In this document: piece after piece, positions 1 through 40,824 of the stretch | Layout of the letters: each line of letters begins with the position of its first letter | Position numbering within the stretch: position 1 is the stretch's first letter | Assembly (NCBI GenBank): GCA_025350045.1 | Contig: JANXYM010000077.1 | Span: 1-40,824 of the forward strand | Length of the DNA stretch: 40,824 bases | Direction of reading: 5' to 3' | Origin: Methanomicrobiales archaeon | GTDB taxonomy: Archaea > Halobacteriota > Methanomicrobia > Methanomicrobiales > Methanospirillaceae | Translations under genes and position numbers: made by a program | Notes under the pieces: generated by a model | Told to the model about the DNA's origin: nothing | What the model saw: the letters and a program-made list of their open reading frames with translations, nothing else | The model's database searches: none

Positions 1-285
1 GAAGAGCGCGCGTCCAAGAAATTCCCCAACATGGAAGTGCTGAACTCCTACTGGGTAGGACAGGACGGGAAGCTCAAATACTACGAAGTGATCATGGTTG
101 ACGGGCACCACCCATCGATCCGTGCCGACAAGAACCTTGCATGGATGGCAAACGCCACCCACCGCGGTCGTGCAGAGCGCGGAAAGACCTCAGCAGGTCG
201 CAAGGGTCGCGGTATGAGAGAGAAGGGTATCGGAACCGAGAAGACCCGCCCGAGCATCCGTTCCCACGCGAACCAGGGCAAATAA
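1..285 (+). CDS. rpl15e: 50S ribosomal protein L15e, C-terminal part (5' truncated by window)
   Basis: The frame is open from base 1 and runs to a TAA at 283-285, giving 94 residues of a protein that is normally about 190 long, so roughly the N-terminal half lies outside the window. The visible part has the L15e pattern [20 protein letters not shown], then a basic, glycine-rich tail ([16 protein letters not shown]) that threads into rRNA of the large subunit. An ATG at 31 is internal and not the true start. It heads the superoperon that continues with the RNase P subunits 31 bp downstream. Identification rests on sequence recognition of the conserved tail. Confidence 0.93.
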
Positions 286-316
286 TCTTATCCTCTTTTT
301 ACGCAAAGGTATCTTC

Positions 317-961
317 ATGAAGATCACCGATGCCGCTGTATATCCGTTTCCCCTTGGAGATGCATCGGTCCGCAGGCTGGCGCTCGAAGCTGCAGCGCTT
401 GGGTACGATAGCATTGTTGCAGCCGACACTCCCTCCGGCACGTACGGGGGCGTCGAGGTCCGCTCGGGACTGATGATACGGGATGTCCCGGTCAAAGACG
501 TCATCTCGGCAGTGAAACGCTACAAAGATGCCGGAAAGGTGATCTCGGTCCAGGCAGCGAACAACAGCTTCAACCGTGCTGTTATCGGTACCAAGGGGGT
601 GCATATCCTGCGCGGCATCCAGTCCGCGGACAAGACCGCATTCGACCACGTGGCGGCGAAGATGGCAGCCGATAACCGGGTTGCCGTGGATATCGATCTC
701 TCCGCCATCATTGGGGGAAGGAGCGTCTCGCGGCAGCGCGCGATTCACCGGTACATGGATATCATGGTGCTCGAACAGCGCTTTGAGTTCCCGGTCACGC
801 TGTCTACGCATGCCCGTTCTCTTCTCGATATGCGGCATGTGCGGGACATTGCCGGGCTCTGCAGTCTCATTGGCATGGATGTGCCGGATGTGGAACGAGC
901 GCTTGCCGGTGTCGGAATGGTACTGGCTCCTCCAAAGCAGGCCGTGACGGTGATCGCATGA
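317..961 (+). CDS. rnp3: Ribonuclease P protein component 3 (Rpp30)
   Basis: This 214-residue protein is the archaeal homologue of Rpp30, a TIM-barrel-like protein subunit that with Pop5 supports the RNase P RNA in maturing tRNA 5' ends. It begins MKITDAAVYPFP and shows the usual alternation of helices and strands, with VISVQAANNSFNRAV and a late FPVTLSTHARSLLDMR segment. The ATG at 317 has an AAAGGT Shine-Dalgarno at 305-310. Its stop overlaps the next start by 4 bp (ATGA, 958-961), so it is translationally coupled to the Pop5 gene, its functional partner. Length and order (L15e, Rpp30, Pop5, PsmA) match other euryarchaea. Confidence 0.9.
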   Translation: MKITDAAVYPFPLGDASVRRLALEAAALGYDSIVAADTPSGTYGGVEVRSGLMIRDVPVKDVISAVKRYKDAGKVISVQAANNSFNRAVIGTKGVHILRGIQSADKTAFDHVAAKMAADNRVAVDIDLSAIIGGRSVSRQRAIHRYMDIMVLEQRFEFPVTLSTHARSLLDMRHVRDIAGLCSLIGMDVPDVERALAGVGMVLAPPKQAVTVIA

Positions 962-1539
962 GCACCCGCCCGCCCACCCTGCGCGAGAAGCGCCGGTATA
1001 TTCTTGCACGTATCGAACCTGCTGGAACACAGCTCGAGCAGAAAGACCTGTATTACGCGATATCAGATGCGACAACCACGCTCTGGGGCGATGCAACAAC
1101 CGCAATCATTACACCCGCAGTTGTTGCGCTTGAACACGGGCATGTGGTCATCCGGTGCCGGCGGGGAACCGAGCGGGAGCTCGCGATTGCCCTATCAACC
1201 GTGACTGCGTGCCGGGATGTGCGCATCTGCCTGCGTATCATCGCAGCCTCCGGCACTATCGAGAGCCTGCGCTCAAGATTCCGGCCGAAAAAGATCCCAA
1301 AAACAAAAACTCAACCGGGATCTGAACCGGAAACTGAAAAGAATCCAGCCGGGGCCGATGCGGGAATTGAACCTGTGCAGCCGGCATGCACGTTTGCAAA
1401 AAAAACCTTCCAGATTCTGCACTGTAACGGTCAGAAGGTTGATGTGATTGAAAAGGGATTTAAAAATACAAACCGATTGTTCTTAACAAAAGATGATCTG
1501 GAGAATTTGAATGCAACCACAATATCAGACAGGATATGA
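958..1539 (+). CDS. rnp2: Ribonuclease P protein component 2 (Pop5) with a C-terminal extension
   Basis: Residues 1 to about 105 are the Pop5 ferredoxin-like fold ([14 protein letters not shown] near the N-terminus, then [14 protein letters not shown] and a final strand ending before SLRSRF). Pop5 pairs with Rpp30 to activate the catalytic RNA. Typical archaeal Pop5 is about 110-150 residues; this reading frame is 193. The extra part is a charged low-complexity linker ([18 protein letters not shown]) and a segment of about 50 residues ending [11 protein letters not shown], which overlaps the proteasome alpha start by 29 bp and spans that gene's TATA box. An A8 run at 1398-1405 is a possible frameshift site. 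The core call is firm; the extension could be real or due to a shift. Confidence 0.85.
1459..1468 (+). promoter_or_regulatory. TATA box for the proteasome alpha gene, inside the Pop5 frame
   Basis: TTTAAAAATA lies 43 nt before the psmA ATG at 1511, which would place a transcription start near 1490. A GGAG Shine-Dalgarno at 1500-1503 is well spaced for that ATG. It would give psmA its own promoter within the superoperon. Seen by inspection only. Confidence 0.5.
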
Positions 1540-2233
1540 TCGGGCGATCACCGTTTTTTCCCCCGATGGCAGGCTCTACCAGGTGGAGTATGCCCGAGAA
1601 GCTGTAAAGCGGGGAACCACTGCGGTAGGAATCAAGGCAAAGGACGGCGTAGTCCTGATCGTTGACAAGCGGGTGAGCTCCAAGCTCCTTGAGGCGTCTT
1701 CGATTGAGAAAATTTTCAAGATTGATGAACACATCGGTGTTGCATCCTCCGGCCTTGTCGGGGATGCACGGGCACTGGTGGACCGGGCTCGGGTAGAATG
1801 CCAGATCAACCGCGTTTCCTACGATGAGCCAATCGAAGTCGAAGCGCTCTCGAAAAAACTCTGCGACCACATGCAGACTCTCACCCAGTACGGCGGCATC
1901 CGCCCGTATGGCACTGCCCTGCTTATAGCGGGTGTGAGTGATGGCGACTGCCGTCTTTTCGAGACAGATCCCTCCGGCACCCTGCTCGAGTACAAGGCAA
2001 CCGGCATTGGTATCGGCCGTCCGGCCGCCATGAAGGTCTTTGAAGAGGAATATAAGCCTGAAATCGTGGTCAAGGATGCGATCCTCCTCGGCCTCAAGGC
2101 CCTCCACTCGGCAACCGAAGGCAAGTTCGATATGGATACCGTAGAGATCGGTGTCACCGGGCGCGAAATCCCTCTCTTCAAGAAGATGACCCGGGAAGAA
2201 GTTGCCGTGTACGTAGCACAGTTCAAAGAGTGA
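1511..2233 (+). CDS. psmA: Proteasome subunit alpha
   Basis: The 240-residue product forms the outer heptameric rings of the archaeal 20S proteasome and gates substrate entry; the beta subunit is not in this window. The N-terminus [20 protein letters not shown] is the alpha-specific gate and H0 helix, followed by [14 protein letters not shown], the family signature. The central [17 protein letters not shown] and [14 protein letters not shown] segments and the late [10 protein letters not shown] are typical. The ATG at 1511 matches the usual N-terminus exactly and has a GGAG site 7 nt upstream. The gene starts inside the Pop5 frame. Length is normal and no residue looks odd. Confidence 0.97.
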
Positions 2234-2249
2234 TCAGATCTGACCTGAT

Positions 2250-2954
2250 ATGATACCGCTCGAAAAGTCCACCGTTGCGCGCCTTGAAAGTTTCGGGGAG
2301 CGCTTCGAGATTCTCGTTGATCCTGACAAGGCTGCGCTCGTGAGGCAGGGGCAGGCCATTGACATTGAGGATGTAGTCGCAGCCCTCAATGTGTTCAGCA
2401 ATACTTCAAAGGCAACCCGCGCTCCTGATGAGGCACTCTTAAAAGTCTTCCAGACCACGGACTTCGAGACGATCGCCCGCCGTATCATAACGAAAGGTGA
2501 GATTCATCTCACTTCCGACCAGCGCAAACACATGATTGAGGATAAGCGTCGCCAGGTGGTTAACTTCATTGCGCGCAATGCCGTTAATCCGCAGACCGGA
2601 CACCCGCACCCGCCACACCGTATTGAGATGGCAATGGAGGAGGCGCGGGTGAACATCGACCCGTTCAAGCATCTCGATGAGCAGGTCAAAGAGACGGTCA
2701 AGCTGCTGCGCCCTATCCTGCCGATCCGGTTCGAGGAACTCCGGCTCGCCATCAGGATCCCGGCGGATTATGCTGCAAAAGCCTATGGGGACATCGCAGC
2801 AGGCTGTACCATGGAGAAGGATGAGTGGCAGAAGGATGGCTCCTGGGTATGCGTAGTACGCATTCCTGCCGGCATACAGGTTGACTTCTATGATCTCATC
2901 AATAAGGTTTCCAAAGGCGAGGGTCAGGTAAAAATCCTCAATCAAGTATATTAG
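2250..2954 (+). CDS. sdo1: Ribosome maturation protein SBDS/Sdo1
   Basis: This 234-residue protein is the archaeal SBDS homologue. In eukaryotes SBDS removes eIF6 (Tif6) from the 60S subunit; in archaea the same late 50S maturation role is inferred. The N-terminal FYSH domain (about 1-90) includes VARLESFGERFEILVDP; a helical middle domain follows (SDQRKHMIEDKRRQVVNFIA, then GHPHPPHRIEMAMEEA); the C-terminal domain is ferredoxin-like. The gene lies 16 bp after psmA. Between SBDS and L37Ae, where many archaea place Rrp4, Rrp41 and Rrp42, there is only 43 bp here. Confidence 0.95.
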   Translation: MIPLEKSTVARLESFGERFEILVDPDKAALVRQGQAIDIEDVVAALNVFSNTSKATRAPDEALLKVFQTTDFETIARRIITKGEIHLTSDQRKHMIEDKRRQVVNFIARNAVNPQTGHPHPPHRIEMAMEEARVNIDPFKHLDEQVKETVKLLRPILPIRFEELRLAIRIPADYAAKAYGDIAAGCTMEKDEWQKDGSWVCVVRIPAGIQVDFYDLINKVSKGEGQVKILNQVY

Positions 2955-2997
2955 TTCAGACGACAAATGAAAGAAGACAGATCGGGGAATATCCATT

Positions 2998-3294
2998 ATG
3001 GCAAGCTCCACACATAAAGCAAAAGGAAAAGTGACAAGAAGTGCCGGGCGTTTTGGATGCCGGTACGGTAGATTTGTACGTAAGCGAGTAGCAGACATTG
3101 AAGCGATTTCAGGGGCCCTTCACACCTGTCCGAAATGTGACATGCTGTCTGTCCAGCGCCGGGGAACCGGTATCTGGGAATGCCGCAAGTGCGGGTTTAA
3201 GTTTGCTGGCGGTACCTATGTGCCGCAGACGCCGGCAATGAAAATTGCCAAGCGTGCAATCGACAGGATTGTTGAAGAACACAGGATCAAATAA
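2998..3294 (+). CDS. rpl37ae: 50S ribosomal protein L37Ae
   Basis: The 98-residue product has the L37Ae layout: basic N-terminal tail ([20 protein letters not shown]), [10 protein letters not shown], then a four-cysteine zinc finger, CPKC at about 43-46 and CRKC at about 61-64, and the ending [12 protein letters not shown]. It binds the large-subunit rRNA. It sits 11 bp before the RpoP gene, an arrangement conserved in euryarchaea. The ATG at 2998 matches the family N-terminus. Confidence 0.95.
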
Positions 3295-3305
3295 CCGGAT
3301 CGATT

Positions 3306-3440
3306 ATGGCAAGTTCCTACAAATGTGCACGGTGCAAGCAGAAAGTTGAGATCGACGTCAACGTGCGGTGCCCATACTGTGGACACCGTATTCTTTTCAA
3401 AGAACGTGGCGCGGCTATCAAAGAGATGAAAGCCCGGTAA
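3306..3440 (+). CDS. rpoP: DNA-directed RNA polymerase subunit P (Rpo12)
   Basis: This is a 44-residue gene. It begins [17 protein letters not shown] and carries the zinc ribbon CARC (7-10) and CPYC (22-25), then [10 protein letters not shown], the signature of archaeal Rpo12, the counterpart of eukaryotic Rpb12 that stabilises the Rpo3/Rpo10 platform of RNA polymerase. It follows the L37Ae gene by 11 bp, its usual neighbour. The stop is TAA at 3438-3440. All four zinc ligands are present and length is normal for the family. Confidence 0.95.
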
Positions 3441-3518
3441 CCACTCCCTTTCAGGCGTTCTGCCTGAACCCACATACTTTTATCTTCTTTTTCATCGTAC
3501 TGTCCAGAGGGATTCCTT

Positions 3519-3764
3519 GTGCCGCACCATGAAGCGATCTTCCGGTTTTCAACAGAACATGCGGAATGCATCTATACGGCACTTGCTCCGGAACTCACTG
3601 ACGAAGTGAACCCGCGTTCAAGGACCTGCTGCCTGCTGGAAGGCGATACTGTGCTCGTACTTACGATTGAAGCTGAAGATCTTCCGGCTCTCCGGGCAGC
3701 CCTCAATATGGCACTGCGCCTTGTCAATGTGGCTGATGAGATGCAGCAGATCACCTTGAAATAA
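3519..3764 (+). CDS. pcc1: KEOPS complex subunit Pcc1
   Basis: The 81-residue protein is Pcc1, the small dimerising subunit of the KEOPS complex that makes threonylcarbamoyl-adenosine at position 37 of ANN-decoding tRNAs. Features are FRFSTEHAECIYTALAPE, a RSRTCCLLEGDTVLVLTI strand pair that typically includes R-S, then ALRAALNMALRLVNVADEM, a pattern typical of Pcc1. The start is GTG at 3519; an internal ATG at 3529 is out of frame. It lies 78 bp after RpoP in the conserved order RpoP, Pcc1, prefoldin beta. Confidence 0.85.
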   Translation: MPHHEAIFRFSTEHAECIYTALAPELTDEVNPRSRTCCLLEGDTVLVLTIEAEDLPALRAALNMALRLVNVADEMQQITLK

Positions 3765-3929
3765 TCCTGCCGGCACCTGCTATGCTGGCGATAGATCTTC
3801 CCTTTTGCGTTTTAATGCCACTCTTTATTTCTTCCGGTGATCAACACTACCGTTAGCAGGAAATTTCGCTTTTGCCCTGCGCAATCCTATAATACCTTTA
3901 ACGGGCAGAAATGTAGAAGGAGAACGATC

Positions 3930-4292
3930 ATGAACAATATATCACCCAAAGTACAGAACCAGCTGGGCATGCTCCAGCAGATCCAGCAACAGCTCCAGAA
4001 CATCCTCCAGCAAAAGGCCCAGTACGAAATGGCCGTCCGTGAGGCAAAGCGTGCCCAGGAAGAGATAAGCGACTCTGCTGACGATGCAGTCATGTACATG
4101 AGTGTGGGCACGGTCATGATGCAGAAGAAGAAATCTGATGTGAATGCAAAGCTCACTGAAAAAACAGAATCCCTCGAACTTCGCATCAAATCCTTGGAGA
4201 AACAGGAAAAGATGCTGCAGGGTAAGTTCGAGCAGTTGCAGGCACAGATCAAGGAAGCCCTCGAAGGCAAGGGTGCTCCGGCCGCTGCATAA
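3930..4292 (+). CDS. pfdB: Prefoldin subunit beta
   Basis: The 120-residue product has two long coiled-coil arms (NQLGMLQQIQQQLQNILQQK and a second arm LRIKSLEKQEKMLQGKF) joined by a beta hairpin (DDAVMYMSVGTVMMQKK). Four beta subunits join two alpha subunits to make the prefoldin chaperone that passes unfolded proteins to the thermosome. The reading frame is open further upstream to 3837, but the ATG at 3930 has a strong Shine-Dalgarno (AGAAGGAGAA, 3915-3924) and matches the family N-terminus. A TATA-like CTATAATACC lies near 3887-3896. It ends the superoperon. Confidence 0.95.
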   Translation: MNNISPKVQNQLGMLQQIQQQLQNILQQKAQYEMAVREAKRAQEEISDSADDAVMYMSVGTVMMQKKKSDVNAKLTEKTESLELRIKSLEKQEKMLQGKFEQLQAQIKEALEGKGAPAAA

Positions 4293-4373
4293 TTACCTTC
4301 TTTAGTATTTTCCTTTTTGGCCGGATATGCGGGTTCCGGCAGGTTTTTTGTATCAGGACACGAAACAGCATGT

Positions 4374-4952
4374 ATGGATATGGTTCCTGCAGCCCGGCGG
4401 TTCTTCTCGATAAAATCCGCTGCGGACCATGCTTCCCGTGCACACAAAGGGCAGTGTCGTAAGGACCAGAGGACTCCTTACATAGTTCATCCGGCCCGGG
4501 TTGCCGGATACGTGAGTATGTTTGGCGGCTCGCACGTGGCGATCATATCAGCCTGGCTGCATGACGTCTATGAGGACTGTACTCCCGAATGGATCTCACT
4601 GACAGATTCTTTTATTGCAGCCCTTCCCCTGCCGGAGGATGAACAGCAGGATATTGCGACGATTGTCGATGCATTAACAAAAAAGAATACGATCCCTTTA
4701 AAATCGGCCCGGCTTTCCGACAGCATCACCCGGATTCTTGATGCCCCCCCCGAAGCTACGCTGGTCAAGATCTGTGATCGGATCGATAATTTTCTGGATA
4801 CTGCCTGTCGTGACGGCCAGGTAAGGAAACGCTACCTTGTTTCCACTGATGAGATCATCGACCGGCTCTCTGTGCGTGCGGACTTCAGCGGGTACGAAAA
4901 GGCAATGAATACCCTCAGAGAGATCCGGTACGCTTCTCCGAAAAATGAGTAA
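4374..4952 (+). CDS. RelA/SpoT-type HD hydrolase (small alarmone hydrolase / MESH1-like)
   Basis: From the ATG at 4374 the product is 192 residues, a free-standing HD domain. It shows the RelA/SpoT hydrolase order: a first His in ADHASRAHKGQ, the YIVHPARVA motif, the metal-binding LHDVYED, and KICDRIDN, the counterpart of the KLADRLHN motif. There is no synthetase or TGS domain. Relatives (MESH1 and bacterial SAH) remove the 3'-pyrophosphate from ppGpp or related nucleotides, some also acting on NADPH; the substrate here is unknown. The reading frame stays open to 4317, giving 19 unlikely extra residues. It lies 81 bp after prefoldin beta, and ends 4 bp before the convergent LeuA-family gene. 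Confidence 0.8.
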   Translation: MDMVPAARRFFSIKSAADHASRAHKGQCRKDQRTPYIVHPARVAGYVSMFGGSHVAIISAWLHDVYEDCTPEWISLTDSFIAALPLPEDEQQDIATIVDALTKKNTIPLKSARLSDSITRILDAPPEATLVKICDRIDNFLDTACRDGQVRKRYLVSTDEIIDRLSVRADFSGYEKAMNTLREIRYASPKNE

Positions 4953-4956
4953 AAGA

Positions 4957-6474
4957 TTATTTCCGGCTGGTCAGGTTGATCGCATTGACCAGCGCCTCTA
5001 CTGAGGAGAGCACGATATCGTCGCCGCTCCCGCTGGCATCGAAAATCTTCCCGTGCTCGTCTTCCACAGCGATCGTGACATGGCACATCGAGTCAGACCC
5101 CCCGGCAATCGCTTCGATGTTGAACTCCTTTAACTGGATCCGGGCCGGCACGATGCCGAAGATTGCTTTCAGGGCAGCATCCACCGGGCCATTTCCCACG
5201 GCAGAAAATATGTGCTCTTTGCCGTTTACCATCGCCTTTACGCTCGCGGTAGGGATCATGTGATTGCCGGTCATGATCGCGATATCCATTAACCTGAGCA
5301 TCTTGTGATCGAGTTCGATCTCCATAACGGTCTGGGCGATCTCGTAGAGATCCGCATCGGTCACCCTCTTGCCTTTGTTGGCGATTGCCTTGACTTTCTC
5401 GACAATTGCATCCAGCTGGAGGTCGCTGGGACTGAGATGGACTTCGGCGAGCATCTGGTGCACCGCGTGCCTGCCGACATGTTTTCCGAGCGTCAGCCTG
5501 CGCCGGTGCCCGACCATCTCCGGTGTCATTATGCCGGGCTCGAAAGTCGCAGCGTTTTTCATGACTCCGTGTGAATGTATGCCGCTCTCGTGGGAGAAGA
5601 CATTTTCTCCGACAACCGGCTGGGTTGGCGGTATGGCGATGCCACTGAACCGGGATACGAGGCGCGAGGTTTCCACGAGCCGTTCCTTTTTGATACCGGT
5701 ATTGATCAAGTAGATCGCCTCCATGATCATCGTAGTCTGGGCAAGATCAGCATTGCCCGCCCGCTCCCCAAGCCCGTTTACGGTGACCTGTACCTGTGAA
5801 GCACCCGCTTCCACTGCGGCGATGGTATTTGCCACAGCAAGGCCGAAATCGTTGTGGCAGTGGACATCAATCGGGCAATCCACATCCCGGTGTATCCGGG
5901 TAATGAGTGTCTTCATGCCTGAAGGTGAGATGATGCCTACCGTGTCCGGGACATTGATGATGGTCGCACCTGCGTCAGCAGCGGTCCGGAAGACTTCGAT
6001 AAGATAGTCCCAGTCAGTCCGCGTAGCATCCATGGCCGAGAACATGCATTTGTCGGTGTGATCCCGGATATAGCCGATGATCTCGGCCGTAATGGTAAGC
6101 ACTTCTTCCCGGCTCTTGTTGATCGTATTCTCCCGCTGGATATCTGAAGTCGGGATGAATACGTGCACCATGTCGACATCGCAGTCAAGACAGGCATCAA
6201 CGTCTGCTTTGACTGATCGTGCGAGTCCGCAGATGGTAGACTGGAGATCCAGTTTTTTGATAGCGGCTACCGTCTCTTTCTCGGCCTTTGACGATGCAGG
6301 AAATCCTGCTTCAATCGCGTGAACCCCGATGTCAGAGAGCTGACGTGCGATCTGGAGTTTTTGTTCAAAAGTGAACGCAATTCCCGGGGTCTGTTCTCCA
6401 TCCCGGAGCGTAGTGTCGAAAATGGTCACGTCTTTCTTTGCCGAGCTAGCGGAGAAGATGACGATCCCCCGCAA
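4957..6474 (-). CDS. leuA: 2-isopropylmalate synthase / (R)-citramalate synthase family
   Basis: The 505-residue protein condenses acetyl-CoA with a 2-oxoacid. The TIM barrel opens with IFDTTLRDGEQTPGIAF (catalytic Arg and metal Asp), then HCHNDFGLAVANT (two metal His) and NGLGERAGNADL. The C-terminal regulatory (LeuA dimer) domain covers about 375-505. Methanogens carry LeuA, CimA and AksA paralogues that differ in substrate; length and the full regulatory domain fit LeuA or CimA rather than AksA. The start is TTG at 6474, preceded by AAGGA; an in-frame TGA lies 18 nt upstream, and a GTG inside KKDVTIF is too far in. A TATA box on this strand lies at 6515-6523. Confidence 0.85.
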   Translation of the reverse strand: MRGIVIFSASSAKKDVTIFDTTLRDGEQTPGIAFTFEQKLQIARQLSDIGVHAIEAGFPASSKAEKETVAAIKKLDLQSTICGLARSVKADVDACLDCDVDMVHVFIPTSDIQRENTINKSREEVLTITAEIIGYIRDHTDKCMFSAMDATRTDWDYLIEVFRTAADAGATIINVPDTVGIISPSGMKTLITRIHRDVDCPIDVHCHNDFGLAVANTIAAVEAGASQVQVTVNGLGERAGNADLAQTTMIMEAIYLINTGIKKERLVETSRLVSRFSGIAIPPTQPVVGENVFSHESGIHSHGVMKNAATFEPGIMTPEMVGHRRRLTLGKHVGRHAVHQMLAEVHLSPSDLQLDAIVEKVKAIANKGKRVTDADLYEIAQTVMEIELDHKMLRLMDIAIMTGNHMIPTASVKAMVNGKEHIFSAVGNGPVDAALKAIFGIVPARIQLKEFNIEAIAGGSDSMCHVTIAVEDEHGKIFDASGSGDDIVLSSVEALVNAINLTSRK

Positions 6475-6514
6475 AATCCTTGCGAGCAGTCATAATCTTT
6501 TATGGGGGCGCGAA

Positions 6515-6523
6515 TTATTTAAA
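6515..6523 (-). promoter_or_regulatory. TATA box for the LeuA-family gene
   Basis: Read on the minus strand this is TTTAAATAA, centred about 45 nt before the TTG start at 6474, giving a predicted transcript start about 15-20 nt before it. The spacing supports the TTG as the true start. Inspection only. Confidence 0.5.
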
Positions 6524-6587
6524 GAAACCCTCAAACCGGGATTTTTCCCGGGCATTTTCGCCGTAAATTTGGGGAGATTAGCGATAT

Positions 6588-6596
6588 GTTTAATAC
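6588..6596 (+). promoter_or_regulatory. TATA box for the tRNA-Tyr/tRNA-Asp pair
   Basis: GTTTAATAC ends about 30 nt before the mature 5' end of tRNA-Tyr at 6627, the expected spacing for an archaeal tRNA promoter. The tRNA-Asp gene 16 bp downstream of tRNA-Tyr has no clear box of its own and is probably cotranscribed. Confidence 0.5.
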
Positions 6597-6626
6597 TAGA
6601 CTCTCCCAACATTAGTAGCGCAGTGC

Positions 6627-6734
6627 CCCGCCTTAACTCAGCTCGGTAGAGTGCGCGGCTGTAGATTGGTTTACCGTAATTTAGGTAACTGTGCGGCTAC
6701 CGCGATGTCCCCGGTTCGAATCTGGGAGGCGGGA
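6627..6734 (+). tRNA. tRNA-Tyr(GTA) with a 34-nt intron
   Basis: Acceptor CCCGCCT pairs with AGGCGGG; D stem ACTC/GAGT; anticodon stem CGCGG/CCGCG; T arm CCCGG-TTCGAAT-CTGGG; discriminator A at 6734. The C1-G72 pair is typical of archaeal tRNA-Tyr. The anticodon GTA is at 6661-6663. The intron is 6665-6698, at the canonical 37/38 position. A bulge-helix-bulge can be drawn: C32-U35 pairs with GCGG at 6693-6696 (two of the four pairs are G-U), leaving 3-nt bulges AGA and CUA, each cut between its second and third base. The intron has its own stem, TTACC with GGTAA. No CCA is encoded. Confidence 0.95.
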
Positions 6735-6750
6735 TTTACTGTCAGAAAGT

Positions 6751-6823
6751 GCCCAGGTAGTGTAGTGGCCTATCATGATTGCCTGTCACGCAATCGACTC
6801 GGATTCGAATTCCGACCTGGGCG
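6751..6823 (+). tRNA. tRNA-Asp(GTC)
   Basis: This 73-nt gene has acceptor GCCCAGG/CCTGGGC, a D arm containing GTGTAGTGGCC typical of archaeal tRNA-Asp, anticodon stem ATTGC/GCAAT with loop CTGTCAC (anticodon GTC), and T arm with GATTCGAAT. Discriminator G at 6823. There is no intron and no encoded CCA. It lies 16 bp after tRNA-Tyr. Confidence 0.95.
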
Positions 6824-7191
6824 TGCTACGTTTTCTCTTATTTTGCTGTTTTTCTTTGAATCGCTCCTGCTTTTTAGTAGCGCCATCATTCTTGGTTTCT
6901 GACTGAGGATTAGCCAGAGGGGTATCATTCTCTGCAAGACAAAAACAGGTGGGAGGGGGGAGATACCGTCCGCACCTCCATATGGGGCAGAGGGGGTATG
7001 CCCCCACCCGGAAAAATTGTTGGTGGGGGTAGGGGTACCCCCTTTACCAATCCGTAAGCAGAATGACTGGATACATGCACCCTGTTTTTAAAAATTCACA
7101 AGAGTTGATGACCGATAATCTCCTGGTCAGAATTATCCTGGCCAATGCATTACGGGAATGCATCCGGCAAAAAAGAGATGACTAACATACT
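6824..7191. other. Gene-poor spacer with G-rich hairpins
   Basis: No convincing gene. Bases 6949-7050 hold several G runs and two strong self-complementary elements: GGGGGTATGCCCCC near 6983-6996 and GGGGGTA-GGGG-TACCCCC near 7025-7042. A 40-codon frame (7063-7185) with two Met codons early in it (MTGYMHPVFK, ending IRQKRDD) has no clear ribosome site; it is too weak to call a gene. Confidence 0.5.
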
Positions 7192-8613
7192 TCACACTAC
7201 CTGAACTCCGTAGACGCCGCTGCCAATCCACCACGTACCATCCACCGGCTTCATGTACACCAGTTTCGGGACCGATGCGGTGTGGTTTGCTGCTGTGTCC
7301 GGGAACATTGCGTGGGAGAACCCGGTTCCGCGGCGGATCGCATTGATGCCGACGACCGTGGTCTTTGCACCGTACGGGTCCGTATAGTTCATGTAATTCT
7401 TCCCAATCCCGTCTTTCCAGAACGGATCGGCAAGGATCGTTCCGTCAAACGTTTCCGCCCAGACAAAAAGATCATTGTTCACAAACGATCCTGACGGATT
7501 GTTGATCTCTGCAAGCGTCTTTTCCTTCCCATTAACCCTTGCGTAGGTTACCGCACTGTCGACAAGATCGTACATTTCCGTACGGGTATGGTTCCGCAGG
7601 GTGATGCCGGTACTATTGTCTGTCCGCAGTTGCTCATACCCGGGGATGATAATGCCGGAGAAGATCCAATAGGAACCGTCTACCGGTTCGGCATAATCGA
7701 TCTTGGGAGCATAGAATGTCTTCCCATTCTTCTTTACAGCGGCAACCGTGTACGAGAACCCGCCGCCATTCCGGGCGAGATCCCGCATCTCCCGGATAGT
7801 GGGGACACCGTCCGGGTCATGGTAGTTGATCAGGTTGATGCGGTTCTTTGCGGTATCCGGTGAGAGGGAATTTGCGATCACGGTGCCATTGTAATCCAGT
7901 GCAATGATAGTCAGTTCTCCTTCGACAAACGGACCGCCCGGATCCCCGAACGCTGCAACTGCCTTCTCCTTTCCGTTTGCCCGGGCATACACTGCAGCCT
8001 GTTTCACAAATACGGTAAGACCGGCAACAGTGTACTCCCGGGTGACCGGGCCGATAGCGGCTGACGGGTAAACGATCCCGGACCCTGCATAGGTACCTGC
8101 TCCAACGTAATAGGTGCCATCCACATCGGATACGACCGAGAGTTTCGGCTCAATGCGGTTGTTGTGGGCCGGGTTGGGGTAATCGTAACTGACAAACCCG
8201 ATGCCGTATTGCGCCGTCTCCTCCAGATTCTGAACAAGGGACACACCGTACCGGTCGGTCATGTTCCTGAGGTTGGTACCTACCAGTTCGTGATGGAACG
8301 GTTCGGCCAGTGCGGTGCCGTCATAGTCCTCGGCAAAAACATATAATTCACCCTGGACGAATTGTCCGTTTGGATCATTGAATGCGGCTATCGCCTTCTC
8401 CTTCCCGTTCTCGCGGGCGTATGCAGCTGCACGGTTCACCAGGATTGTCAGCTCTGCCGGCGTTGTCAGGGTGCCTGATACTTTCTGTGTGGGAGCAGCG
8501 GTTGCCGGAGGTACCTGACCGGAATCCTTCTGTCCCTGCGACTGGCTGCATCCTGCTGTGATGATACATGCGGTAATCACGAGCAGGATGGGAAGCAGAT
8601 AACGCATCTTCAT
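7192..8613 (-). CDS. Lipoprotein with three tandem single-Cache domains
   Basis: From the ATG at 8613 the protein is 473 residues. A signal peptide ends in the lipobox ITAGC (Cys22), so it should be lipid-anchored outside the membrane. Three repeats of an sCache_2-like domain follow at about 54-174, 197-322 and 346-470, each with YAR.NGKEKA, a DYDGT or FDGT turn, and a late VDG.YW or VDGTWW then GSG or GAG. Cache domains bind small ligands in sensor proteins, but here there is no transmembrane or signalling part. The open frame extends to 8754, but a TATA box at 8637-8645 about 24 nt upstream of 8613 sets the start. It is divergent from a one-Cache paralogue. Confidence 0.85.
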   Translation of the reverse strand: MKMRYLLPILLVITACIITAGCSQSQGQKDSGQVPPATAAPTQKVSGTLTTPAELTILVNRAAAYARENGKEKAIAAFNDPNGQFVQGELYVFAEDYDGTALAEPFHHELVGTNLRNMTDRYGVSLVQNLEETAQYGIGFVSYDYPNPAHNNRIEPKLSVVSDVDGTYYVGAGTYAGSGIVYPSAAIGPVTREYTVAGLTVFVKQAAVYARANGKEKAVAAFGDPGGPFVEGELTIIALDYNGTVIANSLSPDTAKNRINLINYHDPDGVPTIREMRDLARNGGGFSYTVAAVKKNGKTFYAPKIDYAEPVDGSYWIFSGIIIPGYEQLRTDNSTGITLRNHTRTEMYDLVDSAVTYARVNGKEKTLAEINNPSGSFVNNDLFVWAETFDGTILADPFWKDGIGKNYMNYTDPYGAKTTVVGINAIRRGTGFSHAMFPDTAANHTASVPKLVYMKPVDGTWWIGSGVYGVQVV

Positions 8614-8636
8614 ACTGGGGATTTCTACGGACAACC

Positions 8637-8645
8637 AATTAAATA
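8637..8645 (-). promoter_or_regulatory. TATA box for the triple-Cache lipoprotein
   Basis: On the minus strand this reads TATTTAATT, ending 24 nt before the ATG at 8613, so the transcript would be leaderless or nearly so. It excludes the longer frame beginning at 8754, which would start upstream of the promoter. Confidence 0.5.
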
Positions 8646-8752
8646 CTGGCTCCATTTTTAACCATGAGAAAGCGTGGTTACCTGACCCGGTATCTACTCT
8701 ATCTCCGCTGGATACTGCCGGTTTATCTGTTTTTGTATCCAACCTGTGTGAC

Positions 8753-9391
8753 ATGATGCTGAATCTGCGCTCCTACGCCCTGTTGGGCATGCTCATCCTC
8801 GCCTTCCTGATCTGCGCCGGCTGTACGCAGGGTCAGGCCCCGTCACTCGCGCAGGCAACACCTCTCCCGGCAACAGTGACTGTCCAGAAAACAGCATCAC
8901 CGATAGCGACTACCGCAACCCCGCAAATGGTAACAAAGGAAGAGATGGTCGCTTTTGTGAAAGAGGCAGTTGCCTATGCCAGGCTCAACGGCAAGGATAA
9001 AGCTCTTGCGGAGTTCTCTAACTCGAAGGGCTCGTTCTTCCGTGGCGTGCTCTATATTTATGCGTACGACTATGACGGCACCACCATTGCCCATCCGGTG
9101 AACCCGGAGAAGGTTGGCATAAACCGCCTCAATGAGAAGGATGCGGAAGGCAACCTGTTCATCCAGGACCTGCGGCAGGCTGCCATCAACAGAACTGGCT
9201 TTGTTACGTATTATTATATCAATCCAGCCCACGGCAATGCTGTGGAGCAGAAACTCGGCTACGCCATGAGCGTTGATGATACCTGGTGGCTCGGTTCCGG
9301 GATCTACCTTGCCCCGGCCGGTAAACCCGAAACGCCGGTAAATGAAACCCTGTCTCCAGCAGGTTTCGTGACTTCCTATCCTGGCAAATAA
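8753..9391 (+). CDS. Lipoprotein with one Cache domain
   Basis: The 212-residue product has a signal peptide with lipobox ICAGC (Cys24), a Thr/Pro/Ala-rich linker to about 60, and one Cache-like domain (about 62-185) with VKEAVAYARLNGKDKALAEF, YDYDGTTIAHP, GFVTYYYINPAHG and DDTWWLGSGIY. It is clearly a paralogue of the divergent triple-Cache lipoprotein. A ligand-binding role outside the cell is inferred; no signalling domain is attached. The start is ATGATG, so 8753 or 8756 are both possible. It ends 28 bp before the convergent YkgJ-type gene. Confidence 0.85.
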   Translation: MMLNLRSYALLGMLILAFLICAGCTQGQAPSLAQATPLPATVTVQKTASPIATTATPQMVTKEEMVAFVKEAVAYARLNGKDKALAEFSNSKGSFFRGVLYIYAYDYDGTTIAHPVNPEKVGINRLNEKDAEGNLFIQDLRQAAINRTGFVTYYYINPAHGNAVEQKLGYAMSVDDTWWLGSGIYLAPAGKPETPVNETLSPAGFVTSYPGK

Positions 9392-9419
9392 TTTAATCCG
9401 ACCCGTGAAAAAAAACCGG

Positions 9420-9926
9420 CTACTCCACCCGGTACCCCTTTTCCTGTAAGAATGCTGCAACCCACAGTTCAGCATCCTTGTCAGCCTTCGGCCGTTTGAG
9501 CACTACCTCTTCCCATACCTTCCGGAGCTCCGGATTATCTGCGTGCAGGGCCAGCGTGCCGGTCACATACCCGAGATACCTTCCGGAGCTGTCGCTCACC
9601 TGCATAACATTGCAACGGTAGAACTTACACTGGGCCGGGCTGTCCCGGTGAATGGTGCAGCGACAGAGATCCCCCTCAGGCCGGAGAAACCGGCACGCAG
9701 CCGGGTGCTGTTCGGGAAATGTGTGATCAACAAACAGGTGGCGTTTGTCCTCATCGATCTCGGCTAAAAATGGGGAGCCGGTTGAGACTGATTCAGCAGC
9801 AAACGTAAATGGTCCGAGCTGCTGTTCGATTACAATGTAGTCGCCCATATACATGCAGCACATACCGCACTGCCTACAAGTAAATACCAGTGAATCACCC
9901 TCGCACAGCTCAATTGGGTGCTGCAC
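9420..9926 (-). CDS. YkgJ-family cysteine-cluster protein
   Basis: The 168-residue protein has the zinc/iron-chelating YkgJ pattern: CRQCGMCCMYMGDYIV near the N-terminus, then CRFLRPEGDLCRCTIHRDSP and CKFYRCNV. These cysteines probably hold an Fe-S or metal centre. The biochemical role of most family members is unknown. The start is GTG at 9926, directly preceded by an in-frame TAA, so nothing longer is possible. Neighbours are lipoprotein genes and give no functional clue. Confidence 0.8.
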   Translation of the reverse strand: MQHPIELCEGDSLVFTCRQCGMCCMYMGDYIVIEQQLGPFTFAAESVSTGSPFLAEIDEDKRHLFVDHTFPEQHPAACRFLRPEGDLCRCTIHRDSPAQCKFYRCNVMQVSDSSGRYLGYVTGTLALHADNPELRKVWEEVVLKRPKADKDAELWVAAFLQEKGYRVE

Positions 9927-9994
9927 TTAAAAAAAATGCGAGTCTGAATCGTATGTGCGTAAAAGAACAGGTCCTGTAACGGCAGGAAAAAAAA

Positions 9995-10615
9995 TTACTG
10001 GATCTTGTCTGCCGCCTTTCGAGCCACATCTTTCAAGGTTTCATAATCCGTCGATGTGCCCCCCATGGTAATAGTTTCAAACACGTTCTTCTTTTTGAAA
10101 ATTATCGTATACATTGCAAAATCCTGGGAATCGCCAATGCGGATTTCACGGAAGGCGATGCTCTGGTCTCCGATTATGGGGAACGGGATCTCATACCGTG
10201 TAGAACTATTTAATCCCGAAAGAATCCCTTCAGTCTCGAGTGAATAGACCTTACCTATGTTCTCTGGTGGATAGATGCTGATAGACTGGTGGATACCGGT
10301 CAGATCATCTTTCTCCCGGTTCAGCCGGTAAAATCTTACGATATATCCCTGCCGCCAGCCGAGATCGTGGGCAAGCGGGGATACTTCGCTATACGCTACA
10401 ACCGTGCGGTCTTTGAGCAGGTAATCGGGAGGTACATCCGATAGCTGGAGTGCCATATCGCCCGGAGGGACAATGGCACTTGTACTCTCAGGAGTCGGGG
10501 TGCTTAGTGGCTGCGGATTCTGTGTGGGCGGAGAAGCCGGAGCCGGAGAGAGGCATCCTGCAGAACAGACAGCCAGTTGCACGACAAGGATGAGTGCAAT
10601 GAACCGGATTTTCAT
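9995..10615 (-). CDS. Hypothetical lipoprotein
   Basis: The 206-residue product has a signal peptide with a CSAGC lipobox (Cys21), a Pro/Thr/Ser linker to about 50, then a globular domain beginning MALQLSDVPPDYLLKDR and ending YETLKDVARKAADKIQ. I do not recognise the domain; the pattern of a D-V-P-P-D-Y opening and an FRxxxIGD middle is seen in secreted methanogen proteins of unknown role. It shares a palindromic TATA element (10640-10647) with the divergent gene. Confidence 0.75.
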   Translation of the reverse strand: MKIRFIALILVVQLAVCSAGCLSPAPASPPTQNPQPLSTPTPESTSAIVPPGDMALQLSDVPPDYLLKDRTVVAYSEVSPLAHDLGWRQGYIVRFYRLNREKDDLTGIHQSISIYPPENIGKVYSLETEGILSGLNSSTRYEIPFPIIGDQSIAFREIRIGDSQDFAMYTIIFKKKNVFETITMGGTSTDYETLKDVARKAADKIQ

Positions 10616-10639
10616 ACTCGTACTCCATTACCGGGTGGA

Positions 10640-10647
10640 TTTAAAAT
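10640..10647. promoter_or_regulatory. Shared bidirectional TATA element
   Basis: TTTAAAAT on the plus strand reads ATTTTAAA on the minus strand. It ends 29 nt before the plus ATG at 10676 and 25 nt before the minus ATG at 10615. Both spacings fit leaderless archaeal transcripts, and no other TATA-like element is present between the two genes. Confidence 0.5.
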
Positions 10648-10675
10648 CTTGCCGGAACCTGGATTAAGACTCCCG

Positions 10676-11179
10676 ATGAGCACAAGCGCTTTATTGCGGG
10701 GAGCAGAAGATCAACATACGGTGAGTTGTTTGACAAAAACCAGCATTGCCATGCTTGACAAGGATCATCACATCCACCTGATCCCCGGAGAACGCGTGCT
10801 CATGATGAGCATTGAGCATTCCGCGATACGAAAAGTCGAGAATGAACGGTTTGAAGTGGAGTGTTTCATAAAACTCTCTGTCGAGAGTTTCCCTCATCCG
10901 CTTGAGGACGTGATCCGATTCACGTTTGCCTGTGCAAAGACACCCGGTCAGCAGATGATGACCGAACTGACCTTTGTCCAGAATCATATCATCAAGTATA
11001 TTTTCGACCAGGGTATGACCGGTGAACTCTGCGACTGCACACCCGATGATCCTCAATCCCGGGAGTGCGGGATTACGATCTCATATGAGATCAAAAAGCA
11101 TATGCTCGCTTCAAAGCAGTTCAAAGAAGTCCTCGCCCGGCACGGTGCACTGCCGGACACGGTAGAATTTATCAAATAA
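10676..11179 (+). CDS. Hypothetical protein, cytoplasmic
   Basis: From the ATG at 10676 the product is 167 residues, without signal peptide or membrane segment. The frame is open to 10577, but a TATA box at 10640-10647 lies inside that extension, so 10676 is preferred. The sequence has a strand-rich first half (LDKDHHIHLIPGERVLMMS, ERFEVECFIKLSVESF), a CDCTPDDPQSRECG segment with three cysteines, and a helical tail. I do not recognise the family. Confidence 0.7.
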   Translation: MSTSALLRGAEDQHTVSCLTKTSIAMLDKDHHIHLIPGERVLMMSIEHSAIRKVENERFEVECFIKLSVESFPHPLEDVIRFTFACAKTPGQQMMTELTFVQNHIIKYIFDQGMTGELCDCTPDDPQSRECGITISYEIKKHMLASKQFKEVLARHGALPDTVEFIK

Positions 11180-11327
11180 AACTTTCAAGCCTGAATCTCC
11201 GGTACGAATCACACGAGTACGCCGTTAAACGTTAAAAATATCAGGGAAATCCCGGTAACAACTGATAAACACCTTTTTCTTGCAATACATACAACTTTGA
11301 AAGTAGACTGATTTATGGAGTGGTATC

Positions 11328-13061
11328 ATGGGTGATCCAGATCTGCGCAGTGATGAGACGGTGCTCGTGAGGACGCAGGAGGTGTATGTCAAGTCGATCC
11401 CGTTTGAAGGTATTCTCACCAACAAACGGATTGTTCTGGTCGACCGGGCAAAAAACCTCCTGCCTCCAAAAGAGATCCCGCTTGCCACGATCAAGGATGT
11501 TGAGGGTGGAGAGAATGCAAACCGTGATCCGGTTGTTACGGTCACCGTGATCACCAGGACCGGTGAGACCCGGCAGATGGTTCTCACCTTCTCCCGTACC
11601 TCAGAGGGTAACGGGATAAAGGAACGGGACGAGTGGGTGAAAATCTTAAAGGAGAATGTCTCCTCGTCATTTGAACAGGTTATCAGAAAAGTAATTCCCG
11701 GTTTTGATCAGCCCCAGAGAAGGCCCGAACCGTCCTCTCCTCCGCGGGTTGAAGGAGCCGGGGCTCCGGTTCAGCCGGCTGCTACCCGTCCTCTGGTGAA
11801 AAAAGAGGCAGATACAATCCACCCGATCAAAAAGATCATCGAAAATGCCCCTTCAAAGACCCCATTTGCCGCTATAACTTCTGATGCACCGGCGACCGGA
11901 TTTGGCACATTCTGTTCCCGTTGTGGTAATAACGTGCCGGAGGGTTCAGGCTTCTGCAACCAGTGTGGTTCATTAATTATAGCGCCCGGTATCACGGCCC
12001 CGGTGAAACCTGCAGTTACTGATGCCCCTGCTCAGGTACAAAGCCCGGTTGAACAGGAAATTCAGGCAATTGGACCGCTCAATTCACCTTCATCAGTTCA
12101 GGTGCCTGCTTCCCGACCAAGATCTTCGTTCCCTGAACCCCCCCCGGTTCAGAAAAGCGAACAGCGTCCTTACTCTCCGCTATACGATAATCCCCCGGAA
12201 TCCTTTGAATCCCCCGAGCAGCCAGAACCCGCGGTAAGTACGCCCCAGAAGAAACCTGCAGCAAAGCCCGTGATACCCCGGCTTTTTTCCCCCAAAGAAC
12301 TCGCACCAACTCCCCTCAAACCGGCATCGATGCATACTGCAGCATCGCCCCCCCCGCAAAAATCGCGTGGTGCAAGCCGTATGCCTGGCAAAAAAGTGTT
12401 CATAGCTATTGGCGTGATTATCCTCATCATCGCGATGGCAGCAGTTGGTGTGGTTTTTGTCTATCCTATGATTTCAGGCAGTGAAACCCCCCCGTCGGAT
12501 TCTGTTACAGCAGTACCTACCACCACCTCAACACCTGCACCTTCCGGTACCCTTGTAATCCCTAAAGAAACAACGGCCCCGGCTGTCCCGGCTACCGGCG
12601 TTTATGCTCATATCAGTTATCTTGGCAGCTGGAAAGGAACCTATGGTATGCCTGCGGCTTTGCAGACTATTGCAAATTCCGGTGACCGGTTTTACGAGAT
12701 TGAGAATGCGACCGGTCCTGTTGAAGTGAACATTGAAAAACTGGATGGATCTGCACGACATGACCTTGTTGTTGAGATTTACAAGAATGGCGGCCTTCTG
12801 ACCAGTGGAACAACCAGTGCCGGTTTTGGGAAAGTGACTGTTGCTGCGGATGTCACAACAGGTGTTGCACAAGCTCCAAAGGCTACTGCCAGCAACCTGA
12901 CTCTCACCACTAAACCGACAACTGCTGCTGGTAATGTTACGACTACAATCAAACCGGCAACAAACGTCACTACGGTTAAGACAACTACTGCTCCTGCTGC
13001 CAGTGTTACGACCGTAAAGACAACCACACCGGTGACAAATACCACAACCGCCTCTCATTAA
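11328..13061 (+). CDS. PH-like / zinc-ribbon membrane protein with Thr-rich exterior
   Basis: The 577-residue protein has four parts. Residues 1 to about 115 resemble a bacterial-type PH-like domain (ILTNKRIVLVDR, EIPLATIKDVEGGE). A zinc ribbon follows with Cys196, Cys199, Cys210 and Cys213. A Pro-rich linker leads to one transmembrane helix at about 357-381. The outside part holds a small domain (HISYLGSWKGTYGMP, then EINATGPVEV-like strands) and a tail of Thr/Ala repeats with many N-x-T sequons, likely glycosylated. PH-like and ribbon parts would be cytoplasmic. Role unknown. It lies 54 bp before a YdbS-like PH protein gene and may be cotranscribed. Confidence 0.75.
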   Translation: MGDPDLRSDETVLVRTQEVYVKSIPFEGILTNKRIVLVDRAKNLLPPKEIPLATIKDVEGGENANRDPVVTVTVITRTGETRQMVLTFSRTSEGNGIKERDEWVKILKENVSSSFEQVIRKVIPGFDQPQRRPEPSSPPRVEGAGAPVQPAATRPLVKKEADTIHPIKKIIENAPSKTPFAAITSDAPATGFGTFCSRCGNNVPEGSGFCNQCGSLIIAPGITAPVKPAVTDAPAQVQSPVEQEIQAIGPLNSPSSVQVPASRPRSSFPEPPPVQKSEQRPYSPLYDNPPESFESPEQPEPAVSTPQKKPAAKPVIPRLFSPKELAPTPLKPASMHTAASPPPQKSRGASRMPGKKVFIAIGVIILIIAMAAVGVVFVYPMISGSETPPSDSVTAVPTTTSTPAPSGTLVIPKETTAPAVPATGVYAHISYLGSWKGTYGMPAALQTIANSGDRFYEIENATGPVEVNIEKLDGSARHDLVVEIYKNGGLLTSGTTSAGFGKVTVAADVTTGVAQAPKATASNLTLTTKPTTAAGNVTTTIKPATNVTTVKTTTAPAASVTTVKTTTPVTNTTTASH

Positions 13062-13115
13062 CTTTTTTTCGATACCTTTTTTCACTTCAGAAAAAATATA
13101 CACGTACGATTACAT

Positions 13116-13736
13116 ATGGCTCCAGAAACCCGTTTTCCCCTGAGTATTCCGTTCAAACCCGCGCCGGCACTGGTCACCTGGTTTATTATCGATTGCGCTC
13201 TTTTTATGGTCTTCATCCTTGGATGTACGGTATTTCCGGTCCTCTTATCATCACCGGGTGATGCACTGATCACCGTGGTCATCTTGTTCTGTATCATAGC
13301 AGTATTCCTGATCTTTGCATACTGGACGAAGTTGTATTATGAGAGTATGTGGTATGAACTCCATGAAGACGAGATGCGGTGGAAGCGCGGGGTCTGGTTC
13401 CGCACCACCGGGATTGTACCGTATAACCGTATTACAAACCTGGATCTCAAGCAGGGTCCGGTCATGCGGTGGCTCAACATTTCCACACTGTCCATCCAGA
13501 CTGCAGGTTATTCGGGGCAGGCTGTACCCGAGATCCGGATCGAAGCAATCGAGTATGCAGATGAACTACGTGAATTGTTGCGCACCCTGGTACGCCAGTC
13601 CGGTTCCGGTGTCCAGAATGACGGAACCGGCACAAATGCAGCCGTTCAGTCAGCAACCGGTTCCATGAGTACTAACCTGCTGATGCTCGATGAACTCAAA
13701 AAGATCCGCCTGCTCCTGGAACAGAAGAACAAATAA
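13116..13736 (+). CDS. YdbS-like membrane protein with bacterial PH domain (bPH_2)
   Basis: The 206-residue product has two transmembrane helices (about 20-45 and 50-72) followed by a bPH_2 domain with YYESMWYELHEDEMRWKRG, TTGIVPYNRITNLDLKQGP and LSIQTAGYSG, the signature of YdbS/YdbT-type proteins (formerly DUF304). A charged C-terminal tail ends in a short coiled coil (LDELKKIRLLLEQKN). The function of the family is not settled; membrane stress or envelope roles are proposed in bacteria. It follows the PH-like/zinc-ribbon gene and ends 5 bp before the convergent DUF4349 gene. Confidence 0.8.
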   Translation: MAPETRFPLSIPFKPAPALVTWFIIDCALFMVFILGCTVFPVLLSSPGDALITVVILFCIIAVFLIFAYWTKLYYESMWYELHEDEMRWKRGVWFRTTGIVPYNRITNLDLKQGPVMRWLNISTLSIQTAGYSGQAVPEIRIEAIEYADELRELLRTLVRQSGSGVQNDGTGTNAAVQSATGSMSTNLLMLDELKKIRLLLEQKNK

Positions 13737-13741
13737 AAAAA

Positions 13742-14650
13742 TTATTTCTTTTCTGTCAGATCAGCCGGAACTGCAACCGGTTTATTTCCCTTTTTCCAGC
13801 GGTAAATGCCGTACCCGGCTGCACTGATAATGATGAGCGGGAGCAGGGTGAAGAATATGATTATAATTGCATCGATCATGCCAAAGAACCCGGCAATCCC
13901 TTCATTGATGGTAGTGATGAAGTTATGCCCGGTATCGCCGCCCACCGGTTCTGGTTCCTGCAGGCTGACCGTGATTGTTGAAAGGTCGATCCGGCTGTTG
14001 AGATATTTGAGCCGCCCTTCGAGCCGGTTCAGTTCTGTCTGGACGCGGTCGATCTGCTGCTGGATCTCGATCACGTCACTGACCTTTACCGCCTTTTTCA
14101 TTATCTCGTTGTACTGGACAAGCTGGTTCTGGTACGAGGTTTTCTGTGCCTGAATATCAACATATTCCTCAGTTACATCTTCGCCCTGTGTTGAGGAGGA
14201 TTTGACGGTGCCGATCGCTTTCACCCCAATAAGTGCGTTTTCGAACTCCGCCTGGGGTATACGGATCACCACAGAACCGGAGAGCCGGTCATTGTACCCT
14301 TTCTGGACATTGGTTGAGGAGAGATACCCGCCTTTCTGTACGGCAATATTTTTTAAAGTTTCAACAGCCCCGGGCACATCTTTTACTTCCAGGGTGACTG
14401 ATGCGGTTTTGATGATCTTTGTCTCAATACCGGATCCCGCATCCGATGCAGTCGGCGCCATTGTTGGCACAGGCATCGGAGAAGCGCTGCCGGCATACGA
14501 CATCTTTGCCGCTGATTCATAGCGGATACTATTATCAGACATTGAAGTGGTCTGCGGGGAGATTGAATTCCCGGAAGACAGGCTCGTGCAGCCAGCTGCT
14601 GCAACAAATGCTACGCACACCACAAGGATTGCGATGACTTTGTAGTTCAT
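13742..14650 (-). CDS. DUF4349 lipoprotein
   Basis: The 302-residue protein has a signal peptide with an AAAGC lipobox (Cys21), a low-complexity linker to about 70, and a DUF4349 domain: KIIKTASVTLEVKDVPGAVE, GGYLSSTNVQKG, then VVIRIPQAEFENAL, a coiled coil (IEIQQQIDRVQTELNRLEGR), and a C-terminal transmembrane helix around 262-285 followed by a basic tail. It is thus anchored at both ends. Function unknown; in bacteria such proteins are surface lipoproteins. It is convergent with the YdbS-like gene. Confidence 0.85.
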   Translation of the reverse strand: MNYKVIAILVVCVAFVAAAGCTSLSSGNSISPQTTSMSDNSIRYESAAKMSYAGSASPMPVPTMAPTASDAGSGIETKIIKTASVTLEVKDVPGAVETLKNIAVQKGGYLSSTNVQKGYNDRLSGSVVIRIPQAEFENALIGVKAIGTVKSSSTQGEDVTEEYVDIQAQKTSYQNQLVQYNEIMKKAVKVSDVIEIQQQIDRVQTELNRLEGRLKYLNSRIDLSTITVSLQEPEPVGGDTGHNFITTINEGIAGFFGMIDAIIIIFFTLLPLIIISAAGYGIYRWKKGNKPVAVPADLTEKK

Positions 14651-14803
14651 AGCAAATCATCGTTGTGCGAAATATAAAAGTCAAGCGTTGACTGCGATTT
14701 TATTGGTAGTTAAAAAACACTTCTGTGTTCGCTGTCTGATGGCATGAGCAGCCCGATCAGCTAACCTGCAGGTTCCACAAACATACCCCGAAGATTTTAT
14801 GAA

Positions 14804-14812
14804 TTTAATATA
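14804..14812 (+). promoter_or_regulatory. TATA box for the secreted helical protein, with a leader hairpin
   Basis: TTTAATATA lies 75 nt before the ATG at 14887, so the transcript should have a leader of about 50 nt. Within it, GGAATG-TTG-CATTCC (14854-14868) forms a perfect 6-bp hairpin just before the Shine-Dalgarno GGTGA at 14876-14880. A longer leader with a hairpin is unusual beside the leaderless genes nearby. Confidence 0.45.
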
Positions 14813-14886
14813 CTCGCTGTTGACCGTGTATGTGTAGTTCCATCGTGGAGGATGGAATGTTGCATTCCGATGAAAGGTGAACGTTC

Positions 14887-15978
14887 ATGTTTCCAAAAAA
14901 AACCGTGATACTCTTTGCTGCAGGCTGGATGCTCCTTGCACTTGTCGCACTCCCCTCACATGCATCGGCAACAGTCTCCCAACAGGATCCGGCTACGATC
15001 AGTATCGACACGTTCTCTATCTTCGAAAACCAGCTCTCTGCGCGCCAGGCGCATGTTGCCTGGCTTGCCGCAAAAGAGGAAGCAGGGATGCAGGCAACCA
15101 TCGCCTATATCGCGTCGGTCAACGGTTCAACCACAAAACTCTCCATGATCCATGAAAACTTCCGGAGAGCACAATCGAATGTCGGACAGGCAGACTCCCA
15201 TGAATCACTTGATGCTATCCTCCAGGATTTCCGTGGGATCACCCTGGCATTCCGTGAAGAAACTTCTGTCCAGATGAAGGTGTCAAACGGAATTTATGGT
15301 GATCTTCGTCAATCCATGCAAACCGCTCTTGCGACCAGTACCAGCGTGAGATCGTTAGATGATCAGTACTGGGATACACGCATGAAGACCGATTTTGCAG
15401 ATTTTGATCTTCTGGTGGAACGCGCACATGAGATGCTGACCGCATTCCGGAGTAACGGCTATGAGACTACCCCAGCACAAGAGAAACTTACGGAGATCAC
15501 CACAATGCGCAATGAACTTGCAACCGCTCTCAGGACACGAGATAATCCGGGTATCGAACAGGCACATAAAAAGATTCACGCAGCTACCATCGGATTTGCC
15601 CAGTCCGTACGAGAACTCAGAATGAATGTATCTCATGATACCAGTATCCGGCAGAAGATCGAGCAGGGGAGAGCCATAATGACCCGGGCCGGCATGGTGA
15701 ATGCAGATTTACATGCCCGTGGCCTGATCAACGGAGCTGAGGGAACGTACGTAGTCGCCGGGACAACCCAATTGGCAGCAGCAACCACGCAACTCGATAA
15801 TGGCAACCCGGACGGTGCGAAAGCAATGCTCCAGCAGTTTCGTAGTACTGTTCAATCACTGAGAGATTCCTATCGCACGGTTCTCGTGAAAGAAGATCTT
15901 CCCCAGACTACCGCTCAGGGTGTCTTGTCTGTAGCGCAGTCTTTAGACCTGACAGCAGCCCGGATGCTGGCCCTGTAA
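14887..15978 (+). CDS. Secreted, mostly helical protein of unknown function
   Basis: The 363-residue product has a signal peptide (about 1-29, cleavage after SHASA) and then an almost wholly alpha-helical body with many Ala, Gln and Arg, including repeated helices of the type LTEITTMRNELATALRTRD and EQGRAIMTRAGMVNADLHARG. No transmembrane helix, lipobox or cysteine cluster is visible after the signal. The layout resembles periplasmic helical-bundle proteins, but I do not recognise a family. The ATG is set by a GGTGA site 6 nt upstream. Confidence 0.7.
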   Translation: MFPKKTVILFAAGWMLLALVALPSHASATVSQQDPATISIDTFSIFENQLSARQAHVAWLAAKEEAGMQATIAYIASVNGSTTKLSMIHENFRRAQSNVGQADSHESLDAILQDFRGITLAFREETSVQMKVSNGIYGDLRQSMQTALATSTSVRSLDDQYWDTRMKTDFADFDLLVERAHEMLTAFRSNGYETTPAQEKLTEITTMRNELATALRTRDNPGIEQAHKKIHAATIGFAQSVRELRMNVSHDTSIRQKIEQGRAIMTRAGMVNADLHARGLINGAEGTYVVAGTTQLAAATTQLDNGNPDGAKAMLQQFRSTVQSLRDSYRTVLVKEDLPQTTAQGVLSVAQSLDLTAARMLAL

Positions 15979-16276
15979 CACTGCAGATCACCCATTCGTA
16001 TATGTTGATTAGGGCATAGATCAAAAAAAAATTCACGCCCTTTTTATTAATGGAACATTCCCGTGCCGTTATCTGGATAATGCAGAAAAATGAACTCCGG
16101 TAACGGGATATAGCACATTGCCAGAGTCGTAAAGGGAAAAACAAGAGTAATCCAAGAATCGGAGGCGATTACTGCGAGCCCGTGAGCGAGGGACCACACC
16201 AAAACTTAAGTCAGAACCAAATATTCCTCATCCCCATCCACTATTGTAGAATATTATACGCAACAAAGAAGTGTTC

Positions 16277-16307
16277 CGGCGGAGATCAAACGCCGCACTC
16301 TTTTTTT
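16277..16307 (+). terminator. Hairpin plus T-run
   Basis: CGGCG (16277-16281) pairs with CGCCG (16291-16295) over a 9-nt loop, with GTG/CAC able to extend the stem around a 3-nt bulge, followed by T7 at 16301-16307. It is 300 bp after the nearest upstream coding gene, which suggests it ends another transcript. Confidence 0.45.
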
Positions 16308-16343
16308 CTCCCCACTCGTTTTCCCGGGAGGGATCGATCGCCA

Positions 16344-16351
16344 TTAAATAA
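16344..16351 (+). promoter_or_regulatory. TATA box for the HEAT-repeat gene
   Basis: TTAAATAA ends 30 nt before the ATG at 16382, the spacing of a leaderless or very short leader archaeal transcript. Confidence 0.5.
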
Positions 16352-16381
16352 CAAAACACCGTGATATTTCAATGAGATATT

Positions 16382-16984
16382 ATGGAAGCAAAAAATGTAC
16401 CCGATAAGCCCGAAGGAGCAGAAGTTCTCGAGAAAATGAATCTTGAAGGATTGATAAAATCTCTTCTCGATAGCACAGATCCGAACATCCGGCAATATGC
16501 GGCATACCTTCTGGGACAGGCCAGGAATCCTCGTGCAATTGAACCGCTCGTCCACGCACTTGCAGATTTCGACAAGTCTGTTCGTGAACAGGCTATGCTT
16601 GCCCTTTCCACTCTGGGAAAAGCGGCGATTGAACCGCTGTCTGAAGCAATGAAGGAGCCCAAATGGGAGACCCGGTACCGTGCAGCAGAAGCACTTGGAA
16701 TGATAGCCGATGCAAAAGCTGTCCAGCCCCTGATCCAGGGTCTCAGGGACAACCGGGATCACGTGCGGTATATGGCAGCGAAGGGATTGCGTGAATTCGG
16801 GGACTCCGATGCGATTGATCCGATGATCATTCTCCTCAAGGATGAGAATACTTATGTCCGGATGATGGTGGCCCGGGCCCTCGGTGCAATCGGAGGAAAG
16901 AAAGTACACGCGGCCCTCTCCACGGCCCTTGAAGCTGAAAAGGACGATAAGGTAAAAGAAGCGATTCGCGAATCAATGAATTAG
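16382..16984 (+). CDS. HEAT-repeat (PBS lyase-like) protein
   Basis: The 200-residue protein is built of about five helical repeats of roughly 31 residues, each like RQYAAYLLGQARNPRAIEPL or RYRAAEALGMIADAKAVQPL, with the Arg-x-x-Ala-Ala-x-x-Leu-Gly core of PBS-lyase type HEAT repeats. Such proteins are protein-binding scaffolds. No signal peptide or catalytic part is seen. The partner is unknown. It is followed 150 bp later by the ankyrin gene, another repeat scaffold. Confidence 0.85.
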   Translation: MEAKNVPDKPEGAEVLEKMNLEGLIKSLLDSTDPNIRQYAAYLLGQARNPRAIEPLVHALADFDKSVREQAMLALSTLGKAAIEPLSEAMKEPKWETRYRAAEALGMIADAKAVQPLIQGLRDNRDHVRYMAAKGLREFGDSDAIDPMIILLKDENTYVRMMVARALGAIGGKKVHAALSTALEAEKDDKVKEAIRESMN

Positions 16985-17134
16985 TTTTTCATTTGATTCT
17001 AAAATACCTTGTTTCCTGCAAATCCGGCGCTTCTGGTGTGTGTTTCTATGGATGCAATCTGGCTACGGTTAAAACCAAAAGATCTATTTTTTAATACCAG
17101 AAATTGTATTAAAATATGAGCGTGTGCCACAACT

Positions 17135-18379
17135 ATGGATTTCGATAAGATGCTTCCCCGCACTTCCGATTTATTGCTGATGGAAGCAGTGGACACAACA
17201 AATTTTGAATCAGTCCGGGTGCTTGTATCCAAAGGGGCAAACGTAAATTACCGCGGGACGCATGGTGAGACCCCCCTGCTCAAATCCCTCATGTGCGACG
17301 ATCCCCGGATCTGCCAGTTTCTGCTCGAGTCCGGTGCAGATGTCAATATTCCGACAGCCAACGGGTATAGTCCCATCTCCTTTGCATGCCTCCAGAATAA
17401 TTTTGAATATGTCCGGATGCTGCTTAAGCATCATGCAAAGATCAACCAGAAAACACAGGATGGCTGGACGCCGCTCCTCATCGCATCAACGAACTCTTCG
17501 GTGTTTTTTGAAAACCAGGAGCATGATTTCTACCACAGTCTTACGGAGATAATGTACAAATACGCCCATTATCACCCGGATTATAATCCGCTCCACATCG
17601 TGAATATGCTCCTGAATGCCGGAGCGAATCCCTCAGACTCCAATATGTTTGGGATGACCCCGCTGATGGCAGCATCGAGCATGGCGAATTACCGGATTGC
17701 AGGAATGATCCTGGAACATACTCCGGCAGTTGATCTGCGGGATATGGAGGGAAAGACTGCCCTGATGTACGCAGTGACTTCTACTATAGAAGAGTTGATT
17801 GAAAGTTTGATCCACCTGCGGCTTGTGGGAGTTGAGATCAAATTATCTGATTTTATGACTCCTGCAGCTCTTGCTCAGATCAAACCGCAGTTCGAGCCGG
17901 CAAAAGAGCTCTGCGTTAATCGTCTGCTTGAGGCTGGTGCAGATATCCATGCAAAGGATCAGAAGGGATTCTCAATTCTCACGCATGCAGCCAGAACCGG
18001 CAATGTAAATATTGTGAAAAATATAGTTTCACATGGTGCGGATCCAGATGTAAAATCCCCAAAAGGGATTACCCCGCTCTATGCTGCGGCGATCAATGGG
18101 CATAACGATGTCCTGGAGTTTTTGCTCTCAAAGGGTGTTGATATTGACGGGCGACTGAATGATGGTGAAACCCCGCTCATGGCAGCGGTCTGGAACGGCC
18201 AGGTAGAGACGGTCGATCTTCTTATCAGGAAAGGAGCGAACGTGCATGCAAAGAAAGTCACAACGTACAAGCCTTCCGGAGAATCCAGTCTTGTATGGGC
18301 AGTGCATAAGCATCGCAAGGAAAAGAACGAGAACTATGATATTATTTTCCAGTTGCTCGCCGATGCAGGTGCTGAATGA
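17135..18379 (+). CDS. Ankyrin-repeat protein
   Basis: The 414-residue protein has about nine to ten ankyrin repeats across its length, with clear units such as GANVNYRGTHGETPLLKSLM, GADVNIPTANGYSPISFAC, GADPDVKSPKGITPLYAAA and GVDIDGRLNDGETPLMAAV. A less regular stretch around 215-255 breaks the array. No signal peptide. Ankyrin arrays bind other proteins; the target is unknown. A TATA-like TTTTTTAATACC (17088-17097) lies about 38 nt before the ATG at 17135. Confidence 0.9.
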   Translation: MDFDKMLPRTSDLLLMEAVDTTNFESVRVLVSKGANVNYRGTHGETPLLKSLMCDDPRICQFLLESGADVNIPTANGYSPISFACLQNNFEYVRMLLKHHAKINQKTQDGWTPLLIASTNSSVFFENQEHDFYHSLTEIMYKYAHYHPDYNPLHIVNMLLNAGANPSDSNMFGMTPLMAASSMANYRIAGMILEHTPAVDLRDMEGKTALMYAVTSTIEELIESLIHLRLVGVEIKLSDFMTPAALAQIKPQFEPAKELCVNRLLEAGADIHAKDQKGFSILTHAARTGNVNIVKNIVSHGADPDVKSPKGITPLYAAAINGHNDVLEFLLSKGVDIDGRLNDGETPLMAAVWNGQVETVDLLIRKGANVHAKKVTTYKPSGESSLVWAVHKHRKEKNENYDIIFQLLADAGAE

Positions 18380-18628
18380 CCCTCGTTTTTATTTATCCCC
18401 TATTGCCTTTTTGGAGTTACCTTACGATCCCCTCATGAAAAAAACCCGACGATTCTCATTTTTTCCCGGTCAAACAGGTTTTCATAATAAACCTTCCAAT
18501 AATTGAATCTGAATAATTCATTTGTTTTTTCAAAAAAAAACCAAATATTTATTGACTTTTGCGTGGTTTATTCTGATTACTACGTTTGTACCAGTACATT
18601 CCGTGGGTGACAAAAAATCTAACAAGGG

Positions 18629-20788
18629 ATGAACATGGCCGACAAGGATTTCTTCAGCTTAAAAGACCGGTCATTTTCCCTTTATCTCCTTCTTGCAATG
18701 GTAGTGCTGATCGTTATTGTGATCGGACTTGTTGCGGTGAATGACTATTACAACACAAAAAATATGTTTGAGAGAAATTCACAGCATCTCCAGCGACAGA
18801 CAGAACAGGATATTATTGCAACGGTGAAGATGACCGATGCCAGTTATACTCTTTACGATAACAGCCTCAATGACCTGATGCGCAGGGGATTTGATCCCGT
18901 ACTGGCAGAGTATGAGCGTTCCGGAAGAATCCCTTCACGCATGAACCTGACTGATGTGAAATACGACCTGGGTGAGCAGTTCGATGTGTATATTATCAAT
19001 GAATCCGGGGTCATTGAATTCACCACATTTGAACCGGAACTGGGTCTGGACTTCAGAGCATACCCGGAATTTTATGTGTACCTGACAAAGATCAGGAACG
19101 CTGAAGGTTTCTACCCTGACAGAATTGTTGACGAGCAGATGGGTAATGGCACAGCCCGCAAATATGCCTATATGCCTACACCGGATCACCGGTTTCTGCT
19201 TGAACTGGGACTTGCAAAAACCTCATTTCCCGGACAGCGGTTATCCCTCCAGTATAAAAAAGCCATTGACCGGATTGCTTCGGCCAACCCGTATATCGAT
19301 CGGGTCAGGATCTTCAATGTTGAAGGAGAACTCACTGACAATTCCTCTGAAATCATCGACGACTCTACGCGAAAAACGCTTGAAGCCGTAGTGAAACAGC
19401 GGGGCGATATCACCATTTCAGTACCCGAATCGGGGTTGTCAGTACGGTACCTGTTCATTGACCTGAAAAGCGAACAGTATGGCTCCGACCTGAGCCGGAT
19501 AGTGGAGATTACCTATAATGAGGCGATGCTTGAAAAGGCGTCCGGGGGGCATGGCCAGTTCCACCTGCTTGTCGCCATTCTGGCACTTATCATCGGATTT
19601 TTTGCAGCATTTTTCCTTTCCCGGTACCTGTCAAAACCTATCGCCGGTATTGTGCGGGATGTCGACCGGATTTCTGATGGTGATCTTGACTGGAAGATTT
19701 CGCCAACCCATGTGGCAGAATTTCAGGGAATGGAACAGAGCATCAATACGATGGTCCTCTCGTTAAAAACCGCGCTTCGCGATGTACAGGACGAAAAATC
19801 ATTTCAGCAGGAGATGATCAATCACCTCCCGGTAGCGGTATTTGTTAAGAATTCCGATGACGGCAAATATATTTTCTGGAATACGACAAGCGAACAGATG
19901 TTCGACCGCCTTGCAACGAATGTAATCGGAAAGACCGCTCGCGAAGTTTTTCCTGGAACAATGGCAAGCGTCATTGAAAAAGAAGATCTTGAAGCAATAA
20001 GCAGCAGAGTTCACACGAGCAATAAAAAGATCTCCAATACCCTTTTTGGTGAACGAATCATCCATCTGGTGAAAGTGCTGATATCTGATTCTTCGGGGAC
20101 ACCACGCTACATCCTTGGGATGGCAGAGGATTTAACTCAGCAGACTGCCAGCCTGAAGCTGGATCTTCTCTACAGTATTACCCGGAGTGATATTCTCGAT
20201 CAGCTCTCCGTAATTATGAATTCGCTTGAACGGGCACAGCTCAAGACTACGGAAGATTCCATGCAGGCATTTTTTGATAATACTATCGGTTCGGTTGAAT
20301 CCATCAGGAACCAGATAGGATTTATCAGGGCTCTTCAGGATCTGGGTATTGTATCCCCGAAATGGCAGCATACCGCTACATCTTTCGAACATGCCATAAC
20401 TCTTCTCCCAGTAAACCGGATTGACATCCGTGCGGAAGTGGACGATTTTGAACTGTATGCAGATCCTCTCCTCCCCCGGGTCTTTTATAAGCTTCTGGAA
20501 AATTCTCTGCGGCACGGGGGTCGCCAACTGACAGAAATCCGGCTCACTGCCCATATTTCAGAGGGTATCCTCCGTCTCATATATACGGATAATGGTATCG
20601 GGATCCCTATTGATCAGAAACAAAAGATATTTGATTTCCGTCAGGGCTCAGGAACCGGAATGGGTTTGTTTCTCGTCCGGGAAATTCTGGGCTTTACTTC
20701 CATCACGATAACAGAGATCGGTACCCCGGGAAAAGGCGTTCGGTTTGAGATCGTTGTACCTCCGGGCAAGTTCCGTCTGAATGGTTGA
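18629..20788 (+). CDS. Membrane sensor kinase, Cache/HAMP/PAS/HATPase, lacking the expected His
   Basis: The 719-residue protein has a transmembrane helix at about 20-42, a large external sensor (43-312, Cache-like with a YIINESGVIEFTT strand), a second helix at about 313-333, HAMP (334-385), PAS (about 394-515) and a C-terminal ATPase domain. The ATPase motifs are intact: Asn625 (LLENSLRHGG), Asp654 (DNGIGIP) and a G2 loop at 673-680 (GSGTGMGL). In methanogen kinases of this type the dimerisation helix carries TRHDILNQ, with His as phosphoacceptor; here it reads TRSDILDQ with Ser520 (codon AGT at 20186-20188). No receiver gene is adjacent. The start is ATG at 18629 or 18635. Confidence 0.85.
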   Translation: MNMADKDFFSLKDRSFSLYLLLAMVVLIVIVIGLVAVNDYYNTKNMFERNSQHLQRQTEQDIIATVKMTDASYTLYDNSLNDLMRRGFDPVLAEYERSGRIPSRMNLTDVKYDLGEQFDVYIINESGVIEFTTFEPELGLDFRAYPEFYVYLTKIRNAEGFYPDRIVDEQMGNGTARKYAYMPTPDHRFLLELGLAKTSFPGQRLSLQYKKAIDRIASANPYIDRVRIFNVEGELTDNSSEIIDDSTRKTLEAVVKQRGDITISVPESGLSVRYLFIDLKSEQYGSDLSRIVEITYNEAMLEKASGGHGQFHLLVAILALIIGFFAAFFLSRYLSKPIAGIVRDVDRISDGDLDWKISPTHVAEFQGMEQSINTMVLSLKTALRDVQDEKSFQQEMINHLPVAVFVKNSDDGKYIFWNTTSEQMFDRLATNVIGKTAREVFPGTMASVIEKEDLEAISSRVHTSNKKISNTLFGERIIHLVKVLISDSSGTPRYILGMAEDLTQQTASLKLDLLYSITRSDILDQLSVIMNSLERAQLKTTEDSMQAFFDNTIGSVESIRNQIGFIRALQDLGIVSPKWQHTATSFEHAITLLPVNRIDIRAEVDDFELYADPLLPRVFYKLLENSLRHGGRQLTEIRLTAHISEGILRLIYTDNGIGIPIDQKQKIFDFRQGSGTGMGLFLVREILGFTSITITEIGTPGKGVRFEIVVPPGKFRLNG

Positions 20789-20879
20789 TTCAGTACCGGT
20801 AAGCAGTCCGCTATGAGGGGTAGAGGTTTTTTCAAATCTCTGAATTAAACTGTCCGAAATTTTTTCCTATAATCGGTTG

Positions 20880-20909
20880 GTTCAATCATTGAACTGGCGG
20901 AATTTTTTT
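20880..20909 (+). terminator. Candidate terminator in convergent spacer
   Basis: GTTCAA and TTGAAC (20880-20885, 20889-20894) form a 6-bp stem over a TCA loop, followed by T7 at 20903-20909. It follows the sensor kinase stop by 90 bp in the gap before the convergent CoA-transferase. The same palindrome could instead be a protein-binding site. Confidence 0.35.
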
Positions 20910-21078
20910 GTATTTATTACCGCTTTGTTTCCATTCTGCAGGGAAGATAACCTATCTGTTCTTTTACCGGAGATCTTGTGATGAATCAGTCCTGTGATCA
21001 TGACTGGAATTTTTTTTTGGTTTTTTAAAGAGGACCTGTTAACTTCTCTGTTCCCGACCCACTTAATCCCCCCATTTA

Positions 21079-22386
21079 TCAGACCAGGTACATATCCTCC
21101 GCGTGTCTCATCAGTTCGTCCCTGAACTTTGGATGAGCGAGGGAGATGATCGCAAGTGCCCGTTCACGGGTTGATTTCCCTTTCAGGTTCACGATCCCAT
21201 GCTCGGTTGCAAGGAAATGGGTATCGGCTCGCGGTGTTGTGACAACCGATCCGGAAGCAAGCCTCGGCACGACCCGGGAGATGGTTCCGGCTTTTGCCGT
21301 GGAATAAAATGCAAGAAACGATTTTCCCCCGCGTGATGCAAATGCACCGCGGACAAAATCCAGCTGGCCTCCGGTTCCCGAGAATGTTGCCCCTTCAAGA
21401 TACTCCGCATTTGCCTGCCCAAGGAGATCTACTTCGAGCACCGAATTGATAGAGATCATAGTGTCATTCTGTGCGATGACGGATGGTAAACAGACATAGG
21501 AGGCGGCATAGCTCTCCATACTGGGGTTGTCGTTCATGAACTCGTACATCCGTTTTGTTCCTGCCGCAGTGGTATATACGTGCTTACGCGGGTGGAGGTT
21601 CTTTCTCCTGCCATTTGCCACTCCCGCCTCAATAAGATTGACCATCCCCTCGGTTAGCATCTCCGTGTGAATCCCGATATCCTTATGATCTTTTAAATAT
21701 CGTGTGACTGCATTGGGAAGGTTTCCGATACCCATCTGGATGGTTGCACCATCCGGTACCATTGCCGCAATTGCCGGACCGATGATCTCATCTTCAGGTT
21801 TTGCCTCGGCGATACAGAGCTCCATGAGCGGGACGTGGTTCTCAACCACTGCATCCACTTCGGAGATATGGATGAGGGAATCGCCAAACACCCGTGGCAT
21901 ATTCCGGTTCACCTCGACAAAGAGCCGTTTGCAGTGCCGGGCTGCTGTTGAAAAATAATCGTTTGCCGTGCCCAGGCTGAAGAATCCTGCCTCGTCCACA
22001 GGAGAGACAGTAGCCATTGCGATATCCGTATCCATGTATTCAGAAACAATCCGTGGAATCTGGTGCAGGTAGGAGGGAACATGATAATTCAGGCCAACTT
22101 TCACGGAATCACGATCCGCGGCTCCGACAAACCAGGAATAGTTCTCAATACAATCGCAGAGATCCGGGGAAAGGACCGTTTTTGTTGCGTGTTCACGGGG
22201 AAGGAACGTATAGACTTTGAGATCCCTGACCCCTCCATTCCTCACCCGATCTGCAAGGGCGGTAAGGAGTGCCGGGGGCTGTGCTATACTCATGCCATAC
22301 ACGATGGTATCTCCGTTTTTCACCCGTTCCATTGCTTTCTGTGGGCTGGTTGTTTTCTCCTCATACTGTTGAGCTGCTGTTTTCAT
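21079..22386 (-). CDS. Acetyl-CoA hydrolase/CoA-transferase family
   Basis: From the ATG at 22386 the product is 435 residues, a two-domain class I CoA-transferase of the acetyl-CoA hydrolase / 4-hydroxybutyrate or butyryl-CoA:acetate transferase type. The N-terminal half has the GD.I.YGMSIAQPPALLTAL opening; the C-terminal half has the IQMGIGNLPNAV loop, GIHTEMLTEG with the likely catalytic Glu, and the GTGGQLDFVRGA motif. It would swap CoA between acyl groups and acetate, or hydrolyse acetyl-CoA; the substrate cannot be told from sequence. The frame extends to 22446 but the extra 20 residues are hydrophobic and unlike the family. Confidence 0.85.
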   Translation of the reverse strand: MKTAAQQYEEKTTSPQKAMERVKNGDTIVYGMSIAQPPALLTALADRVRNGGVRDLKVYTFLPREHATKTVLSPDLCDCIENYSWFVGAADRDSVKVGLNYHVPSYLHQIPRIVSEYMDTDIAMATVSPVDEAGFFSLGTANDYFSTAARHCKRLFVEVNRNMPRVFGDSLIHISEVDAVVENHVPLMELCIAEAKPEDEIIGPAIAAMVPDGATIQMGIGNLPNAVTRYLKDHKDIGIHTEMLTEGMVNLIEAGVANGRRKNLHPRKHVYTTAAGTKRMYEFMNDNPSMESYAASYVCLPSVIAQNDTMISINSVLEVDLLGQANAEYLEGATFSGTGGQLDFVRGAFASRGGKSFLAFYSTAKAGTISRVVPRLASGSVVTTPRADTHFLATEHGIVNLKGKSTRERALAIISLAHPKFRDELMRHAEDMYLV

Positions 22387-23189
22387 GATATCGCATTTGA
22401 GGAATAGTACGAGAGCAATGATAAAATGGATGGCAAAAAAGCACAAACTATTACCCCCCCTGTTACTTCAGGTTCTAACGTTCCGGGTTACCAGGTCAAT
22501 GATGCGGTATCCGGGGAGCAATCGGGAAATCTGTCTGGTATTTCAATTTCCAAATCATTTCGTGACACATGGGAATTATCCATCATCTTTAAACCGTTTC
22601 TGATGATTCAGGTTCTAGTACCTATCTCAAAGGGTACAGGCTGAACCTCCTGCAATTTTGTGAATTTATATCATCTTCCATTGAACTTGGTATGCTGGTT
22701 GAGTCCTCATACCGGGATTCACTGCAATACAAGAAGAGGAGATCCAGTGCATCATTGGACATGAGCCCTTCTGGGCGCTAACTGCATACTATACCAAACC
22801 AAAAACGCTGCCCATCTGCTCTTCCCACTATCATACACAACATGAGAAGTGATGAACATGAAAAACAACCCCTGTCCGAAGAACGATCCACATTATGTCC
22901 CGCAGCCTGCACGGGCTTCATCCATTAACGATGAAAATACGTCTCCGAATCAGTTACCTGCTGGTGGCTGGTTGTGTGAGATCAGCTCACGTGAGAACTG
23001 GCGAACAACCACGATTGTCCACCGTCACCGGGACCAGGCAGCATCGGTCCACTCGCCCTGATGTTACATCACTGAGGCACATCGCACGTGAATCCGCTCA
23101 TCTACAGCACATCCTGCCGGTTGTTACCTGACCGTCAGTCTTCTTAAAAAAGTTTTTTTAACGGGTCCCTTCCTGCTATGGGTTCACGA
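22387..23189. other. 800-bp gene-poor stretch
   Basis: Several short frames exist (22426-22644, 72 codons; 22849-23061, 70 codons), none with a recognisable domain. The second starts GTGATGAACATGAAA and encodes a polar, Pro/Asn-rich peptide; a real small gene there is possible but unproven. A TATA-like ATTTATATC (22662-22670) is followed by three small hairpins: GGTATG/CATACC (22689-22713), CACTG/CAGTG (22720-22749) and GCCC-TTCT-GGGC (22765-22776). A small RNA is possible. Confidence 0.4.
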
Positions 23190-23852
23190 TCAATTTCCGC
23201 ATCTGACCTGTGTATAGGACTCTACGAGAATAATTTCGCAGCCTGCAGGAAACACATCGTTCCTTACTGTGCTGGTATTGATACTGTATTTTGAGCGGGG
23301 TGAGGATCCCTGTATATCCACCAGTTTTCCCTTGATGATCAGGCAGTTGCCTACTTGTGCGTTTTTCACTTCACGTTCCAGAGTGGCGTTCAGGAACACA
23401 AGGTGGTTGTTGCTGATGTGCTCATCGATATATTCCTCGGTAAGACCGGTGAAGGTCGGGACCTCATAATTGTACTCGAGTGTGCGAGTCCCCATGGTAA
23501 ATGTGAAGTACTGGAGAATATCCGGTTTCACAAGATCGCCGTTTACTACCGCGAGATCGAGAACAATAATCCCGTCAGGCATTGTGGCGGGGTACTCATG
23601 CCTCCCGACAATTTTACCGGCCAGTGTATAGGCATAGTTTGACGCAAGAGTAAACCGCCAGTCACCTGAGGTTTTGGTATATTGCTGCGATGCAGCGAGG
23701 GGGATCTGGAAAAATCCGCCATTGCCGGGGAGTTCCGAGGGTTCATGAGACGGCACACCGGTGCCTGAGACGAGATTGAAGATAAGAAAGCCGATGATGA
23801 GGAGCGGGACGAGGATGACTAACCATTCCAGAACAGTGCGGAGGCGTGTCAT
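23190..23852 (-). CDS. Membrane-anchored hypothetical protein
   Basis: The 220-residue product has one N-terminal transmembrane helix (about 10-30, LEWLVILVPLLIIGFLIF) and an external beta-rich domain (DWRFTLASNYAYTLAGKI, GIIVLDLAVVNGD, TRTLEYNYEVPTF). The fold pattern, a strand-rich domain with a late LVFLNATLEREVKNAQ, resembles DUF4352-type immunoglobulin-like domains, but the match is not sure. No known function. It lies 59 bp after the MetG stop on the same strand and may be cotranscribed with it. Confidence 0.7.
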   Translation of the reverse strand: MTRLRTVLEWLVILVPLLIIGFLIFNLVSGTGVPSHEPSELPGNGGFFQIPLAASQQYTKTSGDWRFTLASNYAYTLAGKIVGRHEYPATMPDGIIVLDLAVVNGDLVKPDILQYFTFTMGTRTLEYNYEVPTFTGLTEEYIDEHISNNHLVFLNATLEREVKNAQVGNCLIIKGKLVDIQGSSPRSKYSINTSTVRNDVFPAGCEIILVESYTQVRCGN

Positions 23853-23911
23853 AGGAAAAAGGGGGATCAGGATTTTTTTTTGGTGTTTATCCGTGATATT
23901 TTTGGGATAAT

Positions 23912-25900
23912 TTACCGGATCTTACTCCCCGGTTCCACTGGCCGGAACGGCACCAGCAGTGATGCAGCATCCCCGGCTGCAAGAACCATACCGTTGCTCT
24001 CCACGCCGAAGATTTTTGCCGGAGCGAGATTGGTGACAACCACGACATCCTTTCCTACCAGTTCCTCGGATTTATAGAACTGCTGCATGCCGGCAACTAT
24101 CTGGCGTGTTTCGGTCCCGATATCGACCTGCAACTTTAAGAGTTTGTTCGATTTCGGTACTGGCTCAGCTGAAAGCACTTTTCCGGTCCTGATATCCAGT
24201 TTCTGGAATTCCTCGAATGTAACCATTGGTATCTTCTCCGTCTTCTTGTTCGCTTCTGCCACTCGCTTCTGGAGCAGGTCATCGAGCTCCTTAACCTGTT
24301 CCTCTTCCATCTTCACAAAGAGCGGGGTAGGAGCCTTGATGCATGCCTCAGGGACCGGGTGCGTGGCATCGCTGATCGGATGATTTGCCACTTGATCGTA
24401 ATAACCCAGTTGTTTCCAGCACTCCTGTGCTGTCATCGGCATTACCGGTTCGAGGAGCAGTGCGAGGGCTTTTGTTATCTGGACACAGTTTTTGATCACG
24501 TGTGCTGCTGCTGCCCGATCGGTCTTGATCAGTTTCCACGGTGCGTTCGTCTGGATGTAGGTATTGCCGAACGCCGCAAGCGCCATAATAGAATCGACAG
24601 CACCTTTGAACTCGTACTCCTGCATGTACCCGTTAACGGTTACAAGGCACTTTTCGATCTCAGCAGTTATCGCCGGATCTACTACACCTCCGGGTATGCC
24701 CTCCCATTCTTTCTGGGCGAAATAAAGCGTGCGGTACACAAAGTTGCCAAAGATATTGACAACCTCGTTGTTGATCCGCTCCCCAAATACTTTCCACGAG
24801 AAGTTCAGTTCCTTGGTGTGGCTTGTGTATGCGAGCAGGTAATAGCGCAGGTAATCGGCAGGCAGTCCTTTGTCAAGGTAATCGTCATTTGTCCAGACGA
24901 CATATCCCCGTGATTTAGAGAATTTGTGGTCGTCCACCTTGACCATCCCGCTTGCCACAATCGCGTGCGGAACCCCGTAGCCTGCACCTTTCAGGAGGGC
25001 CGGCCAGAAGATACCGTGGTGGTAGATGATGTCGCCGCCTATGAAATGGGTAACCCTGTTCTCGCCGCACCAGAACCGTTTCCAGTCGTTGCCGGTCTTT
25101 TTGGCCCATTCTTCGGTGAAGGCGATGTAGCCGATCGGGGCATCGACCCATACATAGACCACGAGATCATCGCGGCTAGGGAACTTCACACCCCATTCGA
25201 GCGTGCGGGTGATACACCAGTCGTGAAGTTCGTCTTTTATCCAGCCTATTGCATAGTTCTTTGCATTGCTCGTTCCTTTAATCGTGTCAAGGTAGGGAAG
25301 CAGGAAATCCTTGAACTCCGAGAGTTTGAAGAAAAAATGTTCCTGATCCCTGAACTCGGCTTTTGTCCCGCAGACCTTGCAGAGCGGATCTTTTATTTCG
25401 CCGGGCTCAAGGTGCTTGCCACAACCCTGATCGCATTCGTCGCCCCGGGCTGGTTTACCGCAGTGGGGACAGGTGCCCTCAACATACCGGTCAGGGAGAA
25501 AGCGTTTGCATTTTGGGCAATAGGCCTGGTGTACGATCTGCTTGTAGATGTAACCGTTCTTCTCGAGTTCGGCTACAATGGTTTGTGTGCGGTGATGGTT
25601 TGCCGGGTTGTCGGTCATGCCGAAATGATCGAACATGACATTCATCCGCTTGAATGTCTGGTCGAAGTGAGCATGGTAGCGTTCGGACATCGCGCGTGGG
25701 GTGATTCCGGCTTCTTCAGCAGAAACCACAATCGGTGTCCCGTGATTGTCCGAACCGCAGACGAATACTACTTCCTCTCCCATCCGCCGCATATAGCGGA
25801 CGTACGCATCGGCAGGAACGTACGTTCGCAGGTGTCCGAGATGGCAGGGGCCGTTTGTGTACGGCAGCCCGCAGGTGACGAGCAGCGGTGGGGATGTCAT
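23912..25900 (-). CDS. metG: Methionine--tRNA ligase
   Basis: From the ATG at 25900 the enzyme is 662 residues. It charges tRNA-Met. It starts LLVTCGLPYTNGPCHLGHLR with the HIGH-type motif at 20-23, has a zinc knuckle region with CPKC, CPHC, CDQGC and CKVC pairs (about 130-180), and the KMSKS counterpart HKFSKSRGY near 335. An anticodon-binding helical domain follows, then a fused C-terminal tRNA-binding OB domain (FQKLDIRTGKVLSAEPVPKS to the end), as in many MetRS. The frame stays open to 26296, but that part is antisense to the divergent gene and unlike MetRS. Confidence 0.96.
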   Translation of the reverse strand: MTSPPLLVTCGLPYTNGPCHLGHLRTYVPADAYVRYMRRMGEEVVFVCGSDNHGTPIVVSAEEAGITPRAMSERYHAHFDQTFKRMNVMFDHFGMTDNPANHHRTQTIVAELEKNGYIYKQIVHQAYCPKCKRFLPDRYVEGTCPHCGKPARGDECDQGCGKHLEPGEIKDPLCKVCGTKAEFRDQEHFFFKLSEFKDFLLPYLDTIKGTSNAKNYAIGWIKDELHDWCITRTLEWGVKFPSRDDLVVYVWVDAPIGYIAFTEEWAKKTGNDWKRFWCGENRVTHFIGGDIIYHHGIFWPALLKGAGYGVPHAIVASGMVKVDDHKFSKSRGYVVWTNDDYLDKGLPADYLRYYLLAYTSHTKELNFSWKVFGERINNEVVNIFGNFVYRTLYFAQKEWEGIPGGVVDPAITAEIEKCLVTVNGYMQEYEFKGAVDSIMALAAFGNTYIQTNAPWKLIKTDRAAAAHVIKNCVQITKALALLLEPVMPMTAQECWKQLGYYDQVANHPISDATHPVPEACIKAPTPLFVKMEEEQVKELDDLLQKRVAEANKKTEKIPMVTFEEFQKLDIRTGKVLSAEPVPKSNKLLKLQVDIGTETRQIVAGMQQFYKSEELVGKDVVVVTNLAPAKIFGVESNGMVLAAGDAASLLVPFRPVEPGSKIR

Positions 25901-25934
25901 GACTACATTTTTTGATTGTGATGCGTAATAAGAT

Positions 25935-26732
25935 ATGACCATGGCCAAGCTGCACAAACTCACCACGCGGGCGTTCGGGGCGGAACCCGGTATGCCGGAT
26001 GTTGCCCCGCTTTCGGAATGGATTGCGGAGCATCGCGGCACGATGGCCGACCTTACGACATTCCAGTTGTCCCGATCGCTCGCCCCGCAACTGGCAGCGG
26101 GAATCGGCCACCCCTGCGCAGGTGGAAAGTTCTGTGCGGACCGTATACGATCATCACTGTATGGGGTAGCTGGAACGCGGGTTACTGAAGAGATAACCGT
26201 GCATACTGAAGCGATTATTGAGGATGCGGCAGGCATTGTAGTGCAGAAGCGCAACAGCTGGTGTGCGCTGCCGGCCCCGCATGTGCTCGGGCTCACCGAT
26301 GGTTACTATTGCGATGATGAAGAGTGGAGCGATGCGTTAACCGATGCTTACAGCACAATAATGCGGGCAATGCGGGATATCGGTATCGCGGGGCACGTGT
26401 TGATCGGTGATAAAACACCCGAGATGGAGATTGTCGCACTCGCAGCGAAGAATGTTTTTTTCTTTCAGCCGGATGCAGATCGAAAAGGATTTGGATGTTT
26501 GATGGAACACCAGCGTCAGATTGCTGTGTGCCCGAAACAATTGGAAACGGTTTTTGATCTCAGCAATGAGTATGATCTGCGGAAGATCATTATTGTTGAT
26601 GCAGATGAAGACGCGATCACGCTCGCACTTTCCCGTCTTGATCCGGATCAGGTGAGTGTCGGCGGGTACTGCCTGGATGAAAGCGGGGATTACTGGCAGA
26701 ACCTGGTTGATACTGCGGTATACACCCGATGA
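25935..26732 (+). CDS. Conserved-looking hypothetical protein
   Basis: The 265-residue soluble product is divergent from metG, with 34 bp between the starts, so the two may share a promoter region. It has a Cys pair (HPCAGGKFCADRIR), a long central helix (WSDALTDAYSTIMRAMRDIG) and a C-terminal alternating strand/helix part (DLRKIIIVDADEDAITLALS). I do not recognise the family. The start is ATGACCATG, so 25935 or 25941. Coding is supported by its length and by the divergent layout; the overlapping minus-strand frame is its shadow. Confidence 0.7.
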   Translation: MTMAKLHKLTTRAFGAEPGMPDVAPLSEWIAEHRGTMADLTTFQLSRSLAPQLAAGIGHPCAGGKFCADRIRSSLYGVAGTRVTEEITVHTEAIIEDAAGIVVQKRNSWCALPAPHVLGLTDGYYCDDEEWSDALTDAYSTIMRAMRDIGIAGHVLIGDKTPEMEIVALAAKNVFFFQPDADRKGFGCLMEHQRQIAVCPKQLETVFDLSNEYDLRKIIIVDADEDAITLALSRLDPDQVSVGGYCLDESGDYWQNLVDTAVYTR

Positions 26733-26760
26733 CAGGTAAAAAAGGATAGAGATTCTGGTT

Positions 26761-27264
26761 TTAGTTCTGACCAATCTGGTGAGATACTGAGGGAATGCTG
26801 ATCTGATCGTACCATATTTTACGATACCCGTCAGGGAAAATAATTGTAGTAGTCGAAGGTGAGAAATCCGGTGAGATGAGTGGTGCGAACCAGTACGCGT
26901 TGAGAATTTTTTCTGCCCGTTCGAATGACACGGATGGTGACTCCATTCTCGTTCTTCCATTCTCCAGGGTTACCGAGGCAAAGGATGGAACGATAACGGA
27001 AGATGAAGAACTTGTTGCTTTTGTCACCATCACCGGTTTTTCTGCATGTCCTTCAAATGCGGATTTGAGTTCGGCAGCCGGATCGGCAATCTTGAAAAAT
27101 ACTGCAGTCTGCTCGAACAGGGAAAGATCATACTGCATATCGATATCTGCATTCCCGTTCTGTGCAAGAGTGATGGTGAGTGACTTCATGGTAAATGCCT
27201 GTGCTGGCATTACTAACAATGCCAGTACGAACAGGCACCCGATGACAAGATAACTTTTTTTCAT
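26761..27264 (-). CDS. Exported hypothetical protein
   Basis: The 167-residue product has a typical signal peptide (MKKSYLVIGCLFVLALLVMP, cleavage after AQA) and an external domain starting FTMKSLTITLAQNGNADIDM, with a Ser-rich stretch in the middle and WFAPLISPDFSPSTTTIIFP near the end. No membrane anchor is seen after the signal. The family is not recognised. A TATA box on this strand (TTTTTTAA, 27289-27296) lies 25 nt before the ATG. Confidence 0.7.
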   Translation of the reverse strand: MKKSYLVIGCLFVLALLVMPAQAFTMKSLTITLAQNGNADIDMQYDLSLFEQTAVFFKIADPAAELKSAFEGHAEKPVMVTKATSSSSSVIVPSFASVTLENGRTRMESPSVSFERAEKILNAYWFAPLISPDFSPSTTTIIFPDGYRKIWYDQISIPSVSHQIGQN

Positions 27265-27511
27265 GTGGATGGTTGTACGATTGTGGAGGTTAAAAAATCA
27301 TCAGATGGTTGGAGTGATAGTTATTCATTGTTATGAACATCCATCCGGCGTTCCGGTGAACCGAATTGTGGTAATTCTCTCCCGTCCCGGTAGTCCGGAA
27401 GTCCGTGGAGGAACCCGTGATGCATCGGCACAGGGTTGGTAACCGTAAATCATCTGGCAGGCGGAAGACTGAACGACAGGATCCCGATACGATATCATCG
27501 CGAGGTCCGGT

Positions 27512-27536
27512 AAAAAAATGAGGGAAAACGTTTCCC
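27512..27536 (-). terminator. Intrinsic-type terminator after the PEGA gene
   Basis: On the minus strand GGGAAA-CGT-TTTCCC is followed after three bases by T7 (27512-27518). It begins 2 bp beyond the PEGA gene stop, in the right orientation. A hairpin plus T-run is well formed here, although archaea usually need only the T-run. Confidence 0.6.
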
Positions 27537-27538
27537 GG

Positions 27539-28781
27539 TTATTTTCTGCGGAGTGTAAGGAGCAGGGTTGCACCCACAAGGCTGGTAATAATCACCGGCA
27601 GCGGGAGTGGGGACTGGGTTGTCGGTACCGGTGTGGGTTGGGCCGGACTCAGTGTCACATAGATATCCACCATCTCACCCGCAGCAGGCTGGCGGGGTAC
27701 GGTACCGGTAGTGGTAGTATACCCCGGTTTTGAGACTGTGAAGGTGGAAAATGGTGTGCCGGTCGTTGCTACCGATATTTTCAGTTCTCCATTGCGTATG
27801 ACACCCATGGTGTTCGATCCGACCATGACCGTGGCACCTTCGACATTGGCATGGACGGCGATCCATCCGTGCTCGCTTCCCGGCGGGTTGACCGGTGCGG
27901 AAGTCTGGACTGTGGTTGTCAGGGTGATGATGGGAGAGTGGGTAACCCGGACCGGGACCGTCTGGCCCTTTGCAGGTGCGGCAGGCAGGGATCCTGATGC
28001 AGTCAAGTACCCTGCCTTTTCCACGCGGTACATTTTGAAGGGTGTTCCGGTACTATAGACCTGGACCGAGAGTACCCCGTCCGCGATCATCCCCTCGTAT
28101 TCAGAGTCGAAATAGACAGTTGCCCCATTCACATTACAGGAACCGTGTACCATCCCGCATCGCCACCAATGGGTGTCAACATCGTTGTGGGGATGGTCGT
28201 GGGTGGGGTTGTTGCTGTGGGTACCGGGTTGAGGGTTGCATACAGATCAATCGTCTGATCTGATGCGGGCATACGGGAAATCGATCCCGCGTAGGTGACA
28301 TACCCGCTCCTGCTCACCGTGTATGAAGTAAAGGGTGTGCCAGTGGTGGAAATTTCGAGAGTGAAGATACCACTGGTTATGGTACCTTTGGTTACCCCAT
28401 CGAATGCTACAGATGCTCCATCAATATTACTGTGAACTGTGAACTGTGAACCATCCTTTGCCGCTACCAGTGGGTTTTGGACTGAGTGTGACCAGGATCT
28501 CGATATTTGCCGGTCCCCCGGGAACGAAGCTGAGACTGCCGGACTTGTAATAATATCCATCCCTTGTTACCGTGTATGTACTGTAGAGGTTACCGTCAGG
28601 AACGTCAAGAAAACCTCCCGATATAGTACCAGCCGGAGTCCCGTCAAGGGAGACCGTGGCACCATCGACATTACAAGTGAATGTCACATAGCCCTCCCGG
28701 AGGGGGTGTGGCAAGTACCGGGGTACTGCAGAGGCAGAGTCCCATAAGGAGTACACAGAGAAAGAACCGCTTTCTATTCAT
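27539..28781 (-). pseudogene. PEGA-repeat surface protein gene broken by three frameshifts
   Basis: The intact product would be about 410 residues: a signal peptide from the ATG at 28781 (MNRKRFFLCVLLMGLCL), four PEGA repeats (motif like G..V.CNVDGATVSLDG, TG.PF..YTV...GY), Pro/Thr linkers, and a C-terminal transmembrane helix plus LRRK tail. The frame changes three times. At a C5 run (28702-28706 on this strand) one base too many separates the signal peptide from repeat 1. At 28430-28450 a 7-bp unit (CTGTGAA on plus) is present three times where two would keep the frame into repeat 2. Near 28137-28145 one base is missing before repeat 3. It ends with a good terminator. Confidence 0.8.
28430..28450. 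repeat. Three tandem 7-bp repeats inside the PEGA gene
   Basis: CTGTGAA is repeated three times without interruption. Two copies would read W-F-T-V-H-S-N-I-D-G across repeat 2 of the PEGA protein; three copies add 7 bp and force a stop (HSSQ then TAA). Because 7 is not a multiple of 3, each gain or loss switches the frame. Confidence 0.9.
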
Positions 28782-28855
28782 ACCAACAGAATACCCTGTG
28801 CTAGTTATTATGGTTACCCGGCAGGGTAGCCGGAATGACATATTTGCCTACAGCA

Positions 28856-29827
28856 TCAGTTCGATTCTGCCGCTTTCACGAACTCATCGAAATGCCGGCT
28901 CTTCTTGAACAGCCACCAGGTGAACCGCTCGATCACTGAAAAGTTGAACGAACCCCCCGCTGCATTCGGGTGTCCGCCCCCGCCAAATTCCCGTGCGATA
29001 ATATGGCTTATCGGCGGTACAGAGCGCACCGAAAACTTGCCGTCTTTTCCTATGATCACTTCAATATCGGTCTTCCGCTCATCCCGGATGAAATGGGCGG
29101 TCTCACTCGGGTAACCGTAGAGCGGTGCAAATGCGATCCTGTATTTTTTCCCCAGGAATGTTGCCTGTTTCAGGCTGCGCTGCATCATTGCATCCATCTC
29201 TGCCTTGATCTCCGCGTACTCCTGCTCGATCAAAGGATCTGAAAAGATCCCGTCTACAAGACAGTCCCGGACATGCTCGCGGTTCTTCTTTCGCTGGAGC
29301 ACCTGACCTAGTACTGCCGAACGCGGGTCAGCATGTTTCCAGAGATCATAATCGCAGACTACGCGGGCAACCTCAACAGCAATTGGATTTTCAGGGGACA
29401 GATCGCGAGCAACGATTCCCGTGCCGCATACTGATGTATCGATGTGGAGTAGTGCAACAATCCGCTCAATCTTTTTAATTTCGTCGTCCCGCCAGCGGTG
29501 GTGATCCCGCCACTCTATGTTCCAGCCGTTTGCCTTTGCCTTGCCTGCTATCAATTCAGTTTCCCGGTGATACCCGAGATCCGAGATTGAGAGCAGGTCA
29601 CCTTTTCCCTCGCAGGAAGCTACCATTGCAAAGAGAGCGGCAAACTTTCCAACAGAGCTCCAGATAGTGAACACGCCGTCAGTGCCAAACTTCATCCGGT
29701 GAATGGCATCCGCTCCCACGGCATCGAGATCGTTGTGTGTGAGGTGGACAACATGTGCGGTGCGGCTCTTTATTGCATTCAAAAGACCGCTGTTTTCTCC
29801 ACTGGCACGTGCATTCGGGAGTGACAT
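28856..29827 (-). CDS. DHH-family phosphoesterase
   Basis: The 323-residue protein has the DHH domain with HNDLDAVGAD (about 30-39), ISDLGYH, and WRDHHRW, giving the metal-binding Asp and His residues, and a DHHA1 domain ending FGGGGHPNAAGGSF, the substrate-binding loop. Relatives cleave oligoribonucleotides, pAp or cyclic dinucleotides (NrnA, GdpP, RecJ-like archaeal enzymes). The substrate here is not predictable. A TATA box lies at 29851-29860, 24 nt before the start, implying a leaderless transcript. It is divergent from tRNA-Phe. Confidence 0.9.
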   Translation of the reverse strand: MSLPNARASGENSGLLNAIKSRTAHVVHLTHNDLDAVGADAIHRMKFGTDGVFTIWSSVGKFAALFAMVASCEGKGDLLSISDLGYHRETELIAGKAKANGWNIEWRDHHRWRDDEIKKIERIVALLHIDTSVCGTGIVARDLSPENPIAVEVARVVCDYDLWKHADPRSAVLGQVLQRKKNREHVRDCLVDGIFSDPLIEQEYAEIKAEMDAMMQRSLKQATFLGKKYRIAFAPLYGYPSETAHFIRDERKTDIEVIIGKDGKFSVRSVPPISHIIAREFGGGGHPNAAGGSFNFSVIERFTWWLFKKSRHFDEFVKAAESN

Positions 29828-29850
29828 TGGTTAATACTGTCATTGCAGCG

Positions 29851-29860
29851 TATAAAAAAG
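29851..29860 (-). promoter_or_regulatory. TATA box for the DHH phosphoesterase
   Basis: On the minus strand CTTTTTTATA lies 24 nt upstream of the ATG at 29827, as expected for a leaderless archaeal gene. Confidence 0.5.
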
Positions 29861-29933
29861 AGTGGTTACACCCCATTAATCGATCAAACGACCGGATCAT
29901 TTATTAGTTACCAGCGACAACATTTGTACTCCT

Positions 29934-30007
29934 GCCCTAGTAGCTCAGCTCGGGAGAGCGCTAGACTGAAGATCTAGTTGTCGCCTGTTCAAATCAGGCC
30001 TGGGGCA
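29934..30007 (+). tRNA. tRNA-Phe(GAA)
   Basis: This 74-nt gene has acceptor GCCCTAG/CTGGGGC (one G-U), D arm GCTC/GAGC, anticodon stem CTAGA/TCTAG with loop CTGAAGA (anticodon GAA), T arm GCCTG-TTCAAAT-CAGGC and discriminator A. There is no intron and no encoded CCA. The antiporter gene starts 87 bp downstream. Confidence 0.95.
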
Positions 30008-30094
30008 CTTCTTCTTTGTTTTTATGAGACGATCTTTTATCTTTTATTCCGGAGAAACAGGTACCTTGCTAATAATGACCTGTATGAGGTTGCA

Positions 30095-32071
30095 ATGAAC
30101 CTGATGCTCGCAGCGGTTATCATCGTATCCCTGTCTATCGCACTCCTGTATATTGGCAATCAGTTCCGGCTCCCGAGTATTGTTTCATTCCTGATCATCG
30201 GGATGCTGCTGGGGCCATTTGGGTTAGGCATCATCACCGACCAGTCTGCTATCGAGACTTTTGGCCAGATAGGAATTGTCCTTTTACTCTTCACAATCGG
30301 TCTTGAGTTCTCGTTCGAAAAACTCCTTCATTCCTGGCGAACGGTTATCATTGGCGGGCTGCTCCAGGTATGCACAACGATTGTAGCAATCACCCTTGTC
30401 ACTTCGTATTTCAAATTCCCGTTCAATGAAGCACTCGTTTTTGGATTCATTGTATCCCTCTCCAGTACAGCAATTGTGATGAAGATCCTGCAGGAGCGCA
30501 GGGAAGTCGATACGCTCCAGGGTCGGACCCTCCTTGGAATCCTTATCTTCCAGGATCTTGCCATCATCCCGATGATCCTCATCACCCCACTTCTTGTGGG
30601 CAGTAGTGGTCCTGACCTGGAGAGGCTCCCGTACCAGCTCGGAAAAGTAGCCGGTCTCCTGCTGGCTATCATTATCCTCGCCAAATGGGTCATCCCATCT
30701 TTACTCTACAGGATCGCCCGCCAGAAGAATCGCGAACTCTTCTTCATCACTATAGCTGGCACCTGCCTTTGTATTGCCTGGCTGACAAGTGAAGCCGGCC
30801 TCTCGGTGACTCTGGGAGCCTTTGTAGCAGGCCTTATCATCGGCGAATCTGATTACAATATTGATGCACTCAGCCACATTATCCCGTTCCGGGATGTATT
30901 TGCAGCAATATTTTTCCTCTCCATTGGGATGCTCCTCAATACCATTACGGTATTTCGTGATCTTAATTGGGTCATATTCATCGTTATCATCATCCTGTTC
31001 GTCAAGATACTGACGGGTGTATTTTCTGCCGCTGTTCTTGGCATGCCCGCCCGGGTCTGTATTTTTACCGGCCTTGCACTCTGCCAGATCGGGGAGTTTT
31101 CTTTTGTGCTGGCAAAGAGCGGTCTTGATTCTCATCTCATCTCTGATGGACTCTACCAGCTTTTTCTGGCAGGAGCGATCATCACCATGGCCTTGACCCC
31201 GTTTGCCATGAATGCCTCTCCGCGCATTGTTGAAATGTATTACCGGGTTGTGCCAAGGATGGCAGTACGGCCCGGGCAACCGGAATTGGATAACAATGCT
31301 GAGAAAAACCTTTCCGGCCATATGATCATTGCCGGGTATGGTGCTACCGGTAAGAGTGTAGCACGGGCTGCTGAGATTACCGGCATTCCCTATATGGTGA
31401 TCGAGCTGAACCCGGAAATTATCCGGAAGGAGAAAACATCCCGCCACCCCCATTTCGTTTTTGGGGATGCAGCCCAGCGCGAAGTCCTTGAACATGCCGG
31501 GATATACAATGCACGGTCACTCGTTGTCGTTATCTCGGAACAGGAAGCCATACCCCGTATCGTTCACCTTGCCCGGCAACTCTCCCCCCACATTCATATC
31601 GTTGCCCGTATTCAGCATATCCGGCATACGCAGAAGCTTCTCGATATCGGTGCAGATGAGGTGGTATCCGAAGAATTTGAAGCAGCTCGGGAGATTTTTA
31701 CCCGCGCTTTGCGGAAATATCATCTGCCCGAAACAGAGATCCAGAAGATTGTTACACGGCTTCAGAAATGGGGATACGCAAAATTTATCAAGAATCCCGA
31801 GAACGGCCGGACGATATCCAGCATTGATACCCTGCTGCATTCCCTCCGGATACATACAATTAAAGTTGAACCCGGTTCTTTCTCTGAAGGAAAGACCCTC
31901 GCCGACCTTGATATCAGGAATCGTTTCGGTATTGCAGAGTTTGGGTTCCGGCATGGGGAGAAGACCGTTTTTGATCCTGATAATGACCTGAAGATTACCG
32001 CAGGGGATGCACTGATCATTTTTGCATCCGATGAGACAATTGAAGAAATGTCGCCGCTCTTTCGAGCCTGA
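30095..32071 (+). CDS. CPA2-type cation:proton antiporter with RCK domains (KefB/TrkA-like)
   Basis: From the ATG at 30095 the product is 658 residues. About 370 residues form 11-13 transmembrane helices of the Na+/H+ exchanger (CPA2) fold, with FLIIGMLLGPFGLG and GIVLLLFTIGLEF near the start. Then comes an RCK-N (TrkA-N) domain with the nucleotide loop IIAGYGATGKSVARAAE, and an RCK-C (TrkA-C) domain near the end (LADLDIRNRFGIAEF to the end). It probably exchanges K+ or Na+ for protons, gated by NAD(H) or another ligand. The frame runs back to 29978 but that part overlaps tRNA-Phe; 30095 has a GAGGT site (30085-30089). Confidence 0.92.
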   Translation: MNLMLAAVIIVSLSIALLYIGNQFRLPSIVSFLIIGMLLGPFGLGIITDQSAIETFGQIGIVLLLFTIGLEFSFEKLLHSWRTVIIGGLLQVCTTIVAITLVTSYFKFPFNEALVFGFIVSLSSTAIVMKILQERREVDTLQGRTLLGILIFQDLAIIPMILITPLLVGSSGPDLERLPYQLGKVAGLLLAIIILAKWVIPSLLYRIARQKNRELFFITIAGTCLCIAWLTSEAGLSVTLGAFVAGLIIGESDYNIDALSHIIPFRDVFAAIFFLSIGMLLNTITVFRDLNWVIFIVIIILFVKILTGVFSAAVLGMPARVCIFTGLALCQIGEFSFVLAKSGLDSHLISDGLYQLFLAGAIITMALTPFAMNASPRIVEMYYRVVPRMAVRPGQPELDNNAEKNLSGHMIIAGYGATGKSVARAAEITGIPYMVIELNPEIIRKEKTSRHPHFVFGDAAQREVLEHAGIYNARSLVVVISEQEAIPRIVHLARQLSPHIHIVARIQHIRHTQKLLDIGADEVVSEEFEAAREIFTRALRKYHLPETEIQKIVTRLQKWGYAKFIKNPENGRTISSIDTLLHSLRIHTIKVEPGSFSEGKTLADLDIRNRFGIAEFGFRHGEKTVFDPDNDLKITAGDALIIFASDETIEEMSPLFRA

Positions 32072-32137
32072 ACAACACAAATGATATCCGGGTAATAGGC
32101 AGTTTTCCGGTCCCAAACCCGGATATACCTCTAATGA

Positions 32138-32749
32138 TCATGCACTTCTCATACGGTTTCCGATCACGGTGATGATTGAAGGATTCCCTTCGATCTGGAA
32201 CATTGGATCGGAGCGGGAGAGAATTGTGTGGAGCCCAGTACTTGTCCTGATGTGTATATTCCAGGACTCGGTAGTCCAGTCATCCTCCTCTCCGGAAACT
32301 TTAACCGAATGTTCTATCGTAAAGGTAATCATCGTATTGAGGGGAATCCGGATGGCTTCCGGTGTTTCCTGTAATATCGCTTCTGGTGTCATCGAGAGGA
32401 AGTGCGCGGAAAAATTACTGGCCCACAGGACATTCATCTTGGCTTTATATCGTCCGAATAAACCCATATTCTGTGCCCGTGCATCAGCACCCGCCTGTTC
32501 CACGCCAGCCTGAACCAGTTTGTTGACCGGCACACAGAGCAACTGCCGGTCGGTCACCACGAGGTTAACCAGATCGGTTTTCAAAAATGACCTATGGTGT
32601 TCGAGACCGGTAATAATCCCCAGTACACGTTCCTGCCCCTCGTTTCTTGCAGATGATAGGGCGCACGAAATCGGGAGCTGCATTCCACATGACGTACAGA
32701 ATTTTTTATCCGGTTCAAACTGCGCTCCGCACTGTGTACAAAATGCCAT
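32138..32749 (-). CDS. Zinc-ribbon protein with a PH-like domain
   Basis: The 203-residue product begins with a double-cysteine zinc ribbon (MAFCTQCGAQFEPDKKFCTS, Cys4, Cys7, Cys18, Cys21), followed by a strand-rich domain (LVNLVVTDRQLLCVPVNKL, IRIPLNTMITFTIEHSVKV, WNIHIRTSTGLHTILSRSD) that looks like a PH-type fold. There is no membrane segment. It shares this combination of ribbon plus PH-like domain with the larger membrane protein at 11.3 kb, in reversed order. Function unknown. A TATA-like GCATAATACC (minus strand, near 32783-32792) lies about 35 nt upstream. Confidence 0.7.
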   Translation of the reverse strand: MAFCTQCGAQFEPDKKFCTSCGMQLPISCALSSARNEGQERVLGIITGLEHHRSFLKTDLVNLVVTDRQLLCVPVNKLVQAGVEQAGADARAQNMGLFGRYKAKMNVLWASNFSAHFLSMTPEAILQETPEAIRIPLNTMITFTIEHSVKVSGEEDDWTTESWNIHIRTSTGLHTILSRSDPMFQIEGNPSIITVIGNRMRSA

Positions 32750-33005
32750 CGGGAATCAGACCTCATACATTGGTTTTTGGGTATTATGCCCTCTCGTACA
32801 TCAAGGTACGGTAAAGAAAAAAAGATGTGGATCCGGTTTTTCTCTTACGCTGAGCAGGACTCGTGCTCTTAAAAAATAATTTCCGTATTGATTTTTGCGC
32901 ATGAAGGAATGCTGTCGGGAGGAGATTGTTTATCGCATAAAAGCATCTTTTTTTAACCTGATGGGATAACCCAATGGTACCAGATCGTTTTCAGAAAGGA
33001 GCATT

Positions 33006-33413
33006 ATGGGATTATTTGATGACCTGAATAAAGCGATGAAACAGGCTGAAGAGGAGATCAGGAAATCCGGTCTCGACCAGCGCATGAGGGATCTTGAACA
33101 GGGACTCAACAAAGCAGGAAAAGATGTTGATCCGGGCCTGAAAAACCCGTCATCGGGACAACCAGAAGCAACTGCCCCCCGGCAGGTAACACCTGCTTCC
33201 GGTACCCGGCAGCCGCATCCCGGTTATGCCAAGATTGCGGCATGGGTGAAGAGGAAATGCGGCTCTCGTATTTCAGAAATCTCCGATCCCTGCCAGAAGA
33301 ACCTCGAACTCGAACAAATGTCTGCAGAAGCCTGTTCCGGTCTGTCATCAAAGGCAAAAAAGGGTTTTTTGGACTATCTTAAAAGCCAGAACTACGAGCA
33401 GCTTCTCAAATAA
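33006..33413 (+). CDS. Small helical protein upstream of the primase-like gene
   Basis: The 135-residue soluble protein has an N-terminal amphipathic helix (MGLFDDLNKAMKQAEEEIRK), a second helix (LDQRMRDLEQGLNKAGKDVD), a Pro/Gly/Thr linker and a C-terminal helical domain with three cysteines (RKCGSRISEISDPCQ, SAEACSGL) ending KGFLDYLKSQNYEQLLK. No family recognised. A strong Shine-Dalgarno (AAAGGAG, 32995-33001) sets the start. The primase-like gene begins 9 bp after its stop, so the two are probably cotranscribed. Confidence 0.75.
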   Translation: MGLFDDLNKAMKQAEEEIRKSGLDQRMRDLEQGLNKAGKDVDPGLKNPSSGQPEATAPRQVTPASGTRQPHPGYAKIAAWVKRKCGSRISEISDPCQKNLELEQMSAEACSGLSSKAKKGFLDYLKSQNYEQLLK

Positions 33414-33422
33414 GTTTGTGCA

Positions 33423-34724
33423 ATGCCCGATCCCATTCGCTCTTTTTACCAGCATAATCTCCCCGATCTATCTCCTCTTACCGATCTGACCCGACGCCAC
33501 TTCCGTATTCTTCTCCCCGGTGGAACCTTTTTAAAAGTGCATGACCGAATACGCGATGGCGCGACCCTGCAACAATGGCTGGTCCGGTATCGTCCTTCGG
33601 ATGTATATTACTCAACCAGCTGCTGGCTCTCTCCGGAAAATATCGGAAGACGCGAAAAAACACCATTATCCGCCAATATTTTTCTCTCATCTGACATAGT
33701 TTTTGATATCGATCGTTCACCGTTCTCTTTAAAAAATCTTGAACTGGCACGCAGGGATACATTGGAACTGCTCGGATTCTGTGCTGATAGAAATTTTCCC
33801 GTAAAATACATCGCATTTTCCGGTAGCAAGGGTTTCCATGTAGTCTGCAGTGATCCTCATAGGTATGATAATCCGGCCCCTCTTGCCAGAGAGGACCAGG
33901 CAAAGGCAGTACGCAGGGAGATTATTGCCGAAGTACAGGAAGACAAAATCAATATTGACCCGAAAATCACGGCAGATACCCGGAGGATTATCCGGGTCCC
34001 GGGAACGATCAACTCGAAGGCCGGGTATGTCTGCACCGTGCTCACTCCTTTTCAGCTGGAAAACTCCGTGGACCAAATTCTTAAATATATTCCACGGGTA
34101 GATCCTCTTACCCCTTTGATCCCACAAACGGGAGCGATCCCGGGAGCGGGAGATGAAAGACCTCTTCGAGGCCTCCGTATAATATCCTGGCTTTGTCACC
34201 GATTGGGGGTAAGGTCAAAGCCACAACATTCTTTTTCTTATGCAACGTTTCTGGTCAATGCAGTGCCGGGTATCGACAGGCAGATCCCGTTTTTTGTTTA
34301 TTCCCCGCGACGAAACCTGCAAACAATTATTGCAGAACTTATCACTTTGCAGGAAACCTATGGTCTGTCAGATATCATCGTATTCCGCTCAGAGACCGAG
34401 ATTACTGCCATATCTCTCCGCACGTTCCCGCTCCGCAGGCTCGAGAAGATCATTGCCGCATCAAGCTCCATAAATTATGGATTGCTGTTGAAGTACAAGC
34501 AGCTATTTTTCCGCGTAGGGGAGAAAAAAAATGAGCTCCAGCAGGTTTGTGCCTCCTCGCCAGTCTTTGTCAGATCCATCCCCGCTCCCCGGGAAAACAA
34601 TACCCACTTTGTCAGTCGTCCCCACTATGCCTTTTTCTCACGGTATGGTCATTCTCTCTTCGAATATCCGAGGATGCACGGAGCGGGTGAGGTGTACCTG
34701 ACATATGCAGCGATTGAAGAATAG
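33423..34724 (+). CDS. Archaeo-eukaryotic primase (PriS-like) protein
   Basis: The 433-residue protein carries the AEP core in order: YYSTSCWLSP (61-71), the catalytic DIVFDIDRSPF with Asp95 and Asp97, the nucleotide-binding SGSKGFHV with His139 (133-140), and DPKITADTRRIIRVPGTINS (179-198), equivalent to the third Asp and the R-L-P-G-S motif of the primase small subunit. No zinc-binding cysteine knob is visible, which PriS usually has. About 230 residues follow, with no domain I recognise. It could be the replicative primase small subunit of this organism or a separate AEP paralogue; no large subunit (PriL) gene is beside it. It follows a small helical gene by 9 bp. Confidence 0.8.
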   Translation: MPDPIRSFYQHNLPDLSPLTDLTRRHFRILLPGGTFLKVHDRIRDGATLQQWLVRYRPSDVYYSTSCWLSPENIGRREKTPLSANIFLSSDIVFDIDRSPFSLKNLELARRDTLELLGFCADRNFPVKYIAFSGSKGFHVVCSDPHRYDNPAPLAREDQAKAVRREIIAEVQEDKINIDPKITADTRRIIRVPGTINSKAGYVCTVLTPFQLENSVDQILKYIPRVDPLTPLIPQTGAIPGAGDERPLRGLRIISWLCHRLGVRSKPQHSFSYATFLVNAVPGIDRQIPFFVYSPRRNLQTIIAELITLQETYGLSDIIVFRSETEITAISLRTFPLRRLEKIIAASSSINYGLLLKYKQLFFRVGEKKNELQQVCASSPVFVRSIPAPRENNTHFVSRPHYAFFSRYGHSLFEYPRMHGAGEVYLTYAAIEE

Positions 34725-34737
34725 AAAAGCAGTCTGA

Positions 34738-35106
34738 TTATTTCCCTAAAAATCTCTCTAAACCCGCTTTGAGTTCAATGATAGAGACCGGTTTCTGGAG
34801 TATACCCAGCTTTGGGTCATTGAGTTCTACTATTTTTTCTTCCGCAGATGGTGCTGCGGTGAAAAGGAGTACCGGAATGTCCCGCATACCGTATTCTCCA
34901 CGGAGTTTCTCCAAAAATTCCCAGCCGTTCATGGGAGTCATCATGATGTCAAGCAGGATAAGTGAAGGCGGATCCTCTTTAACCCGCCTGAGCGCGTCGA
35001 GCACATCCGGTACGAGAACTGGTTCATAGCCAATCCTCCGGAGCAGGATCTCCATCATATCAAGTATAGGCAGATCGTCTTCAACGAGCATTATCTTATG
35101 GGGCAT
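34738..35106 (-). CDS. Response regulator, receiver domain only
   Basis: From the ATG at 35106 the product is 122 residues, one CheY-like receiver with acidic pair Glu-Asp-Asp near 9-11 (MLVEDDLP), phosphoacceptor Asp in LILLDIMMTPMNGWEFL, the Thr of LLFTAAPS, and the Lys of LQKPVS. There is no output domain. It starts 11 bp inside the end of the sensor kinase gene, so the pair is translationally coupled and is very likely a cognate kinase-receiver couple. The start preferred over 35151 because the receiver fold begins right there. Confidence 0.9.
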   Translation of the reverse strand: MPHKIMLVEDDLPILDMMEILLRRIGYEPVLVPDVLDALRRVKEDPPSLILLDIMMTPMNGWEFLEKLRGEYGMRDIPVLLFTAAPSAEEKIVELNDPKLGILQKPVSIIELKAGLERFLGK

Positions 35107-36889
35107 TTTGCATCTCCTTGGGCAGATGAATCGTAAAGGTACTTCCCGCATTTACTGTACTTTCAACGGTTATGTCTCCACTGTGCATCAGAATAACCTT
35201 TTTTGCAATCGAGAGTGACAAGCCGATCCTGTCATATCGGCGGGACAATTTTGCTGCATCAGCGAGCTGGAACGGTTCAAAGATGGACGAGAATACACTC
35301 TTTTCAATGCCAATACCATTATCCTGAATGGAAAGGTGGTGTTGTGTGTCATCGGCTTCTGAACAGTAAAATATTTTGATATTGCGCGGGGGTTTGGAAT
35401 AATTCACCGCATTTGAGAGCAGAGATTCAATCACGCTATATATACGGTCCTTATCGGCAGTGAGTTGAACGGAATCGGGGATATCCACGGTCACATCTGC
35501 TTTTGAGTAATAACCACTTGTATCCAGCACACTTTTTACCAGTGATTCCAGCGGGAAGGTTGAATAACTCAACTTGAGTTTGCCGCTTTCAAGCACAGAA
35601 AGATCAAGCATCTGGTTGATGATCTGGCGTTCACGATCAACACTGGTAAGGCAGCGCTCGAGAATTTTTTTCGTCTCTTCAACGATACCAAATCCCTCCG
35701 GATCAGAGATCAGGAGGTTGAGGTACCCCAGAATCGGCTGGAGTGGAGTCCGTAATTCGTGGGCTACCGTGATGATGATCCCGCGTCTTCGTTCATTATC
35801 CTCAAGGATCTTATCAGACAGTCGCTGCTTTTCTGAGATGTCGATGATATTGATCATCATTGCCGGTTTTTCAAGATGAGTGATTGAATTTGCAGAGAGA
35901 GCCCCTGACCTGATTCCACCGGTTTTAGTCACAAACCGGATCTCCATCTCCTCATGATTTTTATTATTGTTGTCAGGTTCGTTTTTTATAAAATTGCAAA
36001 AAACTTCACGGTCATGGGGATAAACAAAATTCTCAAGGGTTTTTCCGGTAACCTCATGTTTGCTATACCCGGAAAAGAGAGTAAAGGATGGGTTGGAAAA
36101 CCTGATATATCCCCCTTGTATCAGAAGAATGCCATTCGGCGAGTTCTCTGTTAACTGGCGATATTTCATCATATTGTCATTATTTAATTTCTCTGCAATT
36201 TTCCTGCCATTGATATTTACCGCAGTACAACTGATGGTGGTCTCATCAATGGTATTCCACGAGAGATTAACCCAACAACCCTCTCCCGATTTGGTCCCCA
36301 GCCGGACCTCAAAATTTTCTGTGGCCTCGGTTTTGGAAATTCTCTCGAGAAACCTTTCTTTTTCCATGGATGTGAGGAATAATGATGAAAATGTCATGCC
36401 ATTGATCTCTTCATTTGTGTAGTCAAGCATAGAGGGAAAGCGGGTATTGGTCTGCCGTATTGCAAAGTCAGTACGATTGAAAAGTGCAATACCAAGCTGC
36501 GAGTGCTCAAATACGGACCGGTACCGAGCTTCTCCCGTTCGTATCTTTTCAATGAAATATGCGATCAGGCTTGCGATAAGAACAAAGAGGATTGCTTCTG
36601 AGGTGACCGCGATCAGTGCAGTATAACTGGGATAGCAGTAATAATAGCCGACTGTCTGGTATGCCACTCCGCAGATGAGAGCAACCAGCAATCCGCGTTT
36701 TGGGTAGAAGTAAGCGGCATAGAGGATTGGGATGAAAAATAGCTGGTAACTGAGAAAATTAATGGATCGCGAAAATGAAACTGCTGTGATGAGTGTACAG
36801 CATATGGTAAGGGAAGAGATCACACAGAGCCGGACAATATCGGTCTTAGCCATCATATTCTGTAGAACACGAATCATCTTCTCTGCCAT
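35096..36889 (-). CDS. Multi-pass membrane histidine kinase with two PAS domains
   Basis: The start chosen is ATG at 36889 (597 residues); the frame extends to a TTG at 36904. Four transmembrane helices occupy about 18-112, with short loops, so the sensing part is likely in the membrane. Two PAS domains follow (about 120-240 and 243-358), then HisKA with His377 in TVAHELRTPLQPILGYL, and an ATPase domain with SLLSNAVNYSKPP, DNGIGIE and RIGLSLSIAKK (the G2 loop is degenerate). It transfers phosphate to the coupled receiver protein, whose gene overlaps its end. Confidence 0.9.
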   Translation of the reverse strand: MAEKMIRVLQNMMAKTDIVRLCVISSLTICCTLITAVSFSRSINFLSYQLFFIPILYAAYFYPKRGLLVALICGVAYQTVGYYYCYPSYTALIAVTSEAILFVLIASLIAYFIEKIRTGEARYRSVFEHSQLGIALFNRTDFAIRQTNTRFPSMLDYTNEEINGMTFSSLFLTSMEKERFLERISKTEATENFEVRLGTKSGEGCWVNLSWNTIDETTISCTAVNINGRKIAEKLNNDNMMKYRQLTENSPNGILLIQGGYIRFSNPSFTLFSGYSKHEVTGKTLENFVYPHDREVFCNFIKNEPDNNNKNHEEMEIRFVTKTGGIRSGALSANSITHLEKPAMMINIIDISEKQRLSDKILEDNERRRGIIITVAHELRTPLQPILGYLNLLISDPEGFGIVEETKKILERCLTSVDRERQIINQMLDLSVLESGKLKLSYSTFPLESLVKSVLDTSGYYSKADVTVDIPDSVQLTADKDRIYSVIESLLSNAVNYSKPPRNIKIFYCSEADDTQHHLSIQDNGIGIEKSVFSSIFEPFQLADAAKLSRRYDRIGLSLSIAKKVILMHSGDITVESTVNAGSTFTIHLPKEMQNAP

Positions 36890-37074
36890 AACTTCTGTGG
36901 ACAATTGAATTTCTTGTTATTTGAACATTCACCTTACCCCATCAGAGATCAAATCATGTCGCTGCCGCTGCTTATCCTGCCACAGGTTGAAACGCTGGTA
37001 AATTTTTTGCTGATGATCATAGTGCGTGTATGCGGATTCTAAAACAGGTCCAGTCCTCTCAAAATTATGATGGG

Positions 37075-37083
37075 TATATAATT
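37075..37083 (+). promoter_or_regulatory. TATA box for the RibD-type reductase
   Basis: TATATAATT ends 23 nt before the ATG at 37107, predicting a leaderless transcript. Confidence 0.55.
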
Positions 37084-37106
37084 GGGAGAGCAACCAACGC
37101 TATTTC

Positions 37107-37808
37107 ATGCGACCTTATGTTGTGGTCAATGTCGCAATGAGTGCCGACGGCAAGATCTCTACCCGTGAACGCAGACAAGTGAAGATCTCCGGCAGACAGG
37201 ATTTTGTCCGGGTTGACCGGCTCAAAGCGGGCTCAGATGCAGTCATGGTTGGAATCGGTACGGTGCTTGCAGATGATCCCTCCCTTACTGTAAAAGCTGA
37301 AGAATGCCGTACCCGACGATTGAACCGTGGAGTGGACGAGCACCCGGTACGTATCGTTGTGGACAGTACAGCCCGGATTCCCCTCGAAGCATCCGTCTTA
37401 CACAAAGGAGCGGGAAAGCGGATTGTTGCGGTGTCGTGCAGAGCAGATCCCCGGAAGATTGCCGAACTGCAAAAAGAGGCAACCGTAATTATCTGCGGTG
37501 TGAATGAAGTTGAGCTGGTCACTCTGATGGACAAACTGGGTGAGATGGGTATCCAACGGGTGATGGTAGAAGGTGGCGGAACCCTGATTGCCGGGTTGAT
37601 CAGCGCCGGACTGGTCAACGAGATCTACACGTTTATTGGCAACATGATTATCGGAGGTAAAGATTCACCCACATTTGTTGATGGGGATGGATTTATTTTA
37701 GAATCCGAATTTTGCCGGCTCACACTTTTAGAGACTCACAGGATTGAGAATGGCGTTCTTCTTCACTGGAAAGTTGAAAACGCTGAAGATAAACAAGGTA
37801 AAATGTGA
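37107..37808 (+). CDS. 2,5-diamino-6-ribosylamino-4(3H)-pyrimidinone 5'-phosphate reductase
   Basis: The 233-residue enzyme is the archaeal RibD-C type reductase of riboflavin synthesis, which reduces the ribosylamino intermediate with NADPH. It has the family opening PYVVVNVAMSADGKIST, the RVDRLKAGSDAVMVGIGTVL segment, the DDPSLTV motif and the GIQRVMVEGGGTLIAGLI loop near the C-terminus. There is no deaminase domain, as expected in archaea, where the reductase is separate. Flavin and F420-type cofactors in methanogens depend on this pathway. No other riboflavin gene is next to it. Confidence 0.92.
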   Translation: MRPYVVVNVAMSADGKISTRERRQVKISGRQDFVRVDRLKAGSDAVMVGIGTVLADDPSLTVKAEECRTRRLNRGVDEHPVRIVVDSTARIPLEASVLHKGAGKRIVAVSCRADPRKIAELQKEATVIICGVNEVELVTLMDKLGEMGIQRVMVEGGGTLIAGLISAGLVNEIYTFIGNMIIGGKDSPTFVDGDGFILESEFCRLTLLETHRIENGVLLHWKVENAEDKQGKM

Positions 37809-38018
37809 TATTTTCAGACTTGGGGTCTGTAGGATATCCCCCGTTCGCTGACGGTTTACCTTTTTTTGGCAGTGTTCGATTCTTTTTCCCATTCTGACGT
37901 AAATTAATAGGAATTTCTTTGAATCTCAGTATTTTCCTTGTATATACATTGATCCGGAAGAATGCGAATGCTCATCTCCCGGTATGGTTGACATTCATCT
38001 ACGTATATCGCAGTCATC

Positions 38019-39236
38019 GTGTTGGTTATCGTCTTCCTCCTGATTGCTGTCAGGCAGGTGGGCAGGTTCAACTTAAAGATCTGGCAGATCATGCTCGGAG
38101 GAGCGCTGGCTGTCATCATATCAGGACAGATCGCACTATCTGACGCACTGCACGCGATTAACCCCGATGTGATGCTCTTTCTCTTCGGGATGTTTATTGT
38201 CGGGGAGGCACTCGTTGAGAGCGGGTACCTCACATATATCGCCCACCGGCTTTTTTCCCCTGCAAAAAATCCCGTTCAGCTGGTGCTTGTTATCCTGTTT
38301 GGTACAGGATTGCTTTCTGCCGTCCTGATGAATGACACTCTTGCCATTATTGGTACCCCTCTTGTGCTCACGCTTGCCACAAGGTTTAAGCTCCCTCCCT
38401 CCCTGCTCCTTATCACGCTGGCAGTTGCGATCACCACCGGCAGTGTGATGAGCCCGATGGGAAACCCCCAGAACCTGCTGATCGCGCAGGACAGCGGAAT
38501 GCCTGCTGCATTTGTGACGTTTGGCACCTGGCTTTTCATACCAACGCTCATCAATCTCCTTATCGCATTTGGGATACTGCGCCTGCTCTATAAGGAGGAG
38601 TTCATTAACCGGCCAATTGTGTATGAACCTGTCCGACCCTGCGATAAGAGAGTGACTCTCCCGGTCAGGTGTTCTCTCGCAATCATCCTCCTGCTGGTAT
38701 CAGTAAATATTATTGCATCACTGCTGGGAACCCGGATGATGATCACCCTGCCTCTGATCGCTATCAGTGCGGCGGCTCCTGTCCTGTTCCTGTCAGGACA
38801 GAGATGGACTGTTCTTCGTGGAATTGACTGGGCTACGCTCGTCTTTTTTGCCGCGATGTTTGTACTGATGGAGAGTGTCTGGCAGACCGGATTTTTCCAG
38901 TCGTTTGTCGATGGAAATATGGTCTCCTCAGTACCGCTGATCCTTGTAATGAGTGTGATTATCAGCCAGTTTATATCCAACGTTCCGTTTGTTGCCCTCT
39001 TTCAGCCCATGATCCTGCAGGCTGGTGGTAGCACAACCGCCCATCTGATGGCCCTTGCTGCAGGGAGCACCATTGCCGGAAACTTAACGATTCTTGGCGC
39101 TGCAAGTAATGTGATCATCATCCAGAATGCCGAGAAGCAGGGCAAGACAATCTCTTTTATTGAGTTTACAAAAGTGGGTATCCCGCTTACGCTCCTCCAG
39201 TTGGTAGTGTACTGGATTTTTCTTTCTGTGATATGA
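38019..39236 (+). CDS. ArsB/NhaD-type anion or cation permease (SLC13/CitM-like)
   Basis: The 405-residue integral membrane protein has about 10-12 hydrophobic helices. It shows the ion-transporter superfamily pattern DVMLFLFGMFIVGEALVESG, a re-entrant MNDTLAIIGTPLVL and TGSVMSPMGNPQNLL, with the second inverted repeat carrying FISNVPFVALFQP and GSTIAGNLTILGAASNVI. Such proteins move arsenite, sulfate, dicarboxylates or Na+; the substrate is not predictable. The start is GTG at 38019 because a stop is in frame upstream at 37989. No ars or dass neighbours are present. Confidence 0.85.
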   Translation: MLVIVFLLIAVRQVGRFNLKIWQIMLGGALAVIISGQIALSDALHAINPDVMLFLFGMFIVGEALVESGYLTYIAHRLFSPAKNPVQLVLVILFGTGLLSAVLMNDTLAIIGTPLVLTLATRFKLPPSLLLITLAVAITTGSVMSPMGNPQNLLIAQDSGMPAAFVTFGTWLFIPTLINLLIAFGILRLLYKEEFINRPIVYEPVRPCDKRVTLPVRCSLAIILLLVSVNIIASLLGTRMMITLPLIAISAAAPVLFLSGQRWTVLRGIDWATLVFFAAMFVLMESVWQTGFFQSFVDGNMVSSVPLILVMSVIISQFISNVPFVALFQPMILQAGGSTTAHLMALAAGSTIAGNLTILGAASNVIIIQNAEKQGKTISFIEFTKVGIPLTLLQLVVYWIFLSVI

Positions 39237-39494
39237 GCCACAATAACAACCGGTACTTTCTCTCCCTGTCCACGCTCATCTGATACGGTGTCATTTTTTT
39301 TGGAACTACGCGAACATTAATGTTCAATGGGCAGTACATTCCCTATCCATAAAGAACTGACATGGATGCCAGAGCTAACTCCTGAATATGAGTGAACCTG
39401 GAACAAAAACCATGACCCTTTAGGGCATGCTGAATTGTACGGGAAGGCGTCCAAAATCCCCCAAATGCTTTTGTCTGAGGAATGGACTTATTGC

Positions 39495-39737
39495 ATGAAT
39501 GTAACCATAGATCGCATGGATTGTGTGAGTTGTGGGGCGTGCTGGAACACCTGCCCTGATCTCTTCGAGCAAAATCCCTGTGATTCCCTCTCACAGATTA
39601 CAGAACCGTTCAGGTTCTGCGGTGATCGTGCAGAAGGCAATGTACCGGACAATCTGTTCCCCTGTTCGCGTGATGCGATGGAGCTTTGCCCTGTGCATAT
39701 CATAACAATTACCCGGGATGCATCGGAGAAAATGTAA
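39495..39737 (+). CDS. Small mono-cluster ferredoxin
   Basis: From the ATG at 39495 the product is 80 residues. CVSCGACWNTCPDLF gives four cysteines, with two more in PCSRDAMELCPVHII, the layout of 4Fe-4S ferredoxins of the Thermotoga/Pyrococcus type in which the second motif closes the cluster. An extra cysteine pair sits in the insert (NPCDSL, FRFCGD). It should carry low-potential electrons. The frame runs back to 39435, but the extra 20 residues do not fit the family. It lies 43 bp before the cupin gene. Confidence 0.85.
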   Translation: MNVTIDRMDCVSCGACWNTCPDLFEQNPCDSLSQITEPFRFCGDRAEGNVPDNLFPCSRDAMELCPVHIITITRDASEKM

Positions 39738-39780
39738 TACCCGGTAATTATGCATCCTTAAGAAGAGGTGAAATTGTTCT

Positions 39781-40116
39781 ATGCAGGATTCAGAACGGGA
39801 AGAACTCAAAGAAAAGGTGCTTGTGATCAATGATCTTATCGCCTACCAGACAGGGACTGTTGCCAGCAGGATGATCGTTTTTAAGAAAGCGGGGACACTT
39901 ACGGTCTTCTCTTTCGATGAAGGGGAAGGGTTGTCAGAACATACCGCGCCCTACGATGCAATCCTTGAAGTCACTGAAGGGGAAGCTGAAATACAGATCG
40001 CAGGATCACCCTTTACCGTTCACACGGGTGAATTGATCATTCTCCCGGCGAATAAACCACACGCAGTATTTGCAAAAAAACGATTCAAGATGAAGCTCAC
40101 GATGATCCGCGAGTGA
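39781..40116 (+). CDS. Small single-domain cupin
   Basis: The 111-residue protein is a cupin beta barrel with the two motifs G..SEHTAPYDAILEVTEGE and GELIILPANKPHAVFAKKRF. The metal-binding residues are partly kept: His in SEHTAP and His in KPHAVF. A GAGGTGA ribosome site at 39765-39771 sets the start. Members of this small family are of unknown function in anaerobes. It follows the ferredoxin gene, so the two may be cotranscribed. Confidence 0.85.
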   Translation: MQDSEREELKEKVLVINDLIAYQTGTVASRMIVFKKAGTLTVFSFDEGEGLSEHTAPYDAILEVTEGEAEIQIAGSPFTVHTGELIILPANKPHAVFAKKRFKMKLTMIRE

Positions 40117-40439
40117 TCCCTTTCAGGATCCATTTTCCCGCTTGAATAACAGTCCGGCAGAAACTAAACGTTGCATCTTTTTTTTGTTATTTGGGTTGGG
40201 CATTCTTCATCATGGCGTATTATAGGGAAATTCAGGTCAACGGGACAGGAAATAAGATTCTGAGATAGACAATCCTGCGTAAGCTGGATGTTTTTTTCTG
40301 GTTTTTTATACTCTCTTATCCGATTAGATTTTCTAAATGATGTTTGTGAAAAAAGTCTCTACGGCCCGCTGAACATTTTTTATACCTTAAATCCAAAGTC
40401 AGGAACGGGAATAGTAAAAAATAAGGGGTAAGGGAAAAT
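40117..40439. other. Intergenic spacer with promoter for the gene at 40440
   Basis: No gene is seen. TTTTTTTATA-type T runs near 40170-40190 may end the cupin transcript. A TATA-like TTTATACC (40380-40387) lies about 53 nt before the ATG at 40440. Confidence 0.4.
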
Positions 40440-40757
40440 ATGTCCCGGAATATGATGTCAGACACGTTGTGGGAAGTGCCGAATAGACAAAAACCCTATC
40501 TGCTCGCATTTCTTTTACTAGCGTGCGTTCTTCTCGGGATCGTCAATTACTATAATCTCATAAGCTCATTGCTGTTTATCCCGTCATCATTCGTAATCAT
40601 CGTTTTTGCCGGGCTATGGTATGAACGAAAAGCCCTCTGGTTTGCTCTGTTTCTGGGTATTTTGCATATTGTATTAACCAATCGAGTATTTCGAATAACC
40701 CAACCGGAAGTACTTTATCTTAGAACTCCGAACAAACGGTATGGAATCTCTTGTTGA
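40440..40757 (+). pseudogene. N-terminal membrane part of a sensor-kinase-like gene, cut by an insertion
   Basis: The 105-residue frame holds a membrane domain of two to three helices (LLAFLLLACVLLGIVNYYN, then SSFVIIVFAGLWYERKALWF) arranged like the N-terminal membrane domain of the histidine kinase at 35.1-36.9 kb. After about residue 84 the frame becomes non-family sequence (RITQPEVLYLRTPNKR) and stops. A transposase-like start follows at 40741, overlapping its end. I infer that an insertion sequence entered the gene near 40690; the rest would lie beyond the window, on the far side of the element. Confidence 0.55.
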
Positions 40758-40824
40758 CTTTGCGTTACAGGAGCGGTACAAGCAAGTAAAAGATCTCGGT
40801 GATCGACTGGGAGAACTTGCAACC
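40741..40824 (+). mobile_element. Start of an insertion sequence transposase (IS5/IS1182-like), partial
   Basis: The frame from the ATG at 40741 is open to the window end (28 residues): MESLVDFALQERYKQVKDLG. This opening resembles transposases of the IS5/IS1182 type, which begin with a short F-A-L-x-E-x-Y helix and a GDRL.E segment. The left inverted repeat could not be placed but should lie between about 40690 and 40740. With only the first residues visible, the family call is tentative. Confidence 0.5.

Follow-up and report, generated by a model that had tools for sequence, protein, structure and literature searches.

A probable recent, lineage-specific pseudogene of a four-unit PEGA surface protein in a Methanomicrobiales archaeon

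The PEGA domain has been described from cell-surface proteins of archaea (PMC2447325). The locus analysed here shares with the PEGA proteins (PF08308) of methanogenic archaea a signal peptide, units some 70 residues long in tandem, a cell-surface topology and the typical motifs NVxGAxVxxxG and GxYTVxxxGY; it differs from them in that its reading frame is broken and in that its C-terminal anchor, searched against the NCBIfam models for archaeosortase-type signals, matched no sorting-signal model. Two other classes of described system are relevant. Heptameric repeats have been described in bacteria (PMC4692102), and hypermutability of the repeat number is what defines loci switched by repeats (PMC11868660). 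With phase-variable surface genes based on simple sequence repeats the locus has in common a surface product and a frame-changing tandem array with a unit of 7, but the array has only three copies, is not conserved and is accompanied by two further independent breaks. With lineage-specific prokaryotic pseudogenes formed by short indels it shares several frame-changing indels, intact orthologues at the same locus and outright loss of the gene in sister genomes; no notable difference from this class was found, and decay is at an early stage, nonsense codons not having arisen so far.

The window, that is, the whole analysed stretch of 40 824 nucleotides, comes from a draft genome of 2.53 Mb in 121 contigs. 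Among named relatives, the nearest one found was a Methanoregula sp. known from a metagenome-assembled genome (L071); the locus is shared by relatives that carry the same genus label. The features of the locus described in this paragraph lie on the minus strand, with coordinates of the window. The PEGA gene (27539–28781) lies directly downstream of a gene for a DHH-family protein with a weak DHHA1 match (28856–29827), which served as synteny anchor and as the gene for tree building. It is followed by an intact gene for a small, secreted-looking protein of 167 residues (26761–27264), for which no Pfam or NCBIfam family scored above cut-off, and by metG (23912–26296), the second synteny anchor. 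Within the PEGA gene, the signal peptide MNRKRFFLCVLLMGLCLCSTPVLA (28709–28781, judged by eye) is in the first frame, unit 1 (28451–28684, from translation and orthologue comparison) in the second, unit 2 with a linker (28144–28443) in the third, and units 3 and 4 with a hydrophobic C-terminal anchor ending in RRK (27542–28138) in the frame of unit 1. A preliminary description had placed the signal peptide and the four units in four successive frames; the frames do change from segment to segment, but only three distinct frames are used, in the order 1, 2, 0, 2 along the gene. Against PF08308, unit 4 scored 27.5 bits, above the Pfam cut-off of 20.8, and unit 2 scored 16.8 bits, under it; the intact orthologues passed the cut-off with 35–36 bits, and units 1 and 3 are taken as PEGA-type through their homology to these orthologues. 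PEGA ancestry was also read from tandem units, export signal and membrane anchor, using in-frame translation, alignment with six orthologues and, for signal and anchor, inspection by eye. A DNA comparison intended to find a second intact copy in the same genome gave nothing beyond short stretches that match other PEGA genes.

The DHH gene was found in 39 of 40 relatives, and 20 congeneric stretches were fetched around it for comparison of the locus. The PEGA gene directly follows the DHH gene in six of them (G006, G008, G018, G021, G014 and G023), and in all six it is open from end to end, with about 423–428 codons from stop to stop, or 501 in G021, where the frame extends further upstream. 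In eleven congeners the fetched stretch includes both synteny anchors, DHH gene and metG, and no PEGA gene separates them; the remaining three (G003, G009 and G013) are uninformative on its presence, owing to contig ends or rearrangement beside the DHH gene. A tree built from the DHH gene places the window in one clade with G006, G008, G001, G015, G004 and G012 (support 100/99), in which the PEGA gene is intact in two members, broken in the window and absent from four; the tree gives no firm branch order inside this clade and is too weak for losses to be counted. In the four clade members that lack the gene, the DHH–metG distance is about 440 bp and the gene for the 167-residue protein is missing too; blastn and tblastn searches of the sister genomes without the gene revealed no relic of it. 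That more distant congeners have the gene suggests an old presence within the genus and repeated losses.

Three frameshifts had been proposed for the window copy, and all three were found on translation and on alignment to the six orthologues. The first break (28692–28706) has the net effect of one added base, as described earlier, but its assignment to an extra C in a C5 run is not secure, because translation in the frame preceding the break gives PPPGG, similar to the orthologues' PGG, and this lies past that run. The event may instead have occurred in the G-runs of the neighbouring palindrome CCCTCCGGGAGGG. C5 runs are common in any case, the window holding 44 C or G runs of five or more. 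The second break (28429–28451) is a 7-bp tandem array with one copy beyond the number that keeps the frame. Tandem Repeats Finder reported it with period 7, 3.3 copies and 100% match, as the top-scoring array of the window, and this together with the alignment bore out the earlier statement that it amounts to exactly one extra 7-bp unit. It was the sole exact array with a unit of 5–10 and at least three copies in the window and about 214 kb of sequence from relatives, and 30 Markov simulations gave none. The third break (28138–28145) is, as had been proposed, a single missing base, one fewer than in the six orthologues, and lies outside any repeat. None of the six carries the 7-bp array, break 1 or break 3 in the alignment, so that the indels are confined to the window copy, and an additional load of nonsense codons in the orthologues, which would have pointed to a plain pseudogene, was sought and was absent. 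Clean orthologues are what a lineage-specific pseudogene predicts.

Selection was assessed over 377 codons, each compared in its own frame. No nonsense codon was found among these in the window copy, which also retains 105 of the 117 residues that are invariant in the six orthologues. Were all 134 window-specific base changes neutral, about 3.3 stop codons should have arisen, and the probability of seeing none is 0.04. Changes unique to the window lineage comprised 51 amino-acid and 29 silent changes, against 66 and 78 for the two closest orthologues, G006 and G008, together (Fisher p = 0.012; p = 0.005 against G006 alone and p = 0.14 against G008 alone), with silent sites near saturation. This excess of amino-acid over silent changes is modest, and may reflect some relaxation of selection on the window lineage. 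From the missing nonsense codons and the retained invariant residues it follows that inactivation was recent or that the sequence is in error; unless the latter holds, most of the divergence must have accrued under constraint.

Under an error of assembly or consensus, the organism would have an intact gene, and the three indels would have arisen artificially when the genome was assembled from a metagenome, helped by repeats inside the gene. The fragmented draft, the near-complete set of invariant residues in a copy free of nonsense codons, and the position of break 2, possibly also of break 1, in repetitive or palindromic DNA are in keeping with this reading. Poor sequence quality, which had been offered as one option, is nevertheless unlikely, because about 30 other ORFs of the window, which cover 27.2 kb, keep a single frame when aligned to relatives and the breaks are confined to a single gene of 1.24 kb; the chance of three random breaks all hitting the PEGA gene was about 8 × 10−5. 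An extra, exact 7-bp unit is also atypical of short-read errors, the gene is absent from sister genomes as well, the window copy may show the relaxation noted above, and another PEGA gene of this genome is likewise broken, stop codon included. We regard such an error as improbable, though as more probable than the other alternatives. Much less probable is that slippage in the 7-bp array, with or without the C5 run, reversibly switches the gene and that the assembly caught it in the OFF state. Bacterial switching does involve surface proteins and repeat units that, like the 7-bp one, are not divisible by 3, and the tracts had been likened to those of phase-variable genes. The array, however, has only about three copies (3.3) in mid-gene. 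A selected switch predicts a conserved tract, whereas no orthologue has the array, and its 15-base two-copy string was found nowhere else in the source genome or in 24 other genomes. The part of the likeness that concerned the C5 run is weakened by the doubtful placement of break 1. A change in array length alone cannot restore the frame, because two further breaks lie in the gene; reversion would be needed at breaks 1 and 3 too, the latter outside any repeat, so that the suggestion of a phase-variable gene caught off would require three independent breaks to be undone. A version in which an archaeal PEGA gene is switched through the 7-bp unit, the other two breaks being artefacts or recent hits, appears just as improbable. 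The additional tandem copy in the 7-bp array is genuine, but it represents a lesion, not a switch. Least credible of all is a split gene still in use, its fragments translated separately from internal starts, notably the 204-codon ORF (27539–28153) that spans units 3 and 4 together with the anchor. An ATG near the start of that ORF and the retention of invariant residues across the whole gene would fit; the fragment, though, has no signal peptide while its units belong outside the cell, and none of the six orthologues is split in such a manner.

The reading that we favour, with a probability of about 0.86, is that the window gene is a recently inactivated, lineage-specific pseudogene, carrying inactivating lesions that are missing from the orthologues at the same locus. 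Of the options raised in the preliminary description, a decaying gene is thus the one that gained support, from intact same-locus orthologues in six congeners and disappearance of the gene in others. On this reading, the interval from the DHH gene to metG in the ancestor of the Methanoregula-like group would have held a gene whose product, with four PEGA domains, was exported and anchored in the membrane. Selection on it would have lapsed in the window lineage, with at least three frame-changing indels following: a gain of one base close to where the signal-peptide region ends, duplication of a 7-bp unit through slippage at a pre-existing two-copy repeat, and loss of one base at break 3. Slippage at the repeat is the natural inference for the extra 7-bp copy. 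Translation would now stop soon after the signal peptide, and an anchored protein is not expected. The comparisons directly show the breaks, the intact orthologues at the locus and the missing gene in sister genomes; the order of events, slippage as a cause and the absence of a product are what we infer from them. The locus would then be an ordinary young pseudogene of an already known surface-protein family, and should be annotated as such instead of as a phase-variable antigen or as two or three small proteins. It has little import beyond annotation; it does offer a clean snapshot of a clade losing an archaeal surface-protein gene: some species keep it intact, others have deleted it, and the window copy has a broken frame.

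Several minor observations were made. Unit 1 (28451–28684) resembles its counterpart in G014 (L076) more than those in G006 and G008, to which the remainder of the gene is nearest, and the N-terminal unit may therefore have been exchanged. Three ORFs of the window (7192–8754, 17135–18379 and 21079–22446) are whole, with counterparts that are split or partial in G006 or G015. The 167-residue protein gene stands beside the DHH gene in many congeners. The second PEGA gene of the source genome, near a contig end (G000:C21, about 34380–35530; L101:880–2030), contains frame shifts and a TAG codon, and a search by DNA gave no clear orthologue of it. PEGA proteins at this locus end in a TTxSPxxLPV-like motif, a hydrophobic stretch and RRK (window 27542–27640), possibly an undescribed sorting signal or a mere anchor. 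In another genome of the same order (G024:C1:1097836–1119342), a single open frame of 9331 amino acids was found to contain several dozen PEGA domains.
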